Assembly (NCBI GenBank): GCA_023212645.1
Contig: JALBYC010000023.1
Span: 115,220 to 179,219, forward strand
Direction of reading: 5' to 3'
DNA from: Farysia itapuensis
Taxonomy: Eukaryota > Basidiomycota > Ustilaginomycetes > Ustilaginales > Ustilaginaceae
Length of the DNA stretch: 64,000 nucleotides
A program made the translations under genes and the position numbers. Positions within the stretch are counted from its first letter, which is position 1. Each line of letters opens with the position of its first letter. The notes under the pieces were generated by a model. It was not told where the DNA came from. It saw only the letters and a list, made by a program, of their open reading frames with translations, and did not search any database. Shown one piece after another: positions 1 through 64,000 of the stretch.

Positions 1-690
1 ATCGGAACTGGACATCTTAGAGCCCTTGAGGCCAGGTACCATTGCGTTCATGAGATGGGCACGCTTAGCATAGCCAAGTTTCGGCAGGTAGTGCTCGGCA
101 AAGGTGAAGATCTTGCGCTGGTCAACGCCACCGAACTGCATGTCGACGCCAAGGTACTGCTCGTCAAGCATCTGGAGTCCAGGGTAGAGGAGACCCGACA
201 GCAAAGGAGAAGCGACCTGCTTGACGACTTCGGCGCCAGCCTTTTTCGCATCGTGCTCGGTGACTGTGGCGCAAAGCCGGTAGTTGTCCATGTTGTAGGC
301 TTCTGTTAGCTGGTAGGTCGATCCGACGACGAAGACGAGGCGGTCCGTCGGGACGCCGATCGACTTGAAGACCGCCGTCAATACATGTCTGTAGTAATTG
401 ACTCTGTGACGCACGAGCTCGATTGGAGCCTTGAGGTTATCCAAAAAGGCGTGAATGTCGGCCAGTAGGATCTTGACCTCGACACCTGCACGCAAAAAGT
501 CGGCGATCTTGGTCAGAGGGACAAGGTAGCCAACATGCGGACGGCCGGTTGGCGCGGTACCCCAGTAAAGAGATGGTGGACGTTCATCTTTGTCCAGAAT
601 ACCTTTGATGATATCTGCGCCAAGAACTTCGTCCAGGTCACGAGTGATGAGCTCGAAGCGCTCTGCAGGTGACAGCTTAGCTTGAGACAT
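1..690 (-). CDS. TYS1: Tyrosyl-tRNA synthetase, cytosolic (3' part cut by window edge)
   Basis: Class I aminoacyl-tRNA synthetase that charges tRNA-Tyr in the cytosol. Seen: an uninterrupted minus-strand frame starting at ATG 690 and running off the window, giving the first 230 residues. The HIGH-type signature appears as GRPHVGY, followed by the tyrosine-binding region with [14 protein letters not shown], the segment [14 protein letters not shown], and the KMSKS-type loop as [10 protein letters not shown] right at the window start. These are the landmarks of the eukaryotic/archaeal type TyrRS catalytic domain, in the right order and spacing. No intron is needed. The C-terminal anticodon-binding part lies outside. 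The gene is divergent from the acetyltransferase at 907, with 216 bp between the two ATGs. Confidence 0.95.
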
Positions 691-906
691 GTTGGTGTGT
701 AGGAAAAGTCTCGAGGGTGTTATTGCTGTGGTGCAAGGACATAAATCAGCAAGTCGAGTCAGGAAGAAATGCAGTCATGATTATGTCATCCTGCACCCCG
801 CTTCTTCGACTTCGGGCCCACTTCGGTGCTTGGCACAAACGGTAAGCTGGAAGCCTGGAAGGTATACGGGGCAGGCTTGCTGTCAACACTTTTCCTCATT
901 GCAAAG

Positions 907-1659
907 ATGTCGGGAACATCCAAGCTCTTTGCAGACATCGATCAGCGCTATGGCGATAAAGTTGCGACCATGTCGGAAGAGGAGAAGGCGAGTTGGTGGT
1001 TTCGTCTGATATACTGAGCTTATGACTAACATGATACTTCCTCTGCCCAGATGCTGGTCGGTCTGCCGTATCTGGCCAACACGGAGCATCTGATTCGCGC
1101 CCGGGTCAAAGCAAGACGGCTTCAAAACGAATACAACAAGACACAGCCCACCAGTGCTCTAGATGATCCCACTTTCAAGCTCTCCGATGGCCAAACGTTG
1201 ATGGACGACACGCGGAAAAAGCTACTCTCTCAGCTGCTGGAGCTACCGGAGGAACAAGTGGCTAAGATCGAGATTGAACCTCCGCTGTATGTAGACTACG
1301 GTACCAACATCAAGCCTGAAGGTGCCTTTTACGCCAACTACAACACGACAATCTTGGATTGCTCCGAGGTGCGACTCGGAGACGGCGTGCTGTTCGGACC
1401 CAATATCAGCATCTACTGCGGCACACACAGCGTGAGCGTCAAAGAGCGCAAGCTCGCATTTGAACGTAGCTTGCCTGTCAGCATTGGCAAGGACACGTGG
1501 GTTGGAGGCGGTACCATCATCATGGCGGGTGTCACCATCGGACAAGGATGTACCATCGGCGCAGGCAGTGTCGTCACCCGCGACATTCCTGACTGGAGTG
1601 TCGCAGCTGGCAGTCCCTGTCGTGTGTTGCGCACTCTGACTGAGGAAGAACGCGCTTAG
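907..1659 (+). CDS. Maltose/galactoside-type O-acetyltransferase (NodL/LacA/Maa family), two exons
   Basis: Predicted acetyl-CoA-dependent sugar O-acetyltransferase of the left-handed beta-helix (hexapeptide repeat) superfamily. Exon 2 (1051-1659) holds the hexapeptide repeats, the catalytic-histidine segment YCGTHS and the repeats WVGGGTIIMAGVTIGQGCTI and AGSPCRVLR at the C-terminus. The N-terminal maltose-acetyltransferase helix is completed only if exon 1 (907-987) ends in MSEEEK and joins exon 2 starting MLVGLPYLAN, matching the family pattern EKEKMIAG of E. coli Maa. That junction uses a GC donor (AAG|GCGAGT at 988) and the acceptor CCCAG at 1050, with a CTAAC branch-like site in between; no GT donor gives the correct phase. 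The product is 229 residues, slightly longer than bacterial members (about 180-200). The substrate cannot be read from sequence. Confidence 0.85.
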
Positions 1660-2485
1660 CGTCCGAATAGGCACTTCGATACAGAGAGGAACAGGGAATG
1701 TATAGATTGATGTCCAGCGTTGCCTGCACTGCTCTAAGTTGGCTATAATGCTTGGACTGCGTCACTTTTCTTCGCGTCTTGCTGTCGAGAATGACTGGAG
1801 CCGCAGACCAATTGCTGGGAACGGAAGAAACAGAATCCTAGCGCCTGTATTGGACATGACTCAACGTATCGATGTCTCAGCATGCCAACGTACTGAAATT
1901 CACCCTCTTGATTTGTCTGCGCTTACTTCGTCAATAGCATGACTCCCTGGTGATCGTACTTGCTGGACGGTACAGAAAAGGTGAAAAGGCCTGACAGTTC
2001 GGCTTCCCTGCTGTTGCCACCGCGCAAAGGCATTGCGTGCGTTAGCAGCCACACGCGGCTCGTAAATTGACGCGTGCTGAAAATCAATACACGCGAAAAG
2101 AAAACCACGGTCCTAAAAATGAGTCGGGCGCCCATATCAACGGCGGGCCTACGTTTCAGAGGGTCACAGAGAGGCACACGGTCTGCTGCAGCGACCTTGA
2201 TTCCTTCGAGTCGATTCGGTGTGAATGGATGTACGTATCGATAAATCTACTCGAGCTGTCCACTTGTCTCAGCTTTCAAGGTGAGTACGGTGAGTTGTCA
2301 CATATTGCTGCAACCTGTCAGCGCAAAAAGGGCACATAAAAAGTGACACGAAAAATGGATGAAAAAATGAGGCTTGTGTGAGCTGTGTGAGTAAAGTCAG
2401 AATATTGCCGTGTACGTACGTGTACAACATACGTTCTGGACTGATAGTACCGCCGCGATCTGTGGCAGCAGGTCTACGCCTCGTC
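1660..2485. other. Intergenic region upstream of the Med25-like gene
   Basis: About 830 bp with no convincing gene. Short open frames on both strands show no recognisable domain and overlap each other. The last 110 bases are open in the frame of the downstream gene but lack an ATG, so they are read here as 5' leader. It probably contains the 3' end of the acetyltransferase transcript and the promoter of the next gene; I see no clear TATA box. Confidence 0.5.
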
Positions 2486-5218
2486 ATGCCAGCACCACCA
2501 TTAGGCGGGCCAGCAAGCGTCGTCAGTATGACCACGCCCTCACCACTGCCTACTCTGTCCGCCAATACCCCCAACACTTCGCTTGCCCTCGCCTCGTTGC
2601 AAGCTCTGCCAGAATCTCAATTAGTCCTAGTCGTGCTCGATCATCCTCTCGTTCGTCGAAAATGGGCCAGTGTGGTAGTACCGCTGATCGAATCTATCTG
2701 CAAAAAGTTTTCAACCGTCTATCCTGGATCCCGTCTGCTCATCGGCTCTGTCATTTACAGAGCAACGGCCGACCAATCTTTACTGCGACCGAGCTGGACG
2801 CTAGAGCGCACAAAGTTCGAGACCGGCTCCAAAGTACTCAATTTGCTCAAAGACTCCGCTAGATGGCTCGGCCCACCAATAGAAAGCTCGATAAGCTGGC
2901 TCTGCACTGACAATGCCGATCTTTTAGGGCAAGAGTCTGCTCAGTCTGCTCCCACTGCCTTTGCCCTCGAGGCTTTTGTGGCTGCACTGGAATTGCTAGA
3001 ACCGCCAGCGGTCGGTGTACACAATCCTCTTGCTCCCAAAGCAACTCCAGTACTGGCACGTCATCTCCTCCATGTCTGCCTAGACTCGACCAGTATCAAC
3101 GTCGACAGTACAACTCCACCCTTTTTCAACACCAATTGCGTCAACGACCAGCTCTCTGGCTCATCCGTTGGCGCCAAGATCGCACGTCTGACGACATCCA
3201 TCAGCACGTGTGCCCTCAAAGATCCGTCTTCTCCATCACCACAGTCACTTTCCACCATTCTGGGTCTGCACAAGTCTGTCAGTGAGCCGGGCAAACTGCA
3301 AAACGAAGATTTGGCCCTGCTATTGTCCGAGCCAGTGAGGACAACAATGTTCAGCGACGCTAACATCATGGTCTCGGGTCTCACAGGGCCGCTTTCAGGC
3401 ACAGTTGGAACCAAGAGAGGTCGCAGCGACAGCAATGAGCCCACAACACCGCTCAAACGCACCAAGTCTGGCAGTATATCGATGCACCTCAATCGCACAC
3501 CGCCCGCAGGTGTACCGCCTGCTGACCTGCCCATGCCAAAAAGTGTCAAGCTGGATCCGTCAGTCAGTACCAAGATCATGTTCCTGCGGCAACAGCAGGA
3601 AATTATGTTCAAGAATTGGACGGTAGCATATGCAAGCGTCGTCAAGTCTGACGGAGATCCGTCAAGCACAGCTAGCAAAGCGCCAGGCATGAACAAGACA
3701 TACTTGGAGCAGGTCAAGAACCAGCTGTGGGCTCAACAACAGGCGCTCAAAATGCTCGTTCATCGCGTCATAAGCGGTGCGGAATCTTCGCCCAACTTCA
3801 ATGTATGCTTGCAAAGTCTGATCAACATCGAAAAGGAAGCTAGGGAGATGGGTGTACCCCTTGGGGGCCCGGGCAGCAGTCAGCCCGGTACCGGGCGACC
3901 TATTTCAAGCGGCAGCACCGGCCAAAACCAGCCGCCCATCACACTGCCACAAGCACAGCAACCGCCAGTCATAGCACCCGCGCAACCGCAACCCTTGGCT
4001 CCTGCGCCGAGCTTGTCCGTGCAGACCAGCTCCATCAACGCGTCAGCACAAAGCGCTACGGCACCTCTCAGCCCTGCTAAGCCGAAGCCGTTCTGGAAAG
4101 GTGCTATCACATGGTCCGTCATCTCCGACCCGGTCACCAAGCAGAAACGCGATATTGCCACACTCGTCTCTGCCACGTCCAACAGCTCGAGCCTTGAGAA
4201 GCTCATGAGTCCCTGGCCCGAAAAGCTGCAAATTACGGCCATCACCCAGCTTGCCCCTCGCAATCTGCAAATCTACGCGCAGACACAGGGAGCACCGTAC
4301 ATCTTGTTTGGCATCCAAGGAGTCCAAGACTCAAGCGTCTCCATCACCCAAGCGACAGCAGACCGTAACGCTCAGATGTATGCAAGTCTTGCCGGGAGCT
4401 TGGATGCGAAAAAGAGCTGTGCTTTTATTCGTCATGGCAGCAACTCTGGTGCTGGTATCGTGCTGTTCGCAACGACTCAGCCCACAAGCTCGGCGGAAAG
4501 GAGTGCCAAACCCGGTTCGGTGCCTCCCAAACTGATCGGCGTCGTACTTAAAGACCCGATCCCATTCACCAAGCTTTTAGCAGCTCAGACAGCTTCCGAA
4601 TCTGGCATTTCCGCACCTTCTTCCTTTCAGCCGGCAGCCAAAGCTCCTACACCGCAAGCTGCTGTGCCAATGAACACAGCTCCGCAACAACAGCAGCAGC
4701 AGCTTCCATACCTCGATACCAGGCAGGCTTCTGCACCTCAGCAACAGCAGCAACAGCAACAACAAGTGATGCCCAACTACAGTATGCCGTTACCTCAGTC
4801 GCAAATACAAGCGACTGCCCCTAAATCTATGGGACTGGGCTCGTCTATGCCCTTCAATTTGCAAGCACTGACTGCAATGAACAATGCCAGCCAGAATGCA
4901 CCCAACTACGGCGGCAACCTGGGCAACCTTGGCAACATGATCAGCATGTCGGGTGGCGGACCACCGCCTCCCGGAGCGACTCCTTCATCTCTGCCACCCA
5001 ACCTGAGCTCTTTGGCCCAAATGCTGGGAATCAACAACGGCCTGAACACTGCCGGGCAGAGCATGCCGACGCAACAGCATCAAATTCAGCAACCACAGCA
5101 AGCTACTGCCAGTTTTTTTGACAATCCTAATCCGTTTGGTGGAGGGCAAGCCAGCTCGATGGACACGTCCAAACCTATGACCATGGAGCAGCTCCGGGCG
5201 CTCGGATTCATACAATAA
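2486..5218 (+). CDS. Mediator subunit 25-like protein (VWA-like and ACID/PTOV-like domains)
   Basis: Predicted subunit of Mediator, or a relative of Med25, acting in RNA polymerase II transcription. The 910-residue single-exon frame has an N-terminal alpha/beta segment (about residues 40-260) beginning QLVLVVLDHPLVRRKW and containing RHLLHVCLDST, which follows the Med25 von Willebrand A pattern. After a Pro/Gln-rich linker comes a segment from about residue 535 (FWKGAITWSV, then MSPWPEKLQI, then GIVLFATTQ and KLIGVVLKDP) that parallels the human Med25 ACID/PTOV core (WSGVLEW ... WPQKLIMQLIP ... VLMLLYSS ... IFMGLIP). The tail is rich in Gln, Asn and Met. Classical LxxLL boxes are not obvious. 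The start is the first ATG of the frame; a second ATG at 2528 is equally possible. The Med25 identity is inferred from motif order by eye; the coding call itself is firm. Confidence 0.68.
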   Translation: MPAPPLGGPASVVSMTTPSPLPTLSANTPNTSLALASLQALPESQLVLVVLDHPLVRRKWASVVVPLIESICKKFSTVYPGSRLLIGSVIYRATADQSLLRPSWTLERTKFETGSKVLNLLKDSARWLGPPIESSISWLCTDNADLLGQESAQSAPTAFALEAFVAALELLEPPAVGVHNPLAPKATPVLARHLLHVCLDSTSINVDSTTPPFFNTNCVNDQLSGSSVGAKIARLTTSISTCALKDPSSPSPQSLSTILGLHKSVSEPGKLQNEDLALLLSEPVRTTMFSDANIMVSGLTGPLSGTVGTKRGRSDSNEPTTPLKRTKSGSISMHLNRTPPAGVPPADLPMPKSVKLDPSVSTKIMFLRQQQEIMFKNWTVAYASVVKSDGDPSSTASKAPGMNKTYLEQVKNQLWAQQQALKMLVHRVISGAESSPNFNVCLQSLINIEKEAREMGVPLGGPGSSQPGTGRPISSGSTGQNQPPITLPQAQQPPVIAPAQPQPLAPAPSLSVQTSSINASAQSATAPLSPAKPKPFWKGAITWSVISDPVTKQKRDIATLVSATSNSSSLEKLMSPWPEKLQITAITQLAPRNLQIYAQTQGAPYILFGIQGVQDSSVSITQATADRNAQMYASLAGSLDAKKSCAFIRHGSNSGAGIVLFATTQPTSSAERSAKPGSVPPKLIGVVLKDPIPFTKLLAAQTASESGISAPSSFQPAAKAPTPQAAVPMNTAPQQQQQQLPYLDTRQASAPQQQQQQQQQVMPNYSMPLPQSQIQATAPKSMGLGSSMPFNLQALTAMNNASQNAPNYGGNLGNLGNMISMSGGGPPPPGATPSSLPPNLSSLAQMLGINNGLNTAGQSMPTQQHQIQQPQQATASFFDNPNPFGGGQASSMDTSKPMTMEQLRALGFIQ

Positions 5219-7249
5219 AGTCGGAACGGGACCGTGGCATGATAGTCGCCAATTCGAAATCAATAAATCGGTAATCCAGTTTGGCAGAGTGTGAAAAAGT
5301 TCAAATGGGAACCGGGGAACCAGAGCGGTTCCGCGGGTCCAGGCCAGGCGCTCCTTCCGTTCCTGTGATTGGCGAGGAATTTTGTGGTTTGTTCGGGCTT
5401 CCATTATGTCGGCAACGGCGAGCCAGAAGTTGGCTTTCGGCATATTTCCCGATGGCGCACCCCGCGTGTATGCGCTTGACATGCCAACAATGCGGGCCAC
5501 TTCTGGAGTCACGGTATTGCCCATTGTCGCATCCCACCAACCGTCGGCCTTGTACGCGTGCTTCATCTCGTCGTGGGTCTGCGGCCCGCCACGCCACGGG
5601 CAACCGATCGCACGCCAGCATCGAGGATAGCAGAAAGCAGCATGCCCATACGGGCATACCGAAACAGCACCTGCAATCCCGGCCAGCCTCTGCCGTGACT
5701 TCATTTTGCTACTTGTGGCTCAACAAGGTTCCCTCTGGCTGCACAAACCTAAAAGAAGGAATTGCGCTCCTCTTTTCCTTGTTTTGCGCAGTGACGTGAC
5801 ATTGAGCTGTGTCGAGCTTTGCCTGCCAGCCTGTGTGCCACTCAGCCGGGAACACCGCTTGCATATCCTATGCAAGCATATTGCGTGTTACCATCCAATT
5901 TCGCTTTGTCCGCATAGCTCCGGCTATCTGAGCAGCTGCCAACCCGGCGCTCTTCTGCCCAGTGTCCGGGACCGTGGGAAGAGCAAGTGGACCGCGATAC
6001 GCAAAAACTTTGACACACCTGCAGCCTTGTCGACCTCGGTCTGCCTGACACGCTGCTCTGATCGACATCCACCTGCAACCGATGCATTTACCACGCCTCA
6101 TCGACATTGGCATCTTCTTCGGATCTGGACAGCCCACATACTATCGTCTTCCCCTTTTCAGCGCAGCGCCGGCTTCCCCCCCGTGTCTACTCTTCGTCCA
6201 AGCTTTTTCCTTGGCGCTCTAGCTACCGCCTTGGCCGTCGATCTTAGCATTGCTCAACCTCGGGCCCAGGCACCAGCGTCTCGGGGTTCATAGAGCGCGC
6301 CACACCCTCGCCTCGGGTCACGCTCAACTTGCCCACCTCACACGCCTCGTTGCATTTCATTCCCATCAAAATTTCCCTTGCTCTTTCAAGGCTGAACGTG
6401 CCAGGGTACTTTTGTACAGTAACCTTAAGCTTGCTTTTGTTCCCAAAAGAGGCGGCGATCGCACCTGTCTTTGCGGTTGACGGAGGTCCAAGAACAACGA
6501 AATTAGCCTTTGGTCGAATACCTCTCCGCTTGGCTCCGTACAGGCACGGCTTCCGTCTCGCTGGCTGCTCTCACGCTCCTGCTGGCTCCAACGCATACTT
6601 GTCCGGCATTGCGGTCAAGAGCCAGCAGACAGAATCTTGCTTTGCTCTTTTGCCTTGCAGCACATTGCATCGCATCCAACCGCGATCCAAGGCAGTGGTA
6701 CGTTTGTGTGGTGTGCTCTGTTGCCACTCTGGCGTCCACGTTGAGCCTTGCACGCGCCAGCTTTTGCCCTTTGCTGTTACGCCTTGGTCCCACTTGGTCC
6801 GGCTTCGGTCCATCGAACAAAACGCTCCTGTGTCCGTCATCCGAACCAGCCCAGCGGCAATTACCAGAGTCTATTACGACCAAGCTCTGCTCTTTACTTC
6901 CTCGATCTCGCGGTCCAACCTTGTTTCCCTTTCTACGCGCAAGTACGTGATCGTCTGTTTGCGACAGCGGCTCGCACACGCACCCCCTCTCTCTCTTATC
7001 ACTGCTGCACAACGCGCGCTACCCAACCGCATCCTGCTAGTGCCCGGGTCCTCGGCACATCCCTCTGCTCATAATCGCTGACTCTTGTATCGCAACTCGA
7101 CCGTCTTTCGCAAGCGCAGCATAAAAATCAGTCACACAATTGCCCCTGATACCTTGTCGCCTTTCTGTAGTGAGCTTCGAGACTGGACTTCCCAACTCTC
7201 GTAGCTCTTTACGTTGCTTTTCGGAAACCTTGGGTAAAGAAACACAAGT
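5219..7249. other. 2-kb region without a convincing gene, probable promoter and long 5' leader of the WOPR gene
   Basis: C/T-rich sequence in which many short frames are open on both strands with no recognisable protein. It probably holds the 3' end of the Med25-like transcript (an AATAAA lies at about 5261) and a long promoter or 5' leader for the WOPR factor. Developmental regulators of smut fungi often have extended upstream regions, so this is the most likely reading. A weak minus-strand gene candidate near 5300-5704 is listed separately. Confidence 0.45.
5301..5704 (-). CDS. Weak candidate: small hypothetical gene on the minus strand
   Basis: From ATG 5704 (context CAAAATGAAG) the minus strand encodes a short exon ending at a plausible GTATGC donor, and a plausible CCGCAG acceptor restores the frame into a stretch containing DEMKHAYKADGWWDAT. 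The frame then stays open into the antisense of the Med25-like gene, which weakens the case, and I recognise no family. Listed because the local composition looks more protein-like than its surroundings. The end coordinate is arbitrary. It could equally be chance in GC-rich leader sequence. Confidence 0.18.
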
Positions 7250-9718
7250 ATGGGATCTCCACTGGAAGCTACCTTCCACGGCTTCATGTGAGTACATTGA
7301 CCTGCTCACCGTTAACCCGTTCGTTCCATTAATAACTGAAAATTGTACAGCCACTCGACTCGCGATGCCTTGTTGATTTTTGAAGCTGTACGACGAGGTA
7401 TTCTGCCCAAAATCACTCGTCGTTTGCGAGACGATGAACGCAAGACGATACGGAGCGGAACGGTCTTTGTGTTTGACGAAAGCGAGGCCAATATCAAACG
7501 TTGGACTGACGGAATGATCTGGAGCCCTAGTCGTATTCTCAACAATTTTCTTGTCTATCGCGAAGTCGAAAAGAAGGATCCCAAGCCTCCAAGCGACCAG
7601 CCTGCGTTCGCAAACTCGCAACCAGGATTTCCCCTACCCGGTCCTCCCCTCGATGACCGCGGAGCTGCTCAGTATGGACACAGTCGACCAATCCCGTTGA
7701 CTTTGGCTTCCAGCACAATGGATAGCGACGCTCACATGTCTTTGTATCATCCTCCATCTGGCTTTGGTTCGCTGGAAATGACGCCTTCGTCTTCAAACCC
7801 GCTGTATGGCGAACACGATCGCTTCTACAGTGGACATTCCAACGTCAACGCTCATGCGACTGGCATGGTAGCCATGTCCGGCGGCTCTAACTCGCCGTCG
7901 CAGGCCAGAAGAGAAGCCGAGATGGACCGAAACATTGTCGGCAGCTTGACCAACAGCTATCCTTTCGTCAAAGACGGTTTATGCAAGAAAACAATCTCTA
8001 TCAACGTCGAAGGCTCTACCCAACACTTGATCTCATATTACACGATCGACGACGTGCAGAACCAGAGGCTGACTGTGCCATCGAATCTACCCGAAATCGC
8101 TTCGCTCAGCATTTCTCCCATCTTTCTGAACAAAATCAACTTTCGATACCCGCCCGTCGTGGATTTCGGACCAGACGGCATTCCAAGATATGTCGGCGAG
8201 TCAACGGACTCAACACGCACTCCAGGCCATCTTAGCAGTGGTAATGAGAGCTATACATCCGGCCTGGACTCAAGACACGAGGCGCGAGAGTCAAGCCGCA
8301 TTATGGGCCTGTACTCCCCTACAGCTACGTCTGATCCCTCAACGGCCGACCCTCACTATCGGTTCCCCCATCAGATTGGAGGTTCGGGCGCACTTGCGTC
8401 TCCCACCTCGTATACTCCGCCAACAGCGGCGTCCACGCGGGCGCGAAGGTCATCAGAAGCTAACAGGAAACGTTCAAATTCGCGCTACGAGCCATATGGC
8501 CACAATTCGACACCGGGCACAGCCACATGGGCTGGCTACAATCCTGGCTTCGAGCTCAATGGCACTACCGCTGGAACTGGTAGACGCTCTTTCTCGGCCG
8601 CTCAACGTAGCTGGACTGATTTTGCTGGGAGCAGCCATGTCCCTCAACAGGACTCTTCAGTTTTAAGCGTCGGACAATTGATGCATGCCGACGGCCAGCA
8701 CAGTACTGGTGGCGGGCACTTTGGCTCAGGACTACCATCGATCGGCCATCTTAGCCAGACCGGCGGCGTGTCACAGCACTTTTCTGGCCTGACCTCCCCT
8801 TCAGCTGCTTCGTTTCCCACGGTACCCAGTCAGCCTAGCCGCAACAGTTTCTTTGCTGATGCACTACAACTCAAACCAGAGCTTGACGCCAAGCCGGAGC
8901 CATCTGACATGTTCCACTTCAACTCGTCAAGATTTCCGCGCGGTAGCTGGGACTCGAATCAGCCGTCGCAAGCAGCCTCACGATCGCATCAGGTACCGCA
9001 GCCACCAGCAACCAGTCAGGGATTGACTGCCATGTCGCTTTATAGCCAGTCAAGTTTTTACGATCGTGCACCCCATTCTCCGCCTCCGCCTACTAGTGCG
9101 ACGCACGAGAGCCGTCACTCGCTTGCTTCTGGCGTTCCTTCGTCTGGTGTTCGGATCGAGGAACTGCTTGATGGTGTCCACCCTCCGTCGTCCAATCAAA
9201 TTGATCCAGCTGATACCAGTCGTTCCAGCGACCGTTATGCTGGCGAGTCAGGTTCTGCTGGCCTCAACGATTTCCGTGCTCAGTCAGGTCCTTCCAGCCC
9301 GTACTCGCGCTCCGCTCATCAGACTTACGGACAGAATCTGGGCTCGCCTAGTTTGCAGTCCAGATCTTCTGGCGACGGCCGTCAACAACACCAACAAAAT
9401 TCTTATCTTGCCAATCCGTACTCGCATCAGCAGTCATATCACGGACAACAACAGCAGACGTCATCTGACTATCCCTCAGAGATGGAAAATCAGGCACAGT
9501 CCAACGGCCTCCCTGCCATCAAGCAAGAGTCTCAATGGAGCTCTGATCCGGTTGCCCCGGAAGGGGGAATGTATCAGTCTGAGTCCCATGCACACTTTTC
9601 GGGCGACGAAGGGAACACCTCATTGGGACAAGCGGACGATTCTGCTGTTGAAGACGAGGATGCCAAAGACTGCCGATCCGGCTTTGAAAGGGTGATGCTC
9701 ACCCGCACCGTGCCATGA
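7250..9718 (+). CDS. WOPR-domain (Gti1/Pac2 family) transcription factor, Ros1/Wor1-like
   Basis: Fungal DNA-binding master regulator of the family that includes Wor1 (Candida), Ryp1 (Histoplasma), Gti1/Pac2 (fission yeast) and Ros1 (Ustilago maydis). Exon 1 (7250-7287) encodes MGSPLEATFHGF and is joined through GTGAGT...TTGTACAG to exon 2 (7351-9718), giving 801 residues. The first WOPR block is complete: ATFHGFIHSTRDALLIFEA, then RRLRDDERKTIRSGTVFVF and the diagnostic RWTDGMIWSPSRI. The second block, about 110 residues later, contains PFVKDGLCKKTISINV followed by HLISYY. The remaining 550 residues are Ser/Pro/Gln-rich and disordered, ending in an acidic patch. Nuclear location and a role in development or sporulation follow from the family; which orthologue it is cannot be settled here. 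Confidence 0.93.
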
Positions 9719-9723
9719 TCGAT

Positions 9724-9786
9724 CCCCCCCCCCCCCCCCCCCCCCCCTCCCCCCCCACCCCCCCCCCCCCCCCCCCCCTCCCCCCC
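9724..9786. repeat. 63-nt poly-C tract just after the WOPR stop codon
   Basis: Near-pure cytosine run on the plus strand, broken only by T at 9748, A at 9757 and T at 9779. It starts six bases after the TGA of the WOPR gene, so it lies in the 3' UTR and would be poly-C in the mRNA and poly-G on the template strand. Such runs can form G-quadruplex/i-motif structures, bind poly(C)-binding KH proteins, or reflect replication slippage; an assembly or sequencing artefact cannot be excluded. Confidence 0.9.
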
Positions 9787-10167
9787 TGACACTGATCAGC
9801 ATCTACGCTTTATTTTCGGGTGTATCTTCGTCATGATTGTCTTCTGTATACAAAAGCTCGCTTGTTCTCACTCATCAGCTGTGAATTGAATTAGTTAGAT
9901 GACATCTCTGGTTGGCGCACCTACTGCGAAGGAGTAAGAGCCCTGCAGCCTTGGCTAAAATGGATCGAGTGTGAGTGCGAAGTGTCCGACTGACTAGCAC
10001 ACTGTGACTAGCCACACTGAAAAATTGATTTTCTATCGGACGAAAATTAATTTCTCCCGTGAACCGTGAATCGGCCAGAAGACGCGATGTTGAACCTTTC
10101 CTACCTACATCCTCAACATCTGGCATCGACATCAGCTCGCGGTCTTGACCCATAAAACGAGGTAGTC
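9787..10167. other. Intergenic region between the WOPR gene and VID21
   Basis: About 380 bp holding the end of the WOPR transcript after the poly-C tract and the promoter of VID21. I see no further gene. An A/T-rich patch with ATTAATTT lies near 10046-10053. Confidence 0.5.
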
Positions 10168-13100
10168 ATGAGCGCGACAGCAGGCCCGTCGCTGGCGGCG
10201 GCATATCAGCCGACACCCTCACCATCACAACCGCCTCAGCAGCAGCAGCAGCTTCAGCAAGCGACTGCCAACCATCCAGCTTCAATAGCGGCAGCGGCCA
10301 CCATTGCACTCTCAGCAACTATGCTCGACCCAAATGAGTGGAATGCTCTTGCTTCGACAAGTATGGTCACTTTGGACGATCTTCGAGATGCTTTCCTTCA
10401 ACAAAAGAAAAAGCAGCTCAAAGAGCTCGAAGAGGCACACCAGGAAGAACTTCGAGAGCTTGTTTTCATGTCAGAAACCTTCGACAAGTCTGAGATAACC
10501 GGCAGTCCCTGGAAGCTGCCTATCAATAGCATGTCTGTTCCTGCGGATGATCAGCGCGAGTCTGTTACTTCGTTCGTGCAAAAGTATGTCTTGTCTCTTG
10601 ACAACCCCAACACGATCCGGAATCACACAATTGATCAGCCGAAGCAACTTCGCGACATGGTCGTACAGGAGCTCAAAGCCGGACCTATAGAACTCGCTCC
10701 GCCGCCAACGCCCACAGCAGCAATCAATGTAGCCGCAGTTGACGCGCAACGCGAACGGGATCGTCTAAAGGAGAACGAATATATCAACAAGATCTCGGCG
10801 CATCGTAGTCAAGCCGTTGCTCGAGCTGCTGCTGCAGTCCATGCTCGAGCTATCGCGGAGGGCGTCTCGCAAATAAAGCCACTGACGATTACTACAGCAC
10901 AAGACCAAGGTGTGCAAGTCGCGCCTCTGCACCCAGGCCAAGTGCCAAGTTTCGTCATTCAGTCCATCGCCCCCCATGATGACTCTCAGACAGTCGCCAT
11001 GGACCTCGATACTGCACATCCTTTAGGTCTCTCGATGTCAGACAGCGCGACGAATGGTAAAAGTATAAAAATGGAAGATAACGACAACGTTGGCCCCACA
11101 TCTTCCAAGTCATCCTTGGCAAAAGCTGTTTCTCCTGTGCCTGGACTGTCACGGCAAGCTGCAACCCATGCTACTGGCCTTCGTCTACCACCATCCCCTC
11201 TCATTGCACCGTCTATGCCTGACGCTGTAAACGTGCCTCCTCTCCATTCGACACTCAAGACGCTCGCTCCCAACCCTCTATCGGTTACATATGCTGCATC
11301 TCTTCGCCCTCTTCCTGCGGATCCCACACGTCGTCTGACCGGAGCCGGTGTTGGAGGAGGAGCTGTCCACCATCGAGGCGGACGAAAGTCCCTCGGCACC
11401 ACCACCCATGCAAATGGCAACTCATACTCCAGCTCCGCGGCCATCAAAATTGGTCCTGCAGGCTCTGGTCAGGCGGATCTCTACCGATGGTACGTCCGCG
11501 CTCGCGCGAGTCCAGGTGCTGGCATGGTCGGCAAGGCCGACAAGTGTCTAATGACGAGTGACTGGAAAGTAGCTTTTCACGAGCAACGCTTTGTCCGCGC
11601 CATGGCAAGAATCGAAAAGCTCAAGTCTCAAGGTGAATGGAGTTTCCGTCAGCCCAAAAAGCAAAAGGGTCCAGTAGTGCGTAAAGCTCATTGGGACCAC
11701 TTGCTCGAAGAGATGAAATGGCTACAGACCGACTTTCGTGAGGAGCGAAGATGGAAAATGACCATCGCGTTTCAGCTCGCCCACGAGATTGCCGCATGGC
11801 ATAAAGCGCGCAGTCCTGCCGAAAGAGCGTCCTTCTGCGTTCCGTCTCGTCGGTCTCATCAACGCAATCACTCCGAGACCGTGGAACACACCATTACTGA
11901 GTCGGAGGAGCAGTCAGGCAGCAAAGCAGACGAAGAAATGCCAGATACGATGGAAGAACAGCCGCCACAGGACGACACGCCTCAAGTGGCTGCAACTCAA
12001 AGTACGGCAGATGACGAAAACGTACCGGAAGAGTCAGAAGCAGCAGTCTCGCAAGCTGTGGAAGCTGCTGTCGAGACTGTGGATGAAGCGATGCCAGAGC
12101 GATCGGCAGAGGAGCTAGATGCCGAGGGTGAAGAGGATGGTGATGCGGATGCTGACGCTGATCACGTGGAAGCAGCAACTGCGGCACTTGTATCTGGAGA
12201 CCCCAGCCAACCACCTACAATCGAAGTGGTGCACGAACCATTAACATCTGCTGGTCCAATTCCATCGTTGTCCAAAGTTGACACCGATGGTACGATCACG
12301 GACAAAGAAGCACAAGACTCAATGAATCAAGATAGCATTACCGGCCTTCGCAAGTCAACACAGGACTCGAAAGCTACTCTAGCCTCGGAACTTCCTGCAC
12401 AATTGTTAGCAACGCTCCGCGCTCCCATCTTCTCGACAAAGATCTCCACGACGATTGTGTCGCCGATGGAGTTGCTGGAAAGTCTAGATGCAGAAGCAGC
12501 AGCTGCGTTGCTTGGAATAGAAGTTGCAGACTTGGCGTCAGCATCCGACCTGTTGGATCCCGACTCGCTCTCTTTCAGCAAGATGTTCCCCGAGCTTCCC
12601 CTCTTTGGCGGGGTCTCTCTTCCAGATCCGACGAGCAAAGGCGATCGACGCTGGGACGAGGGAAGTCTCAATCAAGCGCCCAGACTGACCCATGTCACCA
12701 AGATCCTGGATTCGAAGCCGTTACTCGTCAGCACACTTGAGCCATCAAGAAATCGTGCTCAGGGCAAGTGGATGGACGACAGCGACTGGGCGATTGCAGC
12801 GGAGCAATCGGATCCATTGCAAGGAGTACCCGACGGCGTCGATCCAAATACAATGACAGCTCCTGGCTCAGTCCTTTTTGCACGAAAGAACAACAAGTCG
12901 TCCAAAGACGTGCATCAGCCAGTGCCAGGCGTGCCCGCCGAACCGTCTCAGCCAGACGCACGAGCCGCCTTGTTCATGTGGACAGTTGAGGAAGACAACT
13001 ACCTGCTGACCCTCTCAAAGCAGTATCACAACAATTGGTCGCTCGTGGCAGACCTCTTTAACTCAACGCGACTCAACACAACTACTGACAAACGTGAACC

Positions 13101-14628
13101 TTGGGATTGCTTTGACCGGTATCGTCGCATCCAGCAAGCAGCAGAGGAAGGCAAGCCCCCACCGGGGCCGCCTCAGTTGACCACAGGATCTCTCGTACCC
13201 GATGCTGGAGACAGGAAAGGTGATGCCAAAGATGGGATTGAAGGGGCTCCCAACTCTCTGGCTGCGAAACGAGATAAGCTAAATAAGAAGCTTGGATCCA
13301 AGTACGACGGGTCTAAGAAAAAGCTTCGTCGCGTCAACCTGATGGAAGTCATGCGCAAGTCGGCAAAGCGACGAGAGGCGAGCAAGCAGGCAGTGCAGAG
13401 TCAGCATACCAAAAAGGTCAATCTCAACACTCATGAAACGCATGCTCAGATCAAGGCTGGCCCTGCCGCTACTCCGCAATCCTTGAGTGCGCTGAAGGCT
13501 GAACGTGACCAGGCAGCACTGCGACAGTATTACGAGCAGCAGCGAGTTCAGCTTGCTTTCCAACAGCAGCAGCAGCAACAACAGCGTCTACTGGCGCAAC
13601 AGGCTCAAGCTCAACGTACTGCTCAGCCAAGCGCTGCGGGCACTCCCGGCGCCGTAGGTAGCTCGACAGTGCCGACCTCCAAGGCTGGACAGCCTCCAGT
13701 TGCGCAGGCTAGCGTACAAGGTACCTCACTTCCGCAAGCTCAGCCAAAGGGTGCTGCTCCGCAGCAATCCCAGCAGATGCAGTCCCAGCTTCAAGCCACA
13801 CAGGCAGCTCAGATGCAGAACTTGTACGCCCAGATTCAACAGCAACAGGCTGCTCAGCAACGCCTATCGCAAGGGCAAGGGAGCGCGGCAGCTGCAGGCA
13901 TGACGCAAGTGCGACCCAATGTTGGGCCTTTGAACCAGCAGCAGCTGGCCTCTCTGACACCACAACAACAGCAACAGTATCACGCTCAGCTGGCAGCAGC
14001 CACAGCCGCGGCACAGCAACAGCAGCTGCGCAACCAGATGGCAGCCGTCGCCGCCGCTCAGCAAGGCAGTCAAACGACGGGCGCGCAAGGCATGCCCTTT
14101 TCGGTGCCCAATGCACAAGCTCAGTTCCAAATGCTCCAACAGCAGCAGAATGGCCAGCAGCAAACGCCTCAGCAGCAACAGCAACAAGTCGCAGCTTTGC
14201 AGATGTATCAGCAGCAGCAGCAACAGCGACAGGCACAGCAGGCACAGTCCCAAATGCGGCCGCCGGGTAATCAGAACCAGCAGCAGCAAAATGGTCAGCA
14301 ATTTGGCGTTCCTCGACCGCCGACTGGAGTTCAGGGACAGCGGCCGCCTCCTGTCCCTACTACAGGCAATGCCAACAAAAGTCAGCCTCGACCGTCTAAT
14401 CCCGCCTCGGCAACCGGATCGACGCCTTCGTCCAACAGTCCTGCGCCGAGCAGCTCGAACAGCAATGCTGGAAGTGTACCTCCTGGAATGCCGGCTACGA
14501 TTCAGGCTTTGCAACAGCAGCTTGCCATCTCGCTTGCAACTTCCAATCTTTCGCCTGAACAGATCAACGGACTCGCTATCCAGCTGTACAAACAAGCTCA
14601 GCAGCAGTATGGGCAACAACAACAGCAA

Positions 14629-14663
<35 letters not shown>

Positions 14664-14886
14664 ACAACAGCAGCAGCAACAAGGAAGAGGCACTGGTGCG
14701 GTCGCAAGACCGCCTCAATTCCCAGCAGGCGCTGGGGCCACAGTAGGCAACAATGCCGCGGCGCAATCGCATCAGCAGCAGATCCTGAATCAGGCTTTAC
14801 AGGCCTTGGCGGCACAGAATCAGGGTCAGAAGGCGTCACCGACTTCTCAGTCTCCGCGCCCGCCGAACCAGAACGCGTCGTCTTAG
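10168..14886 (+). CDS. VID21: Vid21/Eaf1, scaffold subunit of the NuA4 histone acetyltransferase
   Basis: Platform subunit that assembles NuA4 and joins it to its actin module. The 1572-residue single-exon protein has the expected order of domains. A Lys/Glu-rich N-terminal helix comes first (KKKQLKELEEAHQEELRE, about residue 80). The HSA domain follows at about residues 500-570 (RKAHWDHLLEEMKWLQTDF, then AFQLAHEIAAWH), which binds actin/Arp4. A Myb/SANT domain lies at about 936-990 (MWTVEEDNYLLTLSKQY, NNWSLVADLFNS, then WDCFDRYRRIQ). The C-terminal third is strongly Gln-rich. The HSA plus SANT pair without a helicase domain distinguishes Vid21/Eaf1 (p400-like) from Swr1. Acidic stretches lie between the domains. 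The start is the first ATG of the frame, in good context. Confidence 0.93.
14600..14690 (+). repeat. CAG/CAA microsatellite encoding poly-Gln in Vid21
   Basis: Mixed CAG and CAA codons encode an almost pure glutamine run of about 25 residues near residue 1480-1507 of Vid21, ending in a Gly-Arg-Gly stretch. Shorter interrupted runs lie upstream (13561-14240). Likely length-polymorphic between strains. The CAA interruptions reduce slippage relative to pure CAG. Confidence 0.85.
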
Positions 14887-16409
14887 AAGCCTTGTAAGGG
14901 ATCAAACTATGTTCGTGTTATTGTCCAATGCAGGTAGTGCTGTGATGTATGATGAAAAAAGAGTTGAGGGAGGGGAATGGTGGCTGTTGAAAGCCTGGTT
15001 CGGGAGCACAAGAGGGTTGAACCTCACACTGTTGCCTACGAGCAAGAAAGAATGGAAGAGAGGGAGATGAAAGAGAGAGACGTCGCAAGAGTAAGCCCCG
15101 TTGAGTTACCTCAGCCCCAACTAAAGAAGTTGAGGTTGAAGCGACCGCATAACTATCAGAGTTGCCCGCCAAAGCAGGACGTAAATGACGAACGAGATCA
15201 ATAGCCAAGCATTCCCAAAGGAGTGCCAGTCGAAGCATCGCCCGACCGCCGAGAGCGGTTGGACGGGATGTGCCGGACGCCACGGTCTCCTGCCGCCCAA
15301 GCGGGGGACTCGCCAGAGATGAATCATTTCCACCAATCAAGGCTGGGACACTGCAGGCGAGCCAAGACGGCTGCAAAGTCTCCAGACAGGTACAGAGCAG
15401 GATTCGAACAACCCAATCTCCAGCGAGAATGGATCGGTGGGTGGTCTTGCGACCGTGAGAAGGACGCTCCTATCTTTGCGCCGATCTCGCCACCTTACCC
15501 ACTCTCGGGAGCGTTGCGAGAAACCGAGTGTCCAGTCTGTTTTGCCTGAAAAACCCTCGCGCCGGTACTTGGCTTTGAAACCTAAGGCCAGTGGATCCTT
15601 GGATGAAGAATGCATTCCGATGAGCCGCCAGGGCAGTAAAAGGGCGACGTTCGACCAAAGGACAGAAGCGACCAAGTTGACTGTCAGCACATCCAACTAG
15701 CCTTGTCAAAATCGCGATCGAGCAGGGATCAAGCAAGAAGAGACGCAGCTGAGCTGGGTAGCCGCACTCGATCGCACAGAGTCCAGACGGCCTAGTACTT
15801 TATCGGTGGATCATTACGACCAAACACACGCTTTCCTACTTTGCTAAGGTCTCTGATCTGGAACATCTGCGGCGGAAACGAGCACGGCATCCTCCCAGCT
15901 GCACTCTCCTCTCTCCCCACTGACCTGGGTGCAAAAGACGTGCATAGCGAAATGTGCATGGCAGGACAAGGATGGAGCTTCTCCCTTTGACGGTAAAAAG
16001 ATGTGTCCGGGGACTTTCCCTACAGCATGTCTGAAACCCAAGATGGGAGCAGAAAGGGCTGCAAACGGGCTCTTCGCGAACGAAGAGTCAAAGCGGTCCT
16101 TTGCGCGTCTCTCTCTTTCTACTCTCCTCCTACCTTCTTCTCCCTCGATGGCAGACAGTGTGGCAACGTGCGAGCAAAGTGTTCCAGTCTAGCAAAAGAT
16201 GGCGTCACAATGTGCCGCCGTGCACGAGTCGGGTTTATGATGGAGAAGAAAGTAGGAGCAGCCCTTACGCTTGCTGCGGACATGTGGAAGCGACGCAAGG
16301 TTTTCGGCCGATAAGAATTTTGTGTTTCCAGCTTCCAGCCCTTCGGTGGCTGACAATTGCCCTTCAAACAAGGACACACTCACTACCACCACCAGACACG
16401 TGCAGCGAC
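14887..16409. other. 1.5-kb intergenic region
   Basis: No convincing gene on either strand. Open frames of 60-150 codons overlap in several frames without any recognisable domain. A TTCGAAT-like core near 15400 was examined as a possible minus-strand tRNA but does not fold. The part next to 16410 is open in the frame of the downstream gene but without an ATG, so it is leader or promoter. Confidence 0.5.
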
Positions 16410-17417
16410 ATGAGGACAGCCTTCTCTCTCGCCAGACACCTCGGTCTTGCGCTGCGACCCGTTCCTCTGCGTGCCACTGCTGTGATCCCCGCCCATACTG
16501 CCCGCTCCTTCAGCGTCTCTCTCAGCAGGCGGAATGACGTTCCCAAAGCGTCCGTGCTCGGAGGCCATGAAACTCCGGAAGAGTCCGTGCTCGCCAGCAA
16601 CGAGGGTCCGGAAGAGTCCACGCTCGACAACACCACAGAAGACGGAAGGCCCAACGCTTTCCTACTTGGAAGCACCGATCCTGACGTAACGTTCAGCCAT
16701 CTTGTGCCCACCGATGCTGATGCAAACCGCAAGACGTACAGCGTCGATGACATCTCGGACGCAGACTTGGTCAACCTGCAAATTGTCGTTCCAGCAGTCT
16801 ATCCAGGCTCACTGTGGCACTTTGCACCTGCCAACGTTACTTTGGGTCACAATGTCGTCATGAGATCGCCCGGTTCCAGTCAACAGATCGAATGGCGCTA
16901 TGCGTACAAGACATTCGAATTCGAGACAGTGAAGAAACTCAGGTATTTCCTCAACTCATGTGTCTATCGAATGAAGACGAGCTTCAGTCGAGCTGCCGTC
17001 GTTCTGCACGTGAACACGATCGACAGGAGGGTCACAGTTGGTATGCCAGCCCATTATGGTGTTGGTATCGCAGAAGACGACGAAGGCGGGGCTGAAGCCG
17101 TGCGACAAGCTTTCCGAACTTGCCGTGACAAGAATACGCCAGACGCCGAGAGGCAAGAGCTCATGCAGAAGCTGCGTGCCTCGTTCGTCGAGTATGGCTT
17201 CCGCCAAATACACATTGCCCTATCACACGCCCTAACCAATCGCGCGGACTATATAAACCGCCTCGACAGAAACGATCCTCAGTTGGATAGCGGCCTGAAG
17301 CCGCGATCCGCCCAAGACAGCGGCACGACGCAGAATCTCACGCAACGTCGGGGCAACCCGCGTGGGTCCCGACAGTCCTCGAGGCCTAGACAGCCAAACG
17401 AAGAAAACGAGGTTTAG
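16410..17417 (+). CDS. Unrecognised protein with probable mitochondrial presequence
   Basis: A 335-residue single-exon protein. The N-terminus (MRTAFSLARHLGLALRP, then TARSFSVSLSRRND) is rich in Arg, Ser, Ala and Leu without acidic residues, and carries an RSFS-type cleavage context typical of matrix presequences. A low-complexity stretch contains a short internal repeat (PKASVLGGHETPEESVLA, then GPEESTLDN). The C-terminal half (about residues 110-280) looks globular: it contains YKTFEFETVKKLRYFLNSC, VVLHVNTIDRRVTVGMPAHY and a Glu/Arg-rich helix, and ends in a basic, Gly/Arg-rich tail. I recognise no family. The upstream open frame has no earlier ATG. Confidence 0.75.
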   Translation: MRTAFSLARHLGLALRPVPLRATAVIPAHTARSFSVSLSRRNDVPKASVLGGHETPEESVLASNEGPEESTLDNTTEDGRPNAFLLGSTDPDVTFSHLVPTDADANRKTYSVDDISDADLVNLQIVVPAVYPGSLWHFAPANVTLGHNVVMRSPGSSQQIEWRYAYKTFEFETVKKLRYFLNSCVYRMKTSFSRAAVVLHVNTIDRRVTVGMPAHYGVGIAEDDEGGAEAVRQAFRTCRDKNTPDAERQELMQKLRASFVEYGFRQIHIALSHALTNRADYINRLDRNDPQLDSGLKPRSAQDSGTTQNLTQRRGNPRGSRQSSRPRQPNEENEV

Positions 17418-17777
17418 ACTTGTAAACGTTCCAAGCCTGCTCACCACCGACTTGTCTCGGTGAACACATCGAGAATTTTGTGTTCAATCTTCCTCCCCAT
17501 TGCTGTCTCGAGCCGCAAAATGTATGCATAGGTCAACACATGTACCCTCGAACCATCTTTAATGCTGTAGCGCTTGTGGGGACTGATTATGGATCAAGGA
17601 TGTAGGAATGAGAATGCTTCCGGAGTGAGAGTCTGGGGAGCGCGTAATTTGTCAGGCAGCTAAAATTCGGACAGGTTTTCGTTCCGGAACCCTTTGCATA
17701 TGCGACACAGGGCTGTTACTTGGTTCAACACGGCCAATTGTGCAGGCTATGGCACGTCGCTAAGCAAAGCAGCTACG
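17418..17777. other. Intergenic region before the Ngl2-type nuclease
   Basis: About 360 bp; no gene seen. An in-frame ATG at 17700 could extend the downstream protein by 26 residues (MRHRAVTWFNTANCAGYG...), which has the composition of a weak mitochondrial presequence. Confidence 0.45.
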
Positions 17778-19457
17778 ATGAGTTCAAACCCAACAGTACC
17801 GAAGGTAGGGAAGAAGGCTGACAAACCAACACCCGAAGAGATCGAAGCAAAGCGCAGACAACGAGCCGCAAAGAGGGACAAAGAAGCCGCAGAAAAGAAA
17901 GCCAAACAGGCCGAGCTCGATGCAGCGATCGCCGCCAATGGGAAGATCCCTGATGGCCACCTGGACGAGAGCGGCCGAACCATCTTTGTGCCCCGGGATT
18001 GGGCACAAGTACGCCATTCAAGTAATGAACCTACCAGACGCAGGGTCAAGATTGTCAGTTGGAACATCTTGGCACAAGGTTTGGTGAGACGCACCTTGTT
18101 CCCGGGATCTGACTGTCTCAAGTTCAAGGATCGCTCCATTGGCTTGGCTGCTGAGATGTCAAGCAGGACTGGGCACGGGTGGGACGTGGGGACGTTTCAA
18201 GAAGTGGATAGGATGGACGTTCATGGACCTATGATGAAGCAAGACGGCTTCCAATACATCTACGAGAAAGGCTATCGTCAAAAACAGCATGGGCTGCTCA
18301 TAGCCTGGCGCAAAGACCTCTTTGGAGATGTCGAACATCGTCGTCTAGTCATTGACCTCGACTCTGAAAGCATTGCAGCAGACTCGGATCCAAAAAGAAC
18401 TGCATGCTCCCGCATAACCCGGAACATTGGTCTCTTTGCAGCACTCCGAGTACAGAACAAAGGCGAACTAGACAGCATTGATGCTGTATCCGGCGTAATT
18501 GTCGCGACTACGCATCTCTTTTGGCATCCAATGCATGCCTACGAAAGAGCTCGACAATCAGGAATCCTCGTTCGCAGACTCGCCGAATTCCGCGAATCTC
18601 TCGGCGATGCCTGGAAGAATGTACCCTGCGTCTTTGCAGGCGACTTCAACGATCAGCCTCACTCGGCCACGTATCACCTCCTGAACGGCACGGCACTCTC
18701 GCAACATTGCCTCGACGAATTACAACAGTCCACTGTTGTCCACAAAAGCATTGATGAAAGGAATCAGCAAGATGGCTACCAAAGCGGCTTCGCCCCTGGA
18801 AGCACGGGTCGAGCACGAGATACTCCAAGGAGAAAGGTCCCACTACCTGACGTTAAGCAAACAGAAGAGGACGCCGAGCACGGAGACTCTGATGCAGACG
18901 GTGAAGTGGATGAAGGCGAAGCAGACGAGGAGGAGGAAGAAGGTGGCGCCGACGATCAAATGCTCAAGAATTGCCGACCGGCTACGGATCAAGATGGCCT
19001 GATGAGCATTGCTGAGCTATGCCAGCTCCACGATCTGGCATGCGACCGGTCATCAGTAGCCGCGAATGGCCATGTCGAAGCTTCAGCGAACAACAAGCCA
19101 CTACGCTCTTGCTACGGCCTCTACTACGATCGCCTGGCTGACCCTCCAGAGACTTCAAACATGTTTGGCTCCGCTCAAAGGGGCCGTGAAAGGTGGGATG
19201 ATCCAGACTGGACCCCTGGCCAAACTAATGTTCATACAGGTTCAAGCGTCGAGCCCATGTGGACCATCTTCTCAAGTCTCTTTTCACTCACGCTCGACTA
19301 CATCTTCCTGCTTCCTCCCTCCAAGCAAGACTCGTCCCCAGTCAAAGTGACCGGTCTTTTACGCACTCATAGAACAGAAACGCTACAACCTGGCATTCCT
19401 AGGAAGGGCGTCTGCGCTTCCGATCATATCGCTATCGGTGCAGAGATTGAAATCTGA
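17778..19457 (+). CDS. NGL2: Ngl2/Ccr4-type endonuclease/exonuclease/phosphatase-fold RNase
   Basis: Mg2+-dependent nuclease of the EEP superfamily; yeast Ngl2 trims the 3' end of 5.8S rRNA and relatives are deadenylase-like. About 559 residues. An N-terminal Lys/Ala-rich charged helix (about residues 10-60) is followed by the catalytic domain with its landmarks in order: KIVSWNILAQGL (Asn), GTFQEVDRMD (metal-binding Glu), ATTHLFWHP, VFAGDFNDQP (Asp/Asn) and the final CASDHIAIGAEIEI (catalytic Asp-His). An acidic insert of about 90 residues (DEGEADEEEEEGG) lies between the GDFN block and the end. The start is the ATG that gives the usual basic N-terminus. An upstream ATG at 17700 would add a possible targeting peptide, so mitochondrial versus nuclear location is open. 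Confidence 0.85.
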   Translation: MSSNPTVPKVGKKADKPTPEEIEAKRRQRAAKRDKEAAEKKAKQAELDAAIAANGKIPDGHLDESGRTIFVPRDWAQVRHSSNEPTRRRVKIVSWNILAQGLVRRTLFPGSDCLKFKDRSIGLAAEMSSRTGHGWDVGTFQEVDRMDVHGPMMKQDGFQYIYEKGYRQKQHGLLIAWRKDLFGDVEHRRLVIDLDSESIAADSDPKRTACSRITRNIGLFAALRVQNKGELDSIDAVSGVIVATTHLFWHPMHAYERARQSGILVRRLAEFRESLGDAWKNVPCVFAGDFNDQPHSATYHLLNGTALSQHCLDELQQSTVVHKSIDERNQQDGYQSGFAPGSTGRARDTPRRKVPLPDVKQTEEDAEHGDSDADGEVDEGEADEEEEEGGADDQMLKNCRPATDQDGLMSIAELCQLHDLACDRSSVAANGHVEASANNKPLRSCYGLYYDRLADPPETSNMFGSAQRGRERWDDPDWTPGQTNVHTGSSVEPMWTIFSSLFSLTLDYIFLLPPSKQDSSPVKVTGLLRTHRTETLQPGIPRKGVCASDHIAIGAEIEI

Positions 19458-19679
19458 CGCAATTCCATAGAATGCCGAGCTACCTGTACGGAGGAATCGC
19501 CGAAGTGTGGGTGAGCCGTTAACGATGAAACCCAAAAGAGCAACACCCAGTAATTGCTAACCGAGAATTGACGCGTTCTTGGCAAGGGTCTCGGAAATTG
19601 TCGTCGGGTGTGCCGATGCCTGCCTCCGCTCACATCTTTGCCATCTACAGCTAAGCTTTCCCACGATCATGTACAGCAC

Positions 19680-22600
19680 ATGAGCGGTGACAAACAGCCA
19701 GCGAGAGGCAAGCGCTCCGAGACTGAGTCGCCCAGAGATGACGCTACTCGGTCGACGTCGACCAAGCACCTTAGCGCAAAGTATAGCAGCGTCATGACTG
19801 AGCAGTCAGTGTCAGGCGTACAACCTGTCTCAGACCAGCAAGAAGGTGCGATTGGCAAGAATGCTGACGATCGAAACTCAGCAGCAACCGATGTGAGCTC
19901 GCACGACTGCACCGCCGAATCGTCAGTCTCGAAGGACACTCTCGCTGTGCTTGAGCCGAGCCAAGAAGATGATCAAGGGCTAAAAGGACAAGCCGTCTTG
20001 ACTGTGATACCACCACCCCCCTTGCCAAAGCCTAAAGAGTCCCGCGCAGTCAGCATCAAAGTGTCCAACATGATTCCCGACCCAGCTGTCTCTCTCTCTG
20101 CCTCACGACCAACGATGCTTCCACCGCCGAGACCGAGTACTGCCGCTTCTTCCTTCATCAATCCTACACCGACGCTCACTCCAGGGTCCACATGGGGCCC
20201 TATGGCAGCTTCTGCTGCGGCAGCGCGCGCAGAAGCAGCTGAGCCAGGGCGTATTGGCGACCTCAAACGATTCACTTTGTGGGAGACCAAGACTCGTTTC
20301 TACTTGGTAGCCTACAATACGAGCCAGACTCGCTTTCGTATCCTCAAAGTCGATCGCACCCCTCCGATTGCCAATGCTACCTTTTCACGACCGGAAGAGA
20401 CTCTTGCAACCAAAAGCGAAGCCGTACCTGCCCCTCGGACATCAAACATTGAAGAGACGACTGGTCGCGGACCGTCTGCGCAGACTAAGGACAGTCGCAT
20501 GACTTCCAGGCAGCGGACAAAGAGTGTGGCACAGAACAATAACAATGAGATAGCCGACTGCTCTGCCCGCGGCCAAGCCTACCTCTCTGTAGACGACCCC
20601 CAAATTCCTTTGCTAAATCGACAGCTACTGGACACCAAGCAGAGCGAAAGCGTCATCAAAGAAGCAGGGTCGGGTACAGGCTCCGCTCAAGCACACAAGC
20701 TTCCGTCTTCGGCGAATCGAGGAGGTTCCGCTGCTATACCTGGGGTCTCTGGTATAGCTTCGACAGTGGAAGTGCCTGCCGCGGCTGTGGGTGTCACGGC
20801 AGAGAAGGCGCCTAATACGAAGACCCAACAAACGAACGCCACCACGTCCATTCGAGAAAAAACTGCTGAATGGGAGCTAAGTGTGACTTCGGATCGAGTC
20901 GTCTATTCTCGTACTCAAGTCGCAGAATTGCTAGAAATGATCAGAGAGGGCAATCGTGCCACCGGCGGCCTTCGAGAGATCGGTCGCTTCTTTGGAATCG
21001 TCGGGTTCATTCGGTTCACTGGCACATACTACATGGTCTTGATTAGTCGTCGGAGTGTTGTCGCATTGATCGGGGGCCACTATATTCATCACTGTGACGA
21101 GACCGCCATTATACCCGTCTGCCATCCTTCCATTCTCGCATCTCTTCCCGGTCGCACAAAGCTTCTGGAGCAAGAGGAAGCCCGCTTGCTTCATCTCTTC
21201 AAGCAAGTCGATCTCAGCAAAAACTTTTATTTTAGCTACACCTACGATCTGACCAAGACACTTCAAGACAACTTGACATCATCGCAGGAGGAGCAGACTG
21301 ATACTCGGCGACCGCAGGCGAACCAGCCTTTGTCAGCGTGGGGCTACAACGAGAAGTTCATTTGGAATCATCATCTCCTTCTCCCAGCTTTTGGAGCTTC
21401 TGAGAAGCAGCTGCCGGGAGAAGACGCTCGAAACGAATGGGTCTTGCCTCTGATCTACGGGTTCGTGGATCAGGCAAAGCTCAGCGTCCTCAACCGAACC
21501 GTATATGTGACTCTCATCGCCAGAAGATCGCGTCATTTTGCAGGGGCACGCTTTTTGAAGCGAGGTATCAACGAACGCGGCCACGTTGCGAACGACGTCG
21601 AGACAGAGCAGATTGTAAGCGATGCACTCACTACCGCCTTCTTTGCGCCTGGGCGTCGCCGCAGAAACGGGTCCAGCAATCAGGGACGACACACCATCCC
21701 CAAAAGAAGTCCCGACATTGTGAAGGCGAGTGGCTTACGGGAAAAGCCAAGTCTCTTTCACGATAAGACGCGTTCTGATGACTACCTGGGTCATCAATTC
21801 ACTTCCCACGAAGACGACGACAATGACGATGATGATCTGCCGTACGAGGCTTCGCCAAGATACACATCCTACGTAATGATGCGAGGAAGTATTCCTGTAT
21901 ATTGGACCCAAGACACGACAAACATGTCACCCCGACCTCCAATCGAGATCAGCCTAGTCGATCCCTACTATTCTGCGGCTGCCCTACACTTTGATGATCT
22001 CTTTCATCGCTATGGAACCCCCGTCATCGTCCTCAACCTCATCAAGAGTAAAGAGAAACAGGAAAGGGAGGTCAAGCTCCTACGAGCATTCGGTGAATGT
22101 GTCGATTATCTCAATCAATTTCTGCCTGCAAGCAAAAAGATCAAGTATATCGCTTGGGATATGAGTCGGGCTAGCAAAGCCCATGATCAGGACGTCATTG
22201 GCGTTCTGGAAGACATCGCGGAGGAGACAGTCGAGACCACAAGATTCTTCCATTCTGGGCCGGAGCCAAGTAGCTTCGGCTTAGCGGCAAAAGCTTCGCC
22301 AGCTCATTTAATAGATACGGACTCCGACCACAACGCGCATCAAAGGTCTCCTTCAAGTGGACGGCGTGAACATATCCTGCTTCAAGAAGGCATCGCGAGA
22401 GTCAATTGCGTGGATTGTCTCGATCGAACAAATGCTGCTCAGTTCGTGATCGGAAAGGCTGCGTTTGGTCATCAGCTTCACGCTCTGGGCTTGCTGGACG
22501 ATCCGAGCTTGCCATTCGACTCTGATGCGGTCAACATGCTCACAGAAATGTACCATGACCAAGGCGACACCATAGCCATGCAATACGGTGGCTCTGCCCT

Positions 22601-24224
22601 GGCACACACAACAGACACATATCGCAAAATCAACCAGTGGACTTCACATTCCAGAGATGTCTTGGAAACAATGAAGCGATACTATGCCAACTCTTTTGCA
22701 GACGCAGATAAGCAAGCAGCGATCAACTTGTTCCTCGGTGTCGATCCTTCGGCTCCCGACTTTGCGCCTCACGTTTTTGCGGAAAGAGGAAAAGTGCAAA
22801 CGTCTGACGGGAGTGTACCGTTTCGCCCACATTATCAGAATTGGTTTAATCCTGTCCATCTCAAGCCCTCAACAAGCATTGAAATGCGACAGCAACGGCT
22901 GACAGAGGTGGTCAATGCAGATGCCGGATTTTGGGCTGAGTACTACCGCCCGAGTCTCTTTACTGATCTGCACCGCCATCACGCCTTCAAAATGACTGCT
23001 GTACATCAGTCCTCGTCCAACACTTCCGCAGTGGGACAGTCTTCCTTAGGATATACTCTGCCAAGCAGCTCATCCACCAGTTCCTTACATGCGTACTCCC
23101 CACAAATTGGCGGGGTAAGCCGTCATACCCGATCCAGTTCCATTTCGAGCACGTCTACTTGGAGAGGGCGACCATCAGATGTGCACGTCGAATATTCAAG
23201 CCCTTTCAAGCCTCAGAGTGTCAACGGACGCCGTCAGAGCCTTTCCGCCAGCGCTACCGAAGCAGTTTCGCTGGGACATTCCCGATCAGCTTCGATCGAC
23301 GCCACGTCTCGGCCAGACAGGAGAAGTGAGATTTATTCGCCGGTCAAGAGCCCTCATCGTACGTCTTCACCTATGTCGACGTCTGCAGGGAGTCAGTTGC
23401 CCTCTCAAGCTCTTCTGGGGGGTGTCAGACGATGGATGTCAATCAATCAGACTCATCCTATTGGATTGGAGGGGGAGAGTGGACTTGGCCGCCGCAACGC
23501 AAGCAGACGACAACAGGACGATGGAAGGACTGGCCTCAGCGCAGGTCGAGGAACGCTTGAAAGTGCCGAGGAATCCAAGCCAGATGCATCCGTTGGTGTA
23601 GACTGGCAAGGAGTCAGCAGTGTTACAAGCTTTGATCCTCGTACGTTCAATTTCGGGGGTGGATGGCAGACTCTGAATCCGGCTGTGCCCGTTGCAGCCA
23701 GTGCCACGTTGCCGATAGACGTTGCTTTGGCAAGAGCCTCAAATCCTCAAGTATCTGCAGAAGAGGAGTCGGAATATGCCTCGTATACTACTCAATTCTT
23801 GGACATACCCGAGCTGAAGTCGCGTCGTCGAGCTTCTTCTACTTCACACGGTGACATAGATGGCCAAATGCTTGAAGCTGAGCCTCGTCTAAAGGCAGCA
23901 GACCATCACATGATCGATGACAAGGATATCCAGATCTACGAGGAAGGCGTGGGTCTCTCTACGGATGGCAAAATGCCAAGTTCGGCCGTAGATCCGGCGC
24001 TCGTAGCATATGTCAGTTCAGTCTCGAACACGCTCCTGGCTCCTTCGAGTCTTGCGGGTGCAGGCTCGGCCAACCTGAACCACGCAATATCGACACCTTC
24101 CGCAAGCAGTTTTGCTGGGGCCAGCAATGTGGCGCTTGCGTCCGGGTTTGCCGCGTCCGAGGCAAAAGTCCGTGCCTATGGCTCTTGGCTATCGATGGGT
24201 CAGAGCAAACTTGCGAGCTTCTGA
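19680..24224 (+). CDS. FIG4: Fig4, phosphatidylinositol-3,5-bisphosphate 5-phosphatase (SAC domain)
   Basis: Vacuolar/endosomal lipid phosphatase that works in the Fab1-Vac14-Fig4 complex to control PI(3,5)P2. About 1514 residues against roughly 880-910 in yeast and human. The SAC domain starts near residue 190 with DLKRFTLWETKTRFYLVAY and FRILKVDRT, the Fig4-type opening. A disordered insert of about 150 residues (about 220-400) then interrupts it before YYMVLISRRSVVALIGGHYI. The CX5R(T/S) catalytic motif is intact as VNCVDCLDRTN (about residue 910), followed by YGGSALAHTTDTYRKIN. The C-terminal 400 residues are Ser-rich and disordered, as in many fungal versions. Single exon. The frame is open upstream but lacks an ATG. 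Confidence 0.93.
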   Translation: MSGDKQPARGKRSETESPRDDATRSTSTKHLSAKYSSVMTEQSVSGVQPVSDQQEGAIGKNADDRNSAATDVSSHDCTAESSVSKDTLAVLEPSQEDDQGLKGQAVLTVIPPPPLPKPKESRAVSIKVSNMIPDPAVSLSASRPTMLPPPRPSTAASSFINPTPTLTPGSTWGPMAASAAAARAEAAEPGRIGDLKRFTLWETKTRFYLVAYNTSQTRFRILKVDRTPPIANATFSRPEETLATKSEAVPAPRTSNIEETTGRGPSAQTKDSRMTSRQRTKSVAQNNNNEIADCSARGQAYLSVDDPQIPLLNRQLLDTKQSESVIKEAGSGTGSAQAHKLPSSANRGGSAAIPGVSGIASTVEVPAAAVGVTAEKAPNTKTQQTNATTSIREKTAEWELSVTSDRVVYSRTQVAELLEMIREGNRATGGLREIGRFFGIVGFIRFTGTYYMVLISRRSVVALIGGHYIHHCDETAIIPVCHPSILASLPGRTKLLEQEEARLLHLFKQVDLSKNFYFSYTYDLTKTLQDNLTSSQEEQTDTRRPQANQPLSAWGYNEKFIWNHHLLLPAFGASEKQLPGEDARNEWVLPLIYGFVDQAKLSVLNRTVYVTLIARRSRHFAGARFLKRGINERGHVANDVETEQIVSDALTTAFFAPGRRRRNGSSNQGRHTIPKRSPDIVKASGLREKPSLFHDKTRSDDYLGHQFTSHEDDDNDDDDLPYEASPRYTSYVMMRGSIPVYWTQDTTNMSPRPPIEISLVDPYYSAAALHFDDLFHRYGTPVIVLNLIKSKEKQEREVKLLRAFGECVDYLNQFLPASKKIKYIAWDMSRASKAHDQDVIGVLEDIAEETVETTRFFHSGPEPSSFGLAAKASPAHLIDTDSDHNAHQRSPSSGRREHILLQEGIARVNCVDCLDRTNAAQFVIGKAAFGHQLHALGLLDDPSLPFDSDAVNMLTEMYHDQGDTIAMQYGGSALAHTTDTYRKINQWTSHSRDVLETMKRYYANSFADADKQAAINLFLGVDPSAPDFAPHVFAERGKVQTSDGSVPFRPHYQNWFNPVHLKPSTSIEMRQQRLTEVVNADAGFWAEYYRPSLFTDLHRHHAFKMTAVHQSSSNTSAVGQSSLGYTLPSSSSTSSLHAYSPQIGGVSRHTRSSSISSTSTWRGRPSDVHVEYSSPFKPQSVNGRRQSLSASATEAVSLGHSRSASIDATSRPDRRSEIYSPVKSPHRTSSPMSTSAGSQLPSQALLGGVRRWMSINQTHPIGLEGESGLGRRNASRRQQDDGRTGLSAGRGTLESAEESKPDASVGVDWQGVSSVTSFDPRTFNFGGGWQTLNPAVPVAASATLPIDVALARASNPQVSAEEESEYASYTTQFLDIPELKSRRRASSTSHGDIDGQMLEAEPRLKAADHHMIDDKDIQIYEEGVGLSTDGKMPSSAVDPALVAYVSSVSNTLLAPSSLAGAGSANLNHAISTPSASSFAGASNVALASGFAASEAKVRAYGSWLSMGQSKLASF

Positions 24225-24371
24225 TTCCATGCAGTGTATGTGTCCCTCGCTCCGAATCAATGTCACTATCTTTCACAAGACAAGGTATAGCTGCTTGACG
24301 AATGGGTATATATGAGAGGTTGCGCTAGAAGTACAATGATGGCGGTATGCTTTGTAGGCGAGGAAGAGGAT

Positions 24372-25094
24372 TTACTTGAAAAGGACCTGAATGGTAAACG
24401 ACTTGGAGTCCGGATCCCAGTGTGACCACGTCGGTGGCTCTTGTCTTGCTCTAGAACCAGGGAGACTCGCCGTTACTAGGCCATCTTGTTGGGCGATATC
24501 TCTTGATTGAATCTTGAACGCGATAGTCTCGTAGGGCTCTGCAGCGACCAGAAGGTACTGAAACGCTCGGTCTGCAGGTTCCAGTCTCTGCTCAAACGAT
24601 GACATGAAGCGATGCATCGGCTTTACACCCTGTTTGATTTCTGGCAACGAGACTTGGAACAACAGGCCTAGTCGGCCACCGACGGAATTGTTGTCAGTGC
24701 CGCTGAGGATCGGCTCGCGAACCTTGGTGATTCTGTATCCCGGGCGTCCAATCTTGAAGAAGGTCTTCTTAGGCACAGCATCTGTTGGCGCAGCAGTAAG
24801 AAGTTTGTTCGAGTCGTACGCTGTTTCGCGCGCTTCTCGCGCTGCACGGCGTGCTAAGTTGGTCTGGTGCTTCTTGCCTTGAGTATGCGCAAGGTAGGAT
24901 CCCTCGTTTGTGTGCAGTGTAAGACAGAGTCTGCATTCCAGACCACCGAGATGGTTGCGTAGCAGATACGGATCCTTTGCGAGATCGATTGTCTCGAGCG
25001 CCAGCTTCCGCAGTCGATCCCTGCGATCTACATTGGCCTCGGACTGACCAGCCTGACCAGCGCCTTTGTTTCCGCTGCGGTTCTGATAGTCCAT
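24372..25094 (-). CDS. PRP11: Splicing factor 3a subunit 2 (SF3A2/Prp11)
   Basis: Component of the SF3a complex of U2 snRNP, needed for pre-spliceosome formation. The 240-residue product begins MDYQNRSGNKGAG and has the nearly invariant blocks DRRDRLRKLALETIDLAKDP, the matrin-type U1-like C2H2 zinc finger (CRLCLTLHTNEGSYLAHTQG with GKKHQ), KIGRPGYRITKVREP, HRFMSSFEQRLEP and LLVAAEPYETIAFKI, closing with WSHWDPDSKSFTIQVLFK. Length and motif order match the conserved core. Like most fungal members it lacks the Pro-rich tail of human SF3A2. The real start is the ATG at 25094. Divergent from the proteasome gene, 237 bp apart. Confidence 0.97.
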   Translation of the reverse strand: MDYQNRSGNKGAGQAGQSEANVDRRDRLRKLALETIDLAKDPYLLRNHLGGLECRLCLTLHTNEGSYLAHTQGKKHQTNLARRAAREARETAYDSNKLLTAAPTDAVPKKTFFKIGRPGYRITKVREPILSGTDNNSVGGRLGLLFQVSLPEIKQGVKPMHRFMSSFEQRLEPADRAFQYLLVAAEPYETIAFKIQSRDIAQQDGLVTASLPGSRARQEPPTWSHWDPDSKSFTIQVLFK

Positions 25095-25331
25095 GCTGTG
25101 CAAAGTGTCAAAGTGTGCAAAGCGCCAAAGGTAGGGCTACGAGGTATGCGAAGTACGAAGAGTTCGAAGAAAGACAATTTGATTGTTGGATTCACAGATG
25201 CAATGATCACGTGAGCGACCAACGATCACTCCACATTCTGAAGGCGTTGGACCACGCAAGCCAACACGGAGCGGTTGAGCCCTCGAATCCATTCGCAGTC
25301 GTGTCGGTGTTACTTCCACCACACCCTCCGC

Positions 25332-26267
25332 ATGATGAACTATCACCCTGGCCAAACGTGGTCTTCCACGCCTGGAAACGCATACTCCAACTTTGGCACA
25401 CCGTCATTCTCGCGGGCCACAGCTTCCGACTCGTCTGACCCGTCTTCGCACACTCAGCAACCGATAGTGACCGGAACATCTGTGTTGGGCCTCAAGTACA
25501 AAGATGGCATCATGCTGGCCACAGATACACTGGCCTCCTACGGCTCTCTTGCTCGCTTCATGGACATTCAGAGAATTTCTCAGTTTGGCCAGCACACCTT
25601 AATTGGGGCCTCTGGTGACATGAGTGATTGGCAGTACGTCCAACACATGCTCAACAAGCTCATGACCAGCGAAGAAATTCAAGAGGATGGGCACAACCTG
25701 TCGCCAAACCAGATCTACGCATACCTTGCTCGAGTCATGTACGGTCGCAGATCCAAAGTCAACCCGCTATGGAATTCCTTCGTTCTTGGAGGCATCGACC
25801 CCACCGACGGTACGCCGTTCTTGGGCTATGTAGACTTGCTCGGCACCACCTATACCAGCAGCACCATCGCCACCGGGTTTGGATCGCATTTGGCACAGCC
25901 TCTACTGCGAAAGATGGTAGAAACCAAGGAGCACGAATTGGACGAGGCCCAAGCCAAGGAGATTCTCGAGAACTGCATGAAGGTGCTATGTAAGTTTTTC
26001 CTCGCTGAAGGGACGTGGTAAAGTGTTGTACTGACACGATCTCGCTCATTGCCTGCAGTCTATCGCGATGCACGATCTTTAAATCGCGTAAGTCTTGGTA
26101 GCTGTGTCGAAGACATGTCCGCGCCGAGCTGACCTATCTGCCGCTTCTTACAGTTCCGTATCGCCAAAGCGACCAAAGACGGCTGCCATATCTCTGAGCC
26201 TTACAGCGTTCCGACTTCATGGGGATTTGCAGAGATGTTGCGCGGATACGGACCCCAAACGCAATAG
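25332..26267 (+). CDS. PRE4: 20S proteasome subunit beta-7 (Pre4), three exons
   Basis: Non-catalytic beta subunit of the 20S core. Exon 1 (25332-25989) encodes MMNYHPGQTW, a short propeptide and the beta-fold with VTGTSVLGLKYKDGIMLATD, RISQFGQHTLIGASGDMSDW and NSFVLGGIDPTDGTPFLGYV. Introns with GTAAGT donors and TGCAG/TTACAG acceptors lead to exon 2 (26059-26087, YRDARSLNR) and exon 3 (26154-26267, FRIAKATKDGCHISEPYSVP, then WGFAEMLRGY), for 266 residues in all. Joining the exons restores the family sequence KVLFYRDARSLN without a break, which supports the 29-nt micro-exon. The residue before TSVLG is not an active Thr1 context, as expected for beta-7. Confidence 0.96.
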
Positions 26268-27829
26268 CTCATACAAGATGCTGTCCCAACAGTTTCAAAT
26301 TTGCGCGCAAGACCGTGCAGAGTGACGTGTGTATCCGCGCATGAGCAAGGTGGCGCCGCAGACGAGGTTCGTTTTACCCTAAGACTGTCGCTAACTCACC
26401 GTCCTCATTACCCCTGCATCTAGGGTGAGTGCTTGACGAGCGTCAAACGCTTGCGCTTGTTCCTTTGAAGATTCAGTGACTCAGGCTCCTCGCGAGCAAG
26501 GTTTGCGACAGTCCTTGATGAGCCATTTTCAGCATGCTTGGCACAGCCGTGCGACTGACATCGTTGAAAGCTTTTTGGATGTGATGACACAGGACCAGGA
26601 CCCGGCCCGTTGATTAGTCAAGGTTCCTAGGATTCATGACTTATCACGAAGGACGTTGCGCCCGCTTCGATCCGACCGGAGGACCGAAGTTGGTGCATCC
26701 TCCCTGGTACACGTGCTCTGGATGCAGCCACTGCGCTTGTATGCTACCCTCGACCTTCTGTTTCCATCTGCAGGAGCGGTTTGCGTCTGAATGTCCTCAT
26801 TCGAAGCTGCTCACGACGGCTGTGGGTGAGCGATGTTGGCGACTACGCAGAGTGACCGAGCTTCCAGCGAGCAACTTCGGGCTACCGCTTCACCATGTGT
26901 CCCGTGTTGATCTGGCAAATCACGCTTCCAAGGTTTTGCATAATTGGCTCAGTGTCGCCTCCCGGATCTACCGAAAGAACAGCATGAGAATTACTTCATG
27001 TGGCAACTTTATTTCAGACCAGACCGCAAACATGGCTCACTGAATGTGCGCTACAGGCAAAGTTCGACCCGGAATCTGCCCCCGGTCCAGGCGGATTTGC
27101 CTCAATGCTTAGAGATAACGTTGACCCAAAGATTAATTGACAGGTTCCGGCTAGTGGGAATGTGCCAGATTTGGCTGAATTCCGACGTCAGGACCCCACC
27201 TGACACCCAGCATGGGAATGCCTCCGTACCTCTGCATTAGTCATTCGCACAGAGTCAGTCGGAATGGCTCAGCAAACGCAGGAAACCTCTTCATGATTTG
27301 CAGACACGTTCGGTATTTGGCGGACAAAATTGGTCGCAGGTCCGACACCGAAAGACCCACACTAGTATCACAACTGTTCTTGTGTGACTCACCAGAGAAT
27401 AGTTTCGCACTTGCCCGAAGTTTTCTGCTGGGCGACCGTATTGGTGGCGAAATCACATGTTTCCCTACCTTCTTCTGTACAGGCTTCCAGTCAGATCGAT
27501 TGATGCCAAGGACGAACTGCGGACATCATGCTGCCGTTTCGGCCTCGCCGTCAAGTCAGATGCAAACTGCGGAACTTTGGGGGGCGTGGACACCGGAAGT
27601 AGCTGCCGAAATTCCATGATGTCCTCTGGCTCACGATCAAATCGTCCAACTGACATATAAGTACGGGTATCCTTTGTCTCTACCGCCGCTGCGCCTCGTA
27701 TCAAGCTTAATCCCTCGAGACCGCAACTCAGAGATTGCTATAGAAGATCCTCTGGACACTTTAAGAAAAGTTCCACGGCTCTGTTCTTTTTCTCTTGCCA
27801 CAAGCCGACCCCAGTCCGATCGGAGGACA
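26268..27829. other. 1.56-kb intergenic region before the multicopper oxidase
   Basis: No recognisable protein, tRNA or repeat. Several overlapping frames of 60-135 codons lack domain character. The last 170 bases contain a TATA-like element (listed separately) and are probably promoter and leader of the oxidase. The length is unusual for this compact locus and could harbour regulatory sites or an untranslated RNA that I cannot recognise. Confidence 0.5.
27654..27661 (+). promoter_or_regulatory. TATA-like element upstream of the multicopper oxidase
   Basis: CATATAAG about 170 bases before the ATG at 27830. Position and sequence fit a TATA box of a regulated gene; there is no experimental support. 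Confidence 0.35.
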
Positions 27830-29740
27830 ATGAAAATTCGCGATGTCTATACGAGAATACTTGTTGTGCTGGTTACTACAGCAGCAGCGAGCCCAACTTC
27901 CAGAATTGGTGATACTTTGTCGCTTGGCCGCACGAACATTGTCGCACGAATTGGCAAGCAAGATGCATTGGACGGTCTAGGCTTTAGTAAAGATCTATTG
28001 TTTCGCGAAAGCGATGGCCAGACTCGTGATGCTGGCTTGCATCTTGACAGTCATCGTGTCATTCAAAATATTGCCTCTATTGACTGGACACCTCGGACAC
28101 GCTCTTATGAATTCAACATCACCTATGGGCAAGCTGCTCCTGACGGCTTCTTGAAAAAGCGAATTCTGATCAACGGCAGGTCGCCAGGACCGACTATCGA
28201 AGCAAATGAGGGCGACACGATCATTGTCAAGGTCAACAATTTCATGGACACCGGTACGTCAATACATTGGCACGGCATGTTCCAGAACAGCACCCCCTTC
28301 ATGGACGGTATCCAGGGCTTTTCGCAATGTCCAATTCCTGCAAATGGTTCTCTGACGTACAAATACAAGATCGACGGGCAATTCGGTACATACTGGTGGC
28401 ACAGTCATGCCTCCATGCAGTATACGGATGGCCTGTATGGTGCTTTAGTTGTACACTCGAAGCGGGATCCTTATCAGGTTGGTATTGACTACGACGAAGA
28501 ACGAGTCGTCATGCTTACCGACAACTATCACGACTGGGCAAACGATATCGTAACGCAGCTTCTCTCAGTCAATGGGTACAACGGCACATCTGCTGCCCCT
28601 TCGCCACAGTCAGGACTGATCAACGGTGCCGGTGTTTTCGACTGTTCGCGTCTCAACCGTCACAATAGCAAGCCGGGCACAAAATGCACCAAGCTCAGAA
28701 GTCCCACCATGAACATCGAACCTGGGAAAAAATATCGTTTCCGCTTCATCAATACGGGTTCACATGCTCAACACATTGTCTCGATCGATGAACACGAACT
28801 CACTGTCATCGGAGCGGATGGCACTCCGACTGCTCCGGCCAAAGTACATCGAATTCCGCTGCACAATGGTCAAAGACACGATGCAATTGTCCAGGCCAAC
28901 GTGGGTCACGCAGGCGATAGTTTTCTGCTGAGATCGAGGATCATGACTTCCTGCTTTGCCTTTGTCGACCCACTGCTCAACCCTGTTGCGAATCTGACGT
29001 TACAGTATGTCGAACCAGGCAAAACGCATCGTCAAAGGGCGCCAGTTCCCAAGGACTGGAAGGAGGAGATGGGTCACGGCTGTGTTGATCTCAAAGACTC
29101 CCTACTCGTTCCCTTGATCGACACGCTGGTGAACCCCAACTCTGATACCAACTCGCTTGCCATCTTCACCAATCACTTTGGCGTGCTGGTACTCAACAAC
29201 GGCTCCACTCTCGGCCGATTTTTTGTCGACCACAAGACGCATCTCAACTACGTCAACAAGCCTTACCTCGAGGTGGTCCACGGCGGAGGTCATATCAACA
29301 CTTCGACCGTTGCATCAATAACGATTCCTGACGACGTTTGGGTTGCTGACATTGTCATCAACAACGCCGATAGAAACGTGGATCATCCATTCCACCTGCA
29401 CGGACCCGAAATGCACATTATCGCTCGCGGTCACGGCCACATGACGACAGATCGATGGCAGCAGCTCAACACCAACAACGGCTCGCATCTCAACCTGCAG
29501 AACCCGCTGCGACGCGATACGATTGTCGTGCCGCGCTCGGCGTACGCCGTGATTCGGATTGTGGCCGACTTGCCCGGTGTCTGGCCGCTGCACTGCCACA
29601 TTGCGATGCACGTCGCCAGCGGGCTCATGGCAGCCGTAGCTGTGCACCCGAACAAAATTAGATCCCTTCCCTTTTCCAAAGACGTCCTAGACCAGTGCCC
29701 AACACGTGGACCTGAACTCAACGCCATCGTTCCTGCCTAG
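27830..29740 (+). CDS. Secreted laccase-like multicopper oxidase
   Basis: Copper oxidase that couples one-electron oxidation of phenols or related substrates to reduction of O2. The 636-residue protein starts with a signal peptide (MKIRDVYTRILVVLVTTAAA). All four copper signatures are present: IHWHGMFQ (about residue 144), WWHSHASMQYTDGLYG (about 188), HPFHLHGPEMH (about 519) and PLHCHIAMHVASGLM (about 586). The T1 axial position is Leu, which suggests a medium redox potential. There is no C-terminal membrane anchor, so it is not an Fet3-type ferroxidase. Several N-glycosylation sequons (NSTP, NGSL, NGTS) agree with secretion. Possible roles are pigment or melanin formation or host phenolic chemistry; these come from family knowledge, not from the locus. 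Codons upstream of 27830 are open but have no ATG. Confidence 0.93.
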   Translation: MKIRDVYTRILVVLVTTAAASPTSRIGDTLSLGRTNIVARIGKQDALDGLGFSKDLLFRESDGQTRDAGLHLDSHRVIQNIASIDWTPRTRSYEFNITYGQAAPDGFLKKRILINGRSPGPTIEANEGDTIIVKVNNFMDTGTSIHWHGMFQNSTPFMDGIQGFSQCPIPANGSLTYKYKIDGQFGTYWWHSHASMQYTDGLYGALVVHSKRDPYQVGIDYDEERVVMLTDNYHDWANDIVTQLLSVNGYNGTSAAPSPQSGLINGAGVFDCSRLNRHNSKPGTKCTKLRSPTMNIEPGKKYRFRFINTGSHAQHIVSIDEHELTVIGADGTPTAPAKVHRIPLHNGQRHDAIVQANVGHAGDSFLLRSRIMTSCFAFVDPLLNPVANLTLQYVEPGKTHRQRAPVPKDWKEEMGHGCVDLKDSLLVPLIDTLVNPNSDTNSLAIFTNHFGVLVLNNGSTLGRFFVDHKTHLNYVNKPYLEVVHGGGHINTSTVASITIPDDVWVADIVINNADRNVDHPFHLHGPEMHIIARGHGHMTTDRWQQLNTNNGSHLNLQNPLRRDTIVVPRSAYAVIRIVADLPGVWPLHCHIAMHVASGLMAAVAVHPNKIRSLPFSKDVLDQCPTRGPELNAIVPA

Positions 29741-29742
29741 AT

Positions 29743-29760
29743 CGCGCGCACGCGCGCGCT
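29743..29760. repeat. Alternating purine-pyrimidine CG tract between convergent genes
   Basis: CGCGCGCACGCGCGCGC-like run directly after the oxidase stop, in the 179-bp gap to the convergent CSL gene. It is a potential Z-DNA-forming stretch; function unknown. Confidence 0.5.
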
Positions 29761-29919
29761 TACGCCCAGAACACTCACTGCCTCTTTTCCTCTCCAAACA
29801 CATACATAGCAAAAAGACAAGTAGATAACACTTTTTTTTCAGTTGCGGTAAAGAATGCGAATACAAGTACACGTGACGATGTGCAGGGCGGGGCGAGCGG
29901 GCGGTATAAAAGGATGTTT

Positions 29920-32919
29920 CTAGATGATGCGAAGGCTCCAAGCGCCTTGAGCGGGCGGGTTGGCGATAGGGCCGAGGCCGAAACCGAGGAGGTTGAGCAT
30001 ATCGGCCGAAGTATCGTGGCCGGTTGCTTTCATCAACTGGACCAAGTCTTCGCACACGACGTGACGGCCAGAGTGGTAGACTGTTCCGTCCGAGTCATTG
30101 ACGAAGAGAAGTGGAAGGAGGAAGTGCGGAGGAACTGGGTGATTTGCTGCACTTGCGGTGGCGTTGGCAAGCATGTCACGGATGGGTGGGACATGGACAG
30201 TGATGAAATGCTCTGGATCGCTCCCAGTGTCTTCAGTGGCTGGTTTGGCGGAATGCTCCACACGCAAAGGGCCAATAGACCCGATCCAGACATCGAGCGG
30301 GATCGGGTTGGATGTAATGGCTGCCGGGACAATGAAGTTGGTGACAGACGTTTGAATGGTGTGCTTCGTCTGATTGTACGTCGGCATGCTGGTGATCAGC
30401 GGGAACGGAGTCATCGGCACCTCACAAGGACCCTCGTCTTTGGAAGCTTGTGTAGCGCTCGTGTCAAAGTACGAATACTCGAAACGAGAGATGCCAATCA
30501 CGGTCCAGACAAACGCATCGTCCACCTCGTCCACAACCTTGGTGCCAGAGCTGTGTGACTTTGGCACCACCACGGTCTTGGGTGAGACATAGGCGAGCGA
30601 GCTGGTTTCGCCGGTCTTGTGGACATCGGTGAACGTCGTCGGGACGTTAGACGTTCCGAATCCGACCTGATGTGTACGCGCGAAATCCACTGTCAGTGGC
30701 TCTTGGCCGACCTGCGAAGGTGAGGACAATTGCTTCCAGTCTCCGACGACAGAGCCACACAGGTAGCTACGAGGAGAAGTGAAATCAGACTCCAGATGCT
30801 CCGAATCACCAGAGATGGTGTCTGAATCAGAGCTTGGGACGAACCGCATCAGCGCTACTTTCTGCATCTGACCTACGGGACCGTACAGATTCAAGTCTTC
30901 CGCACTGGATGTGGCTTTGGACGTCTCGCTCGCCTTGGCTGCACTAGTGTCCGTAACATGGACAGAGTCATTGGCGCGAAGGGAGCTTGCTTGGACATCA
31001 GTGAAGGTCTTTGAAGCGAGAGTCTCGGCATTTGTGCCGTTGCGCTGTGTTGAGCTATTTGCATGACCAACATTGTGCTGCTTTGTAGGGACAGAGCCGG
31101 AAAGCGCTGCGAGTTTTTGATGCAGAGCAGGGTCAATGGGGACTCGGCGCGCTTTGTTGCCAGATCCAGCTGTGATCAGCTCAGCAGGAGGGTCGATTTG
31201 AGGCAGCTGCACTTGTCCTTTGTCCACCTTGCACACTACCAACGGGTCTGAGCTGAACCCTGTGTTGAGATCCGTCAGGACAATCGTAGAGCCATAGGTG
31301 ACGCTGCCTTCCTCAGCACCGGCAATCTCTGCTAAGGATGGTCGAGATATAAGCGTGATTCGATACGTAGACCACTCTCCGCTGTGGCCTACAAGCCTGC
31401 CGTCTGGAGCTGAATGCATGTACTTGGTTCTGGCGGTTTGCGAGTTGATGCGATTGAAGAGCGAGATCAACGAGCCATTTTGTACCTGAGTGGAATGTCC
31501 GCGTGGCTTCGCTGTCTTTTTGGAGGACTTGGAGATGACAGTCACGGGAGCAGATTCGAAGGAAGCCCAGGCAAGTCCTTTGGGCAAACGGGAGAGGGTC
31601 TCGGAGTGATCCAATCCTTCAACACCATTTTCCGCTGGCAGCCCGGAGAGACTATGGGCTTGATCGATGCGCACTTTTTTTAGCGGACTCAGTATCGGGT
31701 GGTGAGGTTCCAGTCCACTTGGACGCAGGAGATTGAGCTGAAGACGGAAACTCTTCGACTTTCCCGTGGGAGTGATAAACAGCGAGCGAATCTTTGTCTC
31801 GAGGCGTTCGTCTAGACTGGCGACGTGTTCGTCGGAGTAGTAGACGTTTCCTTCTCCTTTCACCAGGAAACTGACTTTGCAGGTGTCTTCTTCGTCAGCA
31901 TCTTCGTCAGTCAGTGAAGTGGTGAGAGTAGCTGAGCCGTTCTCTGCGTAGCGACGAAGTGGTCCAGTGACGTTGACTATTGGCGGAGGATGGAAAAACC
32001 GCTTCTCCGCGCCATAGCTCTTTTGAGCGACAGAGGCATGCAGACAGCGAATGGTGGTCATCTTGCTGGTCTCTTTATCGGCCGAAGGGATGGGCCCAGT
32101 TACCAGGGCTGGTTTCACCCTTGTGTCAATGCTGGAGAGGTATTCTACAAGTGCATCCTTGACTCTGTCTCTACGCTCGAAGGGACCTATTTCACGGTAC
32201 TTGCGCTTGCCCAGGACCTTTCTAGGCCTCTTCGGGAGCCTCTGTGGCTTTGTAGGAGTCGATAATTGCTCACCGTCGGCCGTCAAGGTTGAGGAGACTC
32301 GTGCCTGTAGGCTGGCCATGAATTGCTCCAGACTTGCGGCAAGAGCATCGTCAGATGCCGGCTGAGCATGTGTTTGAGGCTCCGTAGGTGGTGCTTCTGC
32401 AACGCTGGTAGTCGCAGCCGAGGAGGGGAGCAGGTGAGCCTGGCGAAGGATGGTATCAACAAACGACTGCGCGTGGTCTTCCGAGACACTGTCCGGACCC
32501 GATCGTTGTTCATCTGGCTCAGTTTGCAAAGCTGACTGACCATTTCCGGCTGGGGATAAAGGTTGCGGTGTAGGCATGAGAGAGGCAAGTAGCGAGTCAA
32601 AGGACGCAAGGTCTTCGGCTGTGGCCGGTGTTGCCTGATCCTGTGTCGGCGTGTTGTAATCACTCGATGCCACAGCAGGGTCCGTCGATGGGATAGCAGC
32701 ATGATGTGCGCTCTGGATGTCATTCTGATCCTGTGCGGTGGTGTGTGTGTCGGCCATATCACCTATTGAATTGTCCATGGAAGGGATACCATTGATGATG
32801 GTCAGATCGACGGCGTCGGGAGACTCTACATCCGTTGGCACCGAAGCATGTGCGTCCTTGGACGCTGGCTCATTCGAGGCAAGATGACCGCCAGACTGTG
32901 TTGATTCGCCCGCCTCCAT
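29920..32919 (-). CDS. CSL (CBF1/RBP-Jkappa/Su(H)/Lag-1) family transcription factor
   Basis: DNA-binding protein of the family that mediates Notch signalling in animals; in fission yeast the paralogues Cbf11 and Cbf12 control cell adhesion, cell cycle and lipid genes. About 999 residues. A disordered N-terminal region of some 240 residues precedes the Rel-homology N domain (about 300-420) with CLHASVAQKSYGAEKRFF and a PPP motif. The beta-trefoil domain follows with VTVISKSSKKTAKP, SLISLFNRINSQTARTKYMH, VVCKVDKGQVQLP and YGPVGQMQKVALMRF. A C-terminal IPT/TIG-like segment carries VWTVIGISRFEYSYFD and PLDVWIGSIGPLRVEH. The loops between core strands are much longer than in metazoan CSL, which is usual in fungi. 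The normal FFCPPP is FFHPPP here. Divergent from SUMO, 280 bp apart. Confidence 0.93.
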   Translation of the reverse strand: MEAGESTQSGGHLASNEPASKDAHASVPTDVESPDAVDLTIINGIPSMDNSIGDMADTHTTAQDQNDIQSAHHAAIPSTDPAVASSDYNTPTQDQATPATAEDLASFDSLLASLMPTPQPLSPAGNGQSALQTEPDEQRSGPDSVSEDHAQSFVDTILRQAHLLPSSAATTSVAEAPPTEPQTHAQPASDDALAASLEQFMASLQARVSSTLTADGEQLSTPTKPQRLPKRPRKVLGKRKYREIGPFERRDRVKDALVEYLSSIDTRVKPALVTGPIPSADKETSKMTTIRCLHASVAQKSYGAEKRFFHPPPIVNVTGPLRRYAENGSATLTTSLTDEDADEEDTCKVSFLVKGEGNVYYSDEHVASLDERLETKIRSLFITPTGKSKSFRLQLNLLRPSGLEPHHPILSPLKKVRIDQAHSLSGLPAENGVEGLDHSETLSRLPKGLAWASFESAPVTVISKSSKKTAKPRGHSTQVQNGSLISLFNRINSQTARTKYMHSAPDGRLVGHSGEWSTYRITLISRPSLAEIAGAEEGSVTYGSTIVLTDLNTGFSSDPLVVCKVDKGQVQLPQIDPPAELITAGSGNKARRVPIDPALHQKLAALSGSVPTKQHNVGHANSSTQRNGTNAETLASKTFTDVQASSLRANDSVHVTDTSAAKASETSKATSSAEDLNLYGPVGQMQKVALMRFVPSSDSDTISGDSEHLESDFTSPRSYLCGSVVGDWKQLSSPSQVGQEPLTVDFARTHQVGFGTSNVPTTFTDVHKTGETSSLAYVSPKTVVVPKSHSSGTKVVDEVDDAFVWTVIGISRFEYSYFDTSATQASKDEGPCEVPMTPFPLITSMPTYNQTKHTIQTSVTNFIVPAAITSNPIPLDVWIGSIGPLRVEHSAKPATEDTGSDPEHFITVHVPPIRDMLANATASAANHPVPPHFLLPLLFVNDSDGTVYHSGRHVVCEDLVQLMKATGHDTSADMLNLLGFGLGPIANPPAQGAWSLRII

Positions 32920-33199
32920 CTGTAAATCAGCTGGAGAGAGCGATGCTGCTCATTTGCTACGTCCTCTGAGCGGTTCCATTGAGGCCCTTTTGGCTATAAA
33001 CTTTGGGCCAAAAATTCTGGGCCTTCGAATCCCGAGTTCCGAGTATGGAAACGCAACTGTCGCGTTTTCGGATCCGAAGAGTGGCGCTGAGCACAAGAGG
33101 CGTTTGACAAGAATTCTTCTGGCCGACTGGGGGAAACAGCTTCTCTTGCATCCACCACCCACTCCTAGGTCGAGCTTCCATCTCGCACATCTACACGAA

Positions 33200-33558
33200 A
33201 TGTCGGATCAAGACCCTGCCCAACCAAAGCCAGAGGGCGGCGAGCAGCTCAATATCAAGGTCAAGGACGCAGAGGGCAACGAAGTCTTTTTCAAAGTCAA
33301 GCGCACCACAAAGCTTTCCAAGCTCAAGAAGGCATATGCCGAACGAATGGGAAAGCCAGAAAACAGTGTGCGATTCATCTTTGACGGCCAACGTATCGGC
33401 GACAATGACACTGCGGAATCGGTAAGTCCTATGACGCGTACACTAAGCGCGTTTCACCAACACGATGCTGACTTATGCTCTTATCACGCGGACTGTAGCT
33501 TGGTATGGACGATGGAGACGAGATTGACGCCATGATTGAACAACTAGGCGGCCGCTGA
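33200..33558 (+). CDS. SMT3: SUMO, small ubiquitin-like modifier (Smt3/Pmt3), two exons
   Basis: Protein modifier attached to lysines of nuclear and other targets. Exon 1 (33200-33421) encodes MSDQDPAQPKPEGGEQLNIK and the ubiquitin fold with EGNEVFFKVKRTTKLSKLKK and RFIFDGQRIGDNDTAES. A GTAAGT...GACTGTAG intron (33422-33498) leads to exon 2 (33499-33558) with LGMDDGDEIDAMIEQLGGR. The intron sits inside the ubiquitin fold at the ES/LGMDDGDEI junction. The diglycine is followed by a single Arg, so the Ulp1-type protease needs to remove only one residue. Total 93 residues, a typical length. Confidence 0.97.
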
Positions 33559-33937
33559 GCATGTCAGTCTCGAAAGACCCTCTGGAACCATCTGCGATAC
33601 TCGAACAAACCTACGTGTTTGACTGTACCAACGTGGTCAGCCTCGGCTCATGTACTCTTGCTATGCATGCAACAGATGTGGTCAAATGTAATTCTACCTG
33701 TGCCCAGCACTTCGGGCTGCGGCTCTTCATCTCTGCCAACACCAGCCTTTCTGCCTCTGTGGGTGCCGATACGGACAACGCGTCTCGTTCACACTGCTCG
33801 TCAACTCAAGCATGGTGCTAGCCGCGTGAACGCGTGGGAACGTAGGGCATGTACCTTGACGGGTATCGTGATTGCAAGGGTGGGTGGTATACTATGTTGA
33901 AGCGAAGCCGATAGCATAGAAGTTGGCGTGGATGTGC
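33559..33937. other. Gap between convergent SUMO and the small membrane-associated protein gene
   Basis: About 380 bp; short overlapping frames only. It must hold the 3' ends of both convergent transcripts. Confidence 0.5.
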
Positions 33938-34275
33938 CTAGACTTTGGATCTGCGACGTCCGCCGCCACCGCCTCCGCAGCGACAGCAGAGAACATCGGC
34001 GATGCAGTTGAAGGTGGCAGTCAGGCAGGTTGCAATAGCCGAGACACTGTATCATGAGCGGCAGTCAGTGACCATTTCCCTCGGAGACTGTGAGATCAGG
34101 TGAACTTACATGGTGTGGAGGACACTACCAATGGCCGAGAAAATGGCATGGAAGATGCCAGCAATGGACGAGACAATGGACGAAAGACACGAGGCTACAG
34201 CTATTGAGCAGAAAGGAGACGTCAACATCCATCCACATCTGAATGTTACGAGTCTGGCAGAAACTTACCTCCCAT
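33938..34275 (-). CDS. Small lipid-anchored hydrophobic protein (68 residues), three exons
   Basis: Too fragmented to appear as one open frame, but the splice signals give a clean product. Exon 1 is only 7 nt (34275-34269, ATGGGAG) before GTAAGT. Exon 2 is 34200-34110 (acceptor AATAG, donor GTAAGT) and exon 3 is 34046-33938 (acceptor TACAG). The protein begins MGAVASCLSS, a consensus N-myristoylation site (Gly2, Ser6) with Cys7 for palmitoylation. A hydrophobic, Ile/Ala/Ser-rich stretch of about 45 residues follows, then a Cys-rich/Gly-rich basic tail (DVLCCRCGGGGGGRRRSKV). The family resembles the very small, highly hydrophobic fungal proteins with a GRRR-type tail usually left as hypothetical. 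Location at a cytosolic membrane face is inferred. Two introns in 207 coding bases is unusual here. Confidence 0.75.
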
Positions 34276-34335
34276 GATGGTAGACTTTTCGTTGAGAGTG
34301 GTTGGGTGGATGTGGATGGCAATGCTAGTCCAAAG

Positions 34336-34350
34336 AGGGGATTATATACA
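34336..34350 (-). promoter_or_regulatory. STRE-like CCCCT next to a TATA element, for the small lipid-anchored protein
   Basis: On the minus strand TATATAAT (34341-34350) is followed directly by CCCCT (34340-34336), about 60-75 bases before the ATG at 34275. CCAAT (minus strand, about 34454) lies further upstream. This looks like a strong, possibly stress-responsive promoter; inferred only. Confidence 0.35.
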
Positions 34351-34836
34351 TACACACACGTCCATCAAGTTTAAGCTCAGTTGTCGAGCTCGGCATGGTA
34401 CTGGGTACCGCACAGCCTTTTTTCTGATGCGTGCGAGGGTCCCAGGACCCATGATTGGATAGACGACCGGGGGAGGAGGCGTACAGAGAAGGCGCCGCCG
34501 CAAGCGAGGCATGACTTCAGCCTGACAACCACGCCGTGCCATGACGTTGTGCGAGAGCACATGAGCAACGTTTGCGTATGCATACTCCGCTAGCTCCGCT
34601 CGCTGTCTCATTTGTGCACCGCGCCAATCGCGAACAGAGCTTATCGAGCAAAGTCTAGGCTGAGTCACAAGCACTCGACACGCCCAAACACGTCATCACG
34701 CGAAAAATATATCAAAATTACCCGGCCCACACAACCATGGACCCTTTGCTGCTACTCAACATCTCGCACACTCACACTTTGGGAAAGGAGAGGAGGATAC
34801 TATTGCAAATAATTGTGTGTACACGCAACACAGAGA
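34351..34836. other. Intergenic region between the small protein gene and TOM70
   Basis: About 490 bp upstream of the small protein gene and downstream of TOM70 (both minus strand). No gene seen; an A/T-rich patch (AAATATATCAAAATT) lies near 34700. Confidence 0.45.
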
Positions 34837-36816
34837 CTACATCATACCGGCCATCTGACCGAGAGCAGCACCTTGTTCTGGGAAGTCCTGAATAAATTTG
34901 AGCTGTGCTCTCGACGCGTTTTCGTAAGTGAGGGCATTGATCAGCTCCGGTTCGGTACGTGCGATTTCAGCCGAGCGCTCAAAGTAGGCAATCGAATCCT
35001 GAATCTTGCCCTGCTGCAGACTCAGCTGAGCCAGCGTGGCGACGGCTACGTCGCAATCTTCGTCCTTGGCCAGAGCTTGCTTGCACAGGTCTTCGGCCGC
35101 AGCAATATCTTGCTTCCACTGGAAGAGAGCCAGCGCCTTGTTGATCATGGGCAAGACGTTGGTCGACCCCTTTTTGTTGGCTTCAATTTCGATGGCACGG
35201 TCAAACTTCTCCATAGCCTCTTCGAACTTTTGCTGGTCGAGCAGGAGCTCACCGTAGTAGTTGTACGCTTCCGACGAGGTGTCAAAGTTGCGCAACAGCT
35301 TGCGGAAGGAAGCAGTCGAGTGGCCCGTGTTGCCGTTCTTGTAGTGGGCAACTGCATACTGTACCTGCGAGAAGATAAATGTGTTGTCCAGCGACGTTGA
35401 CTTTTCGTAGTCACGGATAGCTGCCTCAAACTCGCCGAGGATAAAGTTGACTTGTCCACGGTGGTAGTAAATGTCTGGGTCCTCGGAGTTGGCTTCGACC
35501 GCCTTGTCAAAGTCTTTGAAGGCCGCCTCCTTGTCGGAGAGCTCCATGTGTACCGAGGCCTTCTTGACCCATGACTGGACGTACTTGGGTCGTAATGTTG
35601 TGCTCTTTTCCAAATCGGCAAGTGCCTCTTTAGCATTGCCAATGACGAAGCGGAACGTGCCACGCATGTTGTATGCATTAGCTTCGAGATCTTGGTTGCT
35701 CAATCCCTGGTCGATGGCCTCATTGAACAGGGAGAATGCGTGTGGGTAATTTTTGGCCGTCAAAGCCTCGTAGGCCTTGACAAGTGTATGATCTCCTTGA
35801 CTTGGGTTGTTAGGCAAGGTGGGAACAGGACTGGCTCGGAAGGCTTCGAGGTAGGCAGTGACAAAGGTGGGTGACGGCAACTTGGGCTCCCGAGTCTTGA
35901 GGATGTCTTGCGCTTTGCCTGTAGCCAGCTTGCGAAGCACGCGCTCGACACTCTCGGTAGCAGTCTGGTCCTTGAATTGCGCCAGAATGGCTACAGCCGT
36001 AAAGTCGGCGAGCGAGTCAAAGAGCTGTTGTGCTTTGGCCTCACCGACACCTTCAGATCCTTCCGTGGGTGAGCCGAGCTGCTCTCTAGCTACAGCTCTT
36101 CTGTTGAGCGCCTTAATGTATGCCTTGTCCATCTTGAGTGCCTGGTTGCAGTCAGCAATGACATTCTCGGGCTGGCTCAAGTTGGCATAGCAAGCGGCAC
36201 GGTTCGAGTAAAAGACCGCCACTGGGTGAGCAGCAATGGCTTTTGTGTAGTGCGCAATCGCTGTCTCGAATTGCCGATTTGAGTAGGCCTTGTTGCCGAG
36301 GTTCTTGAGGTGCTGCGAGAGACTCTTTCGCTTTTCGTCGCTGAGTTTCAGGATATCTGCCTCTGGTAGGGAGGCGAGATGGTCGTCAGAGGCCTCGTCG
36401 AGCAGCGGACCGGAAGGATCAGAAGGAAGACCATCTGTGCGCTGCTGTGGTGCATCCGTAGATCCAGTGCTGGCAGTCTTCTTCTTGGAAGCTTTCTTCT
36501 TCTTGCCCTTCTTGGCTGCAGCGGCGGCGGAAGAATCCGCGCCAGAGGCAGAGTCGATCTTGCTCTCTTCGTCGCTGTCACTGAGCGTGCTTTTGCCTTT
36601 GGGTGTAGATGGACGAGCCGACTTTTTGCTGGCAGAGTAGTAATACCACCCTCCTAGAGCGAGTGTTCCTGTAGCGATGGCGATGACAATGGCGCGATTC
36701 TCTTCGACCCACTTGGACAATTTGTTGGCGGTGTTGTTGGCTGCGAGCTGTGCACGATCTGCAGCGTGGGCGGCTTGCTGCGAGGCCTGCTGAGAGGCGT
36801 TTGCGATAGGCGCCAT
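34837..36816 (-). CDS. TOM70: Mitochondrial import receptor Tom70
   Basis: Outer-membrane receptor that takes preproteins, notably carriers, from Hsp70/Hsp90 and passes them to Tom40. The 659-residue protein has an N-terminal anchor (AIVIAIATGTLALGGWYYY, about residues 44-62) after a short Ala/Gln-rich intermembrane part. A Lys/Ser-rich linker (KKGKKKKASKKKTASTGS) precedes an array of tetratricopeptide repeats. The first, dicarboxylate-clamp repeats are recognisable: LKNLGNKAYSNRQFETAIAH with FYSNRAACYANL and ALNRRAVAREQLG. Later repeats include YHRGQVNFILGEFEAAIRDY, and the C-terminus carries YFERSAEIARTEPELINAL. Single exon, normal length. Divergent from the serine racemase gene. A carnitine carrier, a typical Tom70 client, lies 6 kb away. 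Confidence 0.96.
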   Translation of the reverse strand: MAPIANASQQASQQAAHAADRAQLAANNTANKLSKWVEENRAIVIAIATGTLALGGWYYYSASKKSARPSTPKGKSTLSDSDEESKIDSASGADSSAAAAAKKGKKKKASKKKTASTGSTDAPQQRTDGLPSDPSGPLLDEASDDHLASLPEADILKLSDEKRKSLSQHLKNLGNKAYSNRQFETAIAHYTKAIAAHPVAVFYSNRAACYANLSQPENVIADCNQALKMDKAYIKALNRRAVAREQLGSPTEGSEGVGEAKAQQLFDSLADFTAVAILAQFKDQTATESVERVLRKLATGKAQDILKTREPKLPSPTFVTAYLEAFRASPVPTLPNNPSQGDHTLVKAYEALTAKNYPHAFSLFNEAIDQGLSNQDLEANAYNMRGTFRFVIGNAKEALADLEKSTTLRPKYVQSWVKKASVHMELSDKEAAFKDFDKAVEANSEDPDIYYHRGQVNFILGEFEAAIRDYEKSTSLDNTFIFSQVQYAVAHYKNGNTGHSTASFRKLLRNFDTSSEAYNYYGELLLDQQKFEEAMEKFDRAIEIEANKKGSTNVLPMINKALALFQWKQDIAAAEDLCKQALAKDEDCDVAVATLAQLSLQQGKIQDSIAYFERSAEIARTEPELINALTYENASRAQLKFIQDFPEQGAALGQMAGMM

Positions 36817-37025
36817 GTTTGTGATCGGGGGCCAAAGGAATGCGGTGAGTAGGGACGATGGTTGTGCGCATTACGTCGAAGAAAGTGGAGACCAGAAAGA
36901 GCCAAAAATGGAAGAAAAATCCTTCTTCTCGTCCGAGTCGATTTGACAGCCAAACACCGCGGACAGGCACCCCCATAAAGCTTCCCAAGGGCACCTCTGC
37001 TGCGGAGGAAAGGGGAAGAGCGAAC

Positions 37026-38345
37026 ATGCAACAGCAACCGGAACTGGTCGATCTGTGCCAAGTTCAGCAGGCGCACCAAAGAATCGCACCGCATACGCAC
37101 TACACTCCGTTGCTCACCAATCAGACGGTGGATGCGTTGGCAACATCAGCCCTGTTTGGCGACAGAGCAATCGCATCTCTTCGTCTTGCTTTCAAGGCCG
37201 AACATCTTCAGCGAGTGGGAGCATTCAAGTATCGCGGCGCTACCAATGCTGTACTGACCCACCTAGCTGCGGCGAAGGCGGACCATGCTGCCTCGGGAGG
37301 AGAGCCAAGCGAGTTCAGAGCCAATAAGCTGATTGTGGTCACTCACTCGAGTGGCAATCATGCTGCTGCACTTGCGTGTGCAGCCCAGACTGCAGGGTGC
37401 ATAGCTGCGGTCGTCATGCCGGACAATGCGCCCACGCCAAAACAGAATGCGGTCGCAGGGTATGGAGCGCGTATTACGTTCTGCAAGCCTACGCTAGAAG
37501 CGCGCGAGTCCACTGCCGAGCAAGTGATGCAGCAGTACAAGCAACAAGGCTACACAGTGCGGTTCGTACACCCTTTTGACGAGCGGCTGGTCATTGCGGG
37601 GCAAGGAACCATGGCGCTTGAGATGTTGGACCAAGCGTACTACCTGGAAAACAGAGCTGGTTGCTCACACGCTGCAGCGTCACCTGCTTCGAGTAGAGCA
37701 GCACTCGGTGCAAAAGGAGTACCCGCAGAGGGGTTGAAAGCGGACGCACTTTGGGCAGCACGATCTGCTGAAGAACCCGCACTGGACATCGTCATCGCGC
37801 CCGTGGGTGGCGGAGGAATGCTGTCTGGCGTGTCCAGCGCCATCAAAGGTGCCGATCCAAGAATCGTCGTTATTGGCGCTGAACCTGATCTTGTCAACGA
37901 TGCTTTTCACTCTGTGCAGACCAACGAGGTGCAATCGCCGCCACAACCACCCAAGACGATCTGCGATGGACTGTTGACGTCGCTATCACCGCTCACGCTT
38001 GCTCACATCCGCAAGAATGTAGACACCATTTCCACCGTGCGGGAAGAGCACGTATTCAGAGCATTACAGCTTCACTGGGAGCGTCAGAAGCAGTTGGTAG
38101 AACCGAGTGCAGCCGTCGGACTTGCAGCTGTCTTACAAGGGCACAACGAAGCCGGCAAGCAAAGCGGAAAGGAAGTTAGCTCCGACCAATCTCTCTGGGG
38201 CGTCGAGCAATGGGCAAACCACATCGCTCAGAAGAAAATCGCTGCAGGCCAAACCAAGCCAGAGATCCGCATTGGGATTGTCTGGAGCGGTGGCAATGTC
38301 GAAGTCGCCAAGATTGTCACGCAATTCCAAGCGCACGGCCTGTAG
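37026..38345 (+). CDS. Serine racemase-like PLP enzyme (fold type II)
   Basis: PLP-dependent racemase/dehydratase acting on serine or threonine-like substrates. The 439-residue product has the Schiff-base lysine in VGAFKYRGATNAVL (about Lys68), the substrate loop VTHSSGNHAAALACAAQ typical of serine racemase rather than biosynthetic threonine deaminase, and the phosphate-binding glycine loop PVGGGGMLSG. It ends with ERQKQLVEPSAAVGLAAVL and IGIVWSGGNVEVAKIV. There is no ACT regulatory domain. A Ser/Ala-rich insert of about 50 residues (near 205-250) between conserved strands makes it longer than the 340-residue animal enzyme. An ATG at 36858 is in frame, but the extra 56 residues are Lys/Arg-rich and unlike the family, and it lies only 42 bp from the TOM70 start. 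Confidence 0.87.
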   Translation: MQQQPELVDLCQVQQAHQRIAPHTHYTPLLTNQTVDALATSALFGDRAIASLRLAFKAEHLQRVGAFKYRGATNAVLTHLAAAKADHAASGGEPSEFRANKLIVVTHSSGNHAAALACAAQTAGCIAAVVMPDNAPTPKQNAVAGYGARITFCKPTLEARESTAEQVMQQYKQQGYTVRFVHPFDERLVIAGQGTMALEMLDQAYYLENRAGCSHAAASPASSRAALGAKGVPAEGLKADALWAARSAEEPALDIVIAPVGGGGMLSGVSSAIKGADPRIVVIGAEPDLVNDAFHSVQTNEVQSPPQPPKTICDGLLTSLSPLTLAHIRKNVDTISTVREEHVFRALQLHWERQKQLVEPSAAVGLAAVLQGHNEAGKQSGKEVSSDQSLWGVEQWANHIAQKKIAAGQTKPEIRIGIVWSGGNVEVAKIVTQFQAHGL

Positions 38346-38374
38346 TAATGTCATGTAGATTAGAAGCGTGCTTG

Positions 38375-39008
38375 CTACTCCGGTGGCCGGAGTGGTCCTC
38401 CAAAGTTTGTGCCGTCACCTTTGCCCGAATAGAGCTTGTCCTGCTTGTCCACCTTGTCTTCGCTGTATCGGTCTTGGGCCATCTTAGCACTGCTTCGGTA
38501 GCTGGTGCTGATGTCTGGGTTGCCATTGGCTTTGTTTTGGAACGAGAGTGGCACGTCTAAGCCCACGCGACGGGCCGTGAGTCGGACGCGTTCTTCCTCC
38601 GTCATATCATGTTGTGGGTTGTACCGAATCAACAGGTCCTAATACCATGAGAACGCAATGATTAGTCACATACATTGACAGCTAGCATTGTCCCTACTTA
38701 CAGCGTAGATGGCCTTGTTGGCCAGAAAGATCTCAAGATTCTCCAGTGTTTGCGCTCTCAACTCTTGTGCAGACTTTGTGTTGCCACCAAAGGGCTGCTT
38801 TTGGCTCGAAGCAGGGCCGGAGCTTGCTTTCCCGCTGTAGTCTGACTGCAGAAACGAGACCAGTGGTCCAGTCTCGGCCTGGAGGAATCATGTCAGCGTT
38901 TGATAATCGCACTGGAGGGCCAGAACCTACATTCTTCTGAGCTTCCTTTAGTGCTCTCTGGTACAGACTTGCCACAGAGGTGAGCCTGGTTCGTGTTGGA
39001 GCAAACAT
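38375..39008 (-). CDS. FMC1: Fmc1-like mitochondrial F1-ATPase assembly factor, three exons
   Basis: Assembly or stability factor for the F1 sector of ATP synthase. Exons: 39008-38931 (MFAPTRTRLTSVASLYQRAL, an LYR-like start), 38878-38702 (ETGPLVSFLQ, then LENLEIFLANKAIYA) and 38638-38375 (DLLIRYNPQHDMTEEERVRL, then ARRVGLDVPL). All junctions are phase 0 with GTAGGT/GTAAGT donors and CCAG/TTAG acceptors; total 172 residues. The final conserved block, a basic helix followed by a TEEERVxxTARRVGLxxP segment, is the signature I use for Fmc1 and matches human C7orf55/FMC1 in pattern (EE...GLVGLKLP). The middle is Ser/Gly-rich and longer than in human. It converges on the serine racemase gene with 29 bases between stop codons. 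Confidence 0.72.
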
Positions 39009-39072
39009 GTTGTGTGCGTGAGTGACGGACCCTGCCAAACCAGGAATTCTCTCCTCCAAAAATGCGCTTTTT

Positions 39073-39372
39073 TTATTGCGACATTTTCTTGTTGGAGAAT
39101 CCTTCCTTCTTCTTCTCATACCACGACGTACTATGTTCACATGAGAGCCAGTACCTCGTAACCCTCTGGGTAAGTAATAGCCTACTTGCAGGACGGTACA
39201 CGCATCCTGCCAGCTCTAAAGTGATGATACCACGTTCCGATGGGCGGACATAAACAACTTGGCTTCTCTTCTCTTTGTCCCTACTTTGCTCCGGTGTACA
39301 AATGTGAGCGGTGGGACAGAGACGCTCTGGATGCTCATCAGCGTTCAGTTCGCTAAAAAAGGCTGCCGACAT
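39073..39372 (-). CDS. Weak candidate: small hypothetical protein
   Basis: A 99-codon minus-strand frame from ATG 39372 (MSAAFFSELNADEHPERLCP) whose first 60 residues look protein-like (VVYVRPSERGIITLELAGC). A possible short intron (GTAGGC...CCCAG) lies near 39190-39165. No family recognised. It lies directly upstream of FMC1 on the same strand, so it may instead be leader sequence of that gene. Confidence 0.28.
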   Translation of the reverse strand: MSAAFFSELNADEHPERLCPTAHICTPEQSRDKEKRSQVVYVRPSERGIITLELAGCVYRPASRLLLTQRVTRYWLSCEHSTSWYEKKKEGFSNKKMSQ

Positions 39373-39635
39373 TTGGTGATATACATCGGTTTCTGATGAC
39401 AGCTGCTCAGCAATTGTGTGGACCGACTGCGACCATCGTCATTCGCTAACCCGCATACTGACCTTCTAGCTACATTGTGCGTGGTATATACATAGGCAAT
39501 ACAACCTCCGCTATCCCTGTAACATCTGTGATGAGTGTGTTGTTGAATGAACCAGGTGTGCTGAGTGCAAAGACCGGAAAATATCAGCGGCTGTCAATCA
39601 GCTCTTCTCCTTTTCCCACTACCATCAAGCGAAGG
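39373..39635. other. Upstream region of SHG1
   Basis: The frame of SHG1 stays open upstream to about 39477 and contains an ATG at 39531, but the added residues look like leader. No other feature seen. Confidence 0.4.
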
Positions 39636-40367
39636 ATGGAGATCGACACAGATCAGCAGCCTGCCGCCAAGGTCGAGCACACATCCGATGCTGCATCCTC
39701 TCTACCGCTACAAACAGCTTCTGCAGCACCTTCCACAGGCTTGACGCCAGATCAAGTGTTTCAAGAGTTTAAGAAAGCCGGCTTCCTAGATCAGCTGCGA
39801 CGCCAGATGTTTGACGCATTTGTCTCGTCCAGCACTCAAGCATCCCAGTCGCACGACACAGCAGCAAGGCACAGCGTCAACCCTGTTGACTCTTCCTCAA
39901 GCCTTACTTCGCCCGCAAATGCGCTGTCGGAACTGGGCTCTAAGCAAGCCTTTACCACGTATCTCGACACCGTCCTCCGCTCTCAGGTTGAAAAAGAACA
40001 CGACCGGCTTCGATTTCAAGACCCGCGGAACCAGCTAGACACGCTACTCAAGTTCCTCGACTCGGAGCCTGTCACTGCTGTCGTAGATCACGCGCCAGAA
40101 GCAACATTGTACGAACAATTGACTGCCCACGTTGCCAAACCGACGGCTGACAAGCAGAATGCACACGCGACAAAGGGCATGCTCACGAAACAAGGCCACA
40201 TGGGCGAGCAAGTCTCACAGCGAATCACTGAACTCATTGCCGATCTCACCAATCCAGCTGCCAAAGCAGGCGACGATGAAGATGACGACGACGACGATCT
40301 GGACAAGACACTCAACGCGATTACAACTTCGACTGGGGCTAACGAGGCACAGAGCATGGTGAATTGA
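39636..40367 (+). CDS. SHG1: COMPASS subunit Shg1 (BOD1/SHG1 family)
   Basis: Small subunit of the Set1/COMPASS histone H3K4 methyltransferase; animal BOD1L relatives work with SET1A. The conserved N-terminal module is present: VFQEFKKAGFLDQLRRQMFD, then a Ser-rich loop, then FTTYLDTVLRSQVEKEHDRL and RNQLDTLLKFLDSEP, which is the SHG1 helix pair. The product is 243 residues from MEIDTDQQPA and ends with an acidic tail (DDEDDDDDDLDKTLNAITTS). An alternative ATG at 39531 would add 35 residues. It converges on the DENN gene with only 13 bases between the two stop codons, so the transcripts must overlap. Confidence 0.82.
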   Translation: MEIDTDQQPAAKVEHTSDAASSLPLQTASAAPSTGLTPDQVFQEFKKAGFLDQLRRQMFDAFVSSSTQASQSHDTAARHSVNPVDSSSSLTSPANALSELGSKQAFTTYLDTVLRSQVEKEHDRLRFQDPRNQLDTLLKFLDSEPVTAVVDHAPEATLYEQLTAHVAKPTADKQNAHATKGMLTKQGHMGEQVSQRITELIADLTNPAAKAGDDEDDDDDDLDKTLNAITTSTGANEAQSMVN

Positions 40368-40380
40368 TTGCAGCAGTATG

Positions 40381-42744
40381 CTATAGGAGCCAGCGGAGGA
40401 GGGTCCAGCCTTTCTCGACCCGTACAGCAGCGGTCTGCTCTCTTTCCCGTCCCTCGGGCAATTCAAGGTACTGCGAGCCGAGCGTCTCTACCAGCTCGAC
40501 GTCCAGATTGTTGCCAGCGCTGAGGCCCATGGACGACATGTCGGCTGGCTTGAACGTCACTGTGCCTGTAATGTCGTCCGCCTCTTCTAGAACATCGAGC
40601 AGGCCAAAGACCAGAGCTGTAGTCCAATGCGACCACACCATCCACAGGGAATCGGAGAGGATGGTGCGCAACCTTTCGTCGGAGCGCGATTCCTCCGTCT
40701 CCGTATCTTGACCGCCGGAGACTGATCGGGCGTGCAGGGATCGCTCCATGCTCAAGCGGCGTCGCGAACTGAAGGACCGTCGATCTGACTCGCCCGCCAC
40801 GGAACTTCGTCGAGCTCCTGCAGCACCCACTGCAGCTAACAGGGGATCTGGTGGCACGAGAGCGTGATGACGAGGTGCTTGCAGCTGTCCGTCATCCGAA
40901 GAGGACGAAGTGGTCGCCGATGGGTCTTGCTCGCCAGCCTCTGCTTCGAGGTCGGTCGGGGTTTCGTCGTGCACGGCTTCTTGGGCGTCATCGTGGTCCT
41001 CATTGTCGTCGTCCAACTCTTCTTCACTCTCGTCTTCGGGCATGACGAGGATACTTGCACGCACTCCACCATCGCCGCGGATACCCAGAGGCAGGACGTA
41101 GGCCGCTGGAAGTCCGTATCGCCAGTAACGCGGCAGGAACCACCAACCGGCAATCCAGTAGCGCAGAAAAGTGAGGATCGCACTCATCATGCCCGCCCGA
41201 CCGCGGTGCGGGACGCGCGCACATCCACCTCGCCACTGCATCCGACCCTCGTCCTCGTGTACATGGCTGCGCACGTCGTCCTCGGTCTGGTGGTGGTGGT
41301 GTCGTCCTCCGCGTCTTCGCATGGTCGACACTGTGTGATCGCCATCGTCGCTGTCAGTCTCGTGGCGTCGCTGCTTCCAACGAGGCACACACGCGTCCTC
41401 GCCAACCCGCACGATCCGTTCAACATGTCGTTCCGCCTGCGCATCTAGCTCGTTGAACACGGCAAATTCTCGCGTCGTCCACTTGTCCTTGTGCAGTTCC
41501 GCCCGAACGCGTCCATTGCCGTCTTGGGTGCGTACGACTTTCCAGAGCCGCGCAAAGTCGGTCGAATTTTCGCAGCCGGACTCGGTGAGAACGCCACCGG
41601 ACGACGTGTTGACCAGCGGCGTTAGGTCAAGCACTGTGTCGAACAGGTGCGGTTTTTCAAGCAGCAGCTTGTCGGTAGACCATGCAATCCAGCTTTGAGC
41701 AGGGGCGGCGATGTGTCCCCTCTGTCTGTCCTTCTCCGCCTGGTCGAGGTGTGTGATGTCGTGCAGACCTATTTGGCCTTTGATGTGAATCGGGTTGAAG
41801 TGGTAGGCCGGGTTGCGTTTGGCGGATCTGCCCAGGGCTACGTCGACAAGGTCAGCGAGGTTGAAGCCGAGGTACGCGGCGTGGACCAAGGGTGGCGCTG
41901 GGGAGAAGATGAGCAGACGATGACGGGGGAGCATGAGTCGTTTGAGCACGTGGGGGAGTACGGCGCCGAGTGACCCGCACAGTGCTGGCATGTGGGATAT
42001 AGGATCGTACGCCAGATTGCGTGGATCACGTCGGCGTCGCATACGCATCTGCCTCAACTGTCGCACAGTCATACCACCGCCCTGGCTTGCCCCCACCGCT
42101 GCTGTTGGCGCTGGTGCTTTCCAGGCGTGGGCGTTGTAGTAGGTCCGCAGGACTTCGGTCTGTTCCGGCGCTTTGGCAAGCTGGTCAGCGATGAGGTTCA
42201 GATTGGCCAGGTGGGGTACGATGGCCAGTTGCTGAGCGGCCGTGGACAACGACGATTGCCTCGTGTCGACGTCGCAGTGCAGAATCAGGCCTACGCTGAT
42301 CATCCGTGCACCACGCTGTTCCTCCACCCCCTCTTGCTGTGCCGTGCTGAGCTTGTAGTTGCGGAAACAGGCAACCCCCGTCATTCCTGCTGCCGGGTCA
42401 AAGTAGACCGTATCCCTGTCGATCAAATGCCCCCCACTCGGGAGAACTTTCCACTCCACCCCGGCCAGATCCACGCCATGCTGCTGTGCGGTGTTGGGCG
42501 AGGTGTCAACGTCGACGAGCTTGGCCTTGCCGTTGGCGCCGCTGAACGGCGGCGGAGCGGGCGGGTACTGGTACTCGATCTCATTGCCTTTGCGTACGTG
42601 AAAGCGCGCTAGAAAGACAGTCACCACATTGGCCGGCAGCAGAGCCAGCACCGGCGCCGCACTCGACCCAGACCGTGCGGTGTTGTTGCCCACCATAGCG
42701 CATAGCGACGAGCGAAGGCGCGAAATCCAAACAAAATCGCACAT
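40381..42744 (-). CDS. LCHN/DENND11-like DENN-domain protein (DUF2347/DUF4484 type)
   Basis: Probable Rab-GEF-like membrane traffic protein of the small DENN branch that includes animal DENND11 and budding yeast Anr2. The longin-like start (VVTVFLARFHVRKGNEIEYQ, then YP) is followed by FRNYKLSTAQQEG and MISVGLILHC. The DENN core contains LCGSLGAVLPHVLKRLMLPR with HRLLIFSPAPPLVHAAYLGF, then HDITHLDQ and SWIAWSTDKLLLEKP, and the DUF4484-type end contains LSDSLWMVWSHWTTALVFGL. Long His/Asp/Glu-rich inserts (RRRGGRHHHHQTEDD; DESEEELDDDNEDHDDAQEA) separate the blocks. 787 residues from ATG 42744; ATG 42696 (MVGNNTARSG) is an alternative start. Rab specificity is not predictable. Confidence 0.7.
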   Translation of the reverse strand: MCDFVWISRLRSSLCAMVGNNTARSGSSAAPVLALLPANVVTVFLARFHVRKGNEIEYQYPPAPPPFSGANGKAKLVDVDTSPNTAQQHGVDLAGVEWKVLPSGGHLIDRDTVYFDPAAGMTGVACFRNYKLSTAQQEGVEEQRGARMISVGLILHCDVDTRQSSLSTAAQQLAIVPHLANLNLIADQLAKAPEQTEVLRTYYNAHAWKAPAPTAAVGASQGGGMTVRQLRQMRMRRRRDPRNLAYDPISHMPALCGSLGAVLPHVLKRLMLPRHRLLIFSPAPPLVHAAYLGFNLADLVDVALGRSAKRNPAYHFNPIHIKGQIGLHDITHLDQAEKDRQRGHIAAPAQSWIAWSTDKLLLEKPHLFDTVLDLTPLVNTSSGGVLTESGCENSTDFARLWKVVRTQDGNGRVRAELHKDKWTTREFAVFNELDAQAERHVERIVRVGEDACVPRWKQRRHETDSDDGDHTVSTMRRRGGRHHHHQTEDDVRSHVHEDEGRMQWRGGCARVPHRGRAGMMSAILTFLRYWIAGWWFLPRYWRYGLPAAYVLPLGIRGDGGVRASILVMPEDESEEELDDDNEDHDDAQEAVHDETPTDLEAEAGEQDPSATTSSSSDDGQLQAPRHHALVPPDPLLAAVGAAGARRSSVAGESDRRSFSSRRRLSMERSLHARSVSGGQDTETEESRSDERLRTILSDSLWMVWSHWTTALVFGLLDVLEEADDITGTVTFKPADMSSMGLSAGNNLDVELVETLGSQYLELPEGREREQTAAVRVEKGWTLLRWLL

Positions 42745-42825
42745 TTCCGCCCATTTTTCAGATGAATTCTTCTCCCATTCTGACTGTCTATGAATGTATA
42801 TGTGCTGTGTGAGAACGGGGGTTGG

Positions 42826-42844
42826 CTGTGTGTGTGTGTGTGTC
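42826..42844. repeat. (GT)n microsatellite
   Basis: A run of about nine GT/TG dinucleotides just downstream of the carrier stop codon, in its 3' UTR (minus-strand gene). Possible length-polymorphic marker. Confidence 0.8.
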
Positions 42845-42858
42845 GGGGTGTGCGCTGT

Positions 42859-43867
42859 CTAGAACAGCTTGTCCATGGCCCGGAGCGAGTATTCCACACC
42901 CAACTGTTGATCGGAGCCAAAACGAGAGGTCAGTAAGAAGGGACAGTAGAAGGATGTGTCTCAAAGGTATACGTACAAAGGTAGCGGCGTTGGCAGGGAA
43001 GGCACGAGCCATGGCTGGGCCGAAGCCTTTGAAGAGAGCCTTGGGCCCGTCCTTTGCGACCGTCTTTTTGGCGCAGTCGAGGAAGCCGGTGTAGGTGCCG
43101 TGGGGTGCGCCCTGGTAGCGCGACTTGATGACGTCCGGGGGGATGGCGAGTGCCCACATGGCCATTCCGGCCAGACCACCGGCGACAAGGACGCTGAGCA
43201 TGTTGAGTTCCTGTGGGTCAGGTCCAGCCGGGGTGAGGAGACGCTTGGTGGCCTCGTAGGCGCAGAAGTAGGCGGCACTGCCTGGACCGTCTCGTGCCAA
43301 CGTCGCTCCCGTACCGCGGAAGATGGACTTGAGACCACCCTCCTTGTACAGCTGACGAACAACATCCACCGGACCGTTGTATACGGGTCCCGTACTGCTG
43401 CTCTGACCCTGCAGCTGCAGGAGCACCTTGACTCGCTCCGCAGGTCCAGCAACCATGGTCGTCGGAATCGCACTTAGAAATCCAGCACCGGCCAGTTCTG
43501 GAATGCTCAGCTTGGGATCCGTCCGGTTGGGCGTCAGAGCATACACCACCTTCTTGGACATGTCGTACGACCAAAAGGAGAGGGCAAAGATGGGCGTCAC
43601 ACCAACCAGAGGAGGTCCCATTCCTCTGTACAGTCCCCGAATGCCATCCGCCTTGATCGTCTTGCGCACGACATCCAGCCCGCCCGTGTAGGTTCCATCG
43701 GCAGCCGTCTGCAGTCGAGTCTTTGTCAGGTCAAACGGATGGCCGACGAGCACGGAGCTGACACCACCAAAGCCGCCAGACAGGAACGACTTGATCGACG
43801 ACGTGGCCTGCTTCTGGTTCTCAAACTCTTCATCCCGGATAGCGGCGGAAGTCTGATCGTCTGCCAT
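42859..43867 (-). CDS. CRC1: Mitochondrial carnitine/acylcarnitine carrier, two exons
   Basis: Inner-membrane carrier exchanging acylcarnitine for carnitine in fatty-acid/acetyl-unit transport. It has three carrier repeats with signatures HPFDLTKTRLQ, GPAERVKVLLQ and PPDVIKSRYQ, the second of which with its AERVK is typical of the carnitine carrier. Other marks are YRGMGPPLVGVTPIFALSFW and RGTGATLARDGPGSAAYFCA. Exon 1 (43867-42977) ends FPANAATF, and a GTACGT...CAACAG intron leads to exon 2 (42903-42859, LGVEYSLRAMDKLF), restoring the last transmembrane helix in the family pattern. Reading through the intron would give an unrelated tail, so the splice is well supported. 311 residues. Confidence 0.92.
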
Positions 43868-44197
43868 GGTTGTGGTAATGGGAAGAAAGGGGGGTTATCG
43901 CTTTTCCGCCCTCGTTTTTCCCGTTCCCCGGCTTCTCCTCACAAATTCTCCGCTCACTCACCCACCCGGAGCCGGGGGTAAATCGACACACCCGATTCCT
44001 CCGCTTTTTTCCACCATGCCCGCTTCGCCTTTCATCATCGCACATAGACTATCAAGTGGTGAGCGCAAAAGTGCACAACTGCAGACATAACGATGGTGCG
44101 ATAGTCCCCCGGGGTGCGGGGGGGAAAGGAGAGCAATGGTATTTCACGCGCGAAATTGCTGATCGCAAACAAATTCCCATCGGGGTTACCGATGTGT
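43868..44197. other. Gap between the carnitine carrier start and the COX16-ERV1 3' end
   Basis: About 330 bp, no gene seen. It contains the carrier promoter and the 3' end of the upstream minus-strand gene. Confidence 0.45.
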
Positions 44198-45274
44198 CTA
44201 GCATCGGCCATCGGGCGGTCCTTCGAGCCACCTTTGATGTAAGCTGCGTTCGGTGCAGGGGAAGCTTGGCTTGCCGAGACGTTGGTTGACCTCGTTGTGG
44301 ATACCGCACAGCCATTTGCGCAGAGAGGGGCCTGACATGACTGCTTGCTTGAGCCGTAGACTCGGGTCTTGCCAGCCTCCATCGCGCTCTTCGCGCTGAT
44401 ACTCTTCCCCCAGCGCTTGTGCACAAGAGTGGCACGGGTATAAGTCGGGCAGGGAACGCATCAATGCAAGCATCGAAGTCTGCTGCTGTGCTGATGGATC
44501 TGGTGGGAAGTAGGCAGCAGCCGAGTGTAGAAATGTCCACGTAGCTCGACCCAATTCTTCGACGTCTGGCGGACATTCGGGTGAGGGCTGAATTGCGGCT
44601 GCTGCCCCTGTGCCAGCTGCGGCCACAGTTGCTGGTTTGGATATCGCTTGCGCTTTGTCGCCTTTGACTCCTCCCTTCATGGCGGCTGAGAAAGCTAGTT
44701 TGGAGTTACAGGCTCGACATGGCTTGCCGTCGGGCCCGAGAACGACTTTGGTCTGCCGCTGAGATGGTCTGACAGTTTCGGTGCTGACTCCCCTTTCGCG
44801 CTCCGTTTCGGCGTCCGTTGATGAAAGACTTTCCGTCTCAATCGCCCCAGACGAAGACGGTGGTACTCCCCAATCTGGCACGCCGTCGGGACGTTGAACC
44901 CGCTTCGGTTCCCAGTCATCCAACTCGTCCGCCTTCGCTTGCAACCTCTGCTCGCAAAAATCCCAACGTCAATACTACATCTCTTACTTTTAGAAGACGC
45001 GCTCGCGCCCACTTACAAAGTACTCTTCACGGATGTCGACTCGCTTGCGGTCCTTTCGCATCTTGAGCTCGTCCTCTTTGCTCAGCGTCTGAACCTTGGT
45101 TGCGTTGTAGTCGTACCTCGTTTGCGTAAGTGCACTCAGTCCGAAACTCGCCGCTACCATGGTTGCCATGAACGGCAGCCCAAAGAACAGCAGAGGATGC
45201 TGCCGCACTTTGGGCGTCAGCCGCGCCCAAAGCGTGTTCGACTTGCGCCACGGCTTGGACTCGAACGTGGGCAT
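44198..45274 (-). CDS. COX16-ERV1 fusion: cytochrome oxidase assembly factor joined to IMS sulfhydryl oxidase
   Basis: Two normally separate mitochondrial proteins in one frame. Exon 1 (45274-45017) encodes the Cox16 core: basic N-terminus, membrane helix HPLLFFGLPFMATMVAASFG, QTRYDYNATKVQTLSKEDEL and KRVDIREEYF. A GTAAGT...GAGCAG intron (phase 0) leads to exon 2 (44947-44198), which first finishes Cox16 with RLQAKADELDDWEPKRVQRP. After a 40-residue Ser/Glu linker it continues without a stop into a full Erv1/ALR domain: the shuttle motif CRAC (about 163-166), GRATWTFLHSAAAYFP, the active CHSC (about 258-261), HNEVNQRLGKPSFPC and a Cx16C pair (about 300/317). 335 residues. The Erv1 part has no ATG of its own before CRAC. 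Cox16 exposes its C-terminus to the intermembrane space, where Erv1 works, so the topology is compatible. Confidence 0.9.
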
Positions 45275-45422
45275 CGTGTTGCAAAGGAGAGGGACTCAGC
45301 CACTCGAGAGAAAAACGGGGAGGAGAGTTGCCCATTCCCGTCTTCCGAGATTGGCAGGTGGCCGACATCTTCCTGGAAACGCTCACCCAGGAATGTAGCA
45401 TGTTGGCGCCCTGAGGGAGGTC

Positions 45423-48221
45423 ATGCCGGTCCTTACTGGCCTGCGTCAGTCGCCAACATACCTGTATGTCAAAGTGTACTGCATATGCTGCCTGGTGACT
45501 CTCTTTCAGGCGTCCCCTGTTTCCTCTCGTATCCCGCAGATCGGCCAGACACTCCAGCTGTCAAAGTACCGCATCATCACCACCCGTCTTGGGCCACGGA
45601 TCGTTCCAATAGACGAGGCTGTACCTTCGGTGACCCAGACCGACACTGCAGAGCTCGTGATATCGTCAGATCTGCTCGGCAGATCACCGGCGCAGTCTCG
45701 CTTTCGTACCATTACGCAAAGATGGTCCCAGCGAGCAAGGGATCTGGCCCATGTTCGACAGTTCCTCAAGGCAGACGACAACGATCTCAAGTCGTATCCT
45801 GAGCTGCAATGGGATGCGACTGTCCGTCGCTCAGCCGCTCTCCATCCGCAAGAGCGCCAATTTATCCAGACTCGGCGCGAAGCTATCTCATCTCAAGGCA
45901 GTAACAGTCTTCACACCTTTCTCGACCTAGGCCCTGATGAACAGGTACACCCGGAGGATATACCCCTTGTGGCCATTGGAGGATCTGGAGGCGGCTATCG
46001 AGCAATGTATGGCTTTGCTGCTTTCATCTCGGCCGCCAAAGAGTCTGGCCTATGGGCGTGCACTACCTGGGTGGCCGGGGTCAGCGGCAGCTGCTGGACA
46101 CTCGCCGCCTACTACACCATCGCTTATCACGACGCCGGACGTCTGATCAAGCACTTTCTCGCCACTGCAAGCGAGCTTGCTCATCCCATGAGCGTCTATG
46201 CCTTAGACACAGTCGCTCGAAGTAGCCGCGGTGTCTACTTCCTCATCGGCCCCCTCATCCGCAAAGCTCACGCCGGTATTGTAGGACTAGGCATCATGGA
46301 CCTCTACGCCACACTGACCACCTCCTACCTGCTGTTATCCCGCGAACCACGCGCACGTCTGAGTCGAGCTACGTTTCAGTTCTCCAAGATTTGGTCCCGT
46401 TCTGGTATTGGCGCCGGCTTGGAACCCATGCCGATATTCACCGCGGTTCGCGTCGCTCCCAGGGACGCCATTGGCGTCCGACCACACGGAGACTCATCCC
46501 TCAGCAAAGGCTCGCCGCCTAAAAGAGCCCTTGTGCAGCATCAAACCTCGGCCTCCCAAGCAATCGCTCAGCACCGCACCGCCTCTGTCCCAACAGAATA
46601 CAAGCCGAGCCCGCCATCAGTGGGCTTTCCCGATATACTCGGCGAGCCAGTGGCAAAAGGATACTTTCAGTGGTTTGAAGCTTCACCCCTCGAGATTGGG
46701 AGTGCTGATCTGCAGGCGTACATTCCTACCTGGGCGTGGGGGCGTGCGTTTGTTTCGGGACACTCGCTGGACCGTCGACCGGAAGAGTCGCTTTCGCTGC
46801 TGCTAGGCCAGTGTACCAGCGCGCCTGCTGGTCCCCTAACTGGCTACATCTCGGCGTTACTCGCTTCGCTGCCAAAGGGAACCATCATGTCCAGGGCTCT
46901 GCTGGTGTTGAACAACTTTGTCCGTATGAAGCGGTGGGAGCGTCGTTGGGGGAATCCAATCCGCGCTGGCGACGAACCCAACCCTTTCTATGGCCTAAAA
47001 GTCCGACCAGCAAGCAAACAGACTGCACCGCCAAACAACAGCTCCTCCATTATCGGCATCGGCATTGACATTCTCCACATGCCGAGGATCGACGCCATCG
47101 TAGCACGACGAACAAGGAAGCTACCTGCACCCGGTCCGCAAGAACACGTGACCGTTCGAGCCCTGTCCAAACTTGCAAAGCGCATCTTGTCGGCAAGCGA
47201 ACTGCTAGAATGGAATCAGATGTGCTGCGAAGCCGCATCACCGACTTCCACGCTGAGATTGCAAGAATACCTAGCCACGAGGTGGTGCGCCAAGGAAGCG
47301 GCTTACAAGGCGCTGTACCCTAAATTCGTCGTGTCGTGGAAGGATCTCTGTGTTGACAAGAGCGCGCATGCATCTGGGCCGAAACCTGTGCTGCGCTTTT
47401 CGAGCGAGGGTTTGGCGCGGCACGCGTCGGCGCGGTGTGTCAGCTTCCACCTGAGTGTTTCACACGACGCTGGATATGCGATTGCCAACGTTGTCGCTGA
47501 GCAGAGTGAAGGTCCGGTGCGAGTGCCAGGTGGTGCAAATCTGTACGACTGGGATCAGTTCCAGCTGCCTCAGCCTTCAGCGCAGTCAGACGCGTCCCGC
47601 ACCGTACAGTCGACGACGACAACGACGACACACGATCCCTCGTGGGAATCTCAGGGCAGAATCCGACTGATGGACTCTGGAATGTCCAACAACTTACCAA
47701 CCCACATACTCGCACGGACAGAGCGGGCCGCCGACGTAATCATCGCCTTCGACGCCTCCTCAGACGTCCAGGCCGGATCGGCCATCCGTCGAATCCAAAA
47801 TTTTGCGGACGACTGTCATATCCACTTGCACGAGGAAGAGTCGCACCTATTTCCCCCAGCAGCGGCGGCAGCGGCGGTGGGGGTGGCGGTGGCGGGGCTG
47901 TCGGACGACGCGAGGCGGATCGAAACACGCTTTGCAGACCAGTACGCGCGCGTGTTTAAGGGCACACGCCATCACGACAACTCGCACTTTTGGCTCATCT
48001 ACTGCCCTTTACTCCCCAACTCGATCAATCCGCAGTACGACCCTAGCACGTCCTCGTTCAGCAACTCGTACAATCTCGTCTGGACCCCAGCACAGGTTCG
48101 AACGTTGCTCGCCACATCCGAGGCAAACCTTGCGCACTGCGCCCTGCCCGTCATCAAGAAAGTCATGCGCAGCGTGTACGAGCAGAAGAAAGCGCACAGA
48201 CTCGCACGCACACCACTATAG
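45423..48221 (+). CDS. Cytosolic-type phospholipase A2 with an inserted holo-ACP synthase (4'-phosphopantetheinyl transferase) domain
   Basis: A single 932-codon frame. The first 540 residues carry the cPLA2/lysophospholipase fold: oxyanion segment AIGGSGGGYRAMYGFAAFI (about 184), nucleophile GVSGSCWTLAAYY (Ser about 220), TWAWGRAF and NPFYGL. The sequence then switches to an AcpS-type transferase (about 540-695): SIIGIGIDILHMPRIDAI, LAKRILSASELLEW, YLATRWCAKEAAYKAL and HLSVSHDAGYAIANVV, with the metal-binding Asp and Glu. It then returns to the phospholipase at RIRLMDSGMSNNLP (catalytic Asp about 751), followed by IIAFDASSDVQ. The transferase thus sits in the loop between nucleophile and Asp. 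The N-terminus has a hydrophobic segment (YVKVYCICCLVTLF) that could be a signal anchor or organelle signal. AcpS-type fungal enzymes normally activate mitochondrial ACP (Ppt2). Divergent from COX16-ERV1, 148 bp apart. Confidence 0.9.
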   Translation: MPVLTGLRQSPTYLYVKVYCICCLVTLFQASPVSSRIPQIGQTLQLSKYRIITTRLGPRIVPIDEAVPSVTQTDTAELVISSDLLGRSPAQSRFRTITQRWSQRARDLAHVRQFLKADDNDLKSYPELQWDATVRRSAALHPQERQFIQTRREAISSQGSNSLHTFLDLGPDEQVHPEDIPLVAIGGSGGGYRAMYGFAAFISAAKESGLWACTTWVAGVSGSCWTLAAYYTIAYHDAGRLIKHFLATASELAHPMSVYALDTVARSSRGVYFLIGPLIRKAHAGIVGLGIMDLYATLTTSYLLLSREPRARLSRATFQFSKIWSRSGIGAGLEPMPIFTAVRVAPRDAIGVRPHGDSSLSKGSPPKRALVQHQTSASQAIAQHRTASVPTEYKPSPPSVGFPDILGEPVAKGYFQWFEASPLEIGSADLQAYIPTWAWGRAFVSGHSLDRRPEESLSLLLGQCTSAPAGPLTGYISALLASLPKGTIMSRALLVLNNFVRMKRWERRWGNPIRAGDEPNPFYGLKVRPASKQTAPPNNSSSIIGIGIDILHMPRIDAIVARRTRKLPAPGPQEHVTVRALSKLAKRILSASELLEWNQMCCEAASPTSTLRLQEYLATRWCAKEAAYKALYPKFVVSWKDLCVDKSAHASGPKPVLRFSSEGLARHASARCVSFHLSVSHDAGYAIANVVAEQSEGPVRVPGGANLYDWDQFQLPQPSAQSDASRTVQSTTTTTTHDPSWESQGRIRLMDSGMSNNLPTHILARTERAADVIIAFDASSDVQAGSAIRRIQNFADDCHIHLHEEESHLFPPAAAAAAVGVAVAGLSDDARRIETRFADQYARVFKGTRHHDNSHFWLIYCPLLPNSINPQYDPSTSSFSNSYNLVWTPAQVRTLLATSEANLAHCALPVIKKVMRSVYEQKKAHRLARTPL

Positions 48222-48319
48222 TTAAACCACCCCCATTTTTCTAAGGGCATAGCCGGTAGTTGTAGCAATAAAGTGTGACGAGGGATATGTGGTGTGGGCC
48301 TGCGAGAGCTGTTGGTGGT

Positions 48320-49531
48320 TTAGGTGTTTGTGCGGAGCCAGGCGTCGACCCAGTTGTTGGGCTGCGCGGTCTGCGCTGGCGGCGTGTTGGTGATGTGGTT
48401 CCAGAGACTTTCCAGCCTCTGAATGGCGATTTGTCTATTCAGCTCTGTGTTCTTGTGGCCGTCGTCTATGGGCGTGGTTGCCTGCTCGATTGTTTCACGC
48501 AGTAAAGGGGGTAGACCGTATACGTCGTCTAGGTAGGTGGATGGTGCGAACCAGCGCGTGATCTTGCGCACCAACGTCGCCGCCACCGCATCGCCCTCGT
48601 CCGCAGTCACCGTGGTGGTAGTGGTGGTGGTGGTGGAGGAGGATTCGGGTCTTGCGTCAAACACCGCACGCAGCGCGTCTTGGGCCGTGAGCGCATACAC
48701 CCCTTCGTGGGCTTCGCGGTTGTCCGGCCGCGGTATCGCGAGTTCCTGCCGGCCCTGTTCGGATGCTTGTGTCTCGGCCAGAGCGAGGTGCATCGCCGCC
48801 TGCTCGGCGCTAAACCCGGAATTCCACGGCGAAGGTGCCGAGTACTGCGCATCGAAACCTCGCAGCAGCACCCCGCGCGCTAAATCAGGCCTCTGCGTCG
48901 ACGAAACCACCTCTTCTACCTCCGCGGAAGACTCTTCTTCAGCGTCAAGAAGAGCAAAGATATCATCCGCCCGTTCAACACCGGTGGTCGGCGAGATCGA
49001 GGAGTCGAGACCTGCTCGAACAGCGTCGTACATTGGAGCGTCGAGATCTGTGTAGCTAGCAATTGGGGCTAACGTCGTAGCATACGGGTTCAAACCTGCC
49101 CTCTGCCAGTCCACGCCTTGAACTGCGGGGGTTACTTCGGGTCGTGGTGGGGGAGGAGCAGCAGCACCGCGTTGGAACTCGGCGAACCCGTCCGCGCTAC
49201 CGGCACTGCTTTGGTGGGAGCGGAACCCGGCATGAGCGTAGCGTGGGGCCTGGCTGGTAGAAGCCTGTGAGCGCAGATCCTGCGTCAACCACTCGCGCAG
49301 CGCCCCATCCGACGACGACGACGACGCCGGCGCGGTCTGTCTGAACTCTTCCTTGCCCGAAGAAACGGTGTTGAGCACCGAGCTCAGCTGCGACGATGCC
49401 ATACCCGACCGCAGTGTCGAGGCCAACGACCGTCCCACCCCTCGCGGTACTTCTGCGGCGGCGGAGGAGGAGGACTCGCCTTCGTCCGCCGTCCGTGCTT
49501 TTCCCCCCTGCTTGGCTTGTTCCCCAACCAT
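48320..49531 (-). CDS. Unrecognised protein with disordered N-terminal half
   Basis: 403 residues, single exon. The N-terminal part is Ser/Ala/Pro-rich and disordered, with one short conserved-looking helix (GALREWLTQDLRSQ). Residues from about 140 (DWQRAGLNPYATTLAP) through 230 contain an acidic helix (DDIFALLDAEEESSAEVEE). An eight-Thr run lies near residue 307. The C-terminal 90 residues look folded: VRKITRWFAPSTYLDDVYGL, then RQIAIQRLESLWNHI and the final NNWVDAWLRTNT with repeated Trp. I recognise no domain. Converges on the phospholipase gene with 98 bp between stops. Confidence 0.72.
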   Translation of the reverse strand: MVGEQAKQGGKARTADEGESSSSAAAEVPRGVGRSLASTLRSGMASSQLSSVLNTVSSGKEEFRQTAPASSSSSDGALREWLTQDLRSQASTSQAPRYAHAGFRSHQSSAGSADGFAEFQRGAAAPPPPRPEVTPAVQGVDWQRAGLNPYATTLAPIASYTDLDAPMYDAVRAGLDSSISPTTGVERADDIFALLDAEEESSAEVEEVVSSTQRPDLARGVLLRGFDAQYSAPSPWNSGFSAEQAAMHLALAETQASEQGRQELAIPRPDNREAHEGVYALTAQDALRAVFDARPESSSTTTTTTTTVTADEGDAVAATLVRKITRWFAPSTYLDDVYGLPPLLRETIEQATTPIDDGHKNTELNRQIAIQRLESLWNHITNTPPAQTAQPNNWVDAWLRTNT

Positions 49532-49791
49532 TCTCTGCTTTTATTCCACCCACCCCGCCTTGTCCGTTCCTTGGTCCTCCAGTCGTTGAAATGTGGAGAT
49601 ACGAAAGACAGCCGAGCTAATGTCAACTTTCAGCGCCCAAATTAGCGCTAACCGTTTAAAAAATTCTCGAAAGAAAAAAAATGCGAATGTGAGAGAGAGA
49701 ATACAGTGTGGGGGTTCTCGAGTGAGGCTTTACAGACACGACGACCAATGCAAGATTCAGAGGAAATGCTAGGGGGGGTGAGGGGAGGGTT

Positions 49792-52700
49792 TCAGAAGTG
49801 AAGGATCTGCTTGGCATCGAGGGGTAGTTCGGCCATGCGGCAGGGGAGTTGACATTCGAGTGTGCGGAGCATTTCGATATCGCCACGGGGGCCACCGGAG
49901 GCTGTGACGACGTTGATGCAGACGCCCGGTCGTGCGCCTCCTGCGCCTGCGCCTACGCCACTCGGGATGGCGCAGCTGACTTTATCCCTGTACTCGTCGA
50001 CCGAGCGCGGGAGGTCGTAGAACACGACGAGCGGGACGACAGTTTGGTGCACGTCTTTCGGCAGGAGCGCCATATCTGCTACGACGACAGCCTTGCGTGT
50101 GGGCTGTCCCGATGGAGCTACACCGAACTGCGATGCCGACGAGCGGAAGGCGGCCAACACGTGCTGCTGCGTATACGCGTTCATATCGCGGTGCAGCGCC
50201 ATAGCCTCAATCCCCCTCGTGCACAGCTTGTACACCACCGCTTCCTGCGTCGCCGTATTGGCGGTGTAGATGACGACTTGGTTGAAGTCAATATCCTCGA
50301 GCAGGTCGGCGATCAGTTCGAGCTTCATCTCCCCCGCTGGGTTTGTAAATGCACCCGGCACAGGGCTGTGCTGCTGTCCATGCCCGTGCCCGTTCGCCGA
50401 AGTGACAGCCACGTAGAGGTAGTACTGACGCAAGCCTTTACCGAAAGTCAAACTGCCCAAAGCACCCCCCGACGCTATGTCGCGCTGCTGTGAATGTGGC
50501 CCCATATTCGGGGGCAAATGGGGGGACGCCGAGTCTGTTAAGGCTGAGTTGGCGTTGGACGTGGTGCCGTCTCGTCGGACTAGCACGCGCACCGACTCAC
50601 GAAGGTGAATCGACTGTGCAAAGTTGAGCACGTCCTGCGGGACCGTGTTTGAGAAGAGCGCAATCTGACGTTCCACCTGCGGCACTTCTGACGACGAAGG
50701 GGCAACACCGACGGCACTGCCCTCTGCCGCCGCCACTGCCGCGGCCGTTGGTGGTGATGCACGCGATGGAAGCACGCGAAGCATACTGCTGACGTGATCG
50801 GCCAGATTGCGCGCAATCAACTGATCCACCTCATCGAGAACCACCAGACGCACATCGCCAAGGCTGACACGGGAGGCAGCTGCTGCACCGCTTGCAAGAT
50901 GGGTGAAGAGCTCACTCAGCCTCTGGGGCGTGCCGACGATGATGTGCAGGCAAGCTTGGGAAAGTGACTGCGCCTCTTGTTCTGTGCTGCCGTTGGCGGT
51001 GCCTGCGAGAATGTGGACACGGATGGCCAACGGTGCGCCGAGACCTAGCGCCATGCGCTGCGCCTGGGTCGCTTGATCCACCGTCGTTGCCACAATCAAC
51101 GCGACCGGACCACTCGAGCTCGACACTACGCTCGTCTGTCGCATCGCGTTCAGCACAACCTGCAGCGCAGGGATGACATACGATGCAATGCGCTCTTGCG
51201 TCGGCGGCGCTTGGGCAATAATATCGCTACCGCGCAGCAAAAACGGGAGTGCGCGCTGCTGGATCTTATTCGGCGGACCAAGACCGTATTTGATGATAGA
51301 GTGGAGCAGGTCGACGTGGAGGTTGAGATGTTCCCACTTGGTGATGATGGCGTTGGGCTGGGTGTACCCCGTACCTGCAGCGGCGGCGGCGGCGGCGGCG
51401 GTGTCGTCGAGCAGTGGGGTGCCGGGACCGCTGATAATGTCTTTGCGCAGATGCGGCGAAGGTGATGATGAAGTCCACCGACGATCGTCCGATTTGCCGC
51501 TCCAAGCGCGTGGACCAACGCCAGGTCGCGGACTCGTCGCATGTGCAAACGGCATCAGCATAGCCCCACTTGGAGCGCCGATCCCCAGTCCCGTCAACGG
51601 CGAAGGCGGGGCCGGCGATCCGGCATTCGCGCTCTGCAAAGTAAGCAGATGGGAGACGTTGTTGGCCAACAAGTTGACCTGCGCATGGAGAGACCTCACA
51701 TCGTCCGACGAAGCTGGCGCTGCCCCCGCCGCCGCATTGGCACTTGATAGGCTGGAAGGTGGTAAGCCTTTGGTTCGTTCCAGTAGCAGCGAGACGTTTC
51801 GTGAAATGCCCGAAACCTGGCGGGAGAAATCCTTCATCCCGCTCTCGACGCGGGCGAGACGCTCCAGCATGTCTTTGATCAGCGGCGCTTCGGCGAGCTC
51901 TGCTTCGGCGGGTTTGTGCGCAGTGTGGTCGGCCGAGAGCGATCGGAGTGCTGGAGACGAGCGTCCACTTTCAACAGGCGATGGCATGGCCGAAGGTCCA
52001 CCACTGCCCATAGTAGCCGCCGTAGGAGAGAGCAAACCACCAGACAGGTTCATGTACAGTGGGACGTTGAGATTCGACGACGAGCTTCCCCGTGCGGGAC
52101 CGCCAGGTAGGGCAAGGGCAGGCGAGCTAGAACGCACATTCTGCTGGTGCGTGTACAAATTCTGAGCGTTGAGCGCGTCAACCCCCTCTACAGGACTGCT
52201 AGACACGAGTTGGACCGAAGCACGCTTGGACGTGGCAGCACTTCGCACAGCTCCACCCGATGGAAAGTAGCTGCCATTACGCTCGCTTTGCCGTCGTTGA
52301 AATGAGGCTTCCGCCGTGTGTGCGTGGGGTAACGGGGAGGTGTTTTCCTGATTCCATGAACTCGGTGCAGACGTGGGATCGTTGCTTGTCGAAGGCTGCT
52401 TGTCGAGATACAGGCGTGGTGTGCCCGAGTCTGCTTGATCAAAAGGTGCAAATGAGGGCGAGCGAAGAGACGAAGAAAAGGCGCTAGACGCTCCTGTCGC
52501 GTTGGAAGCACCGAGTTGGAGATGAGACGGTTGCGGTAAGTCAGCACTTGCTGTGCGAAAGCTCTGATAGGACGTAGCCAAGCTGTTGGACCTGCTTAGA
52601 TCCGGACTGGGTTTTGCGGAGCTGCGCTGTGCGCCAATCACACCAAGGCGGCTATTGGTCGTTGCCGAATCAAAGGACCGACCAGGCTCATCTGAAGCTG

Positions 52701-52851
52701 TCGTCCGTGCCGAGAGGAAAGAGTTGCTCCGACCAAGCGCTACGGGTTTGGTGGGCAGAGGATGTGCACTCAGCCTCTCAGCACTGCTGTCTGCCCCACT
52801 ATTGGCGTTGTTGGACCAGATGCCATTGGAGAGAAAGGGTGAGACTGACAT
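49792..52851 (-). CDS. eIF4A-like DEAD-box pseudo-helicase
   Basis: 1019 residues from MSVSPFLSNG; the GTG upstream is not used. The first 540 residues are Ser/Pro-rich, disordered and interrupted by a coiled segment (MLERLARVESGMKDFSRQVS). The remainder follows the two-RecA layout of eIF4A: Q-motif region KWEHLNLHVDLLHSIIKYGL with PPNKIQQRALPFLLRGSDII, then LIVATTVDQATQAQRM, HIIVGTPQRLSELF, VLDEVDQLIARNL and a second domain with QVVIYTANTATQEAV. Almost every catalytic motif is changed: the Walker A GxGKT is replaced by PPTQER, DEAD by DEVD, SAT by SNT, and HRIGRxGR by a YRDKVSCAIPSG stretch. ATPase activity is therefore unlikely. It may act as an RNA- or eIF4G-binding scaffold; that is inference. 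Confidence 0.8.
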   Translation of the reverse strand: MSVSPFLSNGIWSNNANSGADSSAERLSAHPLPTKPVALGRSNSFLSARTTASDEPGRSFDSATTNSRLGVIGAQRSSAKPSPDLSRSNSLATSYQSFRTASADLPQPSHLQLGASNATGASSAFSSSLRSPSFAPFDQADSGTPRLYLDKQPSTSNDPTSAPSSWNQENTSPLPHAHTAEASFQRRQSERNGSYFPSGGAVRSAATSKRASVQLVSSSPVEGVDALNAQNLYTHQQNVRSSSPALALPGGPARGSSSSNLNVPLYMNLSGGLLSPTAATMGSGGPSAMPSPVESGRSSPALRSLSADHTAHKPAEAELAEAPLIKDMLERLARVESGMKDFSRQVSGISRNVSLLLERTKGLPPSSLSSANAAAGAAPASSDDVRSLHAQVNLLANNVSHLLTLQSANAGSPAPPSPLTGLGIGAPSGAMLMPFAHATSPRPGVGPRAWSGKSDDRRWTSSSPSPHLRKDIISGPGTPLLDDTAAAAAAAAGTGYTQPNAIITKWEHLNLHVDLLHSIIKYGLGPPNKIQQRALPFLLRGSDIIAQAPPTQERIASYVIPALQVVLNAMRQTSVVSSSSGPVALIVATTVDQATQAQRMALGLGAPLAIRVHILAGTANGSTEQEAQSLSQACLHIIVGTPQRLSELFTHLASGAAAASRVSLGDVRLVVLDEVDQLIARNLADHVSSMLRVLPSRASPPTAAAVAAAEGSAVGVAPSSSEVPQVERQIALFSNTVPQDVLNFAQSIHLRESVRVLVRRDGTTSNANSALTDSASPHLPPNMGPHSQQRDIASGGALGSLTFGKGLRQYYLYVAVTSANGHGHGQQHSPVPGAFTNPAGEMKLELIADLLEDIDFNQVVIYTANTATQEAVVYKLCTRGIEAMALHRDMNAYTQQHVLAAFRSSASQFGVAPSGQPTRKAVVVADMALLPKDVHQTVVPLVVFYDLPRSVDEYRDKVSCAIPSGVGAGAGGARPGVCINVVTASGGPRGDIEMLRTLECQLPCRMAELPLDAKQILHF

Positions 52852-53001
52852 GCTCGTGACAGGAGGCAGAAAGTGCGGAAAGTGGAAAGTGTTGCTTTGC
52901 TCAAAAAAAAGGCCGGAAAAAGTGTTGCACTTGGCTCGCACACGCGCACAAACACCCCCAAAAATGCCAAAAGAAAGGGGAACGCAATGTTAGACTGGCA
53001 T

Positions 53002-53682
53002 TCAGAAGAACTTGATCCAGATGATGAAGACAAACAGCAGACCGACCGCCCCCACCGGCGCCCACTTGCGGTACAAGGCATCCAGGTTGATCTGTCGTGC
53101 TGCTTTGCGGTACTTGAGTGATTCATCGCGTAGTGACGAAGACATGGTCGACATTTGGTCCAGACTGTCGCCTCGCCATAAGAGATCTTCCATGTTTTTG
53201 GTCATGATGCGCGTCACGTCTTGCAGGTCTTCGTTGAGTTTGTCCAGATTGTTGGACGCTGCACTTTGTGCTGTGCGCGAGTCTTCGTACAGCCGCTTTG
53301 TACGCTGCATGAATGTGTCGAAACTGACAAAGGCATAGGGACGCAGTGTTCGTTGCTCGACTTGGTTGCCATAACTGCGCTCAAACTCCTTTGACAGTTC
53401 GTCCAGATAGCTGAACGCCAACTTGCGCGGATACGACTTGTCGGCAATGGTCAGGTATACGACCGAAGACGGCATGGCTGGTGGTGGTGAGATGAGGTAG
53501 TGCAGTGTGTACTTGCCACTCTCGATGCTGCAGCGCTGCTCGGATGTGGATGTGATGCGACGAAAGATGAGCTTGGCCTGCTGCTTGTGTTCGGAGAGAT
53601 CTGTTTCCGTCTTGCCATCGTCGACGCTTTGTGCCAAGGGCAGTCCGTCTGACACGCGCGCAATCTGTGTGGACAGCACCAT
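53002..53682 (-). CDS. SEC22: R-SNARE Sec22
   Basis: Vesicle SNARE of ER-Golgi transport. 226 residues starting MVLSTQIARVSDGLPLAQSV. The longin domain continues with KQQAKLIFRRIT, SGKYTLHYLI, VYLTIADKSYPRKLAFSYLD and LRPYAFVSFDTFMQ. The SNARE motif NLDKLNEDLQDVTRIMTKNM has the zero-layer Arg in LLWRGDSLDQM, and the C-terminal anchor is VGAVGLLFVFIIWIKFF. Length matches yeast (214) plus a short acidic insert. The frame is open upstream, but only with TTG. Same strand as the pseudo-helicase, 150 bp upstream of it; divergent from WHI2, 214 bp apart. Confidence 0.97.
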   Translation of the reverse strand: MVLSTQIARVSDGLPLAQSVDDGKTETDLSEHKQQAKLIFRRITSTSEQRCSIESGKYTLHYLISPPPAMPSSVVYLTIADKSYPRKLAFSYLDELSKEFERSYGNQVEQRTLRPYAFVSFDTFMQRTKRLYEDSRTAQSAASNNLDKLNEDLQDVTRIMTKNMEDLLWRGDSLDQMSTMSSSLRDESLKYRKAARQINLDALYRKWAPVGAVGLLFVFIIWIKFF

Positions 53683-53896
53683 TGCGACAAGTGATAGAGC
53701 AAAGGGCAAAGAGTGCACAACCGTGAAGCGTGAATGCAACGTACCAACGTACCAACGTGGAGGGGCAAAATGTTAGGCCACGGATTGTGCGACCGGCTTG
53801 CGCGCTTGCATCTTGGCGGGGTTTGGGATCTTGTTTCGACTGCTGTTTACAACCAACATCCTCTTTGCCCAAGCTGCCGTCATCCGTCAGGCCAAG

Positions 53897-55060
53897 ATGG
53901 ACGAATCTATGGATGTATCACTGCAAGAGCCCAGCACCCACCTCATACTCGATCTCAGGGGCACGCGCTTCACGATCGAGAGAGACACAATGATGAACTT
54001 GCCAGAATCCGTCTTGCTCTGTCTGTTTCCCAACGGTCTGATTCTCACACGGCAGCCTCGCATTCCCAGCTCCATCAACCAGGACGGCGAACAAGATGAA
54101 GAGGAGCTCTACCTCGTCGACTTTGACCCGCAGTGCTTATCCTACGTCCTGAGCTTTTTCAAGACGGCTCAGGACGATTTTTACGGTACATCGGATCTTG
54201 CAGGCAAGTACCGTCCCATATTTGACAACAATGGCGCTCTGCAGTCTTCGCCCGAATTCACGGATCCAAACGGCATGTATGGAGGTGCTCACGGTATTGC
54301 ACAGAACCCGCTCATGAACAAGCAGGCCATCATTGTGCTTAGAGAAGAGCTCGAGTATTTCGCCATCCCTCCCAAAACCCTTCAAACCGGCACGACAGAT
54401 ATCAAACTGCCACCATCTCAGGAAACAACGGATCCGGCCACCGGACATCCCCTACCGGCCCTCTTGCGGCTGAAAGAGGATTGCGGTAATGCTTTGCTTG
54501 ACCGGAAACAGATCTTTACGGCACTCCAGCGCAATGTCAACAAGGAGAACAATCTGGCCGAACAGCATCTCATCGACATGCTCTGTATGAGTGGATTCGA
54601 CCGAGAGGATTCGTGGGGGTTCCGTGCTTTGGAACCCAACCGCTGCTGCATCACTTCCATCGCCCTCGTCCTGCTCAAGACTGGAATTGTACACGCCGGC
54701 GAGCTGGAAGAACAAGGAATCAAGTCGGATGATGCCAACGCTGCCGAGTACCACGATGCCACTGGCCAGACCAGCATGGTGTCTGGCATGAAGATTGACC
54801 ATCAACAGCTCGCCACTGCCCAGAAACTGCTCCTCTTTTGGCGCAAGCCGGCACGGAAATGCTGGTGGGACGGCATTGACATTGTCCTACCCGTCTCGAA
54901 AGACAAGGCTGCCAGTGCTCCCGATGCACAAGCGGTCAGTGAGAGTCTTGCCGACTCGAACTTCAGCTCCCACGAGATCGACATGCTCAAGTCTGGCTCT
55001 GGCAGGAAAGTCCGCGTATGGGCCAGAAGAGTGTGGACCCTCGAGCTCAGTCTGATTTAG
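53897..55060 (+). CDS. WHI2: Whi2-like general stress/nutrient regulator (BTB/KCTD-type)
   Basis: Homologue of yeast Whi2, which with the plasma-membrane phosphatases Psr1/Psr2 controls the general stress response, TORC1 restraint and mitophagy. 387 residues. The BTB-like N-terminus is THLILDLRGTRFTIERDTMM, ESVLLCLFPNGLIL and DFDPQCLSYVLSFF. Next come VLREELEYFAIPPKT and, after a linker, the C-terminal conserved part: EQHLIDMLCMSGFDREDSWG, RCCITSIALVLLKTG and KLLLFWRKPARKCWWDGIDI. The C-terminal helix-rich half is the part that separates Whi2 from other BTB proteins. Single exon; first ATG of the frame. Confidence 0.88.
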   Translation: MDESMDVSLQEPSTHLILDLRGTRFTIERDTMMNLPESVLLCLFPNGLILTRQPRIPSSINQDGEQDEEELYLVDFDPQCLSYVLSFFKTAQDDFYGTSDLAGKYRPIFDNNGALQSSPEFTDPNGMYGGAHGIAQNPLMNKQAIIVLREELEYFAIPPKTLQTGTTDIKLPPSQETTDPATGHPLPALLRLKEDCGNALLDRKQIFTALQRNVNKENNLAEQHLIDMLCMSGFDREDSWGFRALEPNRCCITSIALVLLKTGIVHAGELEEQGIKSDDANAAEYHDATGQTSMVSGMKIDHQQLATAQKLLLFWRKPARKCWWDGIDIVLPVSKDKAASAPDAQAVSESLADSNFSSHEIDMLKSGSGRKVRVWARRVWTLELSLI

Positions 55061-55337
55061 CACTGCATCTCTCTCTCAAGGTAGAGCCAGTATACCCTTT
55101 TTCCCCTTTTGGCGCTACTGCCTGCTCCTTCTGTTCTTCATAATACACACGGCATTCCACTTGCACAATCCTAGACGTGATCACAAGCTACGTGCCAAGG
55201 GGGGTTTGTTGTTTCATGAATAATCGCACGAGTGGATAAATGGCGGGTTGGATAAGGGCACGTGACGCACGCTTTTGCTTTTGCTGGATTTATCCGACAT
55301 TCTTCTCCTCCATCTCTGTCAACCTACAACCGGAAAG

Positions 55338-56231
55338 ATGGCATCGAGAAACATCATGGCCGCGAGACGGCTGGTACACGCGACGTCACTCCGCGACATA
55401 CCTCTTTCCCGCAAATTCGCTACTACTTCTTTGCATCAAGATGCTTCGTCATCCACAGTCGCTAGCTCCAAGACGGCGATGCCAGAGACAGCAGCAGCAC
55501 ATGCCCAACGTCCTGTGCAAGCACAAGCGTCCAGATCGTCCCTCCAGCCACGAAGCGAAGCAGCAGCTCCTGAAAGGAAGGAAAAGATGTTTCGCATGCC
55601 CGAGTGTCTGCTGCTCACCAAGAAACTGCCCTGTACACACAAGCACCTCGTCGCCACGCTACACCTGCGGTGCTATACAAGCGAAGTAGCGGAGATGGAG
55701 CGGTTTGCCGACTTCAGTCGCAAAGCTGCCTACTCCATCGGTATCCCCGCCGAGGGAACTGTGCGTTTGCCGACACGAGTCAGACTCTGGACAGTGCCGA
55801 GGAGCCCCTTTGCACGCAAAAGCGCACAAGAAAACTTTTGGAGACGAACGCATTCGCGTGTGATCAAGGTGTTTGATGCCAACCCGGAAGTGGTTGATCG
55901 CTGGCTGCTGTTTCTGCGCATCCATGCTGCGCCTGGCGTTGGTATGAAGGCGCAGCTCTTCCGCTTCCACACACCCGGCGTCGGATCACGCATGACGGAA
56001 GAACTAGAGGCTAGACAACTCTCCATCGCACAGCGTGTCGGCACACCAACCTCATCATCGTCTTCTTCTGCGCAGGAAATCCCAACCACAGCACAAAGCG
56101 CGGAGCAGATCAGAGAGATTGCACAGACAATCGTACAAGAAGAGATGAACAAGGTTGCCGAAACGGCCTCGACCGACAAAGCCGCCGACACACAATCCGA
56201 GCAAGCAGTCTCAAACGACAAGAACCAGTAA
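55338..56231 (+). CDS. RSM10: Mitochondrial small ribosomal subunit protein uS10m (Rsm10)
   Basis: uS10-family protein of the mitoribosomal small subunit. 297 residues. A Ser/Arg/Ala-rich presequence starts MASRNIMAARRLVHATSLRD. After a disordered stretch, the uS10 fold runs from about residue 100 (HLVATLHLRCYTSEVAEMER) through PAEGTVRLPTRVRLWTVPRS with PFARKSAQENFW (the ribosomal loop) to RWLLFLRIHAAPGVGMKAQL. A Ser/Thr/Ala/Gln-rich C-terminal tail of about 80 residues is an addition relative to bacterial S10. The frame upstream is open but has only TTG codons. Confidence 0.93.
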   Translation: MASRNIMAARRLVHATSLRDIPLSRKFATTSLHQDASSSTVASSKTAMPETAAAHAQRPVQAQASRSSLQPRSEAAAPERKEKMFRMPECLLLTKKLPCTHKHLVATLHLRCYTSEVAEMERFADFSRKAAYSIGIPAEGTVRLPTRVRLWTVPRSPFARKSAQENFWRRTHSRVIKVFDANPEVVDRWLLFLRIHAAPGVGMKAQLFRFHTPGVGSRMTEELEARQLSIAQRVGTPTSSSSSSAQEIPTTAQSAEQIREIAQTIVQEEMNKVAETASTDKAADTQSEQAVSNDKNQ

Positions 56232-56802
56232 GAGCAGCACCCTCGGGCTATCTTCATCATCATGTATTTTACCGCACCCAAAAGCAGAGAGAGAGGGAAA
56301 ATCATGATTCGCCATGCTGCTGCGCCCAACTTTTTTCCCACCCAAAGATAGATGCAGACCTTAAAAAAACGAGCCTCTGCGAAATGAAGTGGGGTCCCCT
56401 CTGCTGCAATTTCGGGAAAAGAGTCGAGAGAGAGCAGCCCGAGGCCTGGGGAAACGGGTGTCGATCTGCGATGAAGGCCGACGACGTTTGTTCTTTACCG
56501 TTTTTTTTCTCTCTCCCCCTGCGCAGAATAGGCTAGTGCGTTGTGACAGTGGCGTGGTCTGCAGAGAGCTTGCTTGCGCCGCCGCCGCCGCCGTTGGGCG
56601 TGTATTTTGCCGTGGTAAGCTTTGTTGGGCGGACTATCGCATCAAACATGTGCGTGCCTTGCGCCTAGGGCACGTCTTTTCTCGGCGTTGAACGGCGGTT
56701 TCGGTAATCTGCGCCTTGGTGCAAATGTCGTGTGACGACGCGGATACATATATTGACCACCGTGCTGCCTGTCCTTTGCGGAATGTGTGGCCCTGATTCG
56801 CG
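56232..56802. other. Intergenic region before the FGGY-like gene
   Basis: About 570 bp. A GCCGCC trinucleotide run lies near 56578-56596. No gene recognised. Confidence 0.5.
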
Positions 56803-58509
56803 ATGTCGTTTCCGTACGTTCAGCAGCAGAGGGCATCGACAGTCTTGAGCGTCGAGGTGCAGATTGGTCGGTTGAGCATCACCGCGCTCGATATCGACAA
56901 TGCCCTTGCGTTGGTCTATAGCGACCATGTGCTCTTCGATACCATCAAAGTACAGCTGTCGCCTACAGCATCACCAACTTTTTCGGTCAGCAGTCTTGTG
57001 ATGGCGCTCGATTTGCTACTTGATCGAGCTTCGGCATCCCACACAATCAGCCTGGAAACAGTGAAAGCGATAAGTGTTACCAGCGACTGCGACCTTGTCA
57101 TTCCGTTATCTTTGGGTGCATCTGCGATCTTGACAGCCCTGTCCCCTTCGCTGCCGCTGTCGAAGCAGGTTCACAGCCCTGCGTTTTACCACAATTCAAC
57201 CGAGCTGCGTTGCAGTGGACAGGTCTGGGATCATGCCGTGAGTGCAGCAGAACTAGTCTCGAGCTTTCTCACTGGAATCATTCAGCTGTGGAACAAAGAC
57301 CACAACTGCGGGCTCAATAGTAGTGGCTGTACCGCCGAAGCGACAAGACACGCATCCTCATGGCTAGTGGATCGATATTCCTTTTCTCCAAGCTGTCTGA
57401 TTACAGACCCACTCATGTCATCCGAGGCAGCATACCGGTCTTTTCTACCAGAACCATGGGATGTGGGGGTTGGGTTTGGCGCGCAGGCAGACGAAGTCCT
57501 GATCAGCCCGAGGGAAGTCTTTCGATTCGCGGGCTACGACCTGGCACGTCGAGAAATGTGCCGGCAGGTGGGATACAGTCGATGGAGCACTGCCAGTCGG
57601 CTTGCACGAGCGACACCCCCGGGCGGTTCGATTGGGTTGGATGACAAGCTGTTCTGCGTGCCACGCGCAAATGGCGCGGACGTATGCCAGATTGGCCGCT
57701 ACCATTACGGCACGGCAGTGAATGAATTCGACGACGTCAGAGCAGAGTCAAGATGCCTGCTCGAAGGTCAGGTTCTGTCCTTTCGCTCTGTGCTTGAGCA
57801 AGCTGGACGTCCAAGTGGTGTAGCTACGCGGGTCTTCTGCTGGGGCCGGGCGGTGGGGAATCGAGCGTTGATAGCAACGCTCTGCGAAGTCCTGGGCGCA
57901 AACCTGGTAGCTAGTCACGCTGATTACGAAGCAAGCAAGCTAGACGACCAATACAGCGTACTTTCGCAACAACATCATCCACAATTGCGACAGAAGATGA
58001 CCCTGGCCGCTTCTGGTGACATTGACGCTGTCGACAGCCGCGTACGAAGAGCAAGCATCGGCGCTGCCTACTGGGCCTACTTTATGCTCATGCAGCAGCA
58101 GCAGCATTATCCACGATCCCTTGACTTCAATGCTACGATTCGAGCCGGCCTCGACCCGTACTGCAGAAGCGGCACCCGCAGCAGCTGCAGTAGCAGGAGC
58201 AGCAGTTCGTCCTATCACACATCTGCGAGCACGGACCAAACATCGTGTACAGACGACCGGCACTGCAACACATCGCCAAAGGACTTTTCGTCCACGATCT
58301 GGCTGGCGAGCAAGGAGAAAGTGGCGATGACACCCGCACTGCAGCGACGACCATTGCAGACGACGCTGGCTATACAGCAGCGTATGGACGAGCAAAGCCG
58401 CGGCCTGGTGCGCCTTGGGTGCGCCGACTACGACATGTTTGCCTTCTACGGCGCACTACTCCCCGAATTCAATCGTCTCTGGCAACAGTGCCATCACTCT
58501 GCCGTCTAA
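56803..58509 (+). CDS. Divergent FGGY carbohydrate kinase (xylulokinase-like), possibly inactive
   Basis: 568 residues, single exon. The opening LSVEVQIGRLSITALDIDNA with VLFDTIKVQL follows the fungal xylulokinase start (LGLDLSTQQLKAVVID ... FD), but the phosphate-binding DxSTQ is replaced by EVQIG. A segment around QVWDHAVSAAELVSSFLTGI corresponds to the WMDxxT region. The C-terminal actin-fold half carries VFCWGRAVGNRALIATLCEV with LGANL and RRASIGAAYWAYFMLM, matching GGGSxNxxL...DVxG and A...GAA blocks with the glycines altered. A Ser/Cys-rich insert lies near 455-505. I infer a divergent or regulatory member of the family; xylulokinase function is doubtful. Confidence 0.6.
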   Translation: MSFPYVQQQRASTVLSVEVQIGRLSITALDIDNALALVYSDHVLFDTIKVQLSPTASPTFSVSSLVMALDLLLDRASASHTISLETVKAISVTSDCDLVIPLSLGASAILTALSPSLPLSKQVHSPAFYHNSTELRCSGQVWDHAVSAAELVSSFLTGIIQLWNKDHNCGLNSSGCTAEATRHASSWLVDRYSFSPSCLITDPLMSSEAAYRSFLPEPWDVGVGFGAQADEVLISPREVFRFAGYDLARREMCRQVGYSRWSTASRLARATPPGGSIGLDDKLFCVPRANGADVCQIGRYHYGTAVNEFDDVRAESRCLLEGQVLSFRSVLEQAGRPSGVATRVFCWGRAVGNRALIATLCEVLGANLVASHADYEASKLDDQYSVLSQQHHPQLRQKMTLAASGDIDAVDSRVRRASIGAAYWAYFMLMQQQQHYPRSLDFNATIRAGLDPYCRSGTRSSCSSRSSSSSYHTSASTDQTSCTDDRHCNTSPKDFSSTIWLASKEKVAMTPALQRRPLQTTLAIQQRMDEQSRGLVRLGCADYDMFAFYGALLPEFNRLWQQCHHSAV

Positions 58510-58984
58510 AGCTCCTGTATGTATTGCATTCACACACACCTTGGACAATCCTGATTTCGCTCGCCAGACAAAAAAGGGGGTCTCTTCGCGTGGCTTGACG
58601 CGTCAAAAGTGTGTGTTGCGTGTGTGTCAGAGAAGGGGAAAAAAGTGTTGCTTTGAGAGACTCAGCCACAACGTCGACTGTCGCTCGTGGTGTATGCGAG
58701 TGCAAGGTCCCCTACCGCTCTAGGTTCATTATTGGTGCGCATCACTGCGTCCTTCATTGCGGTCTCTACTCTGTTCCTTTTCTCTTTGGCCTCAGCCATG
58801 TCGCACTTTGACACACATCTAGCTACCGCCCTCGTCAGCCGCACAGTCACCGGCAATTGAGTCAGGTTCTCGCGCAGTTGCTACATTGCTCCCACCTTGA
58901 GGGGTTCAATGCACTTTGTCGATCGTCAGACCAGTCTCATCTCATTCCGAGCTGTCATTTGCGCCAACCAAGCAAGTTTCCCAG
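58510..58984. other. Intergenic region before the Bfa1/Byr4-like gene
   Basis: About 475 bp; no gene seen. The stretch from 58916 is open in the downstream frame but starts with TTG. Confidence 0.45.
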
Positions 58985-61900
58985 ATGGACTCACACAGCC
59001 CTGCCTGGACCAATGTCAATCGCAAAGTTTTGCGGCCAACGCAGATGCAAGCTTCTCCTCCTTCCCACACGAACAGCAAGCAGCCCCAGCAGATCGTTCG
59101 CACTGACGGGACCGATTTTGTGCTTCAGACTCCTCCTGCGAGAACAGAGGGGGGCAGGTCTCCGCGGTCGTCGCAGCAGTCTTCGCCAATGACCAGTCTC
59201 GTTAGTCACACACCGCTGGCTCTGCAGTATCATCCAGTCAGCAGCGCGAACCTCTTCACACAGTCCTTCCAGCCTCGTAAGCTAGACGCCGATCCCGGAC
59301 ACCCAGACTTGGACAGCATCCTGTTCAAAGACGACGACAACAAGTCAAGTCCGAGCGACCCTCGCAGTCGTCTGTTCCCGACGGCAGAAGAACAAGAGGG
59401 ATCGTCAACTTGCGATACCCTGTGTCGATCATCGAGACAGCACGGTCTTGATCCCTCCTCCTCGTCTAAACACACCGATTGGGACCATGAACTTGGCATA
59501 GCTTCAGACGAGCGCCAATCGCGTAGCTCGCTTCTCTCAGCGCTTTTTCCCAACACGCAGTCAATACCGAGCAGTCTTCCATCCACGGGAAGCGACAGGA
59601 CTATAACGGCTGCGCCGCTGTCTTCCTGCACTGCGCACGGTACCGGCTCGTCCAAGCTTCGCGGCATCCGCGTCACATCCTCCACCAGCGAGACGTGGGA
59701 CGACGACTACCTCTTTCAAAACGAATCGCCCGACTCCAAAGCATCGCTTACATGCCATCAAGAGCTGCTCAGCAACACAGGGCTACAACCGAGGATGCGC
59801 CGTAGAAGTGACTCGCCCGTCGGCGAGGCATTTGACAACTGGGACGAGTCCTTTTCTTGGACCGCAGCACCACAGCTGAGAAACAACGAGCCTTCGTCCT
59901 ATACCAAAATTCACGTTGAGGACGCCTTCCGGCCTGTCTCCAGCTCGTCAGTCATAAGCACCAGTACCGGCTTCTCGGCGCGTCTCGCGGCTCTTTCTGA
60001 CACCGACTCCGTGCAAGATCGCTGCTCTCTACGCAAATCGTGGGACGAGCAAAGCGAGCCGTCCATTGACTTTACCAGTGCTCTCGGGCTGGATCCCCAA
60101 TTGCAGCGCAGCACGTATACCCGAAGGCGAAGCAGTGAGAGCAGCGGAGACGATACCGAGGTCGAAAGCGCAGCTAGCCACACCAGAGTCTCCCCGAAGC
60201 CGGCAGGACGTCGATCGCTAGGTCGCGCACTCGGCTTTGTCTCAAAACAACCCTCCTCGACACGACAAGATACCCAAGCTACATACCCGTCGTCACATGA
60301 CTCTCAAGCTCGCGGCAATTCCCGGCGCCGCTCACTACACCGCTTCAGCTTGTCCCGATCTCGAAACGACATTCTCCCTCCTTCAGTCTCCCATCTGTCC
60401 CTGAACGATGATGGCGAAGCTTTCTACTTGTCTGCTGCCAATCTCAGTCAGGCCTCGATTGCCAGTCTATCCTCGGCTGACTCTCGCTGCTCGAGTGGTG
60501 AAGGCGGATTAACTTCGCTCGAGCGTACGTACAGGTCCATCATGAGACTTGGCAGAACGTTGCCCACAGAGCAACCAACATCTTACAATCCCGCCGCTTC
60601 TTCCACGTCAATATCCCGCAGGGTATCCTATCCAAGCGCTTCCACTACCGATGTGGTGCGAGATACGAGACCCCGGCATGTTCGTCCAATGACTTCCTCT
60701 AGCAGCAGCGTGGATCGAGCCAGAACAGACACCGGTCATAAGAAGAGGAATGCCAGTCTCTCTATAGCTCTTGGCCTGGCTCGCAGCTCTTGGCGGGGCG
60801 CTGCTAGTAAAAGTCAAGCTGATCTCTCCGAACGTCCACACAATCTTGCACGACACTCTATCTCGGAAGCAGCTTCCGACACATCTCGAGCTCAAGGGCT
60901 CTCACACCCGTCGACTGATTCTCCACCCCTGAAGACGGCATCGGGTATGTCGGACGGCTCTCTCCGCCGCGATTTCTCCAGCACCAAGACGTTGCGAGCA
61001 GACTTGAAGTCTGCCCTGCACGCAGATCTATCTCGAGGTATGACACGAGATGCATTACCCCCGAGTCGTAAGGAGAGGAGATTGCCATCTGCATCGGCGG
61101 CTGCCGGTAGCCGATCTGTCTCGGTATCCACCGTGTCGAGTTTCGAAAGTAGCGACGTTGGGTCCAAGATGCGGCGCAAGAGCTCAAGTGGATGTGAGAC
61201 GAACGACTCAGACGCGACGTACAGTACCAGCGTAGGCAGCTCTCCCCCTGGCGACCACTATGCTGCATCTCTCAAGACTGTCAGAACGTCGTTCGTTTCT
61301 GACACGTTTCCCTATCGCTCCAAGTACCAGACCTCGAGCGAGGCGCTGGTGAAACACCGCGGACCGGGTGCGTCTGGGACTCTGCTGATCCAGCCGGAAG
61401 CGACTATCGATGAAACTTCTCTGTTTGTCGGCCCGACCAGTTCGACAAGCGCGGTGGGCGAGGGAGACAAGCAAGGCCAAGAGGCGCCCGCGCTATCGTC
61501 CCCCGTCAGCAATGCGACCGAACGCAAACTGGCAAGTCGTCGTAACAGCCTTGGCGACCTCAAGATCCCTAGTCGAATCAGCCGCGCGCAAACCGCGGTT
61601 CGCAACAACATGAACTTGGTCCGAGAATTCGCCAAAGGTGTCGAAGACCTCAAGCGTCTCAAAGAGCAGTACTTGACGCACGCGTACTACGGTCTGCCCT
61701 CGACCACGCTTGCGGGCGTCGAGAACTGGGTGGAATGTGCGGATGTGCTCATTGGGCTTGGCCAAGGCCGTTCAGAGGCTGATATGGAAACACATGCCGA
61801 TACAATGTGGCAGTCCCCACTGTCCAACCGCGCGCTCAGGCTGTCCAGCGCTTCGAGCTATGCAGGGCCGGACTCATCTTCAGACACTTCGGCGACACAC

Positions 61901-63115
61901 TTTGCTGCGATGGGATCTCGGAACGTTAGTGGAGCAAGTCGCTCGACCACCGACAGCGTGCGCAGCGTAGACATGCAGAGAGAGCTCGAGATTCTATCGA
62001 CCATCTTGGGTGGGACGCGTTTAGCATCTGGCTCGTCCGTCGATCTCGTCCGGTCACTGCCGACGTCGCAAGACGTGCCGCACGCTCGAAGATACTCTTC
62101 AGCAACGCATACTTTGCACAATTCGGATACGGAAAAGGCGGACCTCACGCAAGCGTCACACTTGGTATCGCCTTCGCCAGGAGGGATTGCATTCGCGGAA
62201 GGGAGTCGAAGCTCGAAACGACGTTTGCGCAGTGCCAGTCGTGCTGGACTGCAGGGACTTCGCGAACTGATCAAAGGCATGTGGAACGCTGGACAGGATA
62301 GCAGCAAGGTTGAGGAACAGCCGCACGTCGTGCAAGACGCCGTTGCACCTGCGGGCCGAAGCAAGCGGCGGTCTCTGAATCTAAAGCGGCGCTCGCTGGT
62401 GCGCCTTCAAGAGTCTGCCACAAAACAGGAGGCTGCAGCTGGCGATCAAGTCCCGCTGCGCGTGCCAGTGACACCAGAACGCCACAGGTCGGGGATGCAC
62501 GCACTTAACAGAAGTCTTACATCATCGGCGGCTGGCACGTCGGACGTGGTTCTGGTAAGGCCCGAAGCCGGGATATTTCTTCCCGACCAGTTGACCGATG
62601 GAGAAGCTCTTGGCGGCGTGCATCCGAGGGCAAGCGACGCATTCAAGCCGAGTAGCTCACACGAGCTTCCCATACTCGGTGCACACCTCTCGGCAATGTC
62701 GCGGGCGCTTGCGGATTCAAAAGCCGATGGTCAAGGGCAAGACGTGGGTAGGGCTAGTCTGGCGCAGGTACAGACGACACCCACGCGTCAAAGCACGCGC
62801 GATCGTGGCACGAAACAAAAGCTGAGCGCTTGGACAGGCGGTGACAGAATCTCGATTGACACGATTGACAGCTTACAGCGGAGTGGGAAACGGGATAACG
62901 AGACTCCGATGCAACCTGACGACGGTGGGAGCGAGACGGAGTCGTGCGCGATGGCAACAAGATACCCAAGGACAAGTATGGTTCAGAAGTTGGCGCTCCG
63001 ACCTGAAGCGATGCCAGGACTGCTGGTGTACATGCAAGCAACCAAGGCCCAGCTGCAATCAGCTATCGATCAGCTAAGCAGTCTTGCACCACCGGGTACC
63101 GAAAAGGAGGCGTAG
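58985..63115 (+). CDS. Bfa1/Byr4-like subunit of the Bub2-type mitotic exit GAP
   Basis: 1376 residues, single exon, largely Ser-rich and disordered. Two short Trp-Asp motifs near the N-terminus (SETWDDDYLFQ and FDNWDESFSW) resemble the repeated WDxDF elements of Byr4/Bfa1. The best conserved block is near residue 865 (RRNSLGDLKIPSRISRAQTA, then NNMNLVREFAKGVEDLKRLK), which matches the helical core of Byr4 that binds the small GTPase (Spg1/Tem1) together with the TBC protein Bub2/Cdc16. The C-terminus ends in a short helix (LVYMQATKAQLQSAIDQLSS). If correct, it restrains septation/mitotic exit at the spindle pole. The identification rests on two motif types seen by eye. Confidence 0.6.
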   Translation: MDSHSPAWTNVNRKVLRPTQMQASPPSHTNSKQPQQIVRTDGTDFVLQTPPARTEGGRSPRSSQQSSPMTSLVSHTPLALQYHPVSSANLFTQSFQPRKLDADPGHPDLDSILFKDDDNKSSPSDPRSRLFPTAEEQEGSSTCDTLCRSSRQHGLDPSSSSKHTDWDHELGIASDERQSRSSLLSALFPNTQSIPSSLPSTGSDRTITAAPLSSCTAHGTGSSKLRGIRVTSSTSETWDDDYLFQNESPDSKASLTCHQELLSNTGLQPRMRRRSDSPVGEAFDNWDESFSWTAAPQLRNNEPSSYTKIHVEDAFRPVSSSSVISTSTGFSARLAALSDTDSVQDRCSLRKSWDEQSEPSIDFTSALGLDPQLQRSTYTRRRSSESSGDDTEVESAASHTRVSPKPAGRRSLGRALGFVSKQPSSTRQDTQATYPSSHDSQARGNSRRRSLHRFSLSRSRNDILPPSVSHLSLNDDGEAFYLSAANLSQASIASLSSADSRCSSGEGGLTSLERTYRSIMRLGRTLPTEQPTSYNPAASSTSISRRVSYPSASTTDVVRDTRPRHVRPMTSSSSSVDRARTDTGHKKRNASLSIALGLARSSWRGAASKSQADLSERPHNLARHSISEAASDTSRAQGLSHPSTDSPPLKTASGMSDGSLRRDFSSTKTLRADLKSALHADLSRGMTRDALPPSRKERRLPSASAAAGSRSVSVSTVSSFESSDVGSKMRRKSSSGCETNDSDATYSTSVGSSPPGDHYAASLKTVRTSFVSDTFPYRSKYQTSSEALVKHRGPGASGTLLIQPEATIDETSLFVGPTSSTSAVGEGDKQGQEAPALSSPVSNATERKLASRRNSLGDLKIPSRISRAQTAVRNNMNLVREFAKGVEDLKRLKEQYLTHAYYGLPSTTLAGVENWVECADVLIGLGQGRSEADMETHADTMWQSPLSNRALRLSSASSYAGPDSSSDTSATHFAAMGSRNVSGASRSTTDSVRSVDMQRELEILSTILGGTRLASGSSVDLVRSLPTSQDVPHARRYSSATHTLHNSDTEKADLTQASHLVSPSPGGIAFAEGSRSSKRRLRSASRAGLQGLRELIKGMWNAGQDSSKVEEQPHVVQDAVAPAGRSKRRSLNLKRRSLVRLQESATKQEAAAGDQVPLRVPVTPERHRSGMHALNRSLTSSAAGTSDVVLVRPEAGIFLPDQLTDGEALGGVHPRASDAFKPSSSHELPILGAHLSAMSRALADSKADGQGQDVGRASLAQVQTTPTRQSTRDRGTKQKLSAWTGGDRISIDTIDSLQRSGKRDNETPMQPDDGGSETESCAMATRYPRTSMVQKLALRPEAMPGLLVYMQATKAQLQSAIDQLSSLAPPGTEKEA

Positions 63116-63889
63116 AAGCACTCTGGGTGGCATGGTCGCTTAGGACCGGCATCCCGTTTAACAAACAATATCTGCCCCTTTTTTTCACATTCTTCTTATG
63201 CGATCATGGGCGCGGCGCGGGAGGAAGCGAGGGGGGGCTTTTGGAGTGGAAGAGGGGCGAAGAAGAGGGCGAGGAAGGGGGTGTCAGAAATTCGAATGGG
63301 TCGGAGTTGACGTGCATATACGACTCGGACCTCGCACTGCAACGCGCATCACTGGGTCTCGCGTGCGTAGTCTGCATTTGGACCCCGGCACCCTTCAGGG
63401 ACGTCAAAGGGGGAATGGGCCCGAGGAGTGGATGGCGCGGAACAAAAAGGTACCACGGACAGGATGTTCATGCAGGCAAGAGAGCGGGGAGTGATCGTGA
63501 AGCTGTACAGGATGGGGGACCATGACATGTGCCATGCGGGAACGCGCCTAAGCGAGCGGAGCATAGGTTGGACGCGATCGCAAACTGCGTTCTTCAGCAC
63601 CAACCATGGTGGCAGCTGAAAAGCGCGCGCGCTCTCTCTCCCTCTCTCTCCGCCACGTGGGAAGAGATGGGAGGACCCCTCGGAATCCTACAACGAGCGC
63701 ACCGACGTCCACCGGTGCAGTAGGTCGGAATCGTAGGTTGCACAAGTCTGCAGCCCTCACCGCCAATCTCGCACTACCTACTGATTGTCTCTCTCTCCTT
63801 TGCCAGATAGGCGAGATCTTGATCTGCCCGCCTCCCCCTCTCTCTTTTGTCCGCCCTTTTTATTCTCATCGTTCCCAGAGTCCCCCATC

Positions 63890-63890
<1 letters not shown>
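63116..63890. other. Terminal intergenic region
   Basis: Purine-rich and pyrimidine-rich patches alternate (for example GGAAGCGAGGGGGG near 63222 and CTCTCTCTCC near 63630). No gene recognised on either strand. Confidence 0.5.
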
Positions 63891-63938
<48 letters not shown>

Positions 63939-63995
63939 CCCCCCCCCCCCCCCCCTCCCCCCCCCCCCCCCTCCTCCCCCCCCCCTCCCCCCCCC
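63891..63995. repeat. 105-nt poly-C tract
   Basis: Near-pure C run with single G at 63938 and scattered T (63956, 63972, 63975, 63986), ending five bases before the window end. Same type as the tract at 9724-9786 but longer. G-quadruplex/i-motif potential. Assembly error at such a tract is possible. Confidence 0.9.
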
Positions 63996-64000
63996 TGGTC

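Follow-up and report, generated by a model that had tools for sequence, protein, structure and literature searches.

An AcpS-type phosphopantetheinyl transferase domain inserted within a cPLA2-type phospholipase

Domain organization of the fusion protein

One frame in the 64-kb window, the whole stretch of DNA analyzed, encodes a cPLA2-type phospholipase that carries an AcpS-type 4'-phosphopantetheinyl transferase (PPTase) domain between the nucleophile and the aspartate of its catalytic dyad (Table 1). We consider it likely that the insert is an active mitochondrial AcpS which would replace the free enzyme Ppt2 and share the address of the phospholipase. The frame is unbroken from ATG to stop, with an in-frame stop upstream at 45396. 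An earlier note on this DNA had described a domain inserted within a domain, and the frame, the Pfam matches, and the alignments to solved structures all agree with that plan. A 46-nt intron candidate near the start (45464-45509) was rejected because it encodes an N-terminus conserved in 20/20 aligned rows. Rfam gave no match at 44000-49500, and ARAGORN found no tRNA within the 64-kb window.

Table 1. Positions of the fusion gene, its domains and residues, and two neighboring genes in the window
Feature	Position	Strand	Remark
Erv1/Alr neighbor	44198..44944	-	
COX16 neighbor, divergent	44990..45274	-	start codons 148 bp apart
Complete coding frame	45423..48221	+	932 aa; cPLA2-type phospholipase with AcpS inserted
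N-terminal 62 residues	45423..45608	+	7 Lys/Arg, no Asp/Glu, hydrophobic stretch; presequence-like
Phospholipase core, first part	45822..46997	+	residues 134-525; GGSGGGYRAM, nucleophile elbow GVSGSCW, up to NPFYGL
Arg193	45999..46001	+	aligns with cPLA2-alpha residue 200
Ser221, nucleophile	46083..46085	+	aligns with cPLA2-alpha residue 228
Linker before insert, low confidence	46998..47042	+	residues 526-540
AcpS-type 4'-phosphopantetheinyl transferase domain	47043..47507	+	residues 541-695
Asp549, AcpS metal-binding residue (presumed)	47067..47069	+	motif GIGID
Glu625, AcpS metal-binding residue (presumed)	47295..47297	+	motif AKEAAYKAL
Lys629, AcpS motif lysine	47307..47309	+	
His681, AcpS SHD motif	47463..47465	+	
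Linker after insert	47508..47642	+	residues 696-740; low confidence from 702
Phospholipase core, second part	47643..48218	+	residues 741-932; contains RLMDSGMSNNLP
Asp751, phospholipase dyad	47673..47675	+	aligns with cPLA2-alpha residue 549

The 932 aa protein matched PLA2_B in two stretches with 66.8 bits, above the Pfam cut-off. In a search against solved structures, human cPLA2-alpha matched on both sides of the insert, strongly at residues 134-232 and weakly at 414-489 and 741-780. Its residues 228, 200, and 549, which we take to be catalytic, align with S221, R193, and D751, and a profile of 15 insert-free relatives agreed with this placement. The core fold (predicted) and the Ser/Asp dyad with its Arg are thus in common with Group IV cPLA2. 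The fusion differs from that group in its basic N-terminus and in the position of AcpS just before the catalytic Asp. It also showed no sign of the C2 domain with which animal cPLA2-alpha begins, no C2 family appearing among the Pfam matches at E <= 1. The outer domain would be an enzymatically active cPLA2-type serine/aspartate phospholipase.

The insert matched Pfam ACPS with 45.4 bits against a cut-off of 25 (residues 545-672), bacterial AcpS structures matched within it, and its predicted structure has the AcpS fold. Of the NCBIfam models, which are made for bacterial and archaeal annotation, acpS (TIGR00516) scored the protein at 51.8 and the domain at 59.6, both below its cut-off of 59.8, and the wider TIGR00556 gave 46.8, above its cut-off of 45.35. 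D549, E625, and K629 align with free fungal AcpS enzymes, whose profile in turn aligns these motifs with bacterial AcpS; D549 and E625 presumably bind metal, as the AcpS ligands do. Identity to 14 free fungal AcpS enzymes is 36-52%, and the closest free relatives among the matches listed are basidiomycete holo-ACP synthases, such as Rhodotorula P0123 (45% over 93% of the domain). The transferase is AcpS-type, as had been proposed, and not Sfp-type, and it is akin to free fungal holo-ACP synthases. It shares AcpS motifs and catalytic residues with Ppt2/PptB, the fungal mitochondrial AcpS-type PPTase. Those enzymes are free and mostly 120-150 aa among the matches listed (229 aa in Tilletia maclaganii), whereas the present domain is built into a phospholipase. 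Being embedded in a 932 aa frame rather than a small free-standing protein, it is classed here as an AcpS domain and not as a Ppt2 protein.

Structure prediction, one of the checks named in the earlier note, gave a model with a pTM of 0.63 in which both folds were present and matched. The phospholipase part contains low-confidence stretches at 345-415, 427-470, 508-537, and 702-752, the last of which includes D751. The linkers flanking the insert are probably flexible, as judged from this model.

Intact, decayed, and absent inserts among relatives

The whole-protein search scored 7988 candidates and returned 324 relatives. Family counts refer to 120 listed relatives plus the window protein (121 rows), and catalytic residues were scored by alignment columns across these rows. 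Many listed rows are not named to species, and the taxonomy look-up covered four species.

An insert with the D, E, K, and H residues all present was found in 22 of the 121 rows, namely the window protein and 21 database rows, so that the architecture recurs in other proteins of Ustilaginales type among the matches listed. Ten of these 21 are named: Testicularia cyperi, Sporisorium reilianum, S. scitamineum, S. graminicola, Pseudozyma hubeiensis, P. flocculosa, Ustilago trichophora, U. hordei, Melanopsichium pennsylvanicum, and Kalmanozyma brasiliensis. Testicularia and P. flocculosa belong to Ustilaginales according to the taxonomy look-up, and we assume the same for the other eight. The phospholipase R, S, and D are kept in 21/22 rows of this type, the exception being P0092, a truncated model without R and S. 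With P0092 left out, D, E, K, H, and many other AcpS positions are invariant (21/21), and mean pairwise identity is 0.71 in the AcpS core against 0.81-0.92 in most of the phospholipase and 0.70 at its C-terminal end. P0092, which starts inside, and P0122, which has a different frame upstream of AcpS, do not contain the full plan. When long proteins were searched with the AcpS part alone, 17 rows came back, each of them one of the 21 database rows with an intact insert. P0001, P0008, P0017, P0120, and every decayed insert escaped this search, which is therefore not a full census.

Decayed inserts of 189-239 aa occur in 11 rows among the matches listed, with both D and E replaced in all 11. Eight of them are named (Stachybotrys, two; Paramyrothecium; Ilyonectria; Dactylonectria, two; Thelonectria; Mariannaea). 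Stachybotrys elegans is an ascomycete by the taxonomy look-up, and the remaining named genera are presumably ascomycetes as well. The other 88 of the 121 rows have no insert among the matches listed. These homologues, the named ones being from Fusarium, Clonostachys, Apiospora, and other ascomycetes, share the N-terminus and the core (53-59% identity in five aligned), and differ in having a linker of 3-100 residues where the fusion has AcpS. In the shortest of them HTPE stands between NPFYG and WERQTKIRLMDGG, which fixes the insertion point to a few residues.

Among the 121 rows the phospholipase Arg, Ser, and Asp are kept in nearly all, including those with a decayed or absent AcpS, indicating that the phospholipase can do without a working AcpS. 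The exceptions are an Arg-to-Lys change in a Fusarium group, F. oxysporum among them, a Ser-to-Gly change in P0113, and truncated models. P0113, an insert-free relative with Gly at the aligned nucleophile column, is perhaps an inactive phospholipase or reflects an alignment slip.

The first Asp or Glu lies at residue 64 in 19/21 Ustilaginales-type rows and at 58 and 71 in the others (P0092 left out), and 7-9 Lys/Arg precede it in these 21 rows. From the composition of the window protein, the chance of 62 acid-free residues is ~0.005. The first acidic residue is at 29-115 in the 11 decayed rows and at residue 38 at least in 58 of the 61 insert-free rows with a standard start. The presequence-like N-terminus is therefore common to relatives without AcpS and is a trait of the phospholipase family, not of the insert. 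By its composition it would suit a mitochondrial presequence, and it could be a membrane anchor. Beside the fusion gene, the region 34837-45274 contains mitochondria-related genes for a TPR protein that has an N-terminal anchor and by eye resembles Tom70, a mitochondrial carrier, Erv1/Alr, and COX16; genes for a PLP enzyme and for DENND11 lie among them. As a hint of location these neighbors give weak color only.

Origin of the insertion

A phospholipase tree of 119 rows was made by a quick method with the insert left out and P0092 and P0110 dropped. The 21 intact rows occupied one side of a branch (support 100 by this quick method), the decayed rows fell in three places among the others, and insert presence required four changes. 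In the AcpS tree (73 rows), in which the bootstrap was not fully settled, all 33 fused domains formed one group (99/96), within which the decayed domains clustered together (100/99). A reduced set supported the fused group less strongly (80/86). The combined tree joined the Tilletia free AcpS to P0120, a long, oddly composed row among the fused rows; this pairing is probably a long-branch effect.

These trees would most simply be read as a single insertion, with the domain later decaying and being lost repeatedly on the ascomycete side. In AU tests a single clade of intact rows was not rejected (p 0.279 for the combined tree and p 0.421 for the reduced set), and neither was the Tilletia free AcpS as the nearest kin of the insert (p 0.582, reduced set). 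Candidate routes are transfer from Ustilaginales to ascomycetes, the reverse, or inheritance with wide loss. As one intact clade is not rejected, we claim no direction of sharing between the phyla.

Other transferases and the carrier protein in the genome

The genome (13.7 Mb, 53 contigs) was searched by a method that ignores introns. Pfam ACPS gave three hits, the FAS-alpha frame (L001, by eye), the fusion gene, and an Sfp-type enzyme. Free AcpS queries from Tilletia and Botryobasidium led to the fusion gene and, beyond it, to one match at E 0.155. No free AcpS or Ppt2 gene, for which the earlier note had proposed looking, was thus found by these intron-blind searches, and the fused copy may be the cell's sole AcpS. 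The FAS alpha subunit resembles the fusion in having a PPTase within a larger lipid enzyme. Its PPT domain lies at the C-terminus, whereas the fused AcpS is enclosed by a second catalytic domain and would modify a separate ACP. In the accessible part of PMC3360786, the FAS PPT is described as modifying its own complex, with intrinsic activity only. The substrate is present, as a mitochondrial ACP hit (L017), whose frames are interrupted by introns, shows the DSLD motif and a basic leader.

The domain search returned 78 database relatives in the AcpS-domain size range. Named free enzymes among them come from Rhodotorula and other red yeasts, Agaricomycetes, rusts, Mucoromycota, other early fungi, and Tilletia, a smut that the taxonomy look-up places in a different class, Exobasidiomycetes. 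The sole entry named from Ustilaginales among the 78 is P0196 (Ustilago sp. UG-2017a, 216 aa), which by eye resembles an incomplete second copy of the fused AcpS domain without the first half. P0121 and P0122 appear by eye to be a fragment and a shifted model of the fused domain, respectively.

Discussion

We hypothesize that the protein is bifunctional, with a cPLA2-type phospholipase outside and a working AcpS inside that would move 4'-phosphopantetheine from CoA onto a serine of the mitochondrial acyl carrier protein. The insertion site, immediately ahead of the strand with the phospholipase Asp, would be permissive, so that both folds can close, and the presequence-like N-terminus of the phospholipase would carry AcpS into mitochondria, where it may have taken over the job of Ppt2. 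AcpS is a homotrimer, and the insert may also drive trimer formation. A bolder version, which we regard as doubtful, is that Ustilaginales have no free PPTase at all, every one being within a larger enzyme. Their sole supply of active mitochondrial ACP, and hence lipoate and respiratory assembly, would then come from inside a phospholipase, and AcpS trimerization or ACP binding would gate the hydrolysis of mitochondrial membrane lipids.

The AcpS insert could instead be a structural or regulatory module, such as a trimerization unit, with catalysis not its main role. This is likely for the ascomycete relatives, in which D and E are replaced. For the fusion we think it unlikely, given the invariance of the catalytic and many other positions at 71% mean identity in the AcpS core and the lack of a free AcpS in the intron-blind genome search. 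It is also conceivable that the transferase is active on another substrate or in another place while the Sfp-type enzyme (L003/L024) serves the mitochondrial ACP. The presence of that enzyme and the possible membrane anchor in the fusion would fit, and a mammalian study (PMC12671336) deals with mitochondrial phosphopantetheinylation and the cytoplasmic PPTase AASDHPPT. We nevertheless consider this improbable, as the nearest kin of the fused domain among the matches listed are free fungal holo-ACP synthases, and the AcpS-type Ppt2p of yeast is described in the accessible part of PMC3360786 as exclusively activating mitochondrial ACP. The available part of PMC4659657 allows for broad specificity in some PPTases.

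The earlier note had suggested coupling of the two activities or a shared location. The acid-free basic N-terminus fits the second of these, as a mitochondrial address, and a common address is the most probable reason why the two domains are fused. Catalytic coupling, in which the holo- or acyl-ACP state gates phospholipid hydrolysis or released acyl chains pass to the ACP pathway, would be in keeping with an insertion between the two dyad residues that is kept in 22/22 Ustilaginales-type rows. It is distinctly improbable in our view, since the low-confidence linkers are probably flexible and nearly all relatives whose AcpS is decayed or absent retain the phospholipase residues. Such retention argues against obligatory coupling. 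An assembly or gene-model artefact is scarcely credible. Two database models of relatives are indeed cut or shifted (P0092, P0122), but the insert and its motifs recur in the 21 listed database rows, which come from several sources, and the predicted structure contains both folds.

A search of titles and abstract starts found no description of an AcpS-in-phospholipase fusion, and the available part of PMC13208730 does not contain the word phospholipase. The claim of the earlier note that no such protein had been described thus stands for the literature searched, but the proteins themselves are in public databases, mostly unnamed or under phospholipase names. The available part of PMC4659657 reports that the Ppt2p orthologue of Candida albicans is essential, cites the same for Aspergillus fumigatus, and names Ppt2-type enzymes as a proposed antifungal target. 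If an order with plant pathogens makes AcpS activity only inside a phospholipase, the annotation "phospholipase A2" misses an essential function. The family also presents one domain insertion as a natural series, in which the domain looks active in Ustilaginales, has decayed in certain ascomycetes, and is missing from others, and along which the junction can be read to a few residues.

The Sfp-type enzyme of this genome lies in a 1035-codon open frame (L024, G000:C4:103500-108500, frame from 64; L003:25-2001) that joins indoleamine 2,3-dioxygenase (IDO, PF01231) to an Sfp/AASDHPPT-type PPTase (PF22624 and PF01648). A plain-word literature search found no paper on an IDO-PPTase fusion. If this frame is one protein, all three PPTases detected in the genome sit in larger enzymes.
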